Of a stretch of DNA of 64,000 nt, positions 1-64,000 are shown in pieces. The notes under the pieces were generated by a model, which worked only from the letters and a program-made list of their open reading frames with translations, was not told the origin of the DNA and ran no database searches. This stretch comes from Mycolicibacterium brumae. GTDB lineage: Bacteria; Actinomycetota; Actinomycetes; Mycobacteriales; Mycobacteriaceae. A program made the translations under genes and the position numbers. Location of the stretch: assembly GCF_025215495.1 (NCBI RefSeq), contig NZ_CP104302.1, forward strand, positions 3,038,001 through 3,102,000, read 5' to 3'. The stretch's first letter is position 1. Each line of letters opens with the position of its first letter.

Positions 1-1
1 G

Positions 2-1024
2 CTGGCGTTTGACGCCGTGATCGCCCGCGGCATGGCCGTCGACCCCGACCAGCGGTTCCAGACCGCGTCGTCGCTGGCCGCGGCCGCGCGGGACGCGTTG
101 CGCGAGGCGAATGGGCACGCGGTCACCTCGACCGGGCACCTGGCGGCGCCGGAGTACACCGGGCCGATGTCACCGCCGGGTGGGCCGATGTACCGGCAGC
201 CGCCGAGCGGACCTCCTCCCGGCGCGGCACCGTCTCCCGGCATGGCGCCGCCCAGCGGGCCGACGCCGACGCGGCAGCTGGAGGTGCCGGGCCCCGGCTA
301 TCCCGACACCCGAGCGCTGCCGACGCCTCCCCCGGCCGCCGCGCGCCCGCAGCGCCCGGCCCCCGCGCCACAACCGCAGCCGCAGCCGCAGGCCCAGCCT
401 GTGGCCGCCCAGCCGCAGGCTCCTGCCGCGTCCGGCCCGACCGAAGCGCCGTCGGACCCGACGCGTTCCCGGCGCTGGGTGATCGCGGCGGCGGTCGTCG
501 CGGTCGTCGCGGCGCTGACCGTCGCCATCGTCCTCGGCATGCGCGGCGGCGGGGGCGATGACGTGCAGACCGGCGCGGTGGTGCAACCCGTGCAGGCGAC
601 CGTGTTCGCCGACGGCGCCGACGCCGACCATCCGGAACGCGCCGACCGCGCCATCGACGGCGATCCGGACACCGGCTGGACCACCGACGTCTACACCGAC
701 GCGGTGCCGTTCCCCACCTTCAAGACCGGCGTCGGCCTGATCCTGCAGCTGCCGAGCCCGACGAAGGTCGGGACGGTTTCCGTGCGGGTGCCCAGCACCG
801 GCACCGCGGTCGAGATCCGCTCGGCGGATTCGGCGAAACCCAGCTCGCTGGCGGACACCACCAAACTGGCCGGCCCGGTCACGCTGCAGCCCGGCGACAA
901 CACCATCACCGTGGACGCCGACGAGCCCACGTCGTACCTGCTGGTGTGGATCTCCACGCTGGGCGCCACCGACGGACGCAGCAGGACCGAACTCTCCGAG
1001 ATCGTCGTCCACGCCGCCAAGTAG
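2..1024 (+). CDS. Receptor-type Ser/Thr protein kinase, C-terminal part (5' end outside window)
   Basis: The reading frame is open from the first bases of the window, so the gene starts upstream. The first residues (AFDAVIARGMAVDPDQRF) are the last helices of a Hanks-type kinase domain; the catalytic loop is not in view. A long Pro/Ala/Gln-rich juxtamembrane linker follows, then one membrane segment (about residues 159-178 of the visible part) and an extracellular domain of about 150 residues. Its DHPERADRAIDGDPDTGWTT stretch resembles the start of F5/8-type (discoidin-like) domains, as in the MviN C-terminus. Inference: a transmembrane kinase with an extracytoplasmic ligand or glycan sensor. 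It runs toward the nudC stop codon with a 63-bp gap. The family call is good; which Pkn it is cannot be told. Confidence 0.8.
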   Translation: MAFDAVIARGMAVDPDQRFQTASSLAAAARDALREANGHAVTSTGHLAAPEYTGPMSPPGGPMYRQPPSGPPPGAAPSPGMAPPSGPTPTRQLEVPGPGYPDTRALPTPPPAAARPQRPAPAPQPQPQPQAQPVAAQPQAPAASGPTEAPSDPTRSRRWVIAAAVVAVVAALTVAIVLGMRGGGGDDVQTGAVVQPVQATVFADGADADHPERADRAIDGDPDTGWTTDVYTDAVPFPTFKTGVGLILQLPSPTKVGTVSVRVPSTGTAVEIRSADSAKPSSLADTTKLAGPVTLQPGDNTITVDADEPTSYLLVWISTLGATDGRSRTELSEIVVHAAK

Positions 1025-1087
1025 GCGCGGCCGGCCGGAGCCGGCCAGCCCGAGCCGGTGAGTCCGTGGCGGGTCAGTCCGTGGCAG

Positions 1088-2011
1088 TCACTCTGAGGCG
1101 AACGCCCAGGACTCGATGATCTCCCGAGCGATGGACACCGAACCGGGCAGCAGCAGGTCGCCGGCGGGCTGCGGCGTCGACCAGTCCCCGGCGCCCAGCG
1201 CGGCGCGGACCTGGTCGCGGGTGAACCAGCGGGCCTCGGCGATCTCGCCGTCGGAGTAGACGAACGGCTGGTTCGGGTCGGCCTCGCCGTGGAAGCCCAC
1301 CATCAGCGACCGCGGGAACGGCCAGGGCTGACTGCCGAGATAGCGCACGTTGGAAACGGCCAGCCCGACCTCCTCGTGCGCCTCGCGGACCACGCACGCC
1401 TCGAACGACTCGCCGGCCTCGACGAACCCGGCCAGCAGCGAGTACATCTTTTCCGGCCAGCCGGCCTGGCGGGCCAGCACCACGCGGTCGGCGCCGTCGT
1501 CGACCAGCACGATCACCGCCGGGTCGATCCGCGGGAACTCCTCGTGCCCGGTGTCCGGATTCTGCCGCGCCCAGCCGGACCGGATGGGCACGACGGTCGC
1601 GCCGTCCAGCGGGCTGAACCGGGCGCCGTCGTGCCAGTTCAGCAGCGCGGTGGCGGTGACGAACAATTGGGCGGACACATCGTCGAGATCGGCGCCGCCG
1701 CGGCGCAGGTCCGCCGCGTGGGCGCCCTCCGGGGGCTCGGGCAGCGGGCCGCGAATCGCCCAGACGTGCCGGTCGTCGGGCAGCCGGCCGAGGAACACCG
1801 CGTCGGCCGGCGGCGTCGGGCCGAGCTCGGCCGTCGGCGACAGCACCACGCTGCTGCCGCTGACCAGCACCTGCCCGCGCACGTCGACCCACAACACAGC
1901 GGCATGCGCCCAAGCCGACACCGCGGCGTCGAGGTCGGTGCGCAGGCCGTCGGAGCGGTCGGCGCCCACCCGGGACAGCAGCGGGACGGCGCGCAGGTGG
2001 AAGTCGGGCAT
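1088..2011 (-). CDS. nudC: NADH pyrophosphatase NudC (Nudix hydrolase)
   Basis: Protein of 307 aa. It hydrolyses NADH/NAD+ to NMN(H) and AMP; the family also decaps NAD-RNA and in mycobacteria can destroy isoniazid-NAD adducts. A complete Nudix box (GX5EX7REXXEEXGX) lies at about residues 195-217, and the NudC-specific SQPWPFPRS motif at 227-235. The four zinc-binding cysteines between the N-terminal and Nudix domains of E. coli NudC are absent; the region reads LLNWHDGARFS, as I recall for mycobacterial NudC. The ATG start lies 7 bp after the upstream channel gene's stop, so the two are probably co-transcribed. Confidence 0.93.
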   Translation of the reverse strand: MPDFHLRAVPLLSRVGADRSDGLRTDLDAAVSAWAHAAVLWVDVRGQVLVSGSSVVLSPTAELGPTPPADAVFLGRLPDDRHVWAIRGPLPEPPEGAHAADLRRGGADLDDVSAQLFVTATALLNWHDGARFSPLDGATVVPIRSGWARQNPDTGHEEFPRIDPAVIVLVDDGADRVVLARQAGWPEKMYSLLAGFVEAGESFEACVVREAHEEVGLAVSNVRYLGSQPWPFPRSLMVGFHGEADPNQPFVYSDGEIAEARWFTRDQVRAALGAGDWSTPQPAGDLLLPGSVSIAREIIESWAFASE

Positions 2012-2018
2012 GGCGACC

Positions 2019-3104
2019 TCAGTCCTTGTCCTCGGACGCGGTGCGGACGTACAGCAGCCGGTCGCCTTCCTCGATGGCGTCCGCGCCGGGCTCGTCGATG
2101 CGCATCAACTCGCCGTCGCGCACCACACCGAGCACCAGGTCCGACAGGTGCTTCGGGGAGCCGCCGACCTCCTTGCGCTCGACCGCGCGTTCGGCGATCG
2201 AGAAGCCCTCGTCGGGGGTGAGCAGGTCCTCGACGAGCTCCACCACGCTCGGCATCGCGGTCGCCATGCCGAGCAGCCGGCCGGCGGTCTCACTGGAGAC
2301 CACCACCGAATCGGCGCCGGACTGCTTGAGCAGATGCTGGTTCTCCGACTCGCGGATCGCGGCGATGATCTTCGCCTTGGGGGCGAGTTCGCGGGCGGTG
2401 AGGGTGACCATCACCGCGGTGGGGTCGCTGTTCGGGGCGACGATGATCGACGCCGCGTGCTGAGCGCCGGCCAATCGCAGCACGTCGGCGCGGTTGGCGT
2501 CCCCGCGGACGGTGACCAGACCGGCGGAGGCGGCGCGTTCCAGCGACGGCTGGTCGGTGTCGACGACGACGATCTCCGCCGGCGGCGTCCCGTCGCCGAT
2601 CATCGCGGCGACGGCCGACTTCCCCTTGGTGCCGTATCCCACGACGATGGTGTGGTTGCGCACGGATCTCCTCCACCGCTGGATCTGGAAGGCCTGCCGG
2701 GACGCCGCGGTCAGCGTCTCGACGGTGGTGCCGATCAGGACGATCAGGAAGGCCACCCGCAGCGGGGTGATGACCAGCACGTTGACCAGTCGGGCCTGTT
2801 CGCTGACCGGGGTGATGTCGCCGTAGCCGGTGGTCGAGAGCGACACCGTCGCGTAGTACACGCAGTCCAGCAGGGACAGGCCACCGACCCGGTCGCCGTC
2901 GCGGTAGCCCTCACGGTCGAGATAGACGATGAGCACCGCGAGGGTCAAAGCCGCGACCGCGTAGAACATTCGGCGCAGGATGCGCGACACCGGGCTGACG
3001 AACCGCTCCGGCATGTGCAGGGTGTCGATGAGTTCGGCGTCACGCCGGTTGGTCAGCGCGTCGTCGAGACCGCGCAACCGGCGACGCAACCTATTGCTCG
3101 CCAC
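2019..3104 (-). CDS. Potassium channel protein with RCK (TrkA-N/TrkA-C) domains
   Basis: Protein of 361 aa, orthologous in context to Rv3200c. Two membrane segments flank a pore loop carrying the K+ selectivity filter (STTGYGD, about residue 95). A Rossmann-type RCK-N domain follows (HTIVVGYGTKGKS; GYG.KG in place of the classical GXGXXG), then a TrkA-C domain that binds a regulatory ligand. The architecture matches MthK/Kch-type channels, in which nucleotide or ion binding to cytoplasmic RCK domains gates the pore. The gene is first in a two-gene unit with nudC. It is divergent from the DoxX-like gene, with 42 bp between starts, so both promoters must lie in that short gap. Confidence 0.9.
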   Translation of the reverse strand: MASNRLRRRLRGLDDALTNRRDAELIDTLHMPERFVSPVSRILRRMFYAVAALTLAVLIVYLDREGYRDGDRVGGLSLLDCVYYATVSLSTTGYGDITPVSEQARLVNVLVITPLRVAFLIVLIGTTVETLTAASRQAFQIQRWRRSVRNHTIVVGYGTKGKSAVAAMIGDGTPPAEIVVVDTDQPSLERAASAGLVTVRGDANRADVLRLAGAQHAASIIVAPNSDPTAVMVTLTARELAPKAKIIAAIRESENQHLLKQSGADSVVVSSETAGRLLGMATAMPSVVELVEDLLTPDEGFSIAERAVERKEVGGSPKHLSDLVLGVVRDGELMRIDEPGADAIEEGDRLLYVRTASEDKD

Positions 3105-3146
3105 GTCAAGTCACCAGATCCGGCTGGGGCACGTCACAATGAAAGC

Positions 3147-3542
3147 ATGGCGCTCCCGTTGCCTCAGACGAACATGCCCGATACCGCGACCATCGCCCGG
3201 TTCATGTCCGGCGTACTCGCCGCAATAGGGGTGCTGCATTTCGCGGCGCCCAAACCGTTCGACTCGATCGTTCCGGAGCAACTCCCCGGCGACGCGCGGA
3301 TGTACACCTACGCCTCCGGCGTCGCGGAATTGGGAACCGCCGCGCTGTTGGCGGCGCCGTCGACCCGGCGCCTCGGCGGGCTGGTCGCGCTGCTGACGTT
3401 CGTCGGGGTGTGGCCGGCGAATTTCAACATGGCCTACCAGTGGCGGGACAAGCCGCTGCCGCTGCGGGTGGGCGCGTACGCCCGGCTGCCGCTGCAGATT
3501 CCGATGATCATCGCGGCGTACCGGGTGTGGAAGCGGGGCTGA
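3147..3542 (+). CDS. DoxX-like integral membrane protein
   Basis: Small hydrophobic protein of 131 aa with about four predicted membrane helices. The pattern (ARFMSGVLAAIGVLHFAAP near the start, ASGVAELGTAALL, then PANFNMAYQWRD) is that of DoxX-like/MauE-superfamily proteins, whose biochemical role is mostly unknown. I chose the ATG at 3147 because a CACAAT box lies 6 nt upstream, as for a leaderless transcript; an ATG at 3174 is possible. The last 35 bp overlap the 3' end of convergent adnB, so the two genes share sequence on opposite strands. Confidence 0.75.
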   Translation: MALPLPQTNMPDTATIARFMSGVLAAIGVLHFAAPKPFDSIVPEQLPGDARMYTYASGVAELGTAALLAAPSTRRLGGLVALLTFVGVWPANFNMAYQWRDKPLPLRVGAYARLPLQIPMIIAAYRVWKRG

Positions 3543-6500
3543 GCAGTCCGTCAAGATCGTCGGCGCCGGGCAGCGACTCGGGGTAGACGGTCGCCCCGGT
3601 GCGCACGTAGTGGAACGCGGCGTTGACCCGCTCCGGTTCGCATCCTGCCAGCGCAGCCCAGGCAATCCGGTACACGGCCAGCTGAATAGCGTTGTGCGCC
3701 AGGGATTCCGCGTCCTTCGGCGGCGACCCGGTCTTCCAGTCCAGCACGGTGAAGCCGTCGCCGTCGGCGAAGACCGCGTCGATGCGGCCGCGGACGACCT
3801 TCTCCCCGATCGCCATCTCGAACGGGACCTCGAGTTCGACGGGCGTGCGATTGGCCCATCGCGAGGAGTTGAACGCGGTCTGCAGCAGGGCCAGCTGGTC
3901 CGGATCGACCGGCGGCGCGTCGACCGCGCCAGGCAGGTCTTCCAGGTCGAACAGCCGGTCGGCGCGGTAGTAGCGCTGCACCCACTCGTGGAACGCGGTG
4001 CCCAGCAGGGTGTTGCTGTCCGGCGGGGACGGCAGTCGGCGGCGCAGCCGGGCGGCGGCGTTGTCTGGGTCGCGGCCCAGTTCGACGAGGTTGCTGACCG
4101 ACAGTTGCCCGGGCAGGGTGTCGCGGCGCTGTTCGGGTTCGCGGGCGCGTTCGGCGAGCAGCGCGTCGACCTCGGCGGCCCACGGGTCGTCGTCGGTTGC
4201 GTTGGTTACGTTGGCCGGGTCGCCGGCCGCGGCCATGGCGGCGCGAACCAGTTCCGCTCCGCGCTGCACGCTGGTGCGCCCGCCACCGAGCGGGTCATCC
4301 GGCCACATCGCCTCAATAATGTTCTGCTGCAACGGGTTCGGCGTGCCGACGGCCGGAGCTGGGGACCACACGTCGACCTGGCCGCAGCCGTTGGCCCGCG
4401 CGATATCGGCGAGTTCGGTGAGGAACGGCGACGGCCCACGCGGTTTGAGGCCGGTCTCGCCCCAGTGATGCCCGGACAGCAGCAGGGTGTCCTCGGCGCG
4501 GGTGAGCGCGACGTAGAGCAGCCGGCGTTCCTCGTCGTCGCGGCGCTGCGCCAGCGCGGCCTTGTGCGCGGTGATGGTGTCGCTCAGTTGCTTGCGGTTG
4601 GTCACCTCGGAGGTGTCGAGCACCGGGACGCCGTGCTCGCCGAGGGTGACCCGGTCGCCGCGCAGCACCGGCGGCAGCTGTCCGGGGCTGGTCAGCCAGG
4701 TCCCGCCGGCCGTCGACGACGGGAAGACCCCACCGGACAGGTGCGGCACCGCCACCAGCTGCCATTCCAGGCCCTTGGCCGCGTGCACGGTGAGGATCTG
4801 CACCCGGCCCGCCGCGGCTGTCACCGGCTCCGCCGGGGCCAGCCCGCCCTCGACGGTCATCGCGGCGTCGAGGTAGCCCAGCAGGCCCAGCACCGGGTCG
4901 GCGTCTCGGCTGCTGACCCGCGCGGCGTACCCGTCGACGACGTCGGCGAAGGCGTCGAGCTGCTCGGTCCCGCGGCCGGCGGCGATCACCTCGACATCGG
5001 ACCGCAGCGTCGCGCGGACCGCGGCGACCAGATCCGGCAGCGGGTGGTGCAGCTGGGCGCGCAGCGCGCTGAGTTCGGCGGCGAGCTCGGCGATCCGGCG
5101 GTGGCCTGATTCGGAATACGCGTCGGCGGGACCCGGCTCGCAGATCGCATCGGCCAGCGCCGGGTGGTCGGCGTCCGGGGCCAGACCGGCGGCGATGTGC
5201 GCGGGATCCCCGCCGCCGGCGGGTCCCTGCAGGTCACGGGCGCGACGCCACAGCGCCGCGAGGTCGGCGGCCCCGAGCCGCCAGCGCGGCCCGGTCAGCA
5301 CCCGCAGCGCCGCCGACCCGGCGGCCGGGTCGGCGACCAGCCGCAGCATCGCGACCAGGTCGGCGACCTCGTCGATGGCCAGCAGGCCCGCCAGCCCGAC
5401 GACCTCCACCGGCACGCCGCGGGCGCGCAGCGCGTCGGCGATGGGGCCCGAATCGGCGTTGCGGCGCACCAGCACCGCCGCGGTCGGGGGCTCGGCCGCC
5501 GCGTCGACGGCGTCGGCCCAGCGTCGCGCGATCTGGTCGGCGAGCCAGTCCCGCTCGGCGACGATGTCGCCGCACAGCGCGATCTTCACCTCGCCGGGTT
5601 CGGCGTCCGGGCGGGGCAGCAGTTCGCCGACCTCGACCGAGCGCCGTCGCGCCGGCTCAGACACCGCGTTGGCCAGGGTCAGCGTCGACGGCGGATTGCG
5701 CCAACTGGTCCGCAGCTCCAGCATGGGGGCTTCTGCGCCGTCGGAGAGTTGGAAGTCGGTGGCGAAGCGCGGCAGGTTGGTCGCCGACGCGCCGCGCCAG
5801 CCGTAGATGGACTGGATCGGATCGCCGACGGCGGTCAGCGCCAGGGTGTCGTCGACACCGTGGCCGAACAGTTCCGACAGCAGCACCCGCTGGGCGTGGC
5901 CGGTGTCCTGGTATTCGTCGAGCAGCACCACCCGGTAGCGGGCGCGCAGCTGGGCCCCGACCTCGGACTGTTGCTGGGCCAGCCGGGCGGCGGCGGACAT
6001 CTGCGCGCCGAAGTCCATCACCTTCGCGTCGCGCATCCGTTGCTCGACCGCGTCGATCAGCGGGACCAGGCCGGCGCGTTCGATCTGGACGTCGAGCATG
6101 GCCAGCAGGTCCTTGCTCGGTTCTGCGCGCTGGCGGGGACCGGGCGGCAGCGTGGTGACCAGCCGACCGAGTTCGGCGTGGGTGTGGCGCACCGCGTCGG
6201 TGTCGACGAGGTGCTCGGCGAGGTCGCCGGCCAGGCCGAGCACCAGCCCGGTGACCGCTGCCGGGGTGCGCGTGGTGTCGAGTTCCCCGGGGTGGCGGGC
6301 GATCACGTCGTAGGCCAGCTGCCACATTTCGGTGGCGCCGATCAACCGGGCGTCGGGCTCGACGGGGAGCAGAAGTCCGAACTCGCTCAACAGGTTTCCG
6401 GCGAACGCGTGATAGGTGGATACCGCCGGTTGTTCGGTTTCAACCGTGCTCGGGGGCAGTAGTCCGGCGGAGCCGAGTTTGGCCAGCCGCGACCGGACCC

Positions 6501-6753
6501 GGCGGGACAGCTGGCCGGCGGCCTTGCGGGTGAAGGTCAGGCCGAGCACCTGCCCGGGGGTGGCGTAGCCGTTGGCGACCAGCCACACCACCCGCGCGGC
6601 CATCGTCTCGGTCTTACCGGCGCCGGCGCCGGCGATGACGACCAGCGGTCCGGGCGGCGCCGCGATGACGGCCGCCTGCTCGTCGGTCGGTGTGTGCAGG
6701 CCAAGGATGTCGGCGAGCTCGGCCGGGGACAGGTCCGTGCGGGTGCGGTTCAT
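3508..6753 (-). CDS. adnB: AdnB, motor-nuclease subunit of the AdnAB helicase-nuclease
   Basis: Protein of 1081 aa, orthologous to Rv3201c. With AdnA it forms the mycobacterial RecBCD/AddAB counterpart that resects double-strand breaks for RecA-dependent repair. The UvrD-type motor is clear: Walker A AGAGAGKT (about residues 41-48), DEYQDTGHAQ (motif II), QSIYGWRGA (motif III) and VALTRAED (motif VI). The C-terminal RecB-like nuclease has the RGRIDAVF...LDWKTG motif. In this complex the AdnB motor is the dominant translocase. The start is the ATG at 6753, whose ATGA overlaps the adnA stop, giving translational coupling; the open frame upstream is an adnA shadow. The 3' end overlaps the DoxX-like gene on the other strand. 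Confidence 0.95.
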   Translation of the reverse strand: MNRTRTDLSPAELADILGLHTPTDEQAAVIAAPPGPLVVIAGAGAGKTETMAARVVWLVANGYATPGQVLGLTFTRKAAGQLSRRVRSRLAKLGSAGLLPPSTVETEQPAVSTYHAFAGNLLSEFGLLLPVEPDARLIGATEMWQLAYDVIARHPGELDTTRTPAAVTGLVLGLAGDLAEHLVDTDAVRHTHAELGRLVTTLPPGPRQRAEPSKDLLAMLDVQIERAGLVPLIDAVEQRMRDAKVMDFGAQMSAAARLAQQQSEVGAQLRARYRVVLLDEYQDTGHAQRVLLSELFGHGVDDTLALTAVGDPIQSIYGWRGASATNLPRFATDFQLSDGAEAPMLELRTSWRNPPSTLTLANAVSEPARRRSVEVGELLPRPDAEPGEVKIALCGDIVAERDWLADQIARRWADAVDAAAEPPTAAVLVRRNADSGPIADALRARGVPVEVVGLAGLLAIDEVADLVAMLRLVADPAAGSAALRVLTGPRWRLGAADLAALWRRARDLQGPAGGGDPAHIAAGLAPDADHPALADAICEPGPADAYSESGHRRIAELAAELSALRAQLHHPLPDLVAAVRATLRSDVEVIAAGRGTEQLDAFADVVDGYAARVSSRDADPVLGLLGYLDAAMTVEGGLAPAEPVTAAAGRVQILTVHAAKGLEWQLVAVPHLSGGVFPSSTAGGTWLTSPGQLPPVLRGDRVTLGEHGVPVLDTSEVTNRKQLSDTITAHKAALAQRRDDEERRLLYVALTRAEDTLLLSGHHWGETGLKPRGPSPFLTELADIARANGCGQVDVWSPAPAVGTPNPLQQNIIEAMWPDDPLGGGRTSVQRGAELVRAAMAAAGDPANVTNATDDDPWAAEVDALLAERAREPEQRRDTLPGQLSVSNLVELGRDPDNAAARLRRRLPSPPDSNTLLGTAFHEWVQRYYRADRLFDLEDLPGAVDAPPVDPDQLALLQTAFNSSRWANRTPVELEVPFEMAIGEKVVRGRIDAVFADGDGFTVLDWKTGSPPKDAESLAHNAIQLAVYRIAWAALAGCEPERVNAAFHYVRTGATVYPESLPGADDLDGLLSPASTPGTPR

Positions 6754-9700
6754 GCTGTTCCCGGGTCGCGGTGGGCGGGGCAGTGCGCGCGCATCGGGCA
6801 GTGCGCGCAGCCGGCGTTGCGGCGGGCGGTGAACTCCGGTCCGGTCATGTCGGTGGCCGCGGCGGCGATGGTCTGCCGCCAGTGCTCGCGGGTCTCGTCG
6901 GTGAGCGGATCCTGTTCGCGCACAGTGGCGCCCGCGGCCCCGGTTTTGCCGACGTAGACCAGCCTGGCCCCGCCGGGGGTCTCCCCCGCGCCGAGCAGCC
7001 CCTCGGCGACGGCGAGCTGGTACATGGCGAGCTGGGCGTGCGCGGCGGCGTCGGCCTTGGTGGCCGGGTTGCGGCCGGTCTTGACGTCGACGATGACGAG
7101 CCGGCCGTCGGCGTCGCGTTCCACCCGGTCGGCGCGGCCGCGGATACGGACGCCGGCGCCGGTGTCCGCGTCGGCGGTGTCTGCGTCGGCGGTGTCTGCG
7201 TCGGCGGTGTCTGCGTCTGCGTCGGCGGCGTCGAGGGGGCCGTCGACGCCGACCTCGACGCCCACCTCGGTCAGCTCGCCGCGGGTTCCGGTCCGCCACT
7301 CCTCGAACGCGACCAGCATGTCGAGGTGACGCTGCAGTTCGTTGCGGGCGTGCCACGGCGAGTCGAAAGGCAGCTGATCCCACAGCTTTTCCAGTTCGTT
7401 CGCGCGCTGCTGCGGGGTGCGGGCGACGTCGGCGATCAGCGCGTGCACCAGCGTCCCGAGCGAGGAGGCCATATTGCGGGCGTCGGAGCCGCCGTGGCGT
7501 TCGGCCAGCCAGCGCAGCGGGCAGTCGGTGACGGTCTGCAGGGTCGACGGGGACATCGGGATCGGGTCGGCGCCGTCGTGCACGGGCGCCGCGGTGCTGA
7601 CCGTGGCCAGCCCGTGCCAGTCGTCGGGGTTCGCGCCGGGCACTCCGGCCGCAGCCAGCCGCGCCAACTGCGTTGCCGCGCTGCGCCTTTGATCATCGGT
7701 TGCGGCGCCATCCGGCGCGCAGAGCATCGCGCGCAACCGACCGACCACCGAGGTCTCCGACAGCACCGGCACCGGGCCGGTCAGCGGGGCCGGGACCGCA
7801 TCGGCGGGCGCGTTTTCCGCGGTGGCGACACGGGAGATCTCCCGGAAGAACGCCGACGGCGACTCGTCGCCGTCGCCCTCACCGGAGTCGACCGCGGTGA
7901 CGATCAACTGGTCACGGCTGCGGCCCATCGCGGTGAGCAGCAGCCGACGCTCGTCGGCGACCAGCGGGGCGCGGGTGGAAACCACACCGGTGACCCCGTC
8001 CAGGGTGTCCAGCAGCGCCTGGGTGGCGAGCACGCCGCCGCGCGGAATGGTGTTGGGCCACAGGCCTTCCTGCAGGCCGGCGATGACCACCACGTCCCAT
8101 TCTCGGCCGAGTGCCTGCTGCGGACTGAGCACGGTGACCGCGTCGGGTGTCTCGTTCGGTTCGCCGACGGTGACCGGCAGGGTCAGCCCGGCGACGTGAT
8201 CGGCGAGGGTACGGGCGGTCGCGCCGGGGCTGCGCTCCAGGAACTGCTCGGCGACGTCGAAAAGTTCGGTGACGGCGTCGAGGTCGGCTTCGGCCCGCGC
8301 GGCGCCCGGCCCGCCGCGTTCGGCGGCGGCCAGCAGCCGGGGCTGTAGTCCACTGCGCCGCCAGGCCTGCCACAGCCGCCGGCGCGGGTCGCCGTCGGCG
8401 CGGGCGGCCTTGAGCACGGCGGCGACCCGCTGCAGTTGCCGCGCGCCCGGACCGTTGACGGCTCCGGGGGCGTTGAGCGCCTCGGCGGCGAGTTCGCCGA
8501 AGTCCCGCGGCGGGCTGGCGCCGTCGAGACGGCGCAGGGTGCGGCGCAACTGCCGCAGCGTGACCGGGTCGATCCGGCCGATCGGCCCCGTCAGCAGCGC
8601 CAGCGCGTCATCCCCGCCGAGGTCGCCGTCGGCGGCCTGCAGGACGGTGAGAAGCGCTCGCACGCAGGCGTTCTCGGCGATGGGCGGGCGGGTGCGGCCA
8701 GCGGCGACCGGCACCCCGGCGGCGGTCAGCGTGCGGGTCAGGGCGGCGCCAACGCGGGTGACCGAACGCACGATGACCGCCATCTGTCCCCAGGCGACGC
8801 CGTCGAGCAGATGCGCCCGGCGCAGGGTGTCGGCGATGGCGGCGGCCTCGGCGTGCGCCGAGCCGACGACGATGGCGCGCACCTGGCCGGGATCCTCGTT
8901 CTCACCGCTGAGCTGGCGGGCCGGGCCGGTTCCGGGCAGCAGCGCGGCCACCGCCGAGATCGCCTTGGCGACAGCGGGTTTGCAGCGGTGCGAGTGGGTC
9001 AGTTCGACGAGCGAACCGTCGGATTCGGCGAGCAGCCCGGCGTCGGCGCCGCGGAACCCGAATGCGCTCTGATTGGGGTCACCGGCGATGACGGTGAGTT
9101 CGGGCCCGGGCGCGAGCAGCCGGACCAGCCGGGCGGCCTGCGGGTCCAGGTGCTGTGCGTCGTCGACGAGCAACACCGACAGGCGCGCGCGCTCGGCGTC
9201 GAGCAGGTCCGGGTCAGCCAGCAGGGTGTCGACGGCCGCGCCGATCAGCTCGGCGGCGCCCAGCGCCGGGATGGTGGCCTGTGGGGCGGCCATCCCGACC
9301 GCGGCGCGCAGCATCATCACCTGCTCGTATTGGTTGGCGAAGCGCGCGGCGGCGACCCACTCGGGGCGGTTGGCGCGTTTGCCGAGGCGTTTGAGTTCGC
9401 TCGGGTCGATGCCGCGTTCGGCACAGCGGGCCAGCAGGTCACGCAGTTCGTTGGCGAAGGCGGCGGTGGCCAGCGCCGGGCGTAGCGCGGGTGGCCAGTG
9501 CGCGGCGCCGTCCTCGGCGTCACCGGCCAGCAGGTCGCGGATGATGCCGTCCTGCTCGGTTCCGGTGATCAGCCGTGGCGGCGGGTCGCCGGCGCGTTGG
9601 GCGGCGCGGGCCAGCAGCGCGAAGGCGTAGCCGTGGGCGGTGCGGACCAGAGGCTCTCGGATGACCTGGGTTCGGCCACCCCGGGCGCCGAGCAGGGCGG

Positions 9701-9908
9701 TGGTCAGCGCGGTTCGGGCCGCGGTGCCGGGCTTGCCGGCGGTGGTGAGCAGCAGCACCTTCTCCGGGTCGACGCCCGCGGCGATGCGGGCGGCGGCGAT
9801 GTCGACCAGCATGCTGCTCTTGCCGGTCCCGGGTCCGCCGAGCACTCGGACGACGCCGCGCAGGGTGTCCGGCAGCGCCGCGGCGGTGGCGCGTTCGGTG
9901 GTGGTCAT
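6750..9908 (-). CDS. adnA: AdnA, motor-nuclease subunit of the AdnAB helicase-nuclease
   Basis: Protein of 1052 aa, orthologous to Rv3202c. The N-terminal UvrD-like motor has Walker A GGPGTGKS (about residues 24-31) and a divergent motif II (VDDAQHLDPQ). The C-terminal RecB-family nuclease shows RGRADRVERD...IVDVKTGR. Cysteines flanking the nuclease (TDCPLRW and CAHCPMRAHC) fit the 4Fe-4S cluster of AddB-type nucleases. Just before the nuclease core is an in-frame Ala/Asp/Thr repeat (ADADT) from a 15-bp DNA repeat. The gene is first in the adnAB pair. It is divergent from lipV across a 433-bp gap that contains a 184-bp palindrome. Confidence 0.95.
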   Translation of the reverse strand: MTTTERATAAALPDTLRGVVRVLGGPGTGKSSMLVDIAAARIAAGVDPEKVLLLTTAGKPGTAARTALTTALLGARGGRTQVIREPLVRTAHGYAFALLARAAQRAGDPPPRLITGTEQDGIIRDLLAGDAEDGAAHWPPALRPALATAAFANELRDLLARCAERGIDPSELKRLGKRANRPEWVAAARFANQYEQVMMLRAAVGMAAPQATIPALGAAELIGAAVDTLLADPDLLDAERARLSVLLVDDAQHLDPQAARLVRLLAPGPELTVIAGDPNQSAFGFRGADAGLLAESDGSLVELTHSHRCKPAVAKAISAVAALLPGTGPARQLSGENEDPGQVRAIVVGSAHAEAAAIADTLRRAHLLDGVAWGQMAVIVRSVTRVGAALTRTLTAAGVPVAAGRTRPPIAENACVRALLTVLQAADGDLGGDDALALLTGPIGRIDPVTLRQLRRTLRRLDGASPPRDFGELAAEALNAPGAVNGPGARQLQRVAAVLKAARADGDPRRRLWQAWRRSGLQPRLLAAAERGGPGAARAEADLDAVTELFDVAEQFLERSPGATARTLADHVAGLTLPVTVGEPNETPDAVTVLSPQQALGREWDVVVIAGLQEGLWPNTIPRGGVLATQALLDTLDGVTGVVSTRAPLVADERRLLLTAMGRSRDQLIVTAVDSGEGDGDESPSAFFREISRVATAENAPADAVPAPLTGPVPVLSETSVVGRLRAMLCAPDGAATDDQRRSAATQLARLAAAGVPGANPDDWHGLATVSTAAPVHDGADPIPMSPSTLQTVTDCPLRWLAERHGGSDARNMASSLGTLVHALIADVARTPQQRANELEKLWDQLPFDSPWHARNELQRHLDMLVAFEEWRTGTRGELTEVGVEVGVDGPLDAADADADTADADTADADTADADTGAGVRIRGRADRVERDADGRLVIVDVKTGRNPATKADAAAHAQLAMYQLAVAEGLLGAGETPGGARLVYVGKTGAAGATVREQDPLTDETREHWRQTIAAAATDMTGPEFTARRNAGCAHCPMRAHCPAHRDPGTA
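7162..7221 (-). repeat. 15-bp tandem repeat inside adnA (4 units)
   Basis: Units begin at 7162, 7177, 7192 and 7207 on the plus strand, with consensus GTGTCTGCGTCGGCG; the fourth diverges in its last bases. They encode an acidic (ADADT)n stretch between the helicase part and the RGRAD nuclease motif. Being a multiple of 3 bp, copy-number change keeps the frame. Confidence 0.9.
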
Positions 9909-10027
9909 GGCTGTATGTCACCACGTCGGTCCGACAAGTTCGGGGACGCGACACACCGACGCCTCGGAGGCTTTCGGTGCGTGCCACACGAGTAACAGCC
10001 GCACCAGGCGCAGACGAGATTCCTGTT

Positions 10028-10211
10028 TGTCCACCTATGCGCGACGGATTCCCACCATGAGCGACAGCGTCTCACCCCAAGCGACAAGCGACGGCATCTC
10101 ACTGCGAGCGACAGGCCAGGCGCCGCGGTGAGATGACACGGAGAGCCGGCGCTGTCGCTGCAGGTGAGACCTTGTCGCTGAAGGCGAGAAAGCGTCGCTC
10201 ATAGGTGGACA
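10028..10211. repeat. 184-bp symmetric palindrome between adnA and lipV (GCGAC/TCTCAC boxes)
   Basis: The outer 19 bp (10028-10046 and 10193-10211) are inverted copies with one mismatch. Inside, GCGACR boxes at 10041, 10061 and 10081 mirror TGTCGC/CGTCGC boxes at 10153, 10173 and 10193 about one centre (10119.5). TCTCAC at 10070 mirrors GTGAGA at 10164. Boxes repeat every 20 bp. The element fills much of the divergent promoter gap; the remaining gap sequence (10212-10341) is C-rich and holds no gene. It is related to, but distinct from, the three twelve-box arrays elsewhere in the window. Confidence 0.85.
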
Positions 10212-10341
10212 GAAGTTTAGATCGAGTTTCGCGGGGACGGATGGGGCAAGCGGGGCGAATGTGACGAACGGGGTGGATGCCCCCGCACGGCCCCGCCGCG
10301 CACCGCACCGCTCCGCACCGCCCCGCCCCGCTACTGGCAGC

Positions 10342-11133
10342 ATGAAACCCATGCCCGCACAACTGCACACCTTCCGGTACGGCCCCGATGGTCCGGCGCA
10401 GGTGCTGGCGCTGCACGGCCTGACCGGGCACGGTCGGCGGTGGGAGGACCTCGCCAACAACCATCTGCCCGAGGTCACCGTGCTGGCGCCGGATCTGATC
10501 GGACACGGCCGGTCGTCGTGGATCGCGCCGTGGAGCCTGGACGCCAACGTCGAAGCCCTGGCCGCGCTGCTGGAGCCCGAGGGCGAACCCGTCGTCGTCG
10601 TCGCGCATTCGTTCGGCTGCGCGGTCGCGCTGCACCTGGCCCACCAGCGCCCCGACCTGGTGCGCGGTCTGTTGCTGCTGGACCCCGCGGTCGGGATCGA
10701 CGGGAACTGGCTGGCCGGGATCGCCGAGGCGATGCTGTCCTCGCCGGACTACCCCGACCCGGCCGAAGCCCGCGAGGAGAAGGCCGGCGGGTCCTGGGCC
10801 GACGTCGACCCCGCACTGCTGGACGCCGATATGGACGAGCACCTGATCACGCTGCCCAACGGCCGCTACGGCTGGCGGCTGTACGTCCCGGCGATGGTGT
10901 CCTACTGGAGCGAACTGGCACGCCGGCCGGTCTTCCCCCGCGCCGGCACGCCGACGATCCTGGTGCGCGCGCTGCGGACCGACCCGCCGTATGTCACCGC
11001 GGAACTCGTCGACGGGCTGACCAACCGGCTCGGCGACGATTTCCGGCTGGTCGACCTGGACTGCCTGCACATGGTTGCCCAGGCCAGGCCGGCCGAGACC
11101 GCGGCGCTGGTCCGCGACCTGCTGGAACGCTGA
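10342..11133 (+). CDS. lipV: Alpha/beta-hydrolase, LipV-type lipase/esterase
   Basis: About 263 aa from the ATG at 10342; an ATG at 10351 is also possible, and the open frame upstream is low-complexity Pro/Arg. It is an alpha/beta-hydrolase: HGLTGHGRRW oxyanion region, nucleophile elbow AHSFGCAVAL (Ser), acid in the C-terminal half, and catalytic His in DCLHMVAQARP near the end. Position after adnAB matches Rv3203 (lipV). The physiological substrate is unknown. It is followed after 5 bp by the alkyltransferase-like gene, so the two probably form an operon. Confidence 0.82.
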   Translation: MKPMPAQLHTFRYGPDGPAQVLALHGLTGHGRRWEDLANNHLPEVTVLAPDLIGHGRSSWIAPWSLDANVEALAALLEPEGEPVVVVAHSFGCAVALHLAHQRPDLVRGLLLLDPAVGIDGNWLAGIAEAMLSSPDYPDPAEAREEKAGGSWADVDPALLDADMDEHLITLPNGRYGWRLYVPAMVSYWSELARRPVFPRAGTPTILVRALRTDPPYVTAELVDGLTNRLGDDFRLVDLDCLHMVAQARPAETAALVRDLLER

Positions 11134-11138
11134 CACCC

Positions 11139-11435
11139 ATGGCAAAGGTCAGCGACGACGACGTCGAACGGGTTCGCGCGCTGATCGCCGGCATCCCGTC
11201 GGGCCGGGTGTGCACCTACGGCGACATCGCCGCCGCCGCGGGGTTGTCCAGCCCGCGGATCGTCGGCTGGATCCTGCGCACCGACAGCGGTGGCCTGCCC
11301 TGGCACCGAGTGATCAACGCCGCGGGCCGGGCTTCCACCCACAAGAGCGACCGGCAGCTGGAATTGCTGCGCGCCGAGGGTGTGCTCGCCGAGGACGGCC
11401 GGGTCCCGCTGCGCGAATACCGCCACAATCTCTGA
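11139..11435 (+). CDS. Alkyltransferase-like (ATL) DNA repair protein
   Basis: Protein of 98 aa from the ATG at 11139, 5 bp after lipV; orthologous in context to Rv3204. It matches the DNA-binding domain of O6-alkylguanine-DNA alkyltransferases (IPSGRVCTYGDIAAAAG, wing and recognition helix). The active-site PCHR is PWHR here, so the acceptor cysteine is a tryptophan. ATL proteins with this change bind O6-alkylguanine and flag it for nucleotide excision repair instead of repairing it directly. The cysteine in the helix region (RVCTYG) is not the acceptor. Confidence 0.88.
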   Translation: MAKVSDDDVERVRALIAGIPSGRVCTYGDIAAAAGLSSPRIVGWILRTDSGGLPWHRVINAAGRASTHKSDRQLELLRAEGVLAEDGRVPLREYRHNL

Positions 11436-11526
11436 CCCGGGGGGAACTCGCGGGGAATATTCGCCACCCGGGCTGTGTTGCACATCACAACCCCTCTGGC
11501 CGGAGGGGCCAATCGAGGTGATTCAC

Positions 11527-11841
11527 ATGTCCAAGAAAACGCACATGATGCCCTGGGCGCCGCTGGCGTTCGTGTTCCTGCTCATCGCGTTCGCGTCGAT
11601 GGGGACCCTGGTGGTGACGCTGGCGACCGGAAGCGACCTGGCGCCGCTGGTCGGCGTCGTCTTCGCGGTCTCCCTGGTCGCGGCGATCGTCGAATTCCGG
11701 ATCGCGGCCCACCAGGTGTCGCATTCGGTGACCAACCAGGGCGGACACAGCGGCACGAGCATCTTCGACTGGCCGATGGGCCGCGACGACGTCGCCCGCT
11801 ACGCACGGACCTACCGGTCCGACGACAGCGACGCGCACTGA
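11527..11841 (+). CDS. Small two-helix membrane protein, unknown function
   Basis: Protein of 104 aa. Two hydrophobic segments (about residues 10-32 and 37-55) are followed by a hydrophilic His/Ser-rich tail. The ATG at 11527 has a good ribosome binding site (GAGGTG at 11515-11520). I do not recognise the family. It ends 4 bp before the convergent Rv3205c-like gene. The 91-bp gap after the ATL gene may hold its own promoter. Confidence 0.65.
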   Translation: MSKKTHMMPWAPLAFVFLLIAFASMGTLVVTLATGSDLAPLVGVVFAVSLVAAIVEFRIAAHQVSHSVTNQGGHSGTSIFDWPMGRDDVARYARTYRSDDSDAH

Positions 11842-11845
11842 GCCG

Positions 11846-12697
11846 CTACAGCATCAGCCTGACCAGCGCCGTGGTGCGCGCCAGGCCGGGGAAGGCCGCG
11901 GCCGTCGACCGCGGATGCAGCGCGTGCACCGCGAGCCGGAACATCAAGGCCCGCAACAACATCTGCGGCCACTCCGGCAGCGCCTCCCAACGGTCGATCA
12001 GACCGTCGTCGGCGCCACCCCAGGACAACGCGTCGACGACGGCGACCCCAGCCGCCCACGACGTCGGCCGCCAGTACGGGGTGATGTCGGTGATGCCGGG
12101 CGCCGCGGCGCCGGCGAACAGCACGGTGCCATAGAGGTCGCCGTGCACCAGCTGGTTGGGACTGCGGGTCGGCCGGCGCAGTTCGGCGAGCTCGTTGAGC
12201 AGTTCGACAGACTTCTGCCCGTCCGGGGACCCGGGCGTGATCCGCGCGCCCGATGGCAGCGAGTGCAGCGGCCGGTCCTCCCAAGCAGCCCGGTCGGCGG
12301 CGACGAACACGTCGACGTCGGCCCACGGCGCGACCGGCGGCTGGGTCAGGAAACGCGGCCGCTCCAACTTGGCGGTCGCCTCGTGCAGCCGCACCGCGGC
12401 GGAGACGACCTCGTCGTAGCGCGGCTCGGGACTGCCCGCGACGTAGGTGTCCGCGCGCCAGCCGGACACCACGAACCGCCCGTCGGTGGAGCGCACCGGT
12501 CGGGCCAGCCGCAGCCCGTCGACGAACAACGTCTCGCGGACCTTGGCAGACCAGGCGGCGCGGGCGTGGTCGGCGACCATGGACAGCACGACCTCGCCGT
12601 AGCGGTGGCCGCCCTCCCAACCCGATCCCAGCGGCGTCGAGGTCGCAGAACCCAGCCCGAATGCGGCAAGCACATGATCAGGCGGCTGTTCGGTCAC
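11846..12697 (-). CDS. TIGR02569-type conserved actinobacterial protein (Rv3205c-like)
   Basis: Protein of 283 aa starting at a GTG. The fold looks aminoglycoside-phosphotransferase-like: a glycine-rich N-terminus (GLGSATSTPLGSGWEGG), then LVHGDLYGTVLFAG, which resembles the HGDLxxxN catalytic loop of APH kinases with Asn replaced, and ITDITPYWRP, which resembles the following metal-binding segment. Substrate unknown, and activity doubtful because the catalytic loop is altered. A TAGGGT box 6 nt before the GTG suggests a leaderless mRNA. Confidence 0.75.
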   Translation of the reverse strand: MTEQPPDHVLAAFGLGSATSTPLGSGWEGGHRYGEVVLSMVADHARAAWSAKVRETLFVDGLRLARPVRSTDGRFVVSGWRADTYVAGSPEPRYDEVVSAAVRLHEATAKLERPRFLTQPPVAPWADVDVFVAADRAAWEDRPLHSLPSGARITPGSPDGQKSVELLNELAELRRPTRSPNQLVHGDLYGTVLFAGAAAPGITDITPYWRPTSWAAGVAVVDALSWGGADDGLIDRWEALPEWPQMLLRALMFRLAVHALHPRSTAAAFPGLARTTALVRLML

Positions 12698-12703
12698 GGG
12701 ATC

Positions 12704-12709
12704 ACCCTA
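12704..12709 (-). promoter_or_regulatory. Candidate -10 box (TAGGGT) of the Rv3205c-like gene
   Basis: TAGGGT on the minus strand, 6 nt upstream of the GTG start at 12697. This spacing is typical of mycobacterial leaderless transcripts. Confidence 0.5.
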
Positions 12710-12773
12710 GCGCCGCGACGGCCGCTGACCGCGCGGCTGGTTCGCGCCTTTACCGGTTTGTGTCCGGCGCCGC

Positions 12774-13937
12774 TCAATAGTCGACCATGTCCGGCTCGAA
12801 CCGGGCCGCCCAGGCGACGATCCCGCCGGCCAGCGACACCACGTCGTCGAACCCGCGGTCCCGCAATTGAGCCGCGACCTGCGCCGAGCGCACCCCGGAT
12901 TTGCAGTACAGCACGATGCGGCGGTCGGTCGGCAGCTCGTCGACGCCCGCGCCGGAGTCGAAGGACGACTTCGGCGTCAGTTGCGCGCCGTCGATCCGGT
13001 TGATCTCCCACTCCCCCGGCTCGCGCACGTCGACCAGCGCGAACGGCTGCCCGGAGGCCCGCAGTTCGGCCAGCTCGTCGGCGCTGATCTCCTCGGCGGC
13101 GTCCGCGGCGGCGGTGATGCCGCAGAACTCCTCGTAGTCGACCAGGTCGGTGATCGGCGCGGCGGCCGGGTCCTTGCCGACGCGGATGGTGCGAAACGTC
13201 ATGGCCAGCGCGTCGTACAGCAGCACCCGGCCCAGCAGCGACTCGCCCACACCGGTGATCAGCTTGATCGCCTCGGTGCCCATGATGGAGGCGACGGTGC
13301 CGCACAGCACCCCGAGCACGCCGCCCTCCGCACAGGACGGGACCGCGCCGGGCGGCGGCGGCTCCGGGTACAGGTCGCGCAGGTTCACCCCGCGCCTGTC
13401 CGGGCCGTCCTCCCAGAACACCGCGACCTGGCCGGCGAACCGGAAGATCGAGCCCCACACGTAGGGCTTGCGGGCCACCGCGGCGGCGTCGTTGACCAGG
13501 TAGCGGGTGGCGAAGTTGTCGGCGCCGTCGACGATCAGGTCGTACTCGGCGAACAGGTCCAGCGCGTTGGAGGCGTCCAACCGGAACTCGTGGGTGCGCA
13601 CCCGCACCAGCGGGTTGAGCGCCCGCACCGACTCGGCGGCGCTGAGCGCCTTGGGCCGCCCGACGTCGGCCTGACCGTGGATGATCTGGCGCTGCAGGTT
13701 GGACTCCTCGACGACGTCGAACTCGACGATGCCGATGGTCCCGACCCCGGCGGCCGCCAGGTACAGCAGCGCGGGCGCGCCGAGCCCGCCGGCGCCGACG
13801 ACCAGCACCCGGGCGTTCTTGAGGCGGCGCTGCGCCACCGCGCCGACGCCCGGAATGATCAGGTGCCGGCTGTAGCGGGTGACCTCTTCGCGGGTCAGTT
13901 CGGCGGCCGGGGAAACCAGCGGCGGGAGGCTGGGCAT
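12774..13937 (-). CDS. moeZ: MoeZ/MoeB1: adenylyltransferase-sulfurtransferase (ThiF + rhodanese)
   Basis: Protein of 387 aa. The N-terminal ThiF/E1-like domain (about 20-260) has the ATP-binding GAGGLGAPAL, the RQIIHGQ.DVGRPK segment and VDGADNFATRYL. The C-terminal rhodanese domain (about 285-385) carries the active loop YCKSGVRS with the sulfur-carrying Cys. In mycobacteria this enzyme adenylates and thiocarboxylates sulfur carriers such as MoaD2 and CysO for molybdopterin and cysteine synthesis. The zinc-binding CXXC pairs of E. coli MoeB are absent. It lies 8 bp downstream of the DUF3152 gene, a probable operon as in Rv3207c-Rv3206c. Confidence 0.93.
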   Translation of the reverse strand: MPSLPPLVSPAAELTREEVTRYSRHLIIPGVGAVAQRRLKNARVLVVGAGGLGAPALLYLAAAGVGTIGIVEFDVVEESNLQRQIIHGQADVGRPKALSAAESVRALNPLVRVRTHEFRLDASNALDLFAEYDLIVDGADNFATRYLVNDAAAVARKPYVWGSIFRFAGQVAVFWEDGPDRRGVNLRDLYPEPPPPGAVPSCAEGGVLGVLCGTVASIMGTEAIKLITGVGESLLGRVLLYDALAMTFRTIRVGKDPAAAPITDLVDYEEFCGITAAADAAEEISADELAELRASGQPFALVDVREPGEWEINRIDGAQLTPKSSFDSGAGVDELPTDRRIVLYCKSGVRSAQVAAQLRDRGFDDVVSLAGGIVAWAARFEPDMVDY

Positions 13938-13945
13938 GGCGGGGC

Positions 13946-14956
13946 CTAAGCGATCGGGTGCGGCCAGGGGTTGAACCGGCAGGTCTTGCCGTCAGCGGGG
14001 ATCTGGCCCGGGTCGAACTTGGCGGCGTCGTCGTTGGAGGTCGAGAAGGTCTGCTGCATCATCACCGGCGCCAGCGCGCCTTCGGTGGCGCAGGCCTCGT
14101 GCTGCTGGTAGCCGATGGCGTGGCCCACCTCGTGGTTGACCAGGTACTGCCGGTAGGAGCCGATGTCGCCCTGGAACGGCATCGCGCCGCGGACCCAGCG
14201 GGCCTCGTTGAGGAACACCCGCGCCTCCGGCTCGGCGGCGGGGTCGGGCTGGAACGCCGGGTTGAAGCAGGACGCCTCGAGGGCGATCTCATAGCCGCAG
14301 CCCTCCCGGATGGTCATCGGCGAGGTGAGCGACACCCGGAAGTCGGGGACGCCCTCGAAGCTCGCGTCGACCCGGCGGAAGCCGATCCGCTCGTCGTAGA
14401 TCCAGCTTTTCGGGTTCGCCAGGGTCTGACTGACCATCCGGGCGAACGCGTCGTCGCCGCCGATGTCCACCGGGTCCAGGCCGTCCTCGATCTCGACGGT
14501 GTAGGTGAACACCCGGGTGGTGCCCTTGCCGACCTGCTCCTCGACGCCCGGAACGACGTGCCAGGTGCGCGCGCCGGCCTGGGTGTAATTGCCGCAGCAG
14601 TCCGGCAGCTTCCCGGCCGGCAGGTTCGCGTCGAACTCGGAGAGGCCCTTCGGCGGGGCGCCGAGGATGGTGGTGGCGTGCGCGTTGATGTCCACGTCGC
14701 CGGCGGGCTGCTCGTCGGCGACCGGGGCCGGGGTGGGCGCGGTGACGCTCTGGTACACGACGACGACGGTGACCACGATCAGGATCGGCAGCGCGTACGC
14801 CCGCCAGCCGTAGGTCCGGGCGAATCGGCTCAGCCAGCTCTGCTTGCGGAACTGCGGACGGTCTTCGCGATTGGACCGGGGTCGTCCGGCGTCGCCGGCC
14901 AACGGATCACGCTGCGCGCGAAGCGGTTCGCGTAGCTCGCTGTGCAGCACGGGCAC
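13946..14956 (-). CDS. DUF3152 membrane-anchored putative zinc metalloprotease
   Basis: About 336 aa from a GTG at 14956, chosen for a GAGGA ribosome site 8 nt upstream; an ATG-initiated frame extends to 15097 but would run into the divergent tetR promoter. An Arg-rich cytosolic N-terminus is followed by one membrane segment (YALPILIVVTVVVVYQ) and a large extracytoplasmic domain. That domain contains HEVGHAIGYQQH, a full HExxHxxGxxxH zinc signature of metzincin type. Cysteine pairs fit disulfides outside the cell. Orthologue of Rv3207c; protease activity is inferred from the motif only. Confidence 0.87.
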   Translation of the reverse strand: MPVLHSELREPLRAQRDPLAGDAGRPRSNREDRPQFRKQSWLSRFARTYGWRAYALPILIVVTVVVVYQSVTAPTPAPVADEQPAGDVDINAHATTILGAPPKGLSEFDANLPAGKLPDCCGNYTQAGARTWHVVPGVEEQVGKGTTRVFTYTVEIEDGLDPVDIGGDDAFARMVSQTLANPKSWIYDERIGFRRVDASFEGVPDFRVSLTSPMTIREGCGYEIALEASCFNPAFQPDPAAEPEARVFLNEARWVRGAMPFQGDIGSYRQYLVNHEVGHAIGYQQHEACATEGALAPVMMQQTFSTSNDDAAKFDPGQIPADGKTCRFNPWPHPIA

Positions 14957-15072
14957 GCGACTATCCTCGCGGCGGCCCGGATAACTCACCGAACCAGGAT
15001 GGCATATCGGCGCGATTACCCAGGTACGGCACGCCCGCACGCGTGCCGAGGGCCCGACTCCGGCAGGAGTAG

Positions 15073-15789
<717 letters not shown>

Positions 15790-15817
15790 GTCTTACCCGC
15801 AGGCCGCGGGCTCGGCG

Positions 15818-16045
15818 CTACTTGCCGAAGCCGACCCGGCGTCCGTCGGCGGGGCCGAGTTCGACGTAGGCGATCTTCTGGGTCGCGACGATGAACTTGC
15901 GGCCCTTCTCGTCGGTCAGGCTCAGCACGGAGGCGCCCTCGCTGCCGAGCGCGTCGTGGATCTGCTTCTCCAGCAGCTCCGGCTTCTCCTCGCTGGCGAA
16001 GACCAATTCGCGCGGGCTGTCCGTGATACCGATCTTGACGTCCAC
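15818..16045 (-). CDS. DUF3107 small protein (TB9.4-like)
   Basis: Protein of 75 aa, short and charged: MDVKIGITDSPRELVFASEE, then KIAYVELGP near the end. It matches the actinobacterial DUF3107 family (Rv3208A/TB9.4 in this position); function unknown. It is convergent with the tetR gene (28-bp gap). Its promoter must lie in the 387-bp gap to the MmpS-like gene, which also contains three 64-bp tandem repeats. Confidence 0.88.
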   Translation of the reverse strand: MDVKIGITDSPRELVFASEEKPELLEKQIHDALGSEGASVLSLTDEKGRKFIVATQKIAYVELGPADGRRVGFGK

Positions 16046-16147
16046 GCTGATATGCCTTTCCTAGGTCTGATGTGCCCTGCCAGGCTAATCGACGGGGCGG
16101 CGTTTGCCCGGGTCGGGCCGTTCGCCGCTGGCGAACCTGTGCCGAAT

Positions 16148-16339
16148 CGAGCGGTCGCGGGCTCTCGGGCGCGCGAAAGCTCGGTCAGGTACGTAGGGTC
16201 GTGTACGTAGCCGAGCGGTCGGGGGCCCTCGGGTGCGCGACCGCTCGGCCGCGTACGGCCGACCGCGTACCCAAGCCAGCGGTGGCGGGGCTTGCGCGCG
16301 GCGAGCGATCGGTTGCGTACGCCCGGCAGCCGGACACGC
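16148..16339. repeat. Three 64-bp tandem repeats, each a potential hairpin
   Basis: Units start at 16148, 16212 and 16276, exactly 64 bp apart, with cores CGAGCGGTCG, CGAGCGGTCG and CCAGCGGTGG and a GTACG-containing end. The middle unit forms a perfect 12-bp inverted repeat (16210-16221 with 16238-16249). They lie in the divergent gap between DUF3107 and the MmpS-like gene. I see no gene in 16046-16432. Confidence 0.85.
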
Positions 16340-16432
16340 CCCCGCGGGTGTCGGCGCGATCCGGCGATCACCCGTACCATCGCGTTAAGGAAGTTACACA
16401 AGTGACTGTTGTGACTAGTGGGTGGTGACGCG

Positions 16433-17281
16433 ATGAAGCCGTATTGGAACGGTCCGGCGACCGGCTACGCCGACGACGACGAGGCCCGCGACAGCGGGGG
16501 CGGCAGCAGCCGCTATCGCGCCGCCACCACCGCGCTCTATGACGACGCCCCCGAGTACCAGCCGGAATACACACGCAACCGGGGCTACGCCGACGATGAC
16601 GCCCCCAGCGACTCCTGGGACTACGACGGCGAGTACGACGGCCTCGACGAGGAGTACGACCCGCACTACGAGCACTACGCCCCCGACACCCGCTGGCGGT
16701 TCGTCGCGGTGATCGCCGGCATCGTGCTGCTGGTCGCCCTGATCGGCACCGCCGTGGCGCTGCGCGGCCGCGACGCCTCCACGGTGGCCGTCACCCCGTC
16801 GCCGACCGCCCCGGCCACCACCCCGCGCACGGTCACCGCGACCATCCCGCCGTCGACCACCGCGGCGCCGTCAACCAGCGCCGCGGTCCCGGCGCCGTCC
16901 GGGGAGGCGAACCCGGAGACCGTGGTCACCGTGCCGCCGAGCACCACGGCGCATCAGAACCCGCCGGCCGACCCGCTGCCGCCGGCCGCCGAGGTCGACC
17001 CGGCGGTGGCCCAGCGCACCGTCACCTACACCGTGACCGGCAATCGGCAGCTGTTCGACCTGGTCACCGTCATCTACACCGACGAGCAGGGCTTCCCGCG
17101 CACCGACATCAACGTCGCGCTGCCGTGGACCCGCACCGTGGTGCTCAACCCGGGCGTGACGCTGAAATCGGTGACCGCGACGAGTGTGGCCGGCCAACTG
17201 AATTGCGCCATCAACGACGGCGCCGGGTCCATGCTGGCCCAGCAGAACGCCGGGACCATCCTGGCCGCCTGCTCCGGGTAG
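16433..17281 (+). CDS. MmpS-like membrane-anchored protein (Rv3209-like)
   Basis: Protein of 282 aa from the ATG at 16433 (GGTGGTGA upstream). An acidic, Tyr/Asp-rich cytosolic N-terminus of about 85 residues precedes one membrane segment (FVAVIAGIVLLVALIGTAVAL). A Thr/Pro/Ala-rich stalk follows, then a small beta-type domain with QRTVTYTVTGNRQLFDLVTVIY, typical of MmpS proteins that partner MmpL lipid exporters. No mmpL is nearby, so any partner is elsewhere. It ends 3 bp from the convergent ferritin-like gene. Confidence 0.8.
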   Translation: MKPYWNGPATGYADDDEARDSGGGSSRYRAATTALYDDAPEYQPEYTRNRGYADDDAPSDSWDYDGEYDGLDEEYDPHYEHYAPDTRWRFVAVIAGIVLLVALIGTAVALRGRDASTVAVTPSPTAPATTPRTVTATIPPSTTAAPSTSAAVPAPSGEANPETVVTVPPSTTAHQNPPADPLPPAAEVDPAVAQRTVTYTVTGNRQLFDLVTVIYTDEQGFPRTDINVALPWTRTVVLNPGVTLKSVTATSVAGQLNCAINDGAGSMLAQQNAGTILAACSG

Positions 17282-17284
17282 CCG

Positions 17285-17944
17285 TTAGGCGAGGCCGAGT
17301 TCGGCCATCCGGTCGGCGTGGGTGCGCTGCACCTTCTCGAAAAACTCGGTCAGCTGTCCCAGCCCGTTGGTGCCCGACAGCACCAGATCGACCAGTTCGT
17401 CACGCTCGGCCATCACGTACTGAGCCTGGGTGATGGCCTCACCGAGCAGTCGACGCGCCCACAGCGCCAGCCGGGACCGCTGCTGGTCGCTGGCGGCGAC
17501 CGCGGCGCGGATCTCCTCCACCACGAACTGCGAGTGCCCGGTCTCGGCGAGCACGCCGCGCACCACATCGGCGATCTCGTCGGGCAGGCCTTCGGCGATC
17601 TCGAGGTAGAAGTCCGCCGCCAGCGCATCACCGATATAGGTCTTGACCAGCGCTTCTTCCCACGTGCTCGGGATGGTCTGGGCGTGATAGGACTCCAGCA
17701 CCGACCGGTACTTCGCCATCGCCTGCTGCACGTGCATCCCGCGCTGCTCCAGCGCGTCGGACACCAATTCGAAATGGCCCATCTCGGCGGCGGCCATCAG
17801 CGCCATATTGATCCGGCCATTGAGATCCGGCGCCATCCGGGCTTCCTCGGTCAGTCGATAAAACGCCGCGACCTCGCCGTATGCCAGCAACGCGAACAGT
17901 TCGTCGATCCCGGGATGATCCGCCGAAACCTTGGCTGCGCCCAT
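17285..17944 (-). CDS. Ferritin-like fold protein (Rv3210c-like)
   Basis: Protein of 219 aa. An all-helical ferritin-like domain with Glu/His positions on separate helices (GEVAAFYRLTEEA, AAAEMGHFELV, AADFYLEIAEGL, LAETGHSQFVVEE), as expected for a diiron or MiaE-like protein. The EMGH and ETGH pairs are the likely metal-binding ExxH motifs. Enzymatic role unknown. The start is the ATG at 17944; the open frame upstream reads into the divergent rhlE leader. Confidence 0.8.
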   Translation of the reverse strand: MGAAKVSADHPGIDELFALLAYGEVAAFYRLTEEARMAPDLNGRINMALMAAAEMGHFELVSDALEQRGMHVQQAMAKYRSVLESYHAQTIPSTWEEALVKTYIGDALAADFYLEIAEGLPDEIADVVRGVLAETGHSQFVVEEIRAAVAASDQQRSRLALWARRLLGEAITQAQYVMAERDELVDLVLSGTNGLGQLTEFFEKVQRTHADRMAELGLA

Positions 17945-18009
17945 GGCGCCCACTCTAAAGCCTGCGGCCTGCAAAGGTCCGCGCGGCGGGGTTTTCCAGC
18001 CCGGAGCGT

Positions 18010-18218
18010 TACTATGGGTGCAGGCAGCGGCCTCGGCAGCTACCTGGGAAGTGTGCGTGCACGCAGTCGGTCCGCCTGTTTCACCTCGGCCGGACCCACG
18101 CGAATCCCCGCCCCACCGGCGGCGGAATCTCGTTCGAAATCCGAACTCGTGCGCGCGAAGAGACGACGCGACGAGCAACAAACTCGGACCAGAACCAGAA
18201 AGGCGTATTCGCACCGTC
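18010..18218 (+). promoter_or_regulatory. Candidate rhlE promoter and long 5' leader
   Basis: A TACTAT -10-like box at 18010-18015 would give an mRNA leader of about 195 nt before rhlE. Long leaders are common for DEAD-box helicase genes. The leader contains a 73-codon ATG frame starting at 18014 that overlaps the rhlE start and ends at 18235. I do not consider it a proven gene. Confidence 0.4.
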
Positions 18219-19718
<1,500 letters not shown>

Positions 19719-19731
19719 CGCACACCTGCCG

Positions 19732-20958
19732 ATGGTCAAACCGGAACGCCGCACCCGCGGTGATCTCATCGCGGTGGCGGCGATCCTGGCCGTCATTGTC
19801 GTTGCGGCGGGCCTGTTTTGGTGGACCAGTGACACCCGGGCCACCGATCTGCGGCCCGCGGCGTCCCCGTCGAGCAGCACCCCGAAAGCCACCGCGGTTC
19901 CGACGTCGCTGCGTGAGCTGTGGCGCGCCGAGAGCCCCGCGACGCTGGTCCCGGTGATCGTCAAGGACAACGTCATCACCGGCGCCGGCTCCACCATGGC
20001 CGGCCGCGATCCCGCCACCGGCGAGGTCCGCTGGAGCTACGCGCGGACCGACCGGCCGCTGTGCGGCGTCAGCTACGTCTATCACTGGGCGCTGGCGGTG
20101 TATCCGGATTCCCGTGGCTGCGGCCAGGTTTCGGCGATCAGCGCGACCACCGGGGAGCGCGGGCCGACCCGGACCAGCTACGCCGACGACCGGGTGACGC
20201 TGTCCTCGGACGGTTCGGCGGCGCTGTCCTTCGGCGACACCCGGCTGGAGCAGTGGCGTTCGGATCTGGTGCGCACCATCGCCTTCGGCGAGCTGGACGC
20301 GCGGTTCAAGCCGGTGCACGTCGCGGTCGGCAAGGGCTGCCGGCTGCTGTCGGCGGCGGCCAGTTCGGCCGTCACCGCGGTGCTGCGGGACTGCCCGGAC
20401 TCCCCCGGCATCCGGTTGACGCTGCTCAAGGCCGCCGACAACGACGACGAGCCCACCGAGCGCGATGTGCCGTATCACGCGCTGTCCGCCGACGACGGCG
20501 CCCGGGTGGTCGCGGTGTCGGAGACCACCACCGCGGTGTACCTGCCGGCGCCGAAACCGAAACTGTCGATCGTCGACGAGTCCGGTTCGGAGGTTGGCTC
20601 GCTGTTGCTCGACCAGAAGCCGACCTCGGAGCCCGGCCCGGCCGCGGTCTCGGCGTCCGGCGACTACGTGACCTGGTGGACGGGCCACTCGGTGATCGTG
20701 ATGTCAAGCGACACACTGACTTACAAGTATGCGATCCCCGCGTCAGGGCCTGATGTCCCGCTCGGTCCCGGGGTCATCATGGCCGGCCGGCTGCTGGTCC
20801 CGCACACCGGCGGCATCGGAGTCTATGACCCGAAGACCGGGGCCAAGGAACGGCTGATCCCGGTGGCCCGGCCCGGTTCGTTCCCGTCGATCCGCCCGGC
20901 CGTGGTGGGCTCCACGCTGATCGAGCAGCGCGGCGGCACCATCGTGGCGCTCGGCTGA
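19732..20958 (+). CDS. Membrane-anchored Rv3212-like protein, possible beta-propeller
   Basis: Protein of 408 aa starting at the ATG at 19732, 13 bp after rhlE. A short basic N-terminus and one membrane helix (LIAVAAILAVIVVAAGLFWW) are followed by a Ser/Thr-rich stalk. The ~330-residue extracytoplasmic domain has repeated TG..RW/G..Y patterns (PATGEVRWSYA, ATTGERGP, YDPKTGAKERL) resembling PQQ-type propeller blades. Several cysteines may form disulfides. Orthologues are conserved in mycobacteria; function unknown. Confidence 0.78.
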   Translation: MVKPERRTRGDLIAVAAILAVIVVAAGLFWWTSDTRATDLRPAASPSSSTPKATAVPTSLRELWRAESPATLVPVIVKDNVITGAGSTMAGRDPATGEVRWSYARTDRPLCGVSYVYHWALAVYPDSRGCGQVSAISATTGERGPTRTSYADDRVTLSSDGSAALSFGDTRLEQWRSDLVRTIAFGELDARFKPVHVAVGKGCRLLSAAASSAVTAVLRDCPDSPGIRLTLLKAADNDDEPTERDVPYHALSADDGARVVAVSETTTAVYLPAPKPKLSIVDESGSEVGSLLLDQKPTSEPGPAAVSASGDYVTWWTGHSVIVMSSDTLTYKYAIPASGPDVPLGPGVIMAGRLLVPHTGGIGVYDPKTGAKERLIPVARPGSFPSIRPAVVGSTLIEQRGGTIVALG

Positions 20959-20964
20959 GTCCGG

Positions 20965-21774
20965 CTAAATCTCCGGCGTGAAGGTCGGCATGGCCTTGCC
21001 GGACTTCCAGTACTTCAGCAGCGACTGGGCCAGCTCGCGGTAGGCGATGGCCCCCTTGTTCTTTCGGCCGGCCAACACCGTCGACCCCGACGCGCTGGCC
21101 TCGGCGAAACGCACCGTCCGCGGGATCGGCGGCGCCAGCACCGGCAACTGGTAGCGATCGGCCACGTCGAGCAGCACATCGCGGCTGTGGGTGGTGCGCG
21201 AGTCGTACAGCGTCGGCAGCGCGCCCAGCAGGGTGAGATTCTCGTTGGTGATCTGCTGGACGTCGGAGACAGTGCGCAGGAACTGGCCGACGCCGCGATG
21301 GGCGAGCGTCTCGCACTGCAACGGCACCATCACCTCCCCCGCGGCGGTCAGCCCATTGAGCGTCAGCACCCCCAGCGACGGCGGGCAGTCGATGATCACC
21401 GCGTCGAATCGGTCGGACACCTTGGCCAGCGCGCGTTTGAGCGCGTACTCGCGGCCGGCCCGCATCAGCAGCATCGCCTCCGCGCCGGCCAGGTCGATGT
21501 TCGCCGGCAGCAGCGTCATCCCCTCTGCGGTCTCCACCAGCGCGGCGTCCGGCTCGACGTCGCCGAGCAGCACCTCGTGCACCGACACCGGCAACTTGTC
21601 GGGATCCTGGCCGAGGGAGAACGTCAGGCAGCCTTGCGGGTCGAGGTCCACCAGCAGCACTCGCTTGCCCTCGGCGGCCAGCGCCGCGCCCAGCGACGCC
21701 ACCGTCGTGGTTTTGGCCACCCCGCCCTTCTGATTGGCCACGGCCAGCACATGAGTCTGCGTCACGCCGAACAT
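20965..21774 (-). CDS. ParA/Soj-type Walker ATPase (Rv3213c-like)
   Basis: Protein of 269 aa. Deviant Walker A KGGVAKTT (after VLAVANQ), Walker A' VLLVDLDPQG and Walker B VIIDCPPSLG are all present. There is no ParB next door, so this is an orphan ParA/MinD-superfamily ATPase and not the chromosomal parAB pair, which in mycobacteria lies near the origin. It may position a cargo protein or complex at the nucleoid or membrane. The ATG at 21774 matches the start of homologues; the open frame upstream reads into the gap shared with divergent gpm2. Confidence 0.88.
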   Translation of the reverse strand: MFGVTQTHVLAVANQKGGVAKTTTVASLGAALAAEGKRVLLVDLDPQGCLTFSLGQDPDKLPVSVHEVLLGDVEPDAALVETAEGMTLLPANIDLAGAEAMLLMRAGREYALKRALAKVSDRFDAVIIDCPPSLGVLTLNGLTAAGEVMVPLQCETLAHRGVGQFLRTVSDVQQITNENLTLLGALPTLYDSRTTHSRDVLLDVADRYQLPVLAPPIPRTVRFAEASASGSTVLAGRKNKGAIAYRELAQSLLKYWKSGKAMPTFTPEI

Positions 21775-21874
21775 ACTGACATGTTGTGCATCACATTTCA
21801 GTCCGCACCCGCCGCGCGTCGGTGCGGCGGCGCCCCGGCACGGCGGCTGGGCCGATCCGGCAGAATCGATAATC

Positions 21875-22486
21875 GTGAGTGTCGGCAATCATCGTCTCGT
21901 CCTGCTCCGCCACGGTGAGACCGACTGGTCCAGGACCGGCAGACACACCTCACGCACCGACCTGGAGCTGACCGAAGAGGGCCGAACGCAGGCCCTGCTG
22001 GCCGCCGACACCCTCGCCAGCCTCGGACTGAAGAACCCGATCGTGTACTGCAGCCCGCGTCGGCGCGCCCAGGTGACCGCCGGACTGGCCGGGCTGGACA
22101 TCGACGAGACCACCGAGCTGCTGGCCGAATGGGATTACGGCGATTACGAGGGCCTGACGCGCCATCAGATCCGCACCGAGGCGCCGGGATGGCTGGTCTG
22201 GACGCACGGCTGCCCGGGCGGGGAATCGCCGCAGCAGGTCAGCGACCGGGCCGACGCCGCGATCGCGATGGCGCTGGACAAGCTGCAGATCCGCGACGTG
22301 GTGTTCGTCGGGCACGGTCATTTCTCCCGCGCGGTGCTGACCCGCTGGGTCGAGCTGCCGATGGCAGAGGGGGCGCGCTTCGGATTCCCGACCGCCTCGG
22401 TCACGGTGTGCGGCTTCGACTACGGCCTGCGTCAGCTCAAGACGCTGGGGCTGGCCGTCCAACCGCAGACGGCGTCGACGCCATGA
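21875..22486 (+). CDS. gpm2: Histidine-phosphatase-superfamily protein (Gpm2; acid phosphatase)
   Basis: Protein of 203 aa with a GTG start. The RHG motif (LLRHGETDWSRTGRHTSRTDLELTEEG) and the second catalytic His (VFVGHGHFSRAVL) are intact. Although named as a phosphoglycerate mutase, the M. tuberculosis orthologue Rv3214 was characterised as a phosphatase. The gene overlaps entC by 4 bp (ATGA), suggesting a role tied to isochorismate/chorismate or menaquinone-siderophore supply; that link is inferred. Confidence 0.88.
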   Translation: MSVGNHRLVLLRHGETDWSRTGRHTSRTDLELTEEGRTQALLAADTLASLGLKNPIVYCSPRRRAQVTAGLAGLDIDETTELLAEWDYGDYEGLTRHQIRTEAPGWLVWTHGCPGGESPQQVSDRADAAIAMALDKLQIRDVVFVGHGHFSRAVLTRWVELPMAEGARFGFPTASVTVCGFDYGLRQLKTLGLAVQPQTASTP

Positions 22487-23583
22487 CGCTGACGTTCGCG
22501 CTGGCCGGGCCCGACGGCGTGCTGTGCGGCCGCGGGATGGTCGCGGCCTACCCGCAGATCGGCGCCGCCGACGAGGCGCTGCGCTCCGGGACCGCGCCCC
22601 TGGTGGTCGGCGCGCTGCCGTTCGACCTGAGCGCCCCCGCCGCGCTGCACACCCCGGAGGCGGTGCAGCACGCGCTGCCCGACATCACCGAACTGCCGGT
22701 CCCCGCCGACGTCACCGTGGCGCCGGACCCGGATCCGGGCATCCACCGGGACCGGGTGGCCGCGGCGATCACCCGGCTCCAAGGCGGCGGCCCGCTGCAG
22801 AAGGTGGTGCTGGCCCGCGCGCTGCGGCTGTCCGCGCACGACCGCGGCTGGGACCCGGAAACGGTGCTACGCCGGCTGTTGGCCGCCGACCCGGGCGCCT
22901 ACGGCTACCTGACGGACCTGTCGGCCGCCGACGGGCCGTACCGCGGCACGACGCTGGTGGGCGCCAGCCCGGAGCTGCTGGTGGCCCGGCGCGGCGACCG
23001 GGTGAGCTGCCGGCCATTCGCCGGGTCCGCCGCCCGCGACGCCGACCCCGTGGTGGACGCCGCCAACGCCGCCATGCTTGCCGACTCGGCCAAGGACCGC
23101 CACGAGCACGCCCTGGTGGTGGAGACCATGCGGGCGGCGCTGGAACCGCTGTGCGCCGAGCTGGAGGTCGCCGGGCAGCCCAGCGTGCACAGCACCGACG
23201 CGCTGTGGCACCTGGGCACCCCGATCACCGGCCGGCTGCGGTCCACCGCGACGACGGCGCTGGACCTGGCGCTGGCGCTGCACCCGACCCCGGCCGTCGG
23301 CGGTGTGCCGACCGACCTGGCCACCGAGCTGATCACCGAGTTGGAGGGCGACCGCGGTTTCTACGCCGGCGCCACCGGCTGGTGCGACTCCGCCGGCGAC
23401 GGGGTGTGGGTGGTGTCCATCCGCGGCGCGCAGATCTTCGCCGACCGGGCCACCGCGGTGGTGTGCTGCGGTGGCGGCGTGGTCGCCGAATCCGATCCGG
23501 ACGCCGAACTCGCCGAGACCAGCGCCAAATTCCGAACCATCCTCGCCGGCCTGGGCGTGCCCACCGGTCCAGCCAAGGAGTGA
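22483..23583 (+). CDS. entC: Isochorismate synthase (EntC/MenF family)
   Basis: Protein of 366 aa. The chorismate-binding fold shows LQKVVLARALRL, GASPELLV, CRPFAGSAAR (its Lys/Arg site), SAKDRHEHALVVE and HPTPAVGGVPTD, all signatures of MenF/EntC/TrpE enzymes. It converts chorismate to isochorismate for menaquinone or salicylate-type siderophore synthesis. The start codon sits in the ATGA overlap with gpm2. An acetyltransferase gene follows after 2 bp, forming a three-gene operon as in Rv3214-Rv3216. Confidence 0.9.
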   Translation: MTLTFALAGPDGVLCGRGMVAAYPQIGAADEALRSGTAPLVVGALPFDLSAPAALHTPEAVQHALPDITELPVPADVTVAPDPDPGIHRDRVAAAITRLQGGGPLQKVVLARALRLSAHDRGWDPETVLRRLLAADPGAYGYLTDLSAADGPYRGTTLVGASPELLVARRGDRVSCRPFAGSAARDADPVVDAANAAMLADSAKDRHEHALVVETMRAALEPLCAELEVAGQPSVHSTDALWHLGTPITGRLRSTATTALDLALALHPTPAVGGVPTDLATELITELEGDRGFYAGATGWCDSAGDGVWVVSIRGAQIFADRATAVVCCGGGVVAESDPDAELAETSAKFRTILAGLGVPTGPAKE

Positions 23584-23585
23584 CC

Positions 23586-24065
23586 ATGTCCCCCGTCATC
23601 CGCGAAGCCCGACCCGGCGACGAGACGCACATCGTCGCGATGGTCCGGGAGCTGGCCGAGTTCGAGCGCGCGTTGGATCAATGCTCGGTGACCGAAACGC
23701 AAATGCGCGCAGCACTTTTCGGGGAGTCCCCGGTCGCCAGCGCATTCCTGGTCGAGGTCGACGGCGAGGTCGCCGCGATGGCGGTGTGGTTCGTGAACTT
23801 CTCCACCTGGGACGGGGTCGGCGGGGTGTACCTGGAAGACCTGTACGTGCGTCCGGCGTTCCGCCGCCGCGGCCTGGCCCAGGCGCTGCTGGCCGAACTG
23901 GCCCGGGTCTGCCTGCGGCGCGGGTTCACCCGGCTGACCTGGGCGGTGCTGAACTGGAACGTCGACGCGATCGCGCTGTACGACGCGGTCGGCGGCGAGC
24001 CGCAGACCGAGTGGACCACCTACCGGGTGTCCGGCGCGGCGCTGACGGAGTTGGCCGGGGCCTGA
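23586..24065 (+). CDS. GNAT-family N-acetyltransferase (Rv3216-like)
   Basis: Protein of 159 aa with a GNAT fold: IREARPGDETHIVAMVRELA at the N-terminus, VYLEDLYVRPAFRRRGLAQAL (beta4 and the acetyl-CoA-binding RRRGLA turn) and VLNWNVDAIALYDAVGGE near the end. The VLNWNxxAIxFY signature is that of spermidine/thialysine acetyltransferase-like members. Substrate unproven. It starts 2 bp after entC, so it is translated from the same mRNA, and ends 1 bp before the convergent membrane gene. Confidence 0.87.
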   Translation: MSPVIREARPGDETHIVAMVRELAEFERALDQCSVTETQMRAALFGESPVASAFLVEVDGEVAAMAVWFVNFSTWDGVGGVYLEDLYVRPAFRRRGLAQALLAELARVCLRRGFTRLTWAVLNWNVDAIALYDAVGGEPQTEWTTYRVSGAALTELAGA

Positions 24066-24066
24066 C

Positions 24067-24501
24067 TCAGCTCCGGTCGGGTCCGCCGGCGTCGCCGGGG
24101 CGGGCCACCCAGTTCACCGCCGACGGGGTGAACAGCAGGCCGAGGGCGGCGATCGCGGCCAGCGCCACCAGAACCGCCCACACCAGTTGCTCCTCGCCCC
24201 GGATGTACCAGGCCACGCCGAGCAGGATCAGGTTGGCCAGCACCGCGATGCCGCGGCCCCACCGTCGGCCCCGGACCAGCGCCCACCCGGCGGCCAGCAC
24301 CCCGGCGCCCATGATCAGGAACCAGGCGGCGGTGCCGTAGCCGAACCCGCCGGCCCGGTTGCGGACCACGTCCTGGTTCTCGCCGGTCAGGGCGTGCGCG
24401 ATGTAGATTCCGGCGACCACGAGCCCGGCGACGCCCTCGGCGGCCACCAGATAGCCGGCCCAGCGGACGGTGCTCGGCTGCGTCATGGAACGTTCGGTCA
24501 C
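24067..24501 (-). CDS. Small four-helix membrane protein (Rv3217c-like)
   Basis: About 144 aa from the GTG at 24501, or 139 aa from the ATG at 24486. Four hydrophobic segments are visible: VRWAGYLVAAEGVAGLVVAGIYIAH, AAWFLIMGAGVLAAGWALV, IAVLANLILLGVAWYI and VWAVLVALAAIAALGLLF. The GTG is preferred because a TACCGT box lies 6 nt upstream. Function unknown. It is divergent from the VanY-like gene with 79 bp between starts. Confidence 0.75.
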   Translation of the reverse strand: MTERSMTQPSTVRWAGYLVAAEGVAGLVVAGIYIAHALTGENQDVVRNRAGGFGYGTAAWFLIMGAGVLAAGWALVRGRRWGRGIAVLANLILLGVAWYIRGEEQLVWAVLVALAAIAALGLLFTPSAVNWVARPGDAGGPDRS

Positions 24502-24507
24502 CGTTGT

Positions 24508-24513
24508 ACGGTA
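24508..24513 (-). promoter_or_regulatory. Candidate -10 box (TACCGT) of the Rv3217c-like gene
   Basis: TACCGT on the minus strand, 6 nt before the GTG at 24501. It supports a leaderless transcript and the longer start. Confidence 0.4.
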
Positions 24514-24566
24514 CCGACTCCGCCGGGCCGCGCTCGCGCTGCGCCGTCCCGGGGCGGTTTCCTCGG

Positions 24567-24572
24567 TAGGCT
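24567..24572 (+). promoter_or_regulatory. Candidate -10 box (TAGGCT) of the VanY-like gene
   Basis: TAGGCT, 8 nt before the ATG at 24581. The same TAGGCTCTG sequence with the same spacing precedes the next gene at 25170. Confidence 0.5.
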
Positions 24573-24580
24573 CTGTGCCC

Positions 24581-25123
24581 ATGACGTCGAACCGGAACCG
24601 CGCCGCGGCCGCCGCGCTGGCGGCGCTCGGCGGCGTCACGGTCGTCGCGGCCGCGCTGCCGGTCGGCGACGTCGCGGCCCCGGCCCGGACCGCGCAGGTG
24701 CGGCTCGTCGACAATGGATCGCTGACCCCGTTCGACACCTGGGACCCGGCCGTCGGGCAGTTGCAGCCGGGCCTGCTGGCGGCGCTGCAGAACGCCGCCA
24801 ACGCCGCGGCCGCGGACGGGGTGGTGTTCACCGTCACCTCGGGCTGGCGGTCGACCTGGTTCCAGCAGTCGCTGCTCGACGACGCGATCCGCACCTACGG
24901 CAGCTATCAGGCGGCCCGGCAGTGGGTGCAGACCCCCGAGCACTCCCACCACGTCACCGGCGCGGCGGTCGACATCGGCGGAACCGCCGCCCAGCAGTGG
25001 CTGCAGAACAACGGCGCCCGGTTCGGGCTGTGCCGGATCTACGCCAACGAGCCCTGGCACTTCGAGCTGGCCGCCGACGGCTACGGGAACTGCCCGACGC
25101 TGCTGCCCAACGCTGCGGGCTGA
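24581..25123 (+). CDS. Secreted D-alanyl-D-alanine carboxypeptidase, VanY/M15 family
   Basis: Protein of 180 aa. The N-terminal hydrophobic stretch (AAAAALAALGGVTVVAAALPV) acts as a signal peptide or anchor. The peptidase domain has the zinc signature SHHVTGAAVD (SxHxxGxAxD) and EPWHFEL (the ExxWH pair), so both metal ligands and the catalytic Glu are present. Expected role: trimming D-Ala from peptidoglycan stem peptides. The following lipid-kinase gene has the same promoter sequence, suggesting parallel regulation. Confidence 0.88.
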   Translation: MTSNRNRAAAAALAALGGVTVVAAALPVGDVAAPARTAQVRLVDNGSLTPFDTWDPAVGQLQPGLLAALQNAANAAAADGVVFTVTSGWRSTWFQQSLLDDAIRTYGSYQAARQWVQTPEHSHHVTGAAVDIGGTAAQQWLQNNGARFGLCRIYANEPWHFELAADGYGNCPTLLPNAAG

Positions 25124-25155
25124 CGCGGCGGACCGGCGCCGGCGCGGCACTCCCG

Positions 25156-25161
25156 TAGGCT
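25156..25161 (+). promoter_or_regulatory. Candidate -10 box (TAGGCT) of the diacylglycerol-kinase-like gene
   Basis: TAGGCT, 8 nt before the GTG at 25170, identical in sequence and spacing to the box of the VanY-like gene. Confidence 0.5.
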
Positions 25162-25169
25162 CTGGGCTC

Positions 25170-26144
25170 GTGCGCGCCGTTCTGATTGTGAACCCCAATG
25201 CCACGTCCACCACTCCCGCGGGCCGTGACCTGCTGGCGCACGCGCTGGAGAGCCGGGTCCGGCTGAGCGTCGAGCACACCGGACACCGCGGGCATGCCAT
25301 CGAGATCGCCCAGCAGGCGATGGAGGACAAGGTCGACCTGGTGATCGCCCACGGCGGCGATGGCACGGTCAACGAGGTGGTCAACGGCCTGCTGGGGCGT
25401 CCGGGCACGCTGCCGCTGGGCCATGTGCCGGCCGTCGCGGTGGTGCCCGGCGGCTCGGCCAACGTGTTCGCGCGTTCGCTGGGCATTCCGCAGGACCCGA
25501 CGGAGGCCACCAACCAACTGATCGACCTGATCAGCGCGCACGCGGCGGGCCAGCCGTGGCGGCGCATCGGGCTGATGGATTGCGGCGAGCGCTGGGGTGT
25601 CTTCACCGCCGGGATGGGTGTGGACGGTGAGATCGTGGCCAGTGTGGAGGCGCACCGCGCCAAGACCGGAAAGGGCGTTTCGCCGACCCGCTACATGCTG
25701 GTCACCGTCCCGACAGTGGTGAAGGCGTCCCGTCGGGAACCGCGGCTGACGCTGGAACTTCCCGGCCAGCCGCCGGTCACCGGGGTGCATTTCGCGTTCG
25801 TGTCGAACTCCAGCCCGTGGACGTATGTCAACGCCAAACCGATCTACACCAATCCGGACTGCCGGTTCGAAGGCGGCCTAGGGGTTTTCGCGACCACCAG
25901 CATGGGAATCTGGCCGAATCTGGGGCTGGCGAGGCGGATGTGGTCGAAGCGCCCCAACATCAAGGGCAAGCATCTGATTCGTGACGACGACGTTGCCACG
26001 GTCCGGATCACCGCCGACTCCCCCACCGCCTGCCAGGTGGACGGGGATTACATCGGCGAGCGGGAAACCATGACCTTCACCTCGGTGCCGAATGCCCTGG
26101 AGGTCGCCGCCCCGGCCCTGAAGAACATCGCTGACCAGCGATGA
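25170..26144 (+). CDS. Diacylglycerol/lipid kinase family protein (Rv3218-like)
   Basis: Protein of 324 aa with a GTG start. DAGK catalytic domain: VLIVNPNATSTT, LVIAHGGDGTVNEVVNGL (the GGDGT nucleotide loop) and VVPGGSANVFARSLG, with the NVFAR motif of this family. The C-terminal part ends with the typical VDGDYIGERETM strand. It phosphorylates diacylglycerol or a related lipid at the membrane. A 236-bp gap follows before whiB1. Confidence 0.9.
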   Translation: MRAVLIVNPNATSTTPAGRDLLAHALESRVRLSVEHTGHRGHAIEIAQQAMEDKVDLVIAHGGDGTVNEVVNGLLGRPGTLPLGHVPAVAVVPGGSANVFARSLGIPQDPTEATNQLIDLISAHAAGQPWRRIGLMDCGERWGVFTAGMGVDGEIVASVEAHRAKTGKGVSPTRYMLVTVPTVVKASRREPRLTLELPGQPPVTGVHFAFVSNSSPWTYVNAKPIYTNPDCRFEGGLGVFATTSMGIWPNLGLARRMWSKRPNIKGKHLIRDDDVATVRITADSPTACQVDGDYIGERETMTFTSVPNALEVAAPALKNIADQR

Positions 26145-26225
26145 CGGCCTAGCCACCGGAAATTTGCGCGGAGATATCGGTGAGCATAGCGCACTCCGAT
26201 GACGCTCCGGCCAACGCCCGTGCGC

Positions 26226-26241
26226 AGTGACATTGACCACT
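26226..26241. promoter_or_regulatory. Candidate CRP-family site upstream of whiB1
   Basis: AGTGACATTGACCACT is an imperfect palindrome (AGTGA-N6-CCACT) close to the CRP consensus TGTGA-N6-TCACA, 140 bp before the whiB1 start. The M. tuberculosis whiB1 promoter is known to be controlled by the CRP protein Rv3676. A TTGACA -35-like hexamer follows at 26258-26263. Confidence 0.45.
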
Positions 26242-26380
26242 GAGTAACAAAGTTCTATTGACATCTGTCCAGCCTCTGGAACGATTGCAATGCAACAGCG
26301 CGGAAACATTTGCCTGCGCGAGTTAACAGCCGAAGCAAAAATTGGCGCGTATAAGCGCGCGCCCAGTAAGGAGCAAGATC

Positions 26381-26635
26381 ATGGATTGGCGGCACAAGGC
26401 AGTTTGTCGTGACGAGGATCCGGAACTGTTCTTCCCGGTGGGCAACAGCGGCCCCGCGCTGGCTCAGATCGCCGACGCGAAGCTGGTCTGCAACCGTTGC
26501 CCGGTGACCACCGAATGCCTGTCCTGGGCGCTGGAGTCCGGTCAGGACGCCGGCGTGTGGGGCGGCATGAGCGAGGACGAGCGTCGCGCGCTCAAGCGCC
26601 GCAATGCCCGCACCAAGGCGCGCACCGGGGTCTAA
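26381..26635 (+). CDS. whiB1: WhiB1, Wbl-family 4Fe-4S transcription factor
   Basis: Protein of 84 aa. Four cluster cysteines (C9, C37, C40, C46: AVCRDED and LVCNRCPVTTEC), the GVWGGM turn and a basic C-terminus (RRALKRRNARTKART) identify WhiB1. The 4Fe-4S protein binds SigA region 4 and senses nitric oxide; the gene is essential in M. tuberculosis. The ATG at 26381 has AAGGAG 6 nt upstream. It is transcribed alone, with a hairpin terminator directly after. Confidence 0.96.
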   Translation: MDWRHKAVCRDEDPELFFPVGNSGPALAQIADAKLVCNRCPVTTECLSWALESGQDAGVWGGMSEDERRALKRRNARTKARTGV

Positions 26636-26652
26636 CGAAAAACCTGCCAAAT

Positions 26653-26692
26653 CGATGGCCTCCGGCGCCGCGCCGGGGGCCATCGTTTTGTC
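26653..26692 (+). terminator. Intrinsic terminator after whiB1
   Basis: CGATGGCC (26653-26660) pairs with GGCCATCG (26678-26685), followed by TTTTGTC. It lies between the convergent whiB1 and pdtaS stop codons. Confidence 0.8.
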
Positions 26693-28192
26693 TCACTGGG
26701 TCAATCGGGCCCGCCGGCCGAGCGGCACCCGCAGCACGGCAGCCGTGCCGCCGTCGGGCGCCTCGGCCATGCTCAGCGTGCCGCGGAGCTCCGCGGACAC
26801 CAGCGTCGCGACGATCTGCAGCCCGAGCCGGTCGGACCCCTCCAGGGTGAACCCGTCCGGCACGCCGCAGCCGTCGTCGCTGACCACCACGTCCAACGAC
26901 CGGGCCGAGCGTTCAGAGCGGATGACGACGTTGCCCTCCCCCGCCCCCGGTTCGAAGGCGTGCTCGATCGCGTTCTGCACGAGTTCGGTGATGACCATGA
27001 TCAACGCGGTCGCCCGGTCGGCGTCGAGCACCCCGAGCGCGCCGTCGCGGGTGATCCGGATCGGGGCGCCGACGGCGGCGACGTCGTTCATCATCGGCAG
27101 GATCCGGTCGATCACGTCGTCGAGGTTGACCTCCTCGTCGACCGACATCGACAGCGCGTCGTGCACCTGGGCGATGGACGCCACCCGCCGCACCGACTCC
27201 ATCAGGGCTTCGCGGCCCTCGGCGTTGTTGGTGCGCCGGGCCTGCAGGCGCAGCAGGGCGGCGACGGTCTGCAGGTTGTTCTTCACCCGGTGGTGGATCT
27301 CCCGGATGGTGGCGTCCTTACTCAGCAGCGCCCGGTCCCGGCGCTTGATCTCGGTGACGTCGCGGATCAGCACCGCCGCGCCCACCGACGCGCCGCCCAG
27401 CACCAGCGGAATGGTGCGCAGCAGCACCGTCGCGCCGCCGGCGTCGACCTCCATCCGGGTGCTGGCCCCGCCGGCCAGCGAATCCCGGATGTGGTTGACC
27501 AGCTCCTGGGCCTCGAACGGGTCGGAGATCAGCGGGCGGGTCACCGCCACCAGATTCTGGCCCTCCAGCTCCGCGGCCAGCCCCATCCGGTGATACGCCG
27601 ACAGCGCGTTCGGGCTGGCGAAGAACACGTGCCCGTCGACGTCGAGGCGGATGAAGCCGTCGCCGACGCGCGGGGACGAGCGCGACGCCGAGACGTCCCC
27701 GACGTTCGGGAAGGCGCCCTCGGCGAGCATCTGCACCAAGTCGTCGGCGCAGGCCAGGTAGGCGCGCTCCAGCGGGGAGGAGGACCGACGGTCGGCCAGC
27801 GCGGTGCGGTGGGTCAGCACGGCGACGACGTCCTCGGCGTAGCGGACCGGCACGGCCTCCACGTCCAACCCGCTGAGCAGTCGTTCGGTGGGCCGGCCGG
27901 GGTCGTCGTCGCGGTCGATCACGCCGGTGTCGAAGGCCCGGGTGACCAGCGGCAGGTCGGCGCCAGGCGAGATGGTGCCGACGGCGTCGGCCAGCAAGGC
28001 GGTCTGGGCGGTGTTGGGCCGGACCTGAGCGACGCACACCAGGGCGCCGTCGTCGCGGCGGACCCACATCAGAAAATCGCCGAAGGACAGGTCCGCGAGC
28101 AGCTGCCACTCCCCGACCAGGGCGTGCAGGTGGTCGACGGCGCTGCCGGGGAGCACGGTGTGCTCGGCCAGCAGGTCACCGAGGGTGGACAC
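26693..28192 (-). CDS. pdtaS: PdtaS, cytosolic two-component sensor histidine kinase
   Basis: Protein of 499 aa starting at a GTG. GAF-type domain (about 1-150), PAS domain (about 165-285), then a HisKA_2/HWE-type kinase with phosphoacceptor His in REIHHRVKNN (His 300/301), ELVQNAIEHAF (N box) and DDGCGVPDG (G1 box). No membrane segment. It phosphorylates the RNA-binding antiterminator PdtaR, which is encoded elsewhere. Orthologue of Rv3220c. The gap to the upstream biotinyl gene is filled by a 47-bp triple repeat. Confidence 0.95.
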   Translation of the reverse strand: MSTLGDLLAEHTVLPGSAVDHLHALVGEWQLLADLSFGDFLMWVRRDDGALVCVAQVRPNTAQTALLADAVGTISPGADLPLVTRAFDTGVIDRDDDPGRPTERLLSGLDVEAVPVRYAEDVVAVLTHRTALADRRSSSPLERAYLACADDLVQMLAEGAFPNVGDVSASRSSPRVGDGFIRLDVDGHVFFASPNALSAYHRMGLAAELEGQNLVAVTRPLISDPFEAQELVNHIRDSLAGGASTRMEVDAGGATVLLRTIPLVLGGASVGAAVLIRDVTEIKRRDRALLSKDATIREIHHRVKNNLQTVAALLRLQARRTNNAEGREALMESVRRVASIAQVHDALSMSVDEEVNLDDVIDRILPMMNDVAAVGAPIRITRDGALGVLDADRATALIMVITELVQNAIEHAFEPGAGEGNVVIRSERSARSLDVVVSDDGCGVPDGFTLEGSDRLGLQIVATLVSAELRGTLSMAEAPDGGTAAVLRVPLGRRARLTQ

Positions 28193-28196
28193 ACCA

Positions 28197-28337
28197 GCCG
28201 ATTCGACGAGCGGGCGAGGAAGAGATCGGCTGCGTCAACACACGCCGATTCGACGAGCGGGCGAGGAAGAGATCGGCTGCGTCAACACACGCCGATTCGA
28301 CGAGCGGGCGAGGAAGAGGTCGGCTGCGTCAACACAC
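28197..28337. repeat. Three tandem copies of a 47-bp unit upstream of pdtaS
   Basis: Units at 28197-28243, 28244-28290 and 28291-28337 are identical except for one base in the third (AGAGGT for AGAGAT). The core GACGAGCGGGCGAGGAAG resembles a sequence inside the SRAP gene at 35630-35660. The array lies 5 bp from the pdtaS start, so it falls in the pdtaS 5' region. Confidence 0.95.
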
Positions 28338-28343
28338 GCCGTC

Positions 28344-28559
28344 TCAGTCGATGTGCGCGATGAGGTGCCCGGCCTGGATCTGGTCTCCGGGGGCGACGTG
28401 CACGGCGGTGACGGTGCCGGAAACCTCGGCCAGCACCGGGATTTCCATCTTCATCGACTCCAGCAGCACCAGGCTGTCGCCGGCGTCGACCTGGTCGCCT
28501 TCACTCACCTGAACTTCCAGCACGGTCGCCACGATCTCGGCAAGAACGTCCTCGGCCAT
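28344..28559 (-). CDS. Biotinyl/lipoyl carrier protein (TB7.3-like)
   Basis: Protein of 71 aa. A free-standing biotinyl domain: VLAEIVATVLEVQVSEGDQV, the biotin-accepting Lys in LLESMKMEIPV, and APGDQIQAGHLIAHID. Such small carriers serve acyl-CoA carboxylases. The ATG at 28559 gives the conserved MAEDV start; a GTG 6 nt upstream is possible. It is oriented with pdtaS and divergent from the bL37 gene (178-bp gap). Orthologue of Rv3221c. Confidence 0.93.
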   Translation of the reverse strand: MAEDVLAEIVATVLEVQVSEGDQVDAGDSLVLLESMKMEIPVLAEVSGTVTAVHVAPGDQIQAGHLIAHID

Positions 28560-28737
28560 CGTCACCTCACTCGATCTGTGCAGCGCACCTGATTATCCCC
28601 TCATATGGAACCACAGGCCCGGGATTACCGGGTCATGGTGGGCGCGTGAGACAATGATGAACGACGCCCCGCGACCGTGGTTCCGCACCGCCGGCCCGGG
28701 CCGAACGGAAACACCCACCGACTGTTGGAGGAACACC

Positions 28738-28833
28738 ATGGCCAAGCGTGGCCGTAAGAAGCGCGATCGCAAGCACAAGGCCGCCAACCACGGCAAGCGT
28801 CCCAACGCCGGCTCGAAGTCCGTCGGGCGCTAG
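28738..28833 (+). CDS. bL37: Mycobacterial ribosomal protein bL37 (31 aa)
   Basis: A 31-residue, very basic peptide beginning MAKRGRKKRDRKHKAANHGK. It closely resembles the 24-residue bL37 seen in M. smegmatis 50S structures; here it extends by seven residues (GSKSVGR). A strong ribosome binding site GGAGGA lies at 28727-28732 and an intrinsic terminator starts 37 bp after the stop, so it is an autonomous unit. It is short enough to be missed by standard gene callers. Confidence 0.85.
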   Translation: MAKRGRKKRDRKHKAANHGKRPNAGSKSVGR

Positions 28834-28869
28834 GGCCGCGCGCGTCAGACGACGCTGGATTCATCGAAA

Positions 28870-28899
28870 AACCGCCCGGGTCGCCCCGGGCGGTTCTTT
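28870..28899. terminator. Bidirectional intrinsic terminator between bL37 and rshA
   Basis: AACCGCCCGGG (28870-28880) pairs with CCCGGGCGGTT (28885-28895). A CTTTC tail follows on the plus strand and a T-run (from GAAAAA at 28866) on the minus strand. It serves both convergent genes. Confidence 0.85.
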
Positions 28900-28909
28900 C
28901 GTGCGCCGG

Positions 28910-29218
28910 TCAGTTGTGCCGGATGATGGTGGTGCGGCTGATCTCCAGCCGCAGTCGCGCGCGCAATGTGTCGGGCGCCTTCTCCCCCGAGCACTTGGTC
29001 GCGATGAGCCGCTTGACCCGCTCCTCCACGCCGTACTGGCGCAGGCAGGCCGGGCACTCTTCCAGGTGCTGCTGCAGCCGGGCCCGGGTGTCGTCGTTGC
29101 ACTCGCCGTCGAGCAGAGTCCACACCTCGGCCATCACCGAGGTGCAGTCCTGATGGTCATGGGCCACCGGGCCGGTGGGCATGCTGCAGGAGCCGCCCTC
29201 GCACATGTCTTCGCTCAC
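28910..29218 (-). CDS. rshA: RshA, zinc-binding anti-sigma factor of SigH
   Basis: Protein of 102 aa starting at a GTG within a GTGA overlap with the sigH stop. The ZAS signature HLEECPACL (HxxxCxxC) sits at about residues 51-58, with further cysteines at the N-terminus (MCEGGSC) and at KCSGEK. In this family the zinc site is a thiol switch: oxidation releases the sigma factor. Translational coupling to sigH keeps the two proteins balanced. Confidence 0.95.
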
Positions 29219-29877
29219 GACGACACCTCCTCGCTCACTTCGTCGCGCTGTCCGCGCAGGTATCCGCGGTCCTTGGCGACACCGGCCAGCAGCTCACGCA
29301 GCTGTCGGCGTCCACGATGCAGCCGGGACATCACCGTCCCGATCGGGGTGTCCATGATCTCGGCGATCTCCTTGTACGGGAATCCTTCGACGTCGGCGTA
29401 ATACACCGCCATCCGGAAGTCTTCGGGCAGCTGCTGCAGCGCCTCTTTGATCTCACTGTCGGGCATCGACTCCAGCGCCTCCACCTCGGCGGACTTCAGC
29501 CCGGTCGACGCGTGGTCGGCGGTGGCGGCCAACTGCCAGTCGGTGATCTCCTCGGTGGGGTACTCCGCCGGCTGCCGCTGCTTCTTGCGATAGCTGTTGA
29601 TGTAGGAGTTCGTCAGGATGCGGTACAGCCAGGCCTTCAGGTTGGTGCCGGCCCGGAACGACCGGAACGCGGCGTAGGCCTTCACCATGGTCTCCTGCAC
29701 CAGGTCCTCGGCGTCGGCGGGGTTGCGGGTCATCCGCAGCGCCGCGCCGTAGAGCTGGTCCAGCAGCGGGATCGCGTCGCGCTCGAAGCGCGCGGTCAAT
29801 TCGGCGTCGGTCTCTTCGGCCGGCGCCGGTTCGGCAGTCGGGGGTTGCGTGATCGCCTCGTCGTCGGTTTCGCTCAT
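29215..29877 (-). CDS. sigH: ECF sigma factor SigH (heat/oxidative stress)
   Basis: Protein of 220 aa. Region 2 ([34 protein letters not shown]) and region 4 ([42 protein letters not shown]) are complete and near-identical to mycobacterial SigH. It directs transcription of thioredoxin, heat-shock and other stress genes when released from RshA. The ATG at 29877 is chosen because a TAGGGT box lies 8 nt upstream; a longer frame reaching 29943 lacks homology. First gene of the sigH-rshA operon. Confidence 0.95.
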
Positions 29878-29885
29878 CGCCTCCG

Positions 29886-29891
29886 ACCCTA
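29886..29891 (-). promoter_or_regulatory. Candidate -10 box (TAGGGT) of sigH
   Basis: TAGGGT on the minus strand, 8 nt before the ATG at 29877. I found no convincing GGAAC...GTT SigH autoregulatory promoter close by. Confidence 0.45.
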
Positions 29892-30025
29892 GCCCGTCCG
29901 GGCGCGGCGGGCTCGGAGCGCGTTCCAGGCAGGCAGCCGCCACAGTCCGGTCCCTTCGTCTCAGCTGCGCCCGCTGTCGGGCGTGGTGTCCGGATCAACG
30001 CCGGTGACACCAATTCTCATTCCCC

Positions 30026-30031
30026 TACCCT
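30026..30031 (+). promoter_or_regulatory. Candidate -10 box (TACCCT) of ybaK
   Basis: TACCCT, 6 nt before the ATG at 30038; leaderless geometry. Confidence 0.5.
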
Positions 30032-30037
30032 GATGCG

Positions 30038-30529
30038 ATGGGGAAACCGGGCAGGGCGGCGACACCGGCGGTGGCTGCGGCGGTGGCGGCCGGCATCGAC
30101 CACGAGGTGCTCGAGTATCCGCACGACCCGCGCAACCATGACTTCGGCGCGGAGGCGGTTGCGGCGATGGGCGGGCGGGCCGCGCCCGAGCAGGTCTTCA
30201 AGACCCTGGTGCTGGCGCTGCCACGCGGGCTGGCGGTCGCGGTGTTGCCGGTTCCGTCGAAACTCTCGCTCAAGGCGGCCGCGGCCGCGCTCGGGGCGCC
30301 GAAAGCCACAATGGCCGACCCGGCGGCCGCGCAGCGTTCCAGCGGTTACGTGCTCGGCGGCATCTCGCCGCTGGGCCAGCGCCGACCGCTGCCGACCGTG
30401 CTCGACGCCTCCGCGCTCGAATTCGACCGGATGCTGTGCAGCGCGGGACGCCGCGGACTGGAGATCGCGCTGGCCCCGGCCGACCTGATTTCGCTGACCG
30501 GCGCCGTCGTCGCCTCGATCACCGCCTGA
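30038..30529 (+). CDS. ybaK: YbaK/EbsC-type Cys-tRNA(Pro) deacylase
   Basis: Protein of 163 aa. The fold and motifs (EVLEYPHDPRNHDFG, VFKTLVLALPRG with the invariant FKTL lysine, SSGYVLGGISPLGQRRPLPTVLD) are those of YbaK editing enzymes, which hydrolyse mischarged Cys-tRNA(Pro). In M. tuberculosis the matching locus is annotated as two pieces (Rv3224A/B); here one intact frame is present. Confidence 0.92.
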   Translation: MGKPGRAATPAVAAAVAAGIDHEVLEYPHDPRNHDFGAEAVAAMGGRAAPEQVFKTLVLALPRGLAVAVLPVPSKLSLKAAAAALGAPKATMADPAAAQRSSGYVLGGISPLGQRRPLPTVLDASALEFDRMLCSAGRRGLEIALAPADLISLTGAVVASITA

Positions 30530-30709
30530 ACCTGTCGCGACCACCGTGGCCGCGCCTTCGGCCGCCCGGTTCCGCGGCGTGTGGAACGCCTGGGCGGAAA
30601 CGCCGCCGGCTGTCGCCCTCAGGATCCGTGTGGACCGCCATGGCGGCTCCGTCGTCGTCCCTGCGTCACTGGGTGCCTCCGTGGGTGCGGTGGCTCTAGA
30701 CACGGCGGC

Positions 30710-30715
30710 TACAGT
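30710..30715 (+). promoter_or_regulatory. Candidate -10 box (TACAGT) of the SDR gene
   Basis: TACAGT, 6 nt before the ATG at 30722. Confidence 0.5.
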
Positions 30716-30721
30716 CAGCCC

Positions 30722-31567
30722 ATGTCCCTCTCCGGAAAGACCATGTTCATCTCGGGCGGCAGCCGCGGCATCGGCCTGGCCATCGCCAAGAAGGTCGCCG
30801 CCGACGGCGCCAATATCGCGCTGCTGGCCAAGACCGCCGACCCGCACCCGAAGCTCCCGGGCACCATCTACACCGCGGCCAAGGAGATCGAGGAGGTCGG
30901 TGGCCAGGCGCTGCCGATCGTCGGCGATGTGCGCGACGGCGACTCGGTGGCCGCCGCGGTCGCCGCGGCCGTCGCGCAATTCGGCGGCATCGACATCTGC
31001 GTGAACAACGCCTCGGCGATCAACCTTGGCTCGGTCGAGGAGGTGCCGCTGAAGCGCTTCGACCTGATGAACGGCATCCAGGTGCGCGGCACCTACACGG
31101 TGACCCAGGCCTGTCTGCCGCACATGAAGGGCCGGGAGAACCCGCACGTGCTGACGCTGTCCCCGCCGATCCTGCTGGAGCCCAAGTGGCTGCGGCCCAC
31201 GCCGTACATGATGGCGAAGTACGGAATGACGCTGTGCGCCTTGGGTATTGCCGAGGAGATGAAGGAGTACGGGATCGCGTCGAACACGCTGTGGCCGCGC
31301 ACCATGGTCGCCACCGCGGCGGTGCAGAACCTGCTCGGCGGCGACGAGTCGATGGCGCGCTCCCGCAAGCCGGAGGTGTATTCCGACGCGGCGTACGTGG
31401 TGCTGAACAAGCCGTCGAGCTACACCGGGCACACCCTGCTCTGCGAGGACGTGCTGCTGGAGTCCGGCGTCACCGATCTGTCCGCGTACGACTGCATCCC
31501 GGGATCCGAACTGGGCGTTGACTTCTGGGTGGAATCGGCCAACCCGCCGGGTTACGCGGGCCCGTAA
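30722..31567 (+). CDS. Short-chain dehydrogenase/reductase (Rv3224-like)
   Basis: Protein of 281 aa. SDR signatures: TMFISGGSRGIGLAIAK (nucleotide-binding GxxxGxG), CVNNASAI (NNAS) and the catalytic YMMAKYG (YxxxK). It resembles the HSDL2-like group of SDRs with a long segment after the first strand (TADPHPKLPGTIYTAAKEI). Substrate unknown. The 192-bp gap after ybaK and the TACAGT box argue for separate transcription. It is convergent with the ALDH gene, with palindromic array B between them. Confidence 0.9.
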   Translation: MSLSGKTMFISGGSRGIGLAIAKKVAADGANIALLAKTADPHPKLPGTIYTAAKEIEEVGGQALPIVGDVRDGDSVAAAVAAAVAQFGGIDICVNNASAINLGSVEEVPLKRFDLMNGIQVRGTYTVTQACLPHMKGRENPHVLTLSPPILLEPKWLRPTPYMMAKYGMTLCALGIAEEMKEYGIASNTLWPRTMVATAAVQNLLGGDESMARSRKPEVYSDAAYVVLNKPSSYTGHTLLCEDVLLESGVTDLSAYDCIPGSELGVDFWVESANPPGYAGP

Positions 31568-31620
31568 GGATTTGTGAGCGGCCCGGGCTGTCCGGGCCGG
31601 ACTGGCGCACTTTGGAAGCG

Positions 31621-31951
31621 TTGGCGGACCGAGCCGTCCAGTGAGAGCTGACGCACGTTGGTGAGAAGCCTTGGCGGACCGGACCATCGACTGAGAACTA
31701 GCGCACGTTAGTGAGACGTGACGCAGGTCAGTGAGACGTGGTGGCGGCCATTCTCATCGAATGAGAACTGGCGTACACGTTGTGCGAGTAACCCCCGCCC
31801 GTACGTCTCACTCAATGAAGAACCCATCCCTCAGGTCTCACCGACGTACCTCAGTTCTCACTAGAGTGCCTGCGATCTCACTCGATGACGGTGTGCGCCA
31901 AGGATTCTCACTAACCGACCTGAGTTCTCACTCGATGGCGGCAACCCGAGC
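31621..31951. repeat. Palindromic array B: twelve phased NTGAGA boxes
   Basis: Left-arm boxes start at 31641, 31661, 31691, 31711, 31731 and 31761 (NTGAGA). Right-arm boxes start at 31806, 31836, 31856, 31876, 31906 and 31926 (TCTCAN). Spacings are 20, 30, 20, 20, 30, then 45 across the centre, then 30, 20, 20, 30, 20, an exact mirror around 31786. Boxes after a 30-bp gap are usually preceded by a CATCGA-like motif (TCGATG on the right arm). The array lies between the convergent SDR and ALDH genes; the rest of the 430-bp gap holds no gene. Confidence 0.92.
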
Positions 31952-31997
31952 AAGGAGGAGCTACTGCGCCGCGGCGGCTTTGCTTGCGACGCGGCGG

Positions 31998-33509
31998 TCA
32001 CCGGCCGAATTTGCGCTTCCAGCCCTGGGCGTTGACCAGCCGCATGGCCTTGAGCAGCATGCCGGTTTTGCGGTCGGTCGCGGGATACCAGAGCAGCTCG
32101 GACTTCATGGTCGGGGTGCGCGGGGCGGTGATCGCCTGCGGGCGACAGTATTTCAGCAGCCCCGCGTCGCCGCCGGCGCGGTGGCCGAGGCCGGATTCCT
32201 TCCAGCCGGCCATCGGGACGTTCGGGCAGAAGATGTTGGTCATCGCGTCGTTGACGTTCACCGCGCCGACCTCCAGCCGGGTGGCGATCCGCTCGCCGCG
32301 GGCCACATCGCCGGTCCACACCGAGGCGCTCAGGCCGTACTCGCTCTGGTTGGCCAGCCGGATGGCCTCATGCTCGTCGGCGACCTTGATCACCGGGATG
32401 GTCGGACCGAAGGTCTCCTCGGTCATGCAGGTCATGGTGGGGTCGACATCGGCGAGCACCGTCGGCGCGAAATAGGTGCCCACGCCGGTGGGCTCACCAC
32501 CGGTGAGCACCCGGGCGCCGGCCGCGGTCGCCTCACCGACGTGGCGGGCGACGATGTCGCGCTGGGTGTCGGTCGCCATCGCGCCGATGTCACCGGCCGC
32601 GCCCTGGCTGACCGACCGCGCCTTCTCGGTGAGCTTCGCGACGAACTCGTCGTACACCGGGGCCTCGACGAACACCCGTTCCACCGACACGCACACCTGG
32701 CCCGAGTTGAACAGCCCGCCCCAGAGCACCCCGTTGGCGGCGCGTTCCAGGTCGGCGTCGGCCAGCACGATCGCGGGGTCCTTGCCGCCGAGCTCCAGGC
32801 CGAACGGGATGAGCCGCTCGGCGCAGGCCACCGCAACCCGCCGGCCGGTTCCCGTCGACCCGGTGAACTGCAGGTAGTCGACGTTGTCGATGACCGCGGC
32901 GCCGGTGGCGCCGTAGCCGGTGACGACGTCGAGCACCGGAGGCGCGCCGATCTCGTTCCAGCCGCGGACGATCTCCAGCCCGGACAGCGGAGTGACCTCG
33001 GAGGGTTTGAGCAGCACCGCGGCGCCGGCGGCCAGCGCCGGGATGCCGTCCATGCACGGCAGCGCGAAGGGGAAGTTCCACGGTGAGATGACGCCGACCA
33101 GCTGGTGCGGGCGGTACCAGGTGGTGAATCGCTTGTTCTGGTACAGCGGGCTGTGAGCCTTGGGGTGGCTGGCTTTGAGGAACGTCGCGGCGTTGTCGGC
33201 CCAGTAGGTGGGCATGGTGGCGGTGGCGACGATCTCGACGCCCGCGTCGCGGCGGGACTTGCCGGCTTCGGAGATCAGCACGTCGGTGAGATGGTCGACG
33301 TTGTCGAACGCCCAGTCCTGCCACTGCCGCAGCCAGCGGCCGCGCTCGACGGGCCCGATGGCCTCCCACTCCTGCTGCGCGGTGCGCAGCCGCGCCGCTT
33401 TCTCTGCCACCACCGACGGTCCGTGCACCGGGATGGAGCCGACCTGCGTTCCGTTGGCCGGGTTGCGGATCGCGATGGTCTCGTCGACGGTCGGTTCAGT
33501 GGCGGTCAT
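31998..33509 (-). CDS. Aldehyde dehydrogenase family protein
   Basis: Protein of 503 aa. Complete ALDH core: ISPWNFPFALP, TGSTGTGRRV (cofactor), FGLELGGKDP (catalytic Glu), FNSGQVCVSVERVFVEAP (catalytic Cys) and EETFGPTIPV. It oxidises an aldehyde to the acid with NAD(P)+. The C-terminal tail (LLWYPATDRKTGMLLKAMRLV) is as in succinate-semialdehyde or long-chain ALDHs of actinobacteria; the substrate is not deducible. Start ATG at 33509. Probably monocistronic. Confidence 0.9.
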   Translation of the reverse strand: MTATEPTVDETIAIRNPANGTQVGSIPVHGPSVVAEKAARLRTAQQEWEAIGPVERGRWLRQWQDWAFDNVDHLTDVLISEAGKSRRDAGVEIVATATMPTYWADNAATFLKASHPKAHSPLYQNKRFTTWYRPHQLVGVISPWNFPFALPCMDGIPALAAGAAVLLKPSEVTPLSGLEIVRGWNEIGAPPVLDVVTGYGATGAAVIDNVDYLQFTGSTGTGRRVAVACAERLIPFGLELGGKDPAIVLADADLERAANGVLWGGLFNSGQVCVSVERVFVEAPVYDEFVAKLTEKARSVSQGAAGDIGAMATDTQRDIVARHVGEATAAGARVLTGGEPTGVGTYFAPTVLADVDPTMTCMTEETFGPTIPVIKVADEHEAIRLANQSEYGLSASVWTGDVARGERIATRLEVGAVNVNDAMTNIFCPNVPMAGWKESGLGHRAGGDAGLLKYCRPQAITAPRTPTMKSELLWYPATDRKTGMLLKAMRLVNAQGWKRKFGR

Positions 33510-33559
33510 GGGGTGAGTATTCCCGCCGCGGGACCGGTTTGGCCAGACCTCGACGACGA

Positions 33560-35053
33560 TTACTTGACAGGTGTCTGGTGCAGGATCCCGCGGGCGACGG
33601 CCTCCCGCACCACCGGCAGCGCGGCCTCGGCGAGCGCGTCGGCGTCCACACCGTGGTGGGCCGCGAGCAGTTCGATGAGCGTGCCGAGCGGCACCTCGCC
33701 GCGGCAGCCGGCCAGCAGCGCGGTGAAGACCTCGTCGACGCCGAGTTCGGCGCCCGGGCCGCCGGGCCGGCGCACCACCGCGGAGATCTGCTGCCACCCG
33801 GCCGGGCCGGGCAGGCTGTGTTGTTCCAGCAGCACCGGCGGGGTGGACAGCCGGGCGGCCAGCAGCGCGTCGTCGCCAGTTGCGTCCAGGTAGTCCATCC
33901 GGCCGAAGAACGCCGCCACCTCTCCTCCGGTGAGGGCGTCGTCGGGGCCGGTCAGCTCCTCGCAGACGCGCAGCGGCTCGGCGCGGCCACCGGCGCGCAG
34001 GGTGATCATCCCCATTCCGACGCCGGCGATGTTCTCCGCCGCGAACCAGTCCAGCCAGGCGCCGCCGCGGCGGGCCCGCTGCGCCGCGGTCTCCCCCGCG
34101 TCGGCGGTCCACAGCGCGACGTAGCTGACCGGGTCGGCGAACTCACGCTGCACCACCCATGCGTCCAGGCCGGTGTCGGCCAGCCAGCCGCCGATCCGGT
34201 CACGCCAATCGTCGCCGTCGCGGACCACCCAGTTCGCCATGATCTGCGCGACGCCGCCGGGTTCGAGGTGGTCGCCGACCTGCGCGATCAACTGTCGGCA
34301 CAGCCCGTCGCCGGCGACCCCGGAATCGCGGTACTCGTAGTCGCGCTCCCCGGCGCCGACGACGAACGGCGGATTGGACACGATCAGGTCGAAGCGTTCC
34401 CCGGCGACCGGTTCGAACAGGCTCCCGGCCCGCAGGTCCCAGCTCATCCGATTGATTCCGGCGGTCGCGGCGGCCAGCGCCAACGCGCGCGGGTTGGTGT
34501 CGGTGGCCACGATCTGCTCGCAGTGCGCGTCCAGGTGCAGCGCCTGCACGCCGCAGCCGGTCCCCAGATCCAGCGCGCGGCGCACCGGTTGCCGGATCAC
34601 CGCCCGCGCCAGGGACATCGACGCGCCGCCGACGCCCAGCACGTGGTCGTGGCCGACGGGCCCGCCGCGCAGCGCGGCGTCCTGGTCGGCGATCACCAGC
34701 AGGTCACCGAGCGGTCCGCGGTGTGGCCGGATATCGAGCGCGGCGGCCGCCCCGGCGGGACCGGCCCGCAACACCGAATTGTCGATCAGCGCGTCGAATC
34801 CGGTTGCCGGGAAAGCGTTTTCGATGTCTGACCGGGCCGCCTCGGCGCCCAGTTGGAACAGCCGGAGCACGGTGCCCAACGGCGACGGCGTTTCGGTGGC
34901 GCGCAGCGCCGGCCACAGCAGTCCGCGGCGCAGCGCGGCGTGCACATCGGGCCCGAGCAGCTCGGCGACGCCGTCGTCGGTGTAGCCGGCGGCGCGCAGA
35001 TCGGCGCCGAGGGTGTCGACGACGGCCGGGTCGGCCAACGGGTAGGCGCTCAA
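33560..35053 (-). CDS. Class I SAM-dependent methyltransferase (N5-glutamine/RlmG-like)
   Basis: Protein of 497 aa. A middle Rossmann domain has the SAM motif RALDLGTGCGVQAL, the acidic strand IVATDTNPRALALA and the catalytic SNPPFVVG, the NPPF motif of enzymes that methylate amide or exocyclic nitrogens (HemK, RlmG, RsmC). Long N- and C-terminal helical domains flank it. The target may be rRNA or a protein. The start is a TTG whose TTGA overlaps the SRAP stop, so the two genes are coupled. Confidence 0.85.
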   Translation of the reverse strand: MSAYPLADPAVVDTLGADLRAAGYTDDGVAELLGPDVHAALRRGLLWPALRATETPSPLGTVLRLFQLGAEAARSDIENAFPATGFDALIDNSVLRAGPAGAAAALDIRPHRGPLGDLLVIADQDAALRGGPVGHDHVLGVGGASMSLARAVIRQPVRRALDLGTGCGVQALHLDAHCEQIVATDTNPRALALAAATAGINRMSWDLRAGSLFEPVAGERFDLIVSNPPFVVGAGERDYEYRDSGVAGDGLCRQLIAQVGDHLEPGGVAQIMANWVVRDGDDWRDRIGGWLADTGLDAWVVQREFADPVSYVALWTADAGETAAQRARRGGAWLDWFAAENIAGVGMGMITLRAGGRAEPLRVCEELTGPDDALTGGEVAAFFGRMDYLDATGDDALLAARLSTPPVLLEQHSLPGPAGWQQISAVVRRPGGPGAELGVDEVFTALLAGCRGEVPLGTLIELLAAHHGVDADALAEAALPVVREAVARGILHQTPVK

Positions 35054-35877
35054 AACAGCTCCGTCTGTTCGGATTTGGGCTCAGCCGGCGCGATCAGCTC
35101 CGGACCGTTGTTGGTCGCGCTGTTGACCAGCGTGGAGACCTCGCGGATGGCGATCCGGTCCAGGTCGCCGTGGCCGCGCAGCAGTCCCTCGTCGATGCCG
35201 CTGTCGGGGTCCAGCCAGCGGTCCCAGTCCGGCGCGCTGATCGACAGCGGCATCCGGTCGTGGATGTCGGCCAGCGGACCGACCGCCTCGGTGGTGATGA
35301 TGGTGGCGCTGAGCAGCGCGGGCGCGTTCTCCCCCGGTGGATGCCACACCGACCACACGCCGGCCATCAGCAGGGGCTTGCCGTCGGTGGCGTAGAGGTA
35401 GAACGGCGTCTTGTCGCCCTTGGGGCCGCGCCACTCGTACCAGCCGTCCATCGGGATCAAGCAGCGTTTGCGCTGCGCGGCGGCGCTGAACGCGCGCGAG
35501 GTGGTCAGCGTTTCGGCGCGGGCGTTGATCAGCAGCGGACCGCCGGGCGCGGGTTTTCCGTCGGCGGTGGCCTTGGTCCACGGCGGGACCAGACCCCAGC
35601 GCATCAGCCGGAGCCGACGAACGGCGGGTCCGACGAGCGAGGAACGAGCGAGGAAGGGGCCCGACGCATCAGCACCAGCGGCGGTGGCCTCAGTGTTCTG
35701 CCGGTCGTGCCGGCGGACCAGGCCGGCGATGCCGGTGGTGGGCGCGACGTTGTAGTTCGGGCCGGGGCCGTCGGCGGGGGTCGCGCTGTCGCCGGGCTGC
35801 TCCGGGATCTCGTTGACCGCGTCGAGCTCCCCGGCCAGCAGCGCCGGGTCGACCGTCACCGCGAACCGCCCGCACAT
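35050..35877 (-). CDS. SRAP/HMCES-type abasic-site processing protein (Rv3226c-like)
   Basis: Protein of 275 aa. The catalytic Cys2 follows the initiator Met (MCGRFAV), which must be exposed for thiazolidine crosslinking to abasic DNA; this fixes the start at 35877. [36 protein letters not shown] and IHDRMP are SRAP signatures, with the conserved Asn, Glu and His. Between LVRRHD and RRLRLMRWG there are about 20 extra residues ([15 protein letters not shown]) encoded by a repeat-containing segment. Followed by the overlapping methyltransferase gene. Confidence 0.92.
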
Positions 35878-35918
35878 GGCTCCCCTTCCGCCTGAACCCA
35901 CCTGGCAGGATAAGCGCC

Positions 35919-37232
35919 ATGGTTGAACTCCCGCTGTGGCCCGCGCCGGTCGCCGCCACGCCGGTGGACGCGGCGGTGACGATCCCGGGATCGAAGTCGC
36001 TGACCAACCGCGCCCTGCTGCTGTCCGCGGTCGCCGCGGCGGTCTCCGGGCAGTCTTCGACGCTGACCGGCGCGCTGCGCAGCCGGGACACCGACCTGAT
36101 GATCGCGGCGCTGCGAACCCTGGGCCTGGATGTGTCGCCGGTGCGCGAGGATCCCACCGAGTTGCGGGTCTGCGGTGTGCTGGCCCCGGCGCCGCACGCG
36201 ACGGTGGACTGCGGGCTGGCCGGCACCGTGCTGCGGTTCGTGCCGCCGCTGGCCGCGCTCAGCTCGGCCACCGTCGGTTTCGACGGCGACGAGCAGGCCC
36301 GGTCGCGTCCCATCGCCCCGCTGCTGGACGCCCTACGAGTCCTCGGCGTGGACATCACCGGCTCGGGTTTGCCGTTCACGGTGGCCGGCGCCGGCGCGGT
36401 GGCCGGCGGCGCGGTCGACATCGACGCCTCGGCGTCGTCGCAGTTCGTCTCCGGGCTGCTGCTCTGCGGTCCGGCGTTCCGCGACGGGGTCACCGTTCGG
36501 CACCGCCCCGGGCCCGGCGGCGCGGGGGTGCCGTCGGCGCCGCATATCGCGATGACGACGGCGATGCTGCGCCAGGCCGGGGTGCGCGTCGACGACGACG
36601 AACCCGAGGTGTGGCGCGCGCACCCCGGGCCGGTCGCGGGCCGGGACTGGGTGATCGAGCCCGACCTGTCGAACGCGACGCCGTTCCTCGCGGCGGCGAT
36701 CGTCACCGGCGGGCAGGTCCGGATCCGGAACTGGCCCACCCCGAGCCTGCAGCCGGCCGAGGCGATCTTCGCGCTGCTCGGCAAGCTGGGCGCGACGCTG
36801 GAGCGCGGCGAGACGGAGCTGACGGTCAGCGGGAGCGGCGACTACGGCGGCTTCGACGCGGATCTGTCGGCCATCGGGGAGCTGGCGCCGACGGCCGCCG
36901 CGCTGGCCGCGCTGGCCCGGCCCGGCTCGGTGTCGCGACTGACCGGAATCGCGCATCTACGCGGCCATGAGACCGACCGGCTGGCCGCGCTGTGCGCCGA
37001 GATCAACGGCCTCGGCGGCGACTGCGTGGAGATCGACGACGGACTGGTGATCACCACGGCCGAATTGCGCGGCGGCACTTGGCATTCCTACGCCGACCAT
37101 CGGATGGCGACCGCGGGGGCGATCATCGGGCTGCGGGTTCCCGGGGTGCGGGTGCAGGACATCGCGACCACCGCCAAGACGCTGCCGGACTTCCCCGGCA
37201 TGTGGGCCGACCTGCTGAGCGCCCCGGCCTGA
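35919..37232 (+). CDS. aroA: EPSP synthase (shikimate pathway)
   Basis: Protein of 437 aa. It joins shikimate-3-phosphate and PEP to 5-enolpyruvylshikimate-3-phosphate. [15 protein letters not shown] (phosphate-binding Lys), [50 protein letters not shown] and [14 protein letters not shown] are all present. The two-domain length is normal. Followed after 10 bp by rsgA, the arrangement seen in Rv3227-Rv3228. It is divergent from the SRAP gene with 41 bp between starts. Confidence 0.96.
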
Positions 37233-37242
37233 GGCGTCTCCA

Positions 37243-38244
37243 GTGGCCAAGCGGGAGTACGACGAGTCCGACGTCCGGATCCGCCCGGGCAAGGGCACCC
37301 GCCCGCGCACCAAGACCCGGCCCGAGCACGCCGACGCCGAGGCCGCGATGGTGGTCACCGTCGACCGGGGCCGCTGGGGCGTGGTGCTCGGCGGCGACCC
37401 GGACCGGCCGGTCACCACGATGCGGGCCCGCGAGCTCGGCCGGACCCCGATCGTCGTCGGCGACGAGGTCGACGTGGTGGGCGATCTGTCCGGCCGCACC
37501 GACACGCTGGCCCGGATCGTGCGTCGTGGCCCGCGGCGAACAGTGCTGCGCCGCACCGCCGATGACACCGACCCGACCGAGCGGGTCGTCGTCGCCAATG
37601 CCGATCAGCTGCTGATCGTGGTGGCGCTGGCGGACCCGCCGCCGCGCACCGGGTTCGTCGAGCGGTCATTGATCGCGGCCTACGCCGGTGGCCTGGCGCC
37701 GGTGTTGTGCCTGACGAAATCGGATCTGGCCGACGCGAGCGAGTTCGCCGCCCATTTCGCCGATCTGGATCTGCGGATCGTCGTCGCCGGCCGCGACGAC
37801 GAGTTGCGTGAGGTCGACGAGTTGCTCGACGGCAAACTCACCGTGCTGCTGGGCCATTCCGGGGTCGGAAAATCGACGTTGGTGAATCGCCTTGTGCCGG
37901 AGGCTGATCGGGCGATCGGCGCGGTGTCCGGTGTCGGGAAGGGCCGGCACACCTCGACCCAGTCGGTGGCGCTGCCGCTGCCCGGCGGCGGCTGGGTGAT
38001 CGACACCCCGGGGGTGCGGTCTTTCGGGCTGGCGCACATCAGCCCCGACGATGTGCTGCTGGCGTTCTCCGATCTGTCGTCGGCCATCGAGGACTGCCCG
38101 CGCGGCTGCGGGCACCTCGGCCCACCCGCCGACCCGGAGTGCGCGCTGGACGCGCTGACCGGTCCGGCGCAGAGCCGGGTCGCCGCGGCCCGCAATCTGC
38201 TGGCCATCCTGCGAGACGGCGAGGCGCCCGAGTCCGAACGTTGA
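37243..38244 (+). CDS. rsgA: RsgA, circularly permuted ribosome-biogenesis GTPase
   Basis: Protein of 333 aa with a GTG start. N-terminal OB-like domain, then G motifs in permuted order: TKSD (G4), GHSGVGKSTLVN (G1) and DTPGVRSFG (G3). The C-terminal zinc site DCPRGCGHLGPPADPEC is intact. RsgA matures the 30S subunit and dissociates late in assembly on GTP hydrolysis. Probably co-transcribed with aroA. Confidence 0.95.
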   Translation: MAKREYDESDVRIRPGKGTRPRTKTRPEHADAEAAMVVTVDRGRWGVVLGGDPDRPVTTMRARELGRTPIVVGDEVDVVGDLSGRTDTLARIVRRGPRRTVLRRTADDTDPTERVVVANADQLLIVVALADPPPRTGFVERSLIAAYAGGLAPVLCLTKSDLADASEFAAHFADLDLRIVVAGRDDELREVDELLDGKLTVLLGHSGVGKSTLVNRLVPEADRAIGAVSGVGKGRHTSTQSVALPLPGGGWVIDTPGVRSFGLAHISPDDVLLAFSDLSSAIEDCPRGCGHLGPPADPECALDALTGPAQSRVAAARNLLAILRDGEAPESER

Positions 38245-38275
38245 CAGCGTCGGGCAGCCGCAGCAGGCTGGAGCG

Positions 38276-39124
38276 ATGAGCGACACGACCCGACTGGACC
38301 TCAACGACGGCGCCTCCATCCCCCGAATCGGCTTCGGCGTGTACCAGGTGCCGCCGGAGGAGACCGCCGAAACCGTCCGAACCGCATTGGATATCGGCTA
38401 TCGGCATATCGACACCGCGCAGATGTACGGCAACGAGCGCGGCGTGGGCGAGGGCATCCGGTCCAGCGGGCTGGCCCGCTCGGAGGTGTATGTCACCACC
38501 AAGCTGAACAACGGGGCGCATCGGCCCGAGGACGCCCGTCGGGCCTTCGACGCCAGCCTGGAGGCGCTCGGCTTCGACTACGTCGACCTGTTTCTGATCC
38601 ACTGGCCGCTGCCGACCCGCTACGACGGCGACTTCGTCTCGACGTGGAAGACGCTGGAGGAGTTCCGCGACGAAGGCCGCGCCCGCAGCATCGGGGTGTC
38701 GAATTTCCAGATCCCGCATCTGCGACGGCTGGCGGAGCAGACCGCGACGGTCCCGGCGGTCAACCAGATCGAGGCGCACCCCTACTTCGGCAACGACGAG
38801 GTGCGCGGCTACGGCGCCGAGCACGGCATCGCCACCGAGGCGTGGTCGCCGATCGCGCAGGGCCGGGTGCTCGACGACCCGGCCATCGTCGACATCGCCG
38901 AGCGCCTCGGCAAAAGCCCGGCGCAGGTGGTGCTGCGCTGGCACCTGCAGAAGGGCAATGTCGTCTTCCCGAAATCGATGTCGCCGCAACGCATGCGGAG
39001 CAACTTCGAGCTGTTCGACTTCACCCTCGACGACGCCGCGATGGCCGCGGTGGACGCCCTGGACAAGGGTCCGGCGGGCCGCATCGGGCCCGACCCGGAC
39101 ACCTTCGACCTGGTGCCCACCTAG
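38276..39124 (+). CDS. Aldo/keto reductase
   Basis: Protein of 282 aa. The AKR catalytic tetrad is visible: Asp in YRHIDTAQMYGNE with the Tyr of the same motif, Lys in VYVTTKLNN and His in DLFLIHWPLP. The cofactor loop KSMSPQRMRSN is typical of AKR5-type enzymes (2,5-diketo-gluconate reductase-like). NADPH-dependent carbonyl reduction; substrate unknown. It ends 3 bp before convergent desA3. Confidence 0.92.
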   Translation: MSDTTRLDLNDGASIPRIGFGVYQVPPEETAETVRTALDIGYRHIDTAQMYGNERGVGEGIRSSGLARSEVYVTTKLNNGAHRPEDARRAFDASLEALGFDYVDLFLIHWPLPTRYDGDFVSTWKTLEEFRDEGRARSIGVSNFQIPHLRRLAEQTATVPAVNQIEAHPYFGNDEVRGYGAEHGIATEAWSPIAQGRVLDDPAIVDIAERLGKSPAQVVLRWHLQKGNVVFPKSMSPQRMRSNFELFDFTLDDAAMAAVDALDKGPAGRIGPDPDTFDLVPT

Positions 39125-39127
39125 AAA

Positions 39128-40438
39128 CTAGGCGGCTGCCCCGCGGTTGATCGGGGTCACCTCGGCGCCCTTCTTGGCGGCCCTCTTGCGGGCCCGTCGC
39201 CGTTCGCGGCGCACCGTGCGCACCCGGTCCATCGCGTGCTTGAGGCCCCACCGGCCACCGGTCACCGGGTCGACGGTCAGGTCCTCGTCGCCGAGGATCG
39301 CGAACATCGCCTCGCTGTGGGTCTCCGGGGCGTCGTCGGCGGTGTCCCGCAGGTACTTATTCGGCAGCGACAGCTTGGCGATGGTGCGCCAGGCCTTGCC
39401 GTACTGCACCAGGAACGGCCCGGTGGTGTAGGGCAGGTCGTACTTCTCGCAGACCTGACGGACCCGGATGGACACCTCGTAGAGCCGGTTGCTGGGCAGG
39501 TCCGGGTAGAGGTGGTGTTCGATCTGGTGGCAGAGGTTGCCGCTCATGAACCGCAGCGCCGGGCCGTTGTCGAAGTTCGCGCTGCCCAGCATCTGACGCA
39601 GGTACCACTGTCCCTTGGACTCGCCGATCATGTCGGTCTTGGTGAACTTCTCCGCGCCGTCGGGAAAGTGACCGCAGAAGATGACGGCGTTGGACCAGAC
39701 GTTGCGGATGACGTTGGCCAGCGCGTTGGCGGTCGCGGTCGAGCGGAACGTCGCGCCCGGGGACAGCGCGGTGAGCGCCGGGAAGGCCACGTAGTCCTTG
39801 GCCACCTGGTGGCCGGCCTTCGCGGCGAACTCCTTGACCCGGACGAGGGTGGCGTCGCGGTCATCACGACCACCGAAGATCTTGCCCAATTCCAGGTGCT
39901 GCAGACCGACGCCCCACTCGAACAGCGCGCACAGCACGGTGTTGAAGCCCAGGTTGAACAGGTTCGCCGGGGTCCACTTCTGGTCGCGGGTGACGCGGAT
40001 GACCCCGTAGCCCACGTCGTCGTCCATGCCGAGGATGTTGGTGTACTTGTGGTGCATGAAGTTGTGGGTGAACCGCCAGTGCTTGGAGACCCCGGTCATG
40101 TCCCACTCCCAGCTGGAGGAGTGAATTTCGGGGTCGTTCATCCAGTCCCACTGGCCGTGCATGACGTTGTGGCCGATCTCCATGTTCTCGATGATCTTGG
40201 CCACGCCGAGGGTCGTCGCGCCGGCCCACCACGCCTTGCGCTTGGAGCTGGCCGCCAGGATCACCCGGCCGGTCACCTCCAGCGCGCGCTGCGCGGCGAT
40301 GGTCCGACGGATGTAGCGCGCGTCGCGCTCCCCGAGGGACTCCTCGACATCACGTCGAATCGCATCGAGCTCGGCGCCGAGGTTTTCGACGTCGGCTTCG
40401 GTCAGATGCGCGAATTCCGGAACATCGCAGATTGCCAT
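39128..40438 (-). CDS. desA3: DesA3-type membrane stearoyl-CoA delta-9 desaturase
   Basis: Protein of 436 aa. Three histidine clusters of membrane diiron desaturases: HNVMH, HNFMHHKY and HQIEHH. Hydrophobic segments are modest, and the C-terminus is strongly basic (RRERRRARKRAAKK). With the adjacent flavin/2Fe-2S reductase it makes oleoyl-CoA, as shown for M. tuberculosis DesA3/Rv3230c. A palindromic operator lies 31 bp upstream (40470-40491); an identical half-site pair precedes the reductase gene, so the two are probably co-regulated by one repressor. Confidence 0.95.
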   Translation of the reverse strand: MAICDVPEFAHLTEADVENLGAELDAIRRDVEESLGERDARYIRRTIAAQRALEVTGRVILAASSKRKAWWAGATTLGVAKIIENMEIGHNVMHGQWDWMNDPEIHSSSWEWDMTGVSKHWRFTHNFMHHKYTNILGMDDDVGYGVIRVTRDQKWTPANLFNLGFNTVLCALFEWGVGLQHLELGKIFGGRDDRDATLVRVKEFAAKAGHQVAKDYVAFPALTALSPGATFRSTATANALANVIRNVWSNAVIFCGHFPDGAEKFTKTDMIGESKGQWYLRQMLGSANFDNGPALRFMSGNLCHQIEHHLYPDLPSNRLYEVSIRVRQVCEKYDLPYTTGPFLVQYGKAWRTIAKLSLPNKYLRDTADDAPETHSEAMFAILGDEDLTVDPVTGGRWGLKHAMDRVRTVRRERRRARKRAAKKGAEVTPINRGAAA

Positions 40439-40469
40439 CGCATCTCCTTTCGCTTCACCAACGATAGCG

Positions 40470-40491
40470 TAACCTACGGGACCGTAGGTTA
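40470..40491. promoter_or_regulatory. Palindromic operator upstream of desA3
   Basis: Half-sites TAACCTACGG and CCGTAGGTTA separated by GA form a 22-bp palindrome of TetR-operator type, 31 bp before the desA3 ATG. The same half-sites recur at 41722-41743. Confidence 0.8.
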
Positions 40492-40505
40492 CTTCTGAGT
40501 AATTT

Positions 40506-41654
40506 CTATGCGTCCACTACGCAGTCGCCCGCGGGGGTGGTGACACACGTCTGAATCCGGGTGCCCGGCTCGTGTTCCTCGCCGGTGCGCAGGTCGCGGA
40601 CGTGCCCGTCGAGCAGCGGCACCACACAGGACTGGCAGATCCCCATCCGGCAGCCGAACGGCAGCTGCGCGCCGAGGCTCTCACCGGCCTCCAGCAGCGA
40701 CGTCGCGGCGTCGGCGCGCACCGACTTGCCGCTGCGCTCGAAGGTGATGGTCCCGCCGGCGCCGTGCGGCGCCGACCTTGACACCGCGAACCGCTCCTGG
40801 TGCAGCGACTCGTCGAGCCCGGCCTCCGACCACACCCGCTCGGCGTCGGCCAGCATGGCCTCCGGTCCGCACGCCCAGGCCTGCCGCTCCCGCCAGTCCG
40901 GCGCCAACTCGTCGAGACGGCCCAGGTCGACGCGTCCTTCGGTGCGCGTGCTGCGCACCGTCAGCCGGTAGCCGAGATGGCTGCGGGTCAAGGCGTCGAG
41001 TTCGGCGGCGAAGAGCACGTCGTCCGCGGTCGGCGAGGAATGCACGTGGACGATGTCGGTGATCTGGTCGTGCCGGACCAGGGTGCGCAGCATCGACATG
41101 ATCGGGGTGACCCCGGAGCCGGCGGTCAGGAACAAGACCTTGGCCGGCGCGGGATCGGGCATCACGAAGTTGCCCTGCGGATCGGCCAGCCGGACCACGG
41201 TGCCGGGCGCGATGCCGTCGACCAGATGCGAGGACAGGAAGCCCTCCGGCAGCGCCTTGACGGTGATGGAGATGGTCGCGCCGCGACTGTCCTCACCCTG
41301 GACCGGGGCGGAGGTCAGCGAGTAGGACCGCCAACGCCAGCGGCCGTCCATCAGCACCCCGATGCCGATGTACTGCCCCGGCTGGTGGTCGAAGCTGAAG
41401 CCCCAGCCCGGGCGGATCACCAGCGTCGCCGAATCGGCGGTCTCGCGTCGCACCGCGACCACCCGGCCGCGCAGTTCGCGGGCCGACCACAGCGGGTTGA
41501 CCAGGTGCAGGTAGTCATCGGGCAGCAGCGGGGTGGTGATCCGGCCGAACAGGCCGCGCACCGAATGCCAGACCGGGTGCCGGTCAGCGCCCGCGACCCG
41601 CGGGCGGACCGTGTCCACCACTTTGGCATTGGTCTTGATGAAGCTCTTGGCCAT
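40506..41654 (-). CDS. Flavin/2Fe-2S oxidoreductase, electron donor to DesA3 (Rv3230c-like)
   Basis: Protein of 382 aa. A ferredoxin-NADP+ reductase-type module ([13 protein letters not shown] flavin motif; [20 protein letters not shown] pyridine-nucleotide motif) is fused to a C-terminal plant-type ferredoxin ([18 protein letters not shown]...CVTTP, Cx4Cx2C...C). It passes NADPH electrons to the desaturase. It lies 67 bp upstream of desA3 and has its own copy of the operator, 67 bp before its start. Confidence 0.93.
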
Positions 41655-41721
41655 CGCTGCCCCTACTCGACCGCGCGGTCGTCATCGTATCCCCGGCCGC
41701 GCGTGCTCAACGACCGAAAGC

Positions 41722-41743
41722 TAACCTACGGTACCGTAGGTTA
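41722..41743. promoter_or_regulatory. Perfect palindromic operator upstream of the desaturase reductase
   Basis: TAACCTACGG-TA-CCGTAGGTTA, a perfect 22-bp palindrome differing from the desA3 operator only in the central dinucleotide. Confidence 0.8.
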
Positions 41744-41772
41744 CGGTCGCGTAGCCAGTGCGGGCAAGAGGT

Positions 41773-42291
41773 TTACAGGAATTCCAGCAGGAACGGCAGC
41801 TCCTGCGTGGCGTACCAGGCCAAGTCGTGATCCTGGGCGTCGCCCACCGTCAGCTCGGCGTCCTCGTCGCCGAGGTCCGCGGCGTCGATCACCCCGATGG
41901 CGGCCGTCACGGCGGGCTCGGCCGCGGCGTTGTCGACGAACGCGGCGGCCAGCTGATCCAGCCGCACCGGGCCGGCCAGCCGCACCACGGCGTCGTCGAG
42001 GTCGGGCCGCAACGTCACCGGCTCGGACTCGGCCACCAGCACCACCCGGCGCGGCCGGGCCATCGGATCGGGCCCCGGGTTCCCGTCGGGCAGCTCGGCG
42101 GCCAACAACCGGATCGCGGCCAGCGCCGCCTCGGCCAGCGCGACCTCGGCGAGCTCGTCGTCGTCGCCCTCGGCGTAGGCCTCACGCAGCGCAGGCGTCA
42201 CCGCGAACGCCGTGTTGTTGACGGCCGCCACCTCACCGTCGGCGACCAGGCGCGCCACCATCGGCAGCGTCGCCGGCACGTACACCCGCAT
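41773..42291 (-). CDS. Conserved actinobacterial protein (Rv3231c-like, DUF6912)
   Basis: Protein of 172 aa beginning MRVYVPATLPMVARLV, acidic and Ala/Asp-rich, ending AWYATQELPFLLEFL. The N-terminal VYVPATL motif is conserved among orthologues; no catalytic motif stands out. It follows ppk2 by 10 bp and so belongs to the same transcription unit. Function unknown. Confidence 0.85.
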   Translation of the reverse strand: MRVYVPATLPMVARLVADGEVAAVNNTAFAVTPALREAYAEGDDDELAEVALAEAALAAIRLLAAELPDGNPGPDPMARPRRVVLVAESEPVTLRPDLDDAVVRLAGPVRLDQLAAAFVDNAAAEPAVTAAIGVIDAADLGDEDAELTVGDAQDHDLAWYATQELPFLLEFL

Positions 42292-42301
42292 CAGCGCGCC
42301 G

Positions 42302-43165
42302 CTATGCGTTGTCGCCCATCAGCGAGGCCACGTGATCGGGAACGTAAGTGGACAGATCCCGCGACGGGCGCACGTAATTGCCTTCCGGCCGGCGCTTGGG
42401 CAGTTCCACCTTGGGCCGGTCCACGTCGGTGTACGGGATGCTGGAGAGCAGGTGCGAGATCATGTTCAGCCGGGCGTGCTTCTTGATGTTGGACTCCACC
42501 ACGTACCAGGGGCTGGACTTGGTGTCGGTGTGCACCATCATCTCGTCCTTGGCCCGCGAGTAGTCCTCCCAGCGGTACAGCGACTCCAGGTCCATCGGCG
42601 AGAGCTTCCACTGCCGAACCGGGTCGTTGAGGCGGGCGCGGAATCGGCGCAACTGCTCGGCGTCGGACACCGAGAACCAGTACTTGCGCAACAGGATCCC
42701 GTCGTCCTGCAGCATGTTCTCGAAGATCGGGGTCTGCCGCAGGAACAGCGTGTGCTCCTGCGGGGTGCAGAAGCCCATCACCTTCTCCACGCCGGCGCGG
42801 TTGTACCAGGACCGGTCGAACAGCACCATCTCGCCCTTGGTGGGCAAGTGCTGCACGTACTTCTGGAAGTACCACTCGCCCTTCTCCCGCTCGGTGGGGG
42901 CGGGCAGCGCCGAGATCTTGGCGACGCGGGGGCTCAGGTACTCGGTGATCCGCTTGATGGTGCCGCCCTTGCCGGCGGCGTCGCGGCCCTCGAAGATGAT
43001 GACGATCCGGGCGCCGGTAGCCTTCACCCATTCCTGCAATCGGACGAGTTCGGTTTGCAGCCTGAACAACTCGGCCTCGTAAACGTCGTTGCTCAGCTTC
43101 TTGGGCTTGTCCTTGCCCTTGGAAGCCCTCGCCTTCTTCTTGTCGTCATCGGTGCCCTTTCCCAT
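42302..43165 (-). CDS. ppk2: Polyphosphate kinase 2
   Basis: Protein of 287 aa. PPK2 signatures: Walker A FEGRDAAGKGGTIKRI, Walker B region MVLFDRSWYNRAGVE and the lid RQWKLSPMDLESLYRWEDYSRAKD. Transfers phosphate between polyphosphate and nucleoside diphosphates, affecting NTP pools. A Lys-rich N-terminus precedes the domain. Orthologue of Rv3232c, followed by the DUF6912 gene. Confidence 0.95.
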   Translation of the reverse strand: MGKGTDDDKKKARASKGKDKPKKLSNDVYEAELFRLQTELVRLQEWVKATGARIVIIFEGRDAAGKGGTIKRITEYLSPRVAKISALPAPTEREKGEWYFQKYVQHLPTKGEMVLFDRSWYNRAGVEKVMGFCTPQEHTLFLRQTPIFENMLQDDGILLRKYWFSVSDAEQLRRFRARLNDPVRQWKLSPMDLESLYRWEDYSRAKDEMMVHTDTKSSPWYVVESNIKKHARLNMISHLLSSIPYTDVDRPKVELPKRRPEGNYVRPSRDLSTYVPDHVASLMGDNA

Positions 43166-43192
43166 CAGGGGATCCTACGTGTGGGGCCCTGG

Positions 43193-44614
43193 TCAGCGCG
43201 CCGCTTCCAGCAGTTCTTCCAGCGATTCCGCGATCAGCGTCGGCAACACGTCGACGTCGGGCATCGCGTCGCGGTCGGCGTTGATGCCGTAGTACAGCAT
43301 TCCGTTGTACGACGTCACCCCGATCGCCAGCACCTGGTTGTGCAGCAGCGGCGGAACCGCGTAGGTCTCCAGCAGTTTCGTGCCGGCGACATACATTTGC
43401 GACTGCGCCCCAGGCACATTCGTGATCAGCAGGTTGAACTGACGGGCCGGGAATCCGCTGGCGACCCGGATGCCCTGGGCGTGCAGGGTCGGCGGCGCGA
43501 ACCCGGACAGCGTCACGATGGTGCGGGCGTCGACGAGACTGGTGACCACCGAATGGGTTTCGGTGGCGTGCGAGATCTGCGACAGCCGGATGACCGCGTT
43601 GCCCTCCCCGACCGGCAGGTCCACCAGGAACGGCGCCACCTCGCTGATGGACTGGCCGGGTCCGCTGGAACCGTCGGAGTCCGGATCGGTGTAGACCGAC
43701 ATCGGGGCCATCGCGCGGACGGTGGTGTACGGGCTGACCGGCTCGCCGCGGGAGAGCAACCAGTTGCGCAGCGCGCCGGCGATGACGGCCAGCACCACGT
43801 CGTTGACGTCGCAGTCGTAGCGGGTGCGCAGCGCCCGGTAGTCCTGCAGCGGTCCGCTGGCCACCGCGAACCGGCGGTTGCGCGACACCTTGGTGTTCAG
43901 CGGGCTGCTCGGCGCGGTGCCGCGGGTGAAGGTGCGCAGCACCTCCAGGTAGTGGCGGATGGTCTGCACCGCCTCACCGGAGTTGGTGACCATGCCGGTC
44001 AGCGCCGAGCGCAGCACCCCGAGTTGCTGACCGGGCCGGGCGATCCAGTCGCCGACGGCGCCCAACATCAACTGGGCGTTGGTGGGCTCCCGGCCGGGCA
44101 CCCAGATGTCCTCGCCGAACTCCGGCGCCTTGGCGGTGCGGTCGGCGATGACGTGCCCGATCTCCAGCGCGGACATGCCGTTCACCAGCGCCTGGTGGCT
44201 CTTGGTGTAGATCGCCACCCGGTTGCCGGACAAGCCCTCGACCAGATACATCTCCCACAGTGGGCGGGAGCGGTCCAGCGGCCGGGAGCCGAGCCGGGCC
44301 ACCAGATCGTGCAGCTGCTCATCGGAGCCCGGGGCCGGCAGCGCGGAACGCCGGACGTGGTAGGTGATGTCGAAGTCGGGGTCGTCGACCCACACCGGGC
44401 GGGCCGAGACGATCAGGCTGACCTGGCGCACCTTCTGCCGGTACCGCGGGATCAGCGGCAGCCGCTTCTCGACGGTCTCCAGCAGGGTGTCGTAGCTCAG
44501 CCCGCCGCGGGGCTTTCGCAGGATCGACAGCGAACCGACGTACATCGGCGTCGAGGTGTTCTCCAGCCGGTAGAAGGCGGCGTCGGAGGCTGAAAGACTG
44601 GTCGCCAAATCCAC
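43193..44614 (-). CDS. tgs3: WS/DGAT-family acyltransferase-like protein (Tgs3-like), altered active site
   Basis: Protein of 473 aa covering the whole wax-ester synthase/diacylglycerol acyltransferase fold: N-terminal SASDAAFYRLEN, PLDRSRPLWEMYLVEGL, NDVVLAVIAGALRNWL and FNLLITNVPGA. The active-site HHxxxDG reads HQALVNG (residues 140-146), so the catalytic second His is Gln and the Asp is Asn. In M. tuberculosis the locus is two genes (Rv3233c/Rv3234c); here it is one uninterrupted frame. It may be a non-catalytic or differently acting member. Confidence 0.85.
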   Translation of the reverse strand: MDLATSLSASDAAFYRLENTSTPMYVGSLSILRKPRGGLSYDTLLETVEKRLPLIPRYRQKVRQVSLIVSARPVWVDDPDFDITYHVRRSALPAPGSDEQLHDLVARLGSRPLDRSRPLWEMYLVEGLSGNRVAIYTKSHQALVNGMSALEIGHVIADRTAKAPEFGEDIWVPGREPTNAQLMLGAVGDWIARPGQQLGVLRSALTGMVTNSGEAVQTIRHYLEVLRTFTRGTAPSSPLNTKVSRNRRFAVASGPLQDYRALRTRYDCDVNDVVLAVIAGALRNWLLSRGEPVSPYTTVRAMAPMSVYTDPDSDGSSGPGQSISEVAPFLVDLPVGEGNAVIRLSQISHATETHSVVTSLVDARTIVTLSGFAPPTLHAQGIRVASGFPARQFNLLITNVPGAQSQMYVAGTKLLETYAVPPLLHNQVLAIGVTSYNGMLYYGINADRDAMPDVDVLPTLIAESLEELLEAAR

Positions 44615-44782
44615 TACCCCTTACTTGCCCCGTCGGCCCCGCGCCCCGATGCGCACAGCCGCCTCCGCGGTGAACACGCGCGGGTCCGCGATCTGCCATG
44701 ATGACACGAGCGCTGCCACTCTCCAGCAGCCACCTGCGCGTTGATCGCGCGAATGTGACCAAAACGCTGGAGGGCCGCCGAT

Positions 44783-45217
44783 ATGACCATTGAACCCGTT
44801 GTCGACTACGAGGCGCTGACTGCCGCGGCGCGGCCGGATCCCGGCCTGCCGACGGCGTCCGAGGGCGCCGACCGCGCCGCCGACGGCCCCTCCCCGGGCC
44901 AGCAGGCCGCCGCGGCGTTCGCCGCCGCTGCGCTGCGGGCGGTGCTGGAGGTGCTCGATCGCCGTCGTCAACCGTCCCAGCTGCGCGCGCTGCTGGCCGC
45001 CGGACTGGCCGACTCGGTCGGCGCGCTGCGCAGCGCGGCCCCACCCGGACAGGTCAGCGCGGTGTTGCGCCGGGTGCGGTTGCAGCCGGCCGACGCCGCC
45101 GGCGGCGCGTACGAGATCAGCGCCAGTTACGCCCGCGGTCCGCGGGTGCACGCGATGGCCGGCCGGGTCAGCGCCGCGGGCCCCGGCTGGCGGGTCACGG
45201 CGCTGCACCTCGGCTAG
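44783..45217 (+). CDS. Rv3235-family protein
   Basis: Protein of 144 aa. An Ala/Pro-rich N-terminus is followed by AALRAVLEVLDRRRQPSQLRALLAAGLADSV and a C-terminal beta part (SASYARGPRVHAMAGRVSAAG.WRVTALHLG). This matches the actinobacterial family found next to secA; function unknown. The ATG at 44783 has GGAGGG upstream. It is convergent with secA1 (10-bp gap) and divergent from the WS/DGAT gene. Confidence 0.85.
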   Translation: MTIEPVVDYEALTAAARPDPGLPTASEGADRAADGPSPGQQAAAAFAAAALRAVLEVLDRRRQPSQLRALLAAGLADSVGALRSAAPPGQVSAVLRRVRLQPADAAGGAYEISASYARGPRVHAMAGRVSAAGPGWRVTALHLG

Positions 45218-45227
45218 CTCTTCTGGG

Positions 45228-48011
<2,784 letters not shown>

Positions 48012-48113
48012 AGATATCCCCTAGCGGGTCGACGCGTAATTGCGGTCCATCGTAAGTGAACCGCGTGGTTGCCCCCGACAGGCAGTGTCGATGGCGCCGG
48101 GCCCAGATGCAAG

Positions 48114-48144
48114 CGACCCGGCCGGATTGGCTCCGGCCGGGTCG
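48114..48144 (-). terminator. Strong hairpin after hpf, upstream of secA1
   Basis: A 13-bp perfect stem (CGACCCGGCCGGA at 48114-48126 with its complement at 48132-48144) and a TTGGC loop. There is no T-run on either side, as in many mycobacterial terminators. Confidence 0.65.
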
Positions 48145-48166
48145 GCGTGCTGGCTGTGCGGGTGTG

Positions 48167-48808
48167 TCAGACGAGCCGGATGATCCCGTAGTCGAAGGCG
48201 TGCCGGCGGTAGACGACCGACGGCTTGTCGCTTTCCTTGTCGTGGAACAGGAAGAAGTCGTGGCCGACGAGTTCCATCTCGTAGAGCGCGTCGTCGACGG
48301 TCATCGGCTTGCTCGGGTGCTCCTTGACGCGGACGATGTGGCCGGGCTCGGCGACGTCGTCGTAGGCCTCGACGGCGTCGATGAACTCCGGGGTCGCGGC
48401 GTTCGGCTCGAACAGCGGCGCGATCGCGGCGGCCTCGTGCAGGGCGATCGGGGTCTTCTCGCCGTAGTGAATGGTGCGGCGGTCCTTGCCGCGGCGCAGC
48501 CGCTTCTCCAGCTTGGTGACGGCGAGCTCCAGGGCGGCGTAGAAGTTCTCGCCCTTGCCCTCACCGCGGACCACCGGGCCGCGGCCGCGGGCGGTGATGT
48601 CGACGTGCTGGCTGCTCTTGCGCTGGCGGCGGTTGGGTTCGTGGTGCAACTCGACATCGAACAGGTAGATGGAGTCGTCGAACTTGGCCAGCCGGGCCAA
48701 CCTGTCGGAGACATGCACACGGAAGTGCTCGGGCACCTCGACGTTGCGTCCCTTGACCACCACTTCGGCGTCCACGGCCTGGCCAGCATCAACTTGGCTT
48801 GACGTCAT
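48167..48808 (-). CDS. hpf: Long-form ribosome hibernation-promoting factor (MPY-like)
   Basis: Protein of 213 aa. N-terminal HPF/YfiA domain (VVVKGRNVEVPEHFRVHVSDRLARLAKFD, then basic residues) and C-terminal dimerisation domain (HPSKPMTVDDALYEMELVGHDFFLFHDKESDKPSVVYRRHAFDYGIIRLV). It binds 30S/70S ribosomes in stasis; the mycobacterial orthologue is MPY/Rv3241c. Upstream is a 738-bp gap with no gene, holding an 18-bp tandem repeat and palindromic array C. Confidence 0.95.
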   Translation of the reverse strand: MTSSQVDAGQAVDAEVVVKGRNVEVPEHFRVHVSDRLARLAKFDDSIYLFDVELHHEPNRRQRKSSQHVDITARGRGPVVRGEGKGENFYAALELAVTKLEKRLRRGKDRRTIHYGEKTPIALHEAAAIAPLFEPNAATPEFIDAVEAYDDVAEPGHIVRVKEHPSKPMTVDDALYEMELVGHDFFLFHDKESDKPSVVYRRHAFDYGIIRLV

Positions 48809-49084
48809 CGTCTACTCGTTTCTCTTTTGCGTCGCGCGCAGTGCGCATTTGGTCTCACATGATCTGACACTTGAGCGGGGAGTCTACGTCTTCTCAACAC
48901 CCGCGGAGAGCAGGTGGACGCATCACCTCCTGCCGATTCCGGCTTGTCCGACTGTGTCGATCGGTATGCCCCGACCGTAGCCCGATTCAACCGTGAGTTT
49001 CCACCTCTTTCACGCACCAGTTACCTGATCTTTAGGCCCGAGTTTCATGGACTGCGGTCACTTGGGCCGGGCGTGTCCGGGGGT

Positions 49085-49192
49085 CGGGTTTCCTGCGGGG
49101 CTCGGGGTTTCGGCGGGGCTCGGGTGTCCGGCGGGCTCCGGGTTTCGGGGGGGCTCCGGGTTTCCGGCGGGCTCCGGGTTTCGGGGCCGGCG
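49085..49192. repeat. 18-bp tandem repeat, six units
   Basis: Units start at 49085, 49103, 49121, 49139, 49157 and 49175; approximate consensus CGGGTTTCCGGCGGGCTC. G-rich on the plus strand. It ends directly at the edge of palindromic array C. A short minus-strand frame across it (49058-49369) is low-complexity Pro/Glu and is not called as a gene. Confidence 0.9.
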
Positions 49193-49495
49193 CCATCGAG
49201 TGAGAATCCAGGGACGCCTTTGAGACATGACGGCGGGGCGGCCCATCGACTGAGACCTCAGGGAGGCGTTTGAGAAATCAGGGATGCGAGTGAGAGCTCC
49301 GGGCGGCCGTTCCCCGTCGAATGGAACGTGGTGGCGACCGCAGGACGCAAAACCGCCCAGGTGTTCCACGCGACGGAGAACCGGAACCGTGGCGTCTCAC
49401 TGACCTACCTCATGTCTCAAATGCATCCCAGAGATCTCAATCGATGACGGCCCCGCCACCAGTTCTCACTCGCCTGCCTGAATTCTCGGTCGATG
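49193..49495. repeat. Palindromic array C: twelve phased NTGAGA boxes
   Basis: Left-arm boxes start at 49200, 49220, 49250, 49270, 49290 and 49321 (the last degenerate, ATGGAAC). Right-arm boxes start near 49365 (degenerate, TTCCAC), then 49395, 49415, 49435, 49464 and 49484. Spacings are 20, 30, 20, 20, 31, 44, 30, 20, 20, 29, 20, the same plan as array B although the sequence between boxes differs. It lies in the gap between comF and hpf, both on the minus strand. Confidence 0.9.
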
Positions 49496-49546
49496 CGTCG
49501 GCGCGGGAAAGTCGGCGCGGGAAGAACGGCGTCCATACGGCCCGGG

Positions 49547-50191
49547 TCACGCGTACGCCAGGGTCAGCACCGCGACGACCTGGACTCCGGCGGCGGCCAG
49601 CACCCGGACCGACTCGGCGGCCGTCGCGCCGGTGGTGACGATGTCGTCGACCAGGAGCACCTCCTCCGGCGGCGGGCGGCGGATCAGCCGAATGCGACCG
49701 GACAGGTTTCGTTCCCGAGCGCCGGCGCTCAGGCCGACGGAGTCACGCACCCGCGCCGCGGTGCGCAGGGCGGGCACGACGACGACGCCCGGCGCGGCGC
49801 CGACGGCCGCTCGGGCCAGCAGCGTGACGGGGTCTCCGCCGCGGCGACGGGCCGACAGCCAACGCGTCGGCGCCGGCACGACCGTCAACGGCAACTCGAG
49901 CACGCCCCAGCACAGCAACCGGTCGATCCCGTCGGCCAGCGCCGTGGACAGCGGGGCCCGCAGATCGCGGCGGCCGTGCTCTTTCATCGCGACGACGGCC
50001 GTTCGGCGGGCGCCGGCGTGCCTGCCGAGGGCGAACACCGGGACTCCGGGGTCGACCCGCGGCGTGATGAGAAGCGGTTCGTCGGCGCCGACGCGCAGAG
50101 CTGTCGCGCAGGCCTCGCACCAGCGCGTTCCCGGCGCCGCGCAGCCGCCGCACTCGGTCGGCAGCACCAGGTCCAGCAGCGCGTCGAACAT
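49547..50191 (-). CDS. ComF-family phosphoribosyltransferase-like protein
   Basis: Protein of 214 aa. An N-terminal zinc site of two CxxC pairs (CGGCAAPGTRWCEAC) and a C-terminal PRTase fold with the PRPP loop EVLLVDDIVTTGATAAES. ComF proteins support DNA uptake or processing in competent bacteria; in mycobacteria the role is unknown. Orthologue of Rv3242c. The 138-bp gap to lpqB contains two copies of GAGCCCGCCACG but no gene. Confidence 0.92.
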   Translation of the reverse strand: MFDALLDLVLPTECGGCAAPGTRWCEACATALRVGADEPLLITPRVDPGVPVFALGRHAGARRTAVVAMKEHGRRDLRAPLSTALADGIDRLLCWGVLELPLTVVPAPTRWLSARRRGGDPVTLLARAAVGAAPGVVVVPALRTAARVRDSVGLSAGARERNLSGRIRLIRRPPPEEVLLVDDIVTTGATAAESVRVLAAAGVQVVAVLTLAYA

Positions 50192-50329
50192 CTGAGGAGT
50201 CTGCGCGCCGGGCCGCGGTGGCGCAGTTCAGCCTCGACGAGGCTGGGGATGCCTCCACGCGGGTCGATCCGCGAGGCTGAGCCCGCCACGACTCAGCGGG
50301 TGTCCTCGCGGTCGAGCCCGCCACGCTAA

Positions 50330-52093
50330 TCAGCCGGGTAGGACCGGGATGGCGCCCTCGATCATCAGCGAGGGCACCTCGGTCCAGACCTGCTCGCCGT
50401 TGTCGGCGGTGGAGCCCGACAGCGCGAGGATGCCACGGCGATCGGCGACGTAGACCGTCGACGGGTTCGCCGCCACCACGGTCACCGGCATGTTCAGCCC
50501 GGCGGCCGGCGCGTCGGAATTCACCCCGTCGATATTGACGTAGGAGACCGGATGCTCGGCGGTGGTGCGGGTGACGACGATGTCGTCGCCGGTGCGCCAG
50601 GACAGCGACACCACAGAATCGCCCAGCCCGAAGCCGAGGCGTCGCGGCCGGACCAGCGCCATCTCGCCGCCGGGGGCCTCCCCGACGCCGGCCAGCACCA
50701 CCTGGCCGTCGATCACCATCGCCGCCCGGGTGCTGTCGCGGGACAGTTGCAGTTCGGTGATCGCGCCGGGGAACCGTCCGCGCACCGCGGTGATGTCGAC
50801 GGGCACCCGGGCCGGCTGGCCGGAGGCGGCCTCGGCCACCACCCGGACCACATTGTTGCCGTCGATGACGACCCAGACGGAGTTGTCCAGCGCCCAGGTC
50901 GGCCGGCTGATGGTGCGGCCGTCGGCGCCTTGGACGCCGTCGCTGCCGTCGGCGCCGATCCACAGCTGGGAGGCCTGATCCGGCGCGCCCTCGCGCTGCA
51001 CGACGACCGACGCGATGGAGTGCCCGTCCCACGACAGCGCCGCCGCGCGCTGGTCCGGCCTGCCGCCGAAGGCGCCGGGCACCGGCGCGGTCTGCTGCCC
51101 GTTGAGCGACACCAGGGATCCGCCGACCAGCGCGTAGAGGCCGGCGGCCGCCCCTTCGGCCGCGCCCGGATCGGTCGCGGCCACATCGGTGGTGGCCCAG
51201 CCCTCGGCGAACCGGTCGTCCAGCGGGGCGCCGTCGGAGTTGATCACGTACGGCCCGCGGATGTCGGCGCGCGACAGCGTCCAGATGATCTGGGCGGCCA
51301 ACAACGATCGGCTGGCCGGGTCGGTGGTGTCCAGGCCCTCCAGTTCGACGCGGGCGCCGCCGTAGCCCTTGCCGACGCCGGCGGTCCCGCCGTCGGCGCG
51401 GGTCACCGGGCCGCGCAGCCGCACCGGCGCCCCGGCCAGATTGCGCACACTGCGCTCGATCTCCGGGCGCGGGCCAGCGATCAGTTTGCTGACCAGTTCG
51501 GTGGCCAGCTGATCCGGTTCGGACACCGCGAGATAGCGCGGGTCGGGCACCGTGGTCTTGCCGGTGGGGTCGACGAAGTACAGCGTGTAGCGCTTGTAGG
51601 TCTGCTGGAACTGCTGCCAGTCCAGGAACACCCCGTTGGGCAGCTTGTCGATCCGCCAGCCCTCGGAGGTCTTCACCAGTTCGATTGCGCCCGGGTCGGG
51701 CAGCTCGCCCTCCCCCGTCTCGAAAACACCCATGTCCGAAAGGGATCCGAGGATGTCGGCCTGCATCCGGACGGAAACCTTTTCCGCGCTTCGGGTTTCG
51801 ACGAAGACCACCTTGTCGACCAGCACCGCGCTGCCGGCATCGTCCCAGGAATGCGAGGCGTTCTCGGTGAGGAACTGCCGCGCCGCCAGGTGCCGGTTCG
51901 CGGGATCCGCTGTGGCCTTGAGGAATTCGCGCAGCAGCTGATCGGAGTCCATCGCCGGCGTCGGCTTCGGCAGGGTGCGCGGCTCCGGGGTCTGCACGGT
52001 GCCGACGGCTTGCGGCGCGGAGGTGCTGGGCACCCCCGCACAGCCGGTGAGCGCGAGCGCCGCCGCCAGCAGCAGCGGCGCCAAGCGGGTCAT
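50330..52093 (-). CDS. lpqB: LpqB lipoprotein, MtrAB-associated
   Basis: Protein of 587 aa. A lipoprotein signal peptide with lipobox LTGC ([20 protein letters not shown]) is followed by a GerMN-type domain and a C-terminal beta-propeller-like region. LpqB interacts with the extracytoplasmic domain of MtrB and influences MtrA phosphorylation and cell-wall homeostasis. Its ATGA overlap with the mtrB stop (52090-52093) couples translation. Last gene of the mtrA-mtrB-lpqB operon. Confidence 0.95.
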
Positions 52094-53760
52094 CGACTGT
52101 CTCCGGCCTGCTCCAGCGCCCGCTGGGAGGCCTGCTCCAGCGCCCGCTGGCCGCGCTCACCGCCGGGCGGTTTGAGCGGCAGCGGCGAGGTGGTCACCTT
52201 GTGCCCGCGCACCAGCGGCAGGGTCAGCCGGAAGCAGGCGCCGTTTCCGGGTTCGCCCCAGGCCTCCAACCGGCCCTGGTGCAGCCGGGCGTCCTCGATG
52301 CTGATCGCCAGCCCCAGCCCGGTGCCGCCGGAGCGGCGCACCCGGGACGGGTCCGAGCGCCAGAACCGGCTGAACACCAGCTTCTCCTCGCCGGGCCGCA
52401 GCCCCACCCCGAAATCGCGGACGGTCACCGCGGCGGTGTCCTCGTCGGCGGCCATCCGGATCAGCACCGGCTTGTGCTCGGCGTGGTCGATGGCGTTGGC
52501 GATCAGGTTGCGCAGGATGCGCTCCACCCGGCGGGCGTCGACCTCGGCGGTCACCTCGTAGTCGGGCATGTCGACGTTGAGCTCCACCTGCGCGTCGGCG
52601 GCCAGGTGCCCGACGTTCTCCAGCGCGCTGTTGACCGTCGCGCGCAGATCCATCGACTCCACCGAGAGTTCGGCGACACCGGCGTCGTGCCGGGAGATCT
52701 CCAGCAGGTCGGCCAGCAGCGATTCGAACCGGTCCAGCTCGGCGACCATCAGCTCGGCCGAGCGGCGCAGCGCCGGGTCGAGGTCCTCGCCGTGGTCGTG
52801 GATCAGGTCGGCGGCCATCCGCACCGTGGTCAGCGGGGTGCGCAACTCGTGGCTGACGTCGGAGGTGAACCGGCGCTGCAGGTTGCCGAACTCTTCGAGC
52901 TGGGTGATCTGGCGGCTCAAACTCTCCGCCATATCGTTGAACGACACCGCAAGCCGGGCCATGTCGTCCTCACCGCGAACCGGCATCCGCTCGGACAGGT
53001 AGCCCTCGGCGAAGCGTTCGGCGGTGCGGGCGGCGGCGCGCACCGGCAGCACCACCTGCCGAGAGACCAGCAGCGCGATACCGGCCAGCAGCAGCAACAG
53101 CACCACCCCGCCGGTGGCCATGGTGCCGCGGACCAGCGCGATGGTGTTCTCCTCGCTGGTCAGCGGGAAGATCAGGTACAGCTCCAGGTTCGGCACCCGG
53201 GACACCGCCGGGGTGCCGACCACCAGCACCCGGCCGGAGAACGACTCGGTGTGCACGGTGGCGTACTGGTAGGCGACCTGGCCGGCCTTGACGAATTCGC
53301 GCAGCGCGGGCGGGATCTCGTCGACCGGTCCGGCGGCGGTCGCCGCGCGGGGCCCGTCGCCGGGCACCACCAGCACCGCGTCGTAGGCCCCGGCCAGCCG
53401 GGCGCCGGAGGCCGGTTCGGTCTTGGACATCAGGGTGTTGCGCGCCAACTGCAGGCTGGAGTCCAGCGAGCGGGCTTCCTCGCCGCCGACGATGGCGCCG
53501 ACGGATCCGCGGGCCCGCTCCACCTCCTGGGTCGCGGCGCGCACCTTGACGTCCAGGATCCGGTCGGTGATCTGGCTGGTCAGCACGAATCCGAGCACCA
53601 GCAGCACGGCCAGCGACAAGCCGAGGGTGAGCACCACGACGCGCAGCTGCAGGGAGCGTCGCCACAGCACGCCCAGCGCGCGACCGAGCGCCTTCAGGGC
53701 GCGGATCAGCGGGTCGGCCGGCCCCCAGCTGCCCTGGATCCGACGCTTAGAGCGCCACAC
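52090..53760 (-). CDS. mtrB: MtrB sensor histidine kinase
   Basis: Protein of 556 aa with a GTG start. Two membrane helices (about 41-63 and 217-236) enclose an extracellular domain; then HAMP, HisKA with His304 ([14 protein letters not shown]), and an HATPase domain with [21 protein letters not shown] and [10 protein letters not shown]. It phosphorylates MtrA and localises to septa and poles. The C-terminal tail has two QRALEQA copies in tandem. It starts 39 bp after mtrA. Confidence 0.95.
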
Positions 53761-53799
53761 GCGTCGACCCGGTGGACATGATTGTCAGCTCCCGCATGT

Positions 53800-54486
53800 T
53801 TACGGAGGGCCGGCCTTGTAGCCGACGCCGCGGACCGTCAGAACCACCTGTGGGTTCTCCGGGTCCTTCTCCACTTTGGCGCGCAAACGCTGAACGTGCA
53901 CGTTGACCAGTCGGGTGTCGGCCGGATGGCGGTAGCCCCACACCTGTTCCAGCAGCACCTCGCGGGTGAACACCTGGCGCGGCTTGCGCGCCAGCGCCAC
54001 CAGCAGGTCGAACTCCAGCGGGGTCAGGCCGATCTGCTCACCGTCGCGGCTGACCTTGTGCGCCGGCACATCGATGTCGATGTCGGCGATGGACAGCATC
54101 TCGGCGGGCTCGTCGTCGTTGCGGCGCAGCCGGGCCCGCACCCGGGCGACGAGTTCCTTCGGCTTGAACGGCTTCATGACGTAGTCGTCGGCGCCGGACT
54201 CCAGGCCCAGCACCACGTCGACGGTGTCGGTCTTGGCGGTCAGCATGACGATCGGGACGCCGGAGTCGGCGCGGATCGCGCGGCACACGTCGATGCCGTT
54301 CATGCCGGGCAGCATCAGGTCCAGCAGCACCAGGTCGGGGCGCAGATCGCGGACCGCGGCCAGCGCCTGGCTGCCGTCGCCGATGACCGCGGTGTCGAAT
54401 CCCTCCGCGCGAAGCACGATGGTGAGCATCTCGGCCAGTGCAGCGTCGTCGTCGACGACAAGGATCCGTTGCCTCATGGGTCCCAT
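53800..54486 (-). CDS. mtrA: MtrA response regulator
   Basis: Protein of 228 aa. OmpR/PhoB-type regulator: receiver domain with acidic pocket (VVDDD), phosphoacceptor Asp56 (LLDLMLPG) and MLTAKTD; winged-helix DNA-binding domain with RQVFTREVLLEQVWGYRHPADTRLVNVHVQRLRAKVE. Essential in M. tuberculosis; controls cell-wall hydrolases and dnaA. The ATG at 54486 gives the usual 228 residues; an ATG at 54477 is possible. First gene of the operon, downstream of tmk. Confidence 0.96.
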   Translation of the reverse strand: MGPMRQRILVVDDDAALAEMLTIVLRAEGFDTAVIGDGSQALAAVRDLRPDLVLLDLMLPGMNGIDVCRAIRADSGVPIVMLTAKTDTVDVVLGLESGADDYVMKPFKPKELVARVRARLRRNDDEPAEMLSIADIDIDVPAHKVSRDGEQIGLTPLEFDLLVALARKPRQVFTREVLLEQVWGYRHPADTRLVNVHVQRLRAKVEKDPENPQVVLTVRGVGYKAGPP

Positions 54487-54541
54487 GGTGTCACCAGATC
54501 GCAATAAAACCCGGGTGCCACACGCGGTCGGCGGTGAGAAA

Positions 54542-55186
54542 TTATCGGCTGTCCGGGCTCGCGAGCAGGTCGGCGGCGACCTCGGCGGGCGGCGTGGTCG
54601 GACCGAGCAGCCGCCAGGGCCCCATCCAGTTCGCCGCGGCGAGTTCGGCGTAGACCGCGCCGGTGCGCTGCTGCAGGCCCGCGTCGCGCTCGTAGCGGTC
54701 CCGGGTTCGGTCCGATTCGCTGGCTTCGCGGTGCGCGGCGCGCGCGGCGGCCAGCTCGGACGGCACCGCCAGCAGCAGCTGACGGTCCGGCTTCGGCAGG
54801 CCGAGCCGGCCGAACTCCAGGTCGGCGATCCAGCGCACCACGTCGCCGTCGGCGCCCTGCCCGAGCCGCGCGGCGCTGTAGGCCGCGTTGGAGGCGACGT
54901 AGCGGTCCAGAATGATCACGTCGTGCTCGGCGCGCAGCGCGGCGATCTCACCGGCAGCCGCGGCCCGGTCCAGTGCGAACAGCATCGCCATCGCGTACGC
55001 CGAATCGGCCAGCTCGGGGTGCTCGCCGTGCAGCGCGCCGGCCGCCAGATCCGCCGTCGCCGACACCTGGTAGCGGGGAAACGCCAGTGTGGCAACGGTT
55101 TTGCCGGCCGCGTTCAGCGCGGCGCGCATCCCCTCGGTGAGGGTGCGTTTGCCCGCCCCGTCCAGGCCTTCGATGACGATCAGCAC
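54542..55186 (-). CDS. tmk: Thymidylate kinase
   Basis: Protein of 214 aa. P-loop MLIVIEGLDGAGKRTLTEGM, the dTMP-binding FPRY, and VIILDRYVASNAAYSAAR (DRY motif). It phosphorylates dTMP to dTDP. Orthologue of Rv3247c. A 19-codon frame with its own promoter-like box lies 31 bp upstream and may be co-transcribed. Confidence 0.95.
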   Translation of the reverse strand: MLIVIEGLDGAGKRTLTEGMRAALNAAGKTVATLAFPRYQVSATADLAAGALHGEHPELADSAYAMAMLFALDRAAAAGEIAALRAEHDVIILDRYVASNAAYSAARLGQGADGDVVRWIADLEFGRLGLPKPDRQLLLAVPSELAAARAAHREASESDRTRDRYERDAGLQQRTGAVYAELAAANWMGPWRLLGPTTPPAEVAADLLASPDSR

Positions 55187-55217
55187 GACGGGAAGCCTAG
55201 CGTCCGGCCGTCGGCGC

Positions 55218-55277
55218 TCAGCGCTTCCAGCCGGTGATGCGCAGATAGGGGTCGGCTCTCGGATCTTTCTTCCCCAT
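55218..55277 (-). CDS. Possible 19-residue small protein upstream of tmk
   Basis: The frame encodes MGKKDPRADPYLRITGWKR. The ATG at 55277 is preceded by TAGGAT with 6 nt spacing (55284-55289), the leaderless geometry seen for other genes in this window. It lies between the sahH terminator and tmk. The basic, compact sequence and the dedicated promoter box argue for expression. I do not recognise the family; it could be only a leader peptide for tmk. Confidence 0.45.
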   Translation of the reverse strand: MGKKDPRADPYLRITGWKR

Positions 55278-55283
55278 CACCGC

Positions 55284-55289
55284 ATCCTA
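55284..55289 (-). promoter_or_regulatory. Candidate -10 box (TAGGAT) for the small frame and tmk
   Basis: TAGGAT on the minus strand, 6 nt before the ATG at 55277. Confidence 0.4.
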
Positions 55290-55297
55290 TGGCCGCT

Positions 55298-55341
55298 ACG
55301 ACGAGGGGCGGCGCGGGAATTTCCCGGCCGCCCCTCGTCGT
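55298..55341 (-). terminator. Hairpin terminator after sahH
   Basis: ACGACGAGGGGCGGC (55298-55312) pairs perfectly with its complement at 55327-55341; the 14-nt loop is itself largely palindromic. It starts 10 bp after the sahH stop. Confidence 0.75.
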
Positions 55342-55351
55342 GCGCGTATGG

Positions 55352-56806
<1,455 letters not shown>

Positions 56807-56888
56807 ACATGCCACTTTCTAGAGATTGCGTTCGTCAGGGAGCCTCGCTACACAGTAGACCGACTTCGCGGGGCGCCGACGGCCCGCC

Positions 56889-57500
56889 TCAGTCCGCCCG
56901 GGCCACGCGCTCGATGAAGGGCGCCATCAGCCGCGCCAGGTCGGCGGCGACGTCGTGGTCGGCCTCCGGCGGCATGGAGACGTAGCTGATCGCCAGCCGG
57001 ACGATGGCGCGCGCGAGCAGGCCGGCGTCGGCCGGTCCCAGTGGAACCCAGCTGGCCAGGAAGGCTTGGGTGAGCCGGGCCGAGCAGTGCGTGATGATCG
57101 GCGCGCTGTCGGTGGTGATGATCTGCAGCAGGTCGGGTTTGGCGGCGCCGGTCAACAGCGAGATGACCAGCGGGTCGGCCGCCGACTCGGTGAAGAAGGC
57201 GGTGAACGCCTCCAGAAAAGCGTCATAGGGCGCGTCGGCGTTGGCCGCGACGGCGGATTCGACGGCGTCGACGAGGCGGTCGGCCAGGCGCAGCGCGTAG
57301 CCCTGAGCCAGGCCCTGGCGGGAGCCGAACTCGTTGTAGATGCTCTGCCGGCTGATACCGGCGGCCTTCGCGACGTCGGAGAGGGTGATCGCCGACCAGT
57401 CCCGCTCCAGCAGCAACTCGTGCATGGCGTCAAGAACGAGGTCACGCAGCAGCCCGCGGGAGGCTGCTGCGTAACCGATTCCGACCGGCCGGGGGGCCAA
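56889..57500 (-). CDS. TetR-family regulator of the alkane hydroxylase operon (Rv3249c-like)
   Basis: About 203 aa from a TTG at 57500, 2 bp after the rubredoxin stop; the longer open frame is a shadow of the rubredoxin gene. HTH: LVLDAMHELLLERDWSAITLSDVAKAAGISRQSIYNEFGSRQGL. It is the last gene of the alkB-rubredoxin operon and is a likely autoregulator responding to alkanes or fatty acids (inferred). The start codon is uncertain. Confidence 0.82.
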   Translation of the reverse strand: MAPRPVGIGYAAASRGLLRDLVLDAMHELLLERDWSAITLSDVAKAAGISRQSIYNEFGSRQGLAQGYALRLADRLVDAVESAVAANADAPYDAFLEAFTAFFTESAADPLVISLLTGAAKPDLLQIITTDSAPIITHCSARLTQAFLASWVPLGPADAGLLARAIVRLAISYVSMPPEADHDVAADLARLMAPFIERVARAD

Positions 57501-57502
57501 TG

Positions 57503-57682
57503 TCAGCCGACCTGCACCATGTCGAAGTCCGCCTTCGCCGCGCCGCAGTCCGGGCAGCTCCAATCGTCGGGGATATCGGCCCACCGGGTGCCGGGGGCGA
57601 TGTCCTCGTCGGGCCAGCCTTCGGCCTCGTTGTACTCGAACCCGCACACCTGGCAGCGGAAGATCTTGTAGGCCTCGCTCAT
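57503..57682 (-). CDS. rubB: Rubredoxin (second, free-standing)
   Basis: Protein of 59 aa. Two iron-binding pairs: [43 protein letters not shown] (CxxCG and CPxCG). It is an electron carrier to the alkane hydroxylase. The ATG at 57682 lies 28 bp after the alkB stop. Confidence 0.94.
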
Positions 57683-57710
57683 CACACGTCTCCGTTTCTG
57701 AATCTCGCCG

Positions 57711-59195
57711 CTACCGGACCGGCTCGAAGTCGATCTTTTCCCGGACACCGCAGTCCGGGCAGCACCAGTTGTCGGGAATGTCGGCCCAGGCGGTGCCGGC
57801 GGGGAACCCTTCGGCCGGCGCGCCCACGGCCTGATCGTAGACGTAACGGCAGATCGGGCAGCGGTGCTTTGCCACAGTGTCGAGCAGGTTCACCGGGGGT
57901 GCGGCCTGGGGCTCGACATCGGGCACCGGGGTGGCCTCGGGCGCCGGGGTGGCCTCGGGCGCCGGGGTGGCCTCGGGCGCCGACGCGCCGTAGCGGGCCA
58001 GGATCTTCTCCCGCTTGCTCGGCTGGATATTGGCCAGCGTGATGTCGCCGTCGTAATGCTCGAGCACCCGGTGGTCCATCAGCCGTCGCCACAGCGGCGG
58101 GAAGTAGGTCAGCCCGATCAGGCTGGCGTAGCCGGTCGGCAGGTTCGGCGCGCCGTCCATGCTGCGCAGCGTCTGGTAGCGCCGGGTGGGGTTGGCGTGG
58201 TGATCACTGTGTCGCTGCAGGTGATAGAGGAACAGGTTGGTCACGATGTGATCGGAGTTCCAGCTGTGCTGCGGGGTGCAGCGCTCGTACCGGCCGCTGG
58301 GGGTCTTCTGGCGCAGCAGCCCATAGTGCTCCAGGTAGTTCACCGACTCCAGCAGGCAGAACCCGTACACTGCCGAGATCAGCAGGTAGGGCCACAGCGA
58401 GGCGCCGAAGATCGCGAAAAGCGCGCCCCACAGCAGCAGCGACATGGCCCAGGCGTTGAGCACGTCGTTGCTGGGATGGAACACCGGCTTGCCGGCGCGC
58501 TTGAGCCGGTCGGCCTCCAACCGCCAGCCCGAGCGCAGGCTGCCGAACACGGTGCGCGGCAGGAAGCTCCAGAACGACTCGCCGAAACGCGACGACGCCG
58601 GGTCTTCCGGGGTGGCGACCCGCACGTGGTGGCCGCGGTTGTGCTCGATGTAAAAGTGCCCGTAGCAGGTCTGGGCCAGCGCGATCTTGGACAGCCAGCG
58701 TTCGGCGTCCTCCTTCTTGTGGCCGAGTTCGTGGGCGGTGTTGATCGCCACCCCGCCGGCCACGCCGACGGACAGCGCGATGCCGATCTTGCCCCACCAG
58801 CTCAGTGGGCCGTCGAATCCGAGCCAGCTCAGGTCGGAGGCGGTGAACAGGTACGCGCCGAGCACGACGGTCAGGTACTGGAACGGCAGGTAGAGGTAAA
58901 TGCACTTGCGGTAGTAGGTGTCCGCCTCCAGAGCGGCCATCAGCTCCTCGGGCGGGTTCTGCCCGTCGGGCCCGTAGCGCAGGTCCAGCAGCGGCAGCAG
59001 CACGTAGAGCAGGATCGGCCCGATCCACAGCGGGACCTGGGCGGCGGCGTGCCAGCCGAACTGGTTGAGGGCCCAGATCAGCGGCAGCATCACGAACATC
59101 GCGGTCGCCGGGATCAGGCCCATCAGCCAGAGCCGGCGCTTCTTGTCGCGCCACTGGGCGTCGGGCTGGGTGGTGTCCGTTTCGAGTGAAGTCAT
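57711..59195 (-). CDS. alkB: Alkane 1-monooxygenase AlkB fused to a rubredoxin
   Basis: Protein of 494 aa. Residues 1-400 are AlkB: membrane helices and the histidine motifs [25 protein letters not shown] and the NYLEHYGL segment. A linker with three PEATPA repeats leads to a complete rubredoxin domain ([15 protein letters not shown]...[16 protein letters not shown]). M. tuberculosis has these as separate genes, alkB and rubA. The fusion would deliver electrons to the diiron site in cis. First gene of the operon with rubB and tetR; an AT-rich palindromic promoter region lies upstream. Confidence 0.95.
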
Positions 59196-59256
59196 CAGTC
59201 CTCCAGGTGAACCAGGTCACTGCTTTCACTTGACTATAAGTGGCAATCTGTCTTCT

Positions 59257-59277
59257 GTCTAGACAATTACTAGTTGT
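59257..59277. promoter_or_regulatory. Candidate operator upstream of alkB
   Basis: GTCTAGAC (59257-59264) overlaps the imperfect palindrome ACAATTACTAGTTGT (59263-59277) in an unusually AT-rich stretch 60-80 bp before the alkB start. It could be a site for the operon's TetR protein. Confidence 0.45.
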
Positions 59278-59371
59278 TTGTAAAGTTCTTCCGGGTGCGG
59301 GCTGTGGATGACGGCAGGGCCTGTGGATGACGGACCGAGGCTGACCGCCCCGCGGCGCCAAGGTCACCGTC

Positions 59372-60214
59372 ATGGAGCGAGTGTTCATTGGCAGCGAGGC
59401 GCTGGCGGCCGGGCGAATCACCCGGCACGACCTACGCCACCACTGCGTCCGCGTGCTGCCGGGCGTCTATGCGAGCAAGACGATCACCCTCACCATCGAA
59501 GACCGTGCGATCGCCACCTGGCTCTGGTCTCGGCGGCGCGGGGTGATCACCGGGTTGGCGGCCGCCGCCCTGTTGGGGGCGCGCTGGGTTGACGACGACA
59601 TCCCCGTCGACCTGAACTTCGACAACAACAAGGCGCCACCCGGCGTGCGGGTTCATCGAGACCTGTTGCTGTCACACGAAACTCAGTCGGTGGGCGGCCT
59701 GACGGTGACCTCCGCCGCGCGGACCGCCCTGGACCTCGCGCGCAGTGGAACCGTCCGGGAGGCCGTCGCGCGGTTGGACGCGCTGGCGCGCGCGACGCGG
59801 GTCACGGCGGACGAGGTGTCAGAACTCGCACGGTCGCACCCCAATCTGCGCGGCGTGCGACGGGTCGCCGAAGCCCTCGATCTGATGGATCCCGGCGCGG
59901 AGTCGCACCCGGAGTCCTGGCTGCGGTTGCTGTACATCGAGGCCGGCTTCCCGCGGCCGCAGACGCAGATCCCGGTGCCGCGTCAGGACGTCGACGGCAA
60001 CTTCTACCTCGACATGGGATGGGACGACGTGATGGTGGCCTCCGAGTACGAGGGCGACGACCATCGCCTGGATCCGGTCACGGCCCGCGAAGACATCACC
60101 CGCCTGGAGTACATCCAGTCGCAGGGCTGGACGGTGATCCGCGTCGTCGCGAAGATGCCGCGCACCGAGATTCTCCGGCGGATCCGGCTGGTTTGGCCGG
60201 CGAGGGCGCGCTGA
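59372..60214 (+). CDS. AbiEi-type antitoxin domain / DUF559 nuclease-fold protein
   Basis: Protein of 280 aa. The N-terminal part (GSEALAAGRITRHDLRHHCVRVLPGVYAS) resembles the winged-helix domain found in AbiEi antitoxins and many mycobacterial paralogues; TSAARTALDLAR is also typical. The C-terminal half (SWLRLLYIEAGFPRPQTQIPV, LDMGWDDVMVASEYEGDDH, QGWTVIRV) fits the DUF559/Vsr-like PD-(D/E)xK fold with Asp and Glu in place. No AbiEii toxin gene follows; an IS110-family element comes 50 bp downstream. Function unknown. Confidence 0.75.
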   Translation: MERVFIGSEALAAGRITRHDLRHHCVRVLPGVYASKTITLTIEDRAIATWLWSRRRGVITGLAAAALLGARWVDDDIPVDLNFDNNKAPPGVRVHRDLLLSHETQSVGGLTVTSAARTALDLARSGTVREAVARLDALARATRVTADEVSELARSHPNLRGVRRVAEALDLMDPGAESHPESWLRLLYIEAGFPRPQTQIPVPRQDVDGNFYLDMGWDDVMVASEYEGDDHRLDPVTAREDITRLEYIQSQGWTVIRVVAKMPRTEILRRIRLVWPARAR

Positions 60215-60245
60215 CTGGCTGGCGCCGCGTCGCTGGTCGCACGTC

Positions 60246-60266
60246 GCGGAACTGCCATCGACTGAG
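60246..60266. repeat. Left fragment of palindromic array D, cut by the IS element
   Basis: GCGGAACTGCCATCGACTGAG carries the first L-type box (CTGAG at 60262-60266), broken in its last base. The same CATCGACTGAG occurs in arrays B, C and D. The remainder of the array resumes at 61952. Confidence 0.85.
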
Positions 60267-60284
60267 CTTGCGGTTCCGTTCCCG

Positions 60285-60455
60285 GGACGCCTCGTAGGCG
60301 TGAAAATGGGGTTGGGTCGCCTGCCGACGCCGCTTCTTTCTTGGGGTGGTTGATCCCGTGACTGAGCTTGGGCGCCGGGGCCCGACCTGGAAGGGTCACG
60401 CATTGTTGCTTTGAGCACGCCGGTCAGATTTTCGGTTTCCCTTGACCGAGGCCCC
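60285..60455 (+). ncRNA. Candidate bridge RNA of the IS110-family element
   Basis: Three hairpins lie upstream of the recombinase. (1) ACGCCT-CGT-AGGCGT at 60287-60301. (2) A stem CGTGAC/GTCACG at 60357-60362 and 60395-60400 around an internal loop and inner GGGC/GCCC stem; its 5' loop strand reads GACTGAG, identical to the left target flank plus core (60260-60266). (3) A stem CGGTCA/TGACCG at 60421-60448 whose 5' strand CCGGTCAGA (60420-60428) is identical to the element's right end plus core (61946-61954). The target-then-donor loop order and ~170-nt size fit IS621-type bridge RNA. Ends are approximate. Confidence 0.65.
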
Positions 60456-60504
60456 CAGGCGGCCCGCGTAGCGGTGTCGTCGATTGGGTGGGAGGTCAAC
60501 CAGG

Positions 60505-61875
60505 ATGAGGCGTAAACAGTTTCCGTCATCGGCGCCGGAGGAGATCCCCGACGCTGATTTCGAGTTGGTGTGTCAACGGGTCGCCGCTATCGATGTCGCG
60601 AAGGCGTTCGGGAAGGTGTGCGTGCGGACTCCGGGGCCAACGCGGCGGGTCAGCAAGGTCTGGGACGTCGAAGCCACCTGCGGCGCGGTCACGGAGTTGG
60701 GCGAAACGTTGGCCACCTCGGGGGTCGAGAAGGTCACGATCGAGTCCACTTCGGACTATTGGCGGATCTGGTACTACCTGCTGGAGGCGGCGGGGTTGTC
60801 GGTGCAGTTGGTCAATGCCCGTGACGTCAAGAATGTCCCGGGGCGGCCGAAGACCGACAAACTCGACGCGGTGTGGCTGGCCAAGCTCACCGAAAAGGGT
60901 TTGCTGCGGCCCAGTTTCGTGCCACCGGCCCCGATCCGGGAACTGCGTGACTACACCCGCCTACGGGTGGATCTGACCCGGGAACGCACCCGGTATTGGC
61001 AACGGTTGGAAAAACTGCTCGAAGACGCGGCGATCAAAGTCTCCACGGTGGCCTCCAAACTGAGCACCGTCTCGGCGCGGGAGATGGTCGAGGCGTTGAT
61101 CGCCGGGGAACGCGACCCGGCCAGGCTGGCTGACCTGGCCCGCGGCCGGATGAGAATGAAACGTGCGGAGCTGATCAAGGCCCTCGATGGGCGTTTTGAC
61201 GACCACCACGGGGAACTGGCCCGGATGCTGCTCGGCCAGATCGACGCGCTCAACGCGGCGATCGCGACGCTGAGCACCCGTATCGAGGACCTGATCACCG
61301 CCATCGACCCCGGCCCGGGCCCTGATGGCCCCGGCGGGTCATCGGAGCCCGGCGGTCACGACGGGTCCCCGGCCGGCGGGGACTGGATGCCAGCAGTTGA
61401 GCGTCTCGCCGAAATCCCGGGGATCAGCACCACCAGCGCGCAGATCATCCTCGCCGAGATCGGGATGGACATGACACAGTTCCCCACCGCCGCGCACCTG
61501 GTCTCCTGGGCCAAACTGTGCCCGCGGGCCATCTCCTCGGGGCCGGTGACCCGCACCGGCCGCACCGGCAAGGGCAATCCCTACCTCAAAGGGGCCCTCG
61601 GTGAAGCCGCCGCCGCAGCAGCCAAGACCGACACGTTCCTCGGCGAGCGGTACCGCCGCCTGGTCAAACGCCGCGGCAAACTCAAATCGCAGGTCGCGGT
61701 CGCCCGCTCCATCCTCGTCGTCATCTGGAATCTCCTGTCAGACCCCACAGCCCGATTCCACGACCTCGGATCCGACTACCACACCAACCAGATCAGCACC
61801 GAACGACGAATCCGCAACCACGTCGCCCAACTGAGCGCCATGGGCTTCCACGTCACCATCGAACCCGCCGCCTGA
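60505..61875 (+). CDS. IS110-family DEDD transposase/recombinase
   Basis: Protein of 456 aa. The RuvC-like catalytic residues are visible: Asp30 (AAIDVAK), Glu80 (VTIESTSDYW), and Asp118/Asp121 (KTDKLDAVWLAKL). After a coiled-coil region and a Gly/Pro-rich insert comes the Tnp20 domain (EIPGISTTSAQIILAEIG, HLVSWAKLCPRAISSGPVTRTGRTGKGNPYLKGAL) with the serine region used for covalent strand exchange. It appears full-length and intact. The ATG at 60505 has GGAGG at 60491-60495. Confidence 0.95.
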   Translation: MRRKQFPSSAPEEIPDADFELVCQRVAAIDVAKAFGKVCVRTPGPTRRVSKVWDVEATCGAVTELGETLATSGVEKVTIESTSDYWRIWYYLLEAAGLSVQLVNARDVKNVPGRPKTDKLDAVWLAKLTEKGLLRPSFVPPAPIRELRDYTRLRVDLTRERTRYWQRLEKLLEDAAIKVSTVASKLSTVSAREMVEALIAGERDPARLADLARGRMRMKRAELIKALDGRFDDHHGELARMLLGQIDALNAAIATLSTRIEDLITAIDPGPGPDGPGGSSEPGGHDGSPAGGDWMPAVERLAEIPGISTTSAQIILAEIGMDMTQFPTAAHLVSWAKLCPRAISSGPVTRTGRTGKGNPYLKGALGEAAAAAAKTDTFLGERYRRLVKRRGKLKSQVAVARSILVVIWNLLSDPTARFHDLGSDYHTNQISTERRIRNHVAQLSAMGFHVTIEPAA

Positions 61876-61951
61876 CGACTACGCCAAAGAACAAACCCGG
61901 CTCCGCCGGGTGCCTTCGGCCTGCCCACTCACCCTGGGCTATTTTCCGGTC

Positions 61952-62255
61952 AGAACCCAGGTAGGTCAGTGAGACATCTGGGCGACGGCTCCATCGACTG
62001 AGGAACCAGGGCGCTTAGTGAGACCTCAGGGCGCTTGGTGAGACACCAGGGCGGCCCGATTCATCGAGTGAGAATCTAGGGACCCGTTGTGCGAGTACAC
62101 GTGTGCGACATTTCTCATTCGATGAAAATCGCATCCCAGGTTTCTCACCAAGCACCCTGGCGTCTCACCAAGCACCCTGGCGTCTCACTGGATGACCGGA
62201 CCGCCAACATTTCTCACTAGCCGCCCAGGTTTCTCGCTGGATGGCGGAGCCGCAA
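61952..62255. repeat. Palindromic array D (main part): phased NTGAGA boxes
   Basis: With the first box completed from the left fragment, left-arm boxes fall at (60262), 61969, 61998, 62018, 62038 and 62068; right-arm boxes at 62113, 62143, 62163, 62183, 62212 and 62232. Spacings after removal of the IS are 20, 29, 20, 20, 30, 45, 30, 20, 20, 29, 20. Two right-arm units are exact 20-bp repeats (from 62143 and 62163). The arms are closely complementary. It lies before the convergent permease stop codon. Confidence 0.92.
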
Positions 62256-62278
62256 CCAGGCAGCCGGAACGTCGCCCG

Positions 62279-63763
62279 CTACCGGACGCGCTCGGCGACC
62301 GCGAGCCGGGAATGACGTCGGCCGTAGAGTAGGTACACGACCACGCCGAGCACCATCCAGATGATGAAACGGATCCAGGTCACCGCGGTGAGGTTCAGCA
62401 TCAGCCAGAGGCAGGCGATGATCGACGCGATCGGCAGCCACGGCGACAGCGGCACCCGGAATCCGCGCTTGAGGTCGGGGCGGGTCTTGCGCAGCACCAG
62501 CACCCCGGCGGACACCAGCACGAACGCGAAGAGCGTGCCGACGTTCACCATCTCCTCGAGCTTCTCCATCGGCAGGATCATCCCGGCGAGGATGATCAGG
62601 CCGGCGATCATCACGGTGATCCGCACCGGGGTGCCGCGGGAACTGGTCTTGGCCAGTGGCCGCGGCAGCAGACCGTCGCGCGCCATCGCGAACAGCACGC
62701 GGGTCTGGCCGAGGACCATCACCATCACCACCGTGGTCAGGCCGGCCAGCGCGCCGACCGAGATCAGCACGGCCGCCCAGTCGATGCCGTTGGCTGAGAA
62801 CGCGGTGGCCAGGTTCGCCCGGGTGCCGTCGGGGGCGGTTTTCAGCTCGGTGTAGGACACCATGCCCGAGACCACGATGGACACCGCCACGTAAAGGACG
62901 GTGACGATGCCGAGCGTGGCCAGGATGCCCTTGGCGACGTCGCGCTGCGGGTCCTTGGTCTCTTCCGCCGTGGTGGCCACGACGTCGAAGCCGATGAAGG
63001 CGAAGAACACGATCGACGCGCCGGCCAGCACGCCGAACAGGCCGTAGTGGCTGGTGGTCGCGCCGGTCAGCAGGGAGAACAGGGACTGGTCGGCGCCGGT
63101 TCCGGCGGCCTCGCCGGGCTCGGTGGGCGGGATGAACGGGGTGTAGTTGGCCGGGTTGATGTAGAACGCCCCCACGACCACCACGATGAGCACCACCGTG
63201 ACCTTGATCGCGGTGACGATCAGCGAGAACCGGGACGACAGCCGGGTGCCGTAGCAGAGCAGCGCGGCCACCGTCGAGATGATCAGGATGGTGCCGAGGT
63301 CGATGTGCAGTGGTCCGACGTCCCAGCGCATCGGGCCGATGTCGAACCAGTAGCCGAGCACCGTCTGCAGGTACGACGACCAGCCCTGGCCGACCACCGC
63401 CGCGGCGACGGCGAACTCCAGGATCAGGTCCCAGCCGATGATCCAGGCGACGAACTCGCCGAAGGTGGCGTAGGAGAAGGTGTAGGCGCTGCCCGCGACC
63501 GGCAGGGTCGAGGCGAACTCGGCGTAGCACAGCGCGGCCAACCCGCAGGTCACCGCGGCGATCAGGAACGAGATGATGATCGCCGGGCCGGTGATGTTGC
63601 CGGCGGTGGACGCCGTGATGGTGAAAATGCCGGCGCCGACGACGACCGAGACGCCGAAGATGGTCAGGTCGACCCAGGTCAGATCCTTGCGCAGCCGGGT
63701 GCCCGGTTCGTCGGTGTCGGCGATCGACTGCTCACAGGATTTGACGCGCCAGTTCACGGCCAT
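62279..63763 (-). CDS. APC-superfamily amino-acid permease (Rv3253c-like)
   Basis: Protein of 494 aa with about 12 membrane helices. The first helix region has the substrate-binding GAGIFTITASTAG, and helix 6 has FFAFIGFDVVATTAEETKDPQRD, the signature of cationic-amino-acid-type transporters. The charged N-terminus (MAVNWRVKSCEQSI) lies in the cytosol. Transported substrate not determined. The gene is convergent with the transposase, with array D between them. Confidence 0.92.
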   Translation of the reverse strand: MAVNWRVKSCEQSIADTDEPGTRLRKDLTWVDLTIFGVSVVVGAGIFTITASTAGNITGPAIIISFLIAAVTCGLAALCYAEFASTLPVAGSAYTFSYATFGEFVAWIIGWDLILEFAVAAAVVGQGWSSYLQTVLGYWFDIGPMRWDVGPLHIDLGTILIISTVAALLCYGTRLSSRFSLIVTAIKVTVVLIVVVVGAFYINPANYTPFIPPTEPGEAAGTGADQSLFSLLTGATTSHYGLFGVLAGASIVFFAFIGFDVVATTAEETKDPQRDVAKGILATLGIVTVLYVAVSIVVSGMVSYTELKTAPDGTRANLATAFSANGIDWAAVLISVGALAGLTTVVMVMVLGQTRVLFAMARDGLLPRPLAKTSSRGTPVRITVMIAGLIILAGMILPMEKLEEMVNVGTLFAFVLVSAGVLVLRKTRPDLKRGFRVPLSPWLPIASIIACLWLMLNLTAVTWIRFIIWMVLGVVVYLLYGRRHSRLAVAERVR

Positions 63764-63817
63764 CCGGGCAATCTAGCGCCTCACAGAGCGGCGCCGCCGG
63801 TTACCGGGCTGATTCGC

Positions 63818-64000
63818 TCACAGTCCGGGTGTGACCCGGAACAGCTTCGCGGGCTCGTTGGCGCGCAACCGGACCGGGCCGTCGTCGGCCGGCGCCCACA
63901 CCGACTCACCGCGGCGCAGCTCCAGCGTCGCCGACGGGCAGCGGACCTCGACGGTCCCGGCGGCGCAGACCAGAATCTGCGGGCCGTCGTGGCGCGAGGG
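63818..64000 (-). CDS. manA: Mannose-6-phosphate isomerase, C-terminal end (5' end outside window)
   Basis: The last 60 codons of a gene entering from beyond the window. The sequence contains GPQILVCAAGTVEV, LRRGESVWAPADD and ends AKLFRVTPGL, typical of the C-terminal cupin strand of class I ManA, which interconverts fructose-6-phosphate and mannose-6-phosphate for mannoside synthesis. Position after the permease matches Rv3255c, with no gene corresponding to Rv3254 between them. Confidence 0.8.
   Translation of the reverse strand, partial: PSRHDGPQILVCAAGTVEVRCPSATLELRRGESVWAPADDGPVRLRANEPAKLFRVTPGL

Follow-up and report, generated by a model that had tools for sequence, protein, structure and literature searches.

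The stretch of DNA analysed here (the window) comprises 64,000 nucleotides of the Mycolicibacterium brumae genome and carries three inverted arrays of short boxes, together with a gene for a predicted nuclease that is separated from the third array by a transposase gene. The features of the window are as follows, all on the forward strand:

31641..31767, + strand: left arm of array 1, with NTGAGA at 31641, 31661, 31691, 31711, 31731 and 31761 (steps of 20, 30, 20, 20 and 30)
31754..31818, + strand: centre of array 1, the 65-bp core, matched by covariance model R2 at contig 3069754-3069818
31806..31931, + strand: right arm of array 1, with TCTCAN at 31806, 31836, 31856, 31876, 31906 and 31926
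49194..49495, + strand: array 2, with arms of the array 1 kind and a type B centre at 49314-49376 (TGGAA/TTCCA, gap 37)
59372..60214, + strand: gene of 280 aa, AbiEi-like DNA-binding and Vsr/DUF559-like nuclease, candidate partner protein of the arrays
60255..60266, + strand: possible remnant L-box CCATCGACTGAG, just 3' of the nuclease gene, read directly
60484..61875, + strand: IS110-family transposase gene between the nuclease gene and array 3 (Pfam DEDD_Tnp_IS110, 4e-24; Transposase_20, 2e-17)
61950..62243, + strand: array 3, with its core at 62061-62125 and degenerate outermost boxes

Array 1 contains six NTGAGA boxes at offsets 0, 20, 50, 70, 90 and 120 from 31641 and six TCTCAN boxes at offsets 165, 195, 215, 235, 265 and 285, as had been claimed in a preliminary description of this DNA. 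The TGAGA motifs, read directly, start at 31642, 31662, 31692, 31712, 31732 and 31762, and TCTCA at the six positions given for the right arm; the exact mirror symmetry that had been asserted for the array agrees, for the box positions, to the base. The left arm overlaps a tandem repeat called at 31615-31716, and the core is composed of a 14-bp outer inverted repeat and an asymmetric middle (...CACGTTGTGCGAGTAACCCCC). A protein-coding reading of the array units was set aside, since 20 is not a multiple of 3.

Box arrays with fixed spacing

Within the window, TGAGA-N(14-15)-TGAGA occurs 14 times, in every case with N15, where 0.06 occurrences would be expected, and the extended pattern TGAGA-15-TGAGA-99-TCTCA-15-TCTCA fits arrays 1, 2 and 3 exactly while being found in 0 of 100 shuffles. 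The proposal that two further arrays of the window share one plan with array 1 is refined for the centre, which in array 2 is formed by TGGAA/TTCCA across a 37-bp gap rather than by TGAGA/TCTCA across 39. Despite this different centre, array 2 keeps the inner S-to-S distance of 104. The window also includes a 47-bp unit in 3.1 tandem copies with 98% matches (28197-28341), as well as G-rich tandem repeats with periods of 18, 36 and 53 that adjoin array 2 on its left (49073-49186).

The window arrays belong to a family of 28 array loci in the single-contig genome of 3,988,920 bp, where 21 loci have a type A core, six have a type B core and one, at 907 kb, is degenerate. TGAGA-N15-TGAGA is present 121 times in the genome (59 + 62), compared with 0 for the reversed control pattern, which places the spacing well above chance, and the copies are mostly diverged, some being near-identical, and thus are not all recent identical duplicates. 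From the centre outward, the units follow the order L, S, S and then L and S in alternation, so that array lengths vary by 50-bp L/S units; the outward extent differs among arrays, with ten boxes on one side of the array at 1.146 Mb. Of 19 aligned type A arrays, 18 have a central gap of exactly 39, and a gap of 37 is seen in five of the six of type B, the central boxes of which (TGGAA/TTCCA) are shifted inward by one base per side. Arrays of both types generally keep an inner S-to-S distance of 104, the one at 1.026 Mb having 103. The boxes nearest the array centre are almost invariant and the inter-box sequence is variable. Indeed, the existence of a family with kept spacing and diverged sequence is upheld by this genome-wide survey, and sites for protein binding are its best explanation. 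By eye, each array unit resembles a copy of the palindrome arm CATCGAGTGAGAAnnnAGGGACG.

The DNA helix makes one turn in approximately 10.5 bp. The steps of the arrays are near whole helical turns, as had been proposed, but those of 20 and 30 bp drift by about 0.4 turn over 120 bp, and the further proposal of a protein bound strictly to one DNA face is thus too simple.

As judged with a crude gene caller, which mis-called the gene to the right of array 1, 13 of the 28 arrays are situated between convergent genes, an arrangement shown by 40 of 200 neighbouring pairs taken from these stretches; three arrays are situated between divergent genes, and the loci are spread round the chromosome. At contig 2692500-2697000 (L066), one array is split by a Mutator-type transposase gene. 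An autonomous transposon within this 2.69-Mb array was considered and rejected, since the transposase gene sits in that single array.

With a model of the array centre (R1; seven candidates scored per genome, strict filters), full TGAGA arrays are found in two of 396 genus genomes, namely the window genome (G000) and a relative (G394). A search of IMG/VR gives no array match, and a search of 84,980 named species genomes, from which the species itself is possibly absent, returns nine stretches, all in Bacteroidota, the one inspected being an unrelated 10-bp microsatellite. Two genus genomes, G187 and G045, have inverted arrays of another box (TTGAGCGTGAA/TTCACACCCGA and similar) with a step of exactly 20 bp (L105:1493-1690 and L107:1442-1653), and palindromes at L234 have arms (CGAGTGTGAA) similar to these boxes. 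The presence of the exact 20-bp step with another box indicates that the step arose or was retained across differing box families, and the G187 and G045 arrays are probable members of the same superfamily as the TGAGA arrays.

The 65-bp core and the gene that diverges with it

The 65-bp core is matched by covariance model R2 (E <= 1e-3) in 210 of 396 genus genomes, the window genome included, where 13 candidates were scored per genome under strict filters and one palindrome may count on both strands. Nearly all of the R2 matches listed are 65 bp long, and the 34 matches in the window genome correspond to 21 places. Beyond the full arrays, R1 yields eight weak hits, five of which are lone centres (L102, L104, L106, L111 and L108), the other three (L103, L105 and L107) being palindromes or arrays with another box. 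The lone centres located measure 65 bp, equal to array centres, and changes in their boxes are mirrored across both sides (TGAGA/TCTCA, TCAGA/TCTGA and TGAGG/CCTCA). In addition, seven of the 14 pairs of the core stem are altered on both sides, as against 0 of 500 shuffles.

Some cores are placed approximately 950 bp apart as a direct repeat and enclose one gene of about 280-300 aa. At 13 of the 60 homologue loci retrieved, R2 cores stand on both sides of the gene; some of the 13 share one insertion site (RDD/DUF4191), and in all 13 the cores form a direct repeat antisense to the gene, which reads short at L208 and L239. The downstream palindrome overlaps the stop codon in many loci (offsets -2 to -17), and at L154 and in G394 the stop of the gene is the TGA of the box itself. 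This genus-wide centre, the nuclease gene associated with it and the likely partner gene near array 3 had all been overlooked in the preliminary description, the interpretation of which is supported in part.

A de novo scan performed without R2 detects strong palindromes upstream of the gene in 29 of 46 windows (22 of 920 shuffles), downstream in 27 of 47 (38 of 940) and inside the gene in three of 47 (43 of 940), in loci that are not a neutral sample: of 30 genomes, 20 were picked for many cores and 10 for none, five more were also picked, and kinship and common insertion sites are uncorrected. The scan covered 47 of 57 loci with a hit, one of them without an upstream window; loci were dropped where identity was below 40%, the gene was short or a stop was missing. 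For palindromes scoring 9.5 or more, the arms on the two sides of the gene are more alike within a locus than between loci (13.5 versus 6.0; 0 of 300 permutations, 21 loci), and the similarity of arms tracks the identity of the proteins (rho 0.43, 0 of 1000, 39 loci). The gene and the palindrome diverge together, and homologues of other clades have palindromes of their own. The core motif GTGCGAGT is common to several box types; a loose motif set is found in 20 of 64 palindromes and in none of 47 controls, and 19 of the 20 palindromes lie antisense to the gene. Strong palindromes are not found by the scan beside some homologues (for example L187, L193, L196, L197 and L237), nor in the immediate flanks of the window gene (L184), the 3' side of which is disrupted.

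In G160, five cores on one strand follow the nuclease gene, grouped as two and three at a spacing of 82 bp (L223:2374-3372), which is a different way of multiplying the palindrome. In the draft genome G257 (83% complete), R2 gives 10 matches and a search at E <= 1e-30 yields no homologue, which may reflect either missing sequence or a lost enzyme.

The window gene is its own genome's best homologue (54% identity) of a core-flanked protein. Core-flanked proteins match AbiEi profiles in their N-terminal part and DUF559/MTES_1575, below threshold, in their C-terminal part, and the window protein matches AbiEi profiles (PADLOC) at E 7e-11. Foldseek comparison of its AlphaFold2 model (pLDDT 92.4) retrieves 1zel (Rv2827c, an AbiEi-type antitoxin; E 1e-3, TM 0.42) as best PDB hit and the catalytic domain of I-Bth0305I (3r3p; probability 1.0, E 0.024, TM 0.71 by target length) as fourth. 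On this predicted fold, the window protein probably combines an AbiEi-like DNA-binding part with a Vsr/DUF559-like nuclease part. Pfam scans of four proteins (L161, L154, window and G394) reveal no transposase domain, and no AbiEii-like gene was noticed beside the nuclease gene when the ORF lists of L161, L154 and the window were read by eye. Homologues number 3017 at E <= 1e-10 among 7999 scored, and the named close homologues come from Mycobacterium and Mycolicibacterium; searched against plasmids, the window protein gives one weak match at E <= 1e-15, and against phages none at E <= 1e-10.

The nuclease gene is located at an array in both array-bearing genomes. In G394, the syntenic gene has its stop codon within the first box of its array, and the interval is too short for the IS110-family transposase gene. 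In the window, the remnant L-box sequence suggests that array 3 may formerly have begun at this position after the nuclease gene.

Insertion sites and possible explanations

The junction between the RDD and DUF4191 genes was viewed at 26 loci, eight of which are without the RDD gene. Among the 18 genomes with both genes, the junction is empty in 12, with 0-68 bp between the stops, and is filled by core-nuclease-core in two (1055 and 1061 bp), by a solo palindrome of another box type in two, by a core with an apparent nuclease remnant in one and by an unrelated 323-bp stretch in one. At this junction in G003 (L265), the core is followed by the apparent 3' end of the nuclease gene, possibly an internal deletion form. 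A 34-bp direct repeat flanks the unit in G261; flanking duplication exceeds the cross-locus level at one of 14 loci, with nothing at the other 13. The positions of arrays in G000 and G394 differ in part, including two reciprocal occupied/unoccupied sites, where the intergenic DNA has diverged too far for exact insertion borders to be placed.

We suggest, with a probability of approximately 0.7, that the arrays are amplified, multi-site recognition platforms of a mobile family of nuclease-palindrome elements. The unit of the element would be the 65-bp palindrome, and its full form palindrome, gene, palindrome. We infer a course of binding, cutting and spreading, with a benefit of many boxes: the protein would bind the boxes at roughly one monomer per half-site, in the way that AbiEi antitoxins bind inverted repeats, and would nick or cut within the asymmetric core or close to it, which may spread the palindromes in the manner supposed for RAYT enzymes and REPs. 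In the window lineage, each arm of the palindrome would then have been multiplied at 20- and 30-bp steps to give 12-box platforms, which may recruit many copies of the protein in register.

Several observations count against this mobile-nuclease reading. DUF559/MTES_1575 matches in the window protein are below the Pfam curated cut-offs, and although the EY(D/E)G..H motif is present, the window protein and that of G394 have E where D is usual. Array 3 has a same-place counterpart in G394, such that at least one array site is common to both species. Homologues of the nuclease are present in all ten genomes picked for zero R2 matches, one of which (G011) gives a single R2 match under laxer filters. 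The core is on the strand of the nuclease gene in the array lineage (window array 3 and L185), and on the opposite strand in the 13 two-core loci. Finally, the modest fold matches (TM 0.42 for 1zel, E 0.024 for 3r3p), the single flanking duplication among 14 loci, the result for G257 and the homologues at which the palindrome scan was silent, that of the window included, also weigh against it.

The preliminary description had offered a long RNA hairpin as one explanation, and arrays could more generally act as hairpins of RNA or of extruded single-strand DNA, for example as transcribed structures that, between convergent genes, would terminate transcription in both directions or stabilise mRNA. 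Array 1 alone does fold at -154 kcal/mol and its shuffles at -113 (z -7.5), but a strong fold of this kind is what boxes repeated in mirror order yield by themselves. The convergent setting of 13 of the 28 arrays is also in keeping with a hairpin, as is the covariation of the central 14-bp stem between species, although the latter would likewise be expected of a palindromic binding site. When the boxes are masked, however, complementarity between the two arms is no greater within an array than between different arrays (0.597 versus 0.591, permutation p 0.27), and exchanging arms between arrays does not clearly reduce folding stability (-144.7 native versus -141.7 swapped; native better in 10 of 18, p 0.39), both comparisons being made on 18 of the 25 aligned arrays after six of type B and one with a 38-bp gap were dropped. 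RNAalifold reaches only -7.4 kcal/mol for the 25 arrays, with zero pairs changed on both sides, and Rfam returns no match at E <= 1 for window 31000-32600. Hairpin pairing of the array arms is not favoured by selection, and we consider a hairpin function unlikely.

Fixed geometry with diverged sequence, at 28 loci round the chromosome of which three lie between divergent genes, might also be found if a host nucleoid, partition or supercoiling protein used the phased boxes as a platform, the nuclease gene being a passenger or a domesticated architectural protein. Such a service to the host appears improbable given that full arrays are found in two of 396 genomes (strict filters), that array sites are partly different between the two species and that the core accompanies the nuclease gene. 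The dispersed copies, inverted boxes and single 34-bp flanking duplication are also reminiscent of a conventional MITE, a non-autonomous transposon mobilised by a DDE transposase whose gene lies elsewhere; the nuclease gene would then be its cargo. This would, however, be at odds with the lack of a regular target duplication (13 of 14 loci at cross-locus level) and with the co-divergence of palindrome arms and nuclease, and the transposase genes met at arrays are one IS110-type and one Mutator-type, each in a single array; we therefore regard a MITE as a very improbable origin.

On balance, we favour extending the mobile-nuclease reading to a so far undescribed class of elements, widespread among mycobacteria, whose AbiEi/Vsr-type nuclease would spread either together with the operator-like palindrome that belongs to it or separately from it. 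The REP-RAYT principle would then have been invented a second time, independently, with an unrelated enzyme. One lineage would have built 12-box platforms, locked in their spacing, to which a multi-protein nuclease complex is recruited, and other lineages would have done likewise with other boxes at the same 20-bp step. If true, this would link the intergenic palindromes of mycobacteria with AbiEi-type DNA binding and with proteins annotated as hypothetical, DUF559 or 'very-short-patch-repair endonuclease'. The clade-specific arms would provide natural matched pairs of protein and site for decoding how AbiEi-type proteins read DNA, the 12-box arrays would offer a test case for conservation of spacing alone, and the spread of selfish palindromes would become testable in ordinary laboratory mycobacteria.

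Comparison with known systems

The closest parallel in mode of operation is provided by REP/BIME sequences and their RAYT enzymes (REPtrons), described as multicopy palindromic intergenic repeats that flank the gene of a dedicated DNA-cleaving enzyme, co-diverge with it and cluster (PMC2817692). Here too, the repeats also occur away from the gene. In contrast to RAYTs, the enzyme is AbiEi- and Vsr-like and not an IS200/IS605-type (PF01797) transposase, the flanking palindromes are direct repeats (13 of 13 two-core loci) and not inverted, the unit is 65 bp, and there are 12-box arrays with fixed 20- and 30-bp steps. Because enzyme type and repeat orientation differ, the nuclease-palindrome system works like REP/RAYT without being a member.

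The Myt-1 stem-loop family of M. tuberculosis is introduced as 72 bp long, structured and present in 75 copies, with no function given in the part of the source that describes it (PMC2267715). A relation to the palindromes here is no more than a possibility, and the same part of the source names no enzyme for Myt-1 (PMC2267715).

AbiEi antitoxins (AbiE type IV toxin-antitoxin, Rv2827c) share with the window protein the N-terminal profile match and the best fold match, but here a nuclease-like domain and many dispersed target palindromes are present in addition. According to the account of their operators, AbiEi and Rv2827c bind 23-bp inverted repeats that are 3 and 13 bp apart within a pair, and Rv2827c binds two tandem pairs of inverted repeats (PMC7319586). 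By analogy, such pairs resemble the palindromes here in span. The Vsr-like EDxHD homing endonuclease I-Bth0305I appears, from the structural model, to share the fold of its catalytic domain (3r3p) with the window protein, and it likewise shows presence and absence at an insertion site. Unlike I-Bth0305I, the nuclease here is associated with no intron or intein, and palindromic repeats both accompany the gene and stand alone.

Among the matches listed in the open-access literature, there is no paper on DUF559 with Mycobacterium, and none that by its title or the start of its abstract links such a nuclease to palindromes. As judged against that open-access literature only, it is on the pairing of this enzyme with this repeat that the distinction of the system as new rests.
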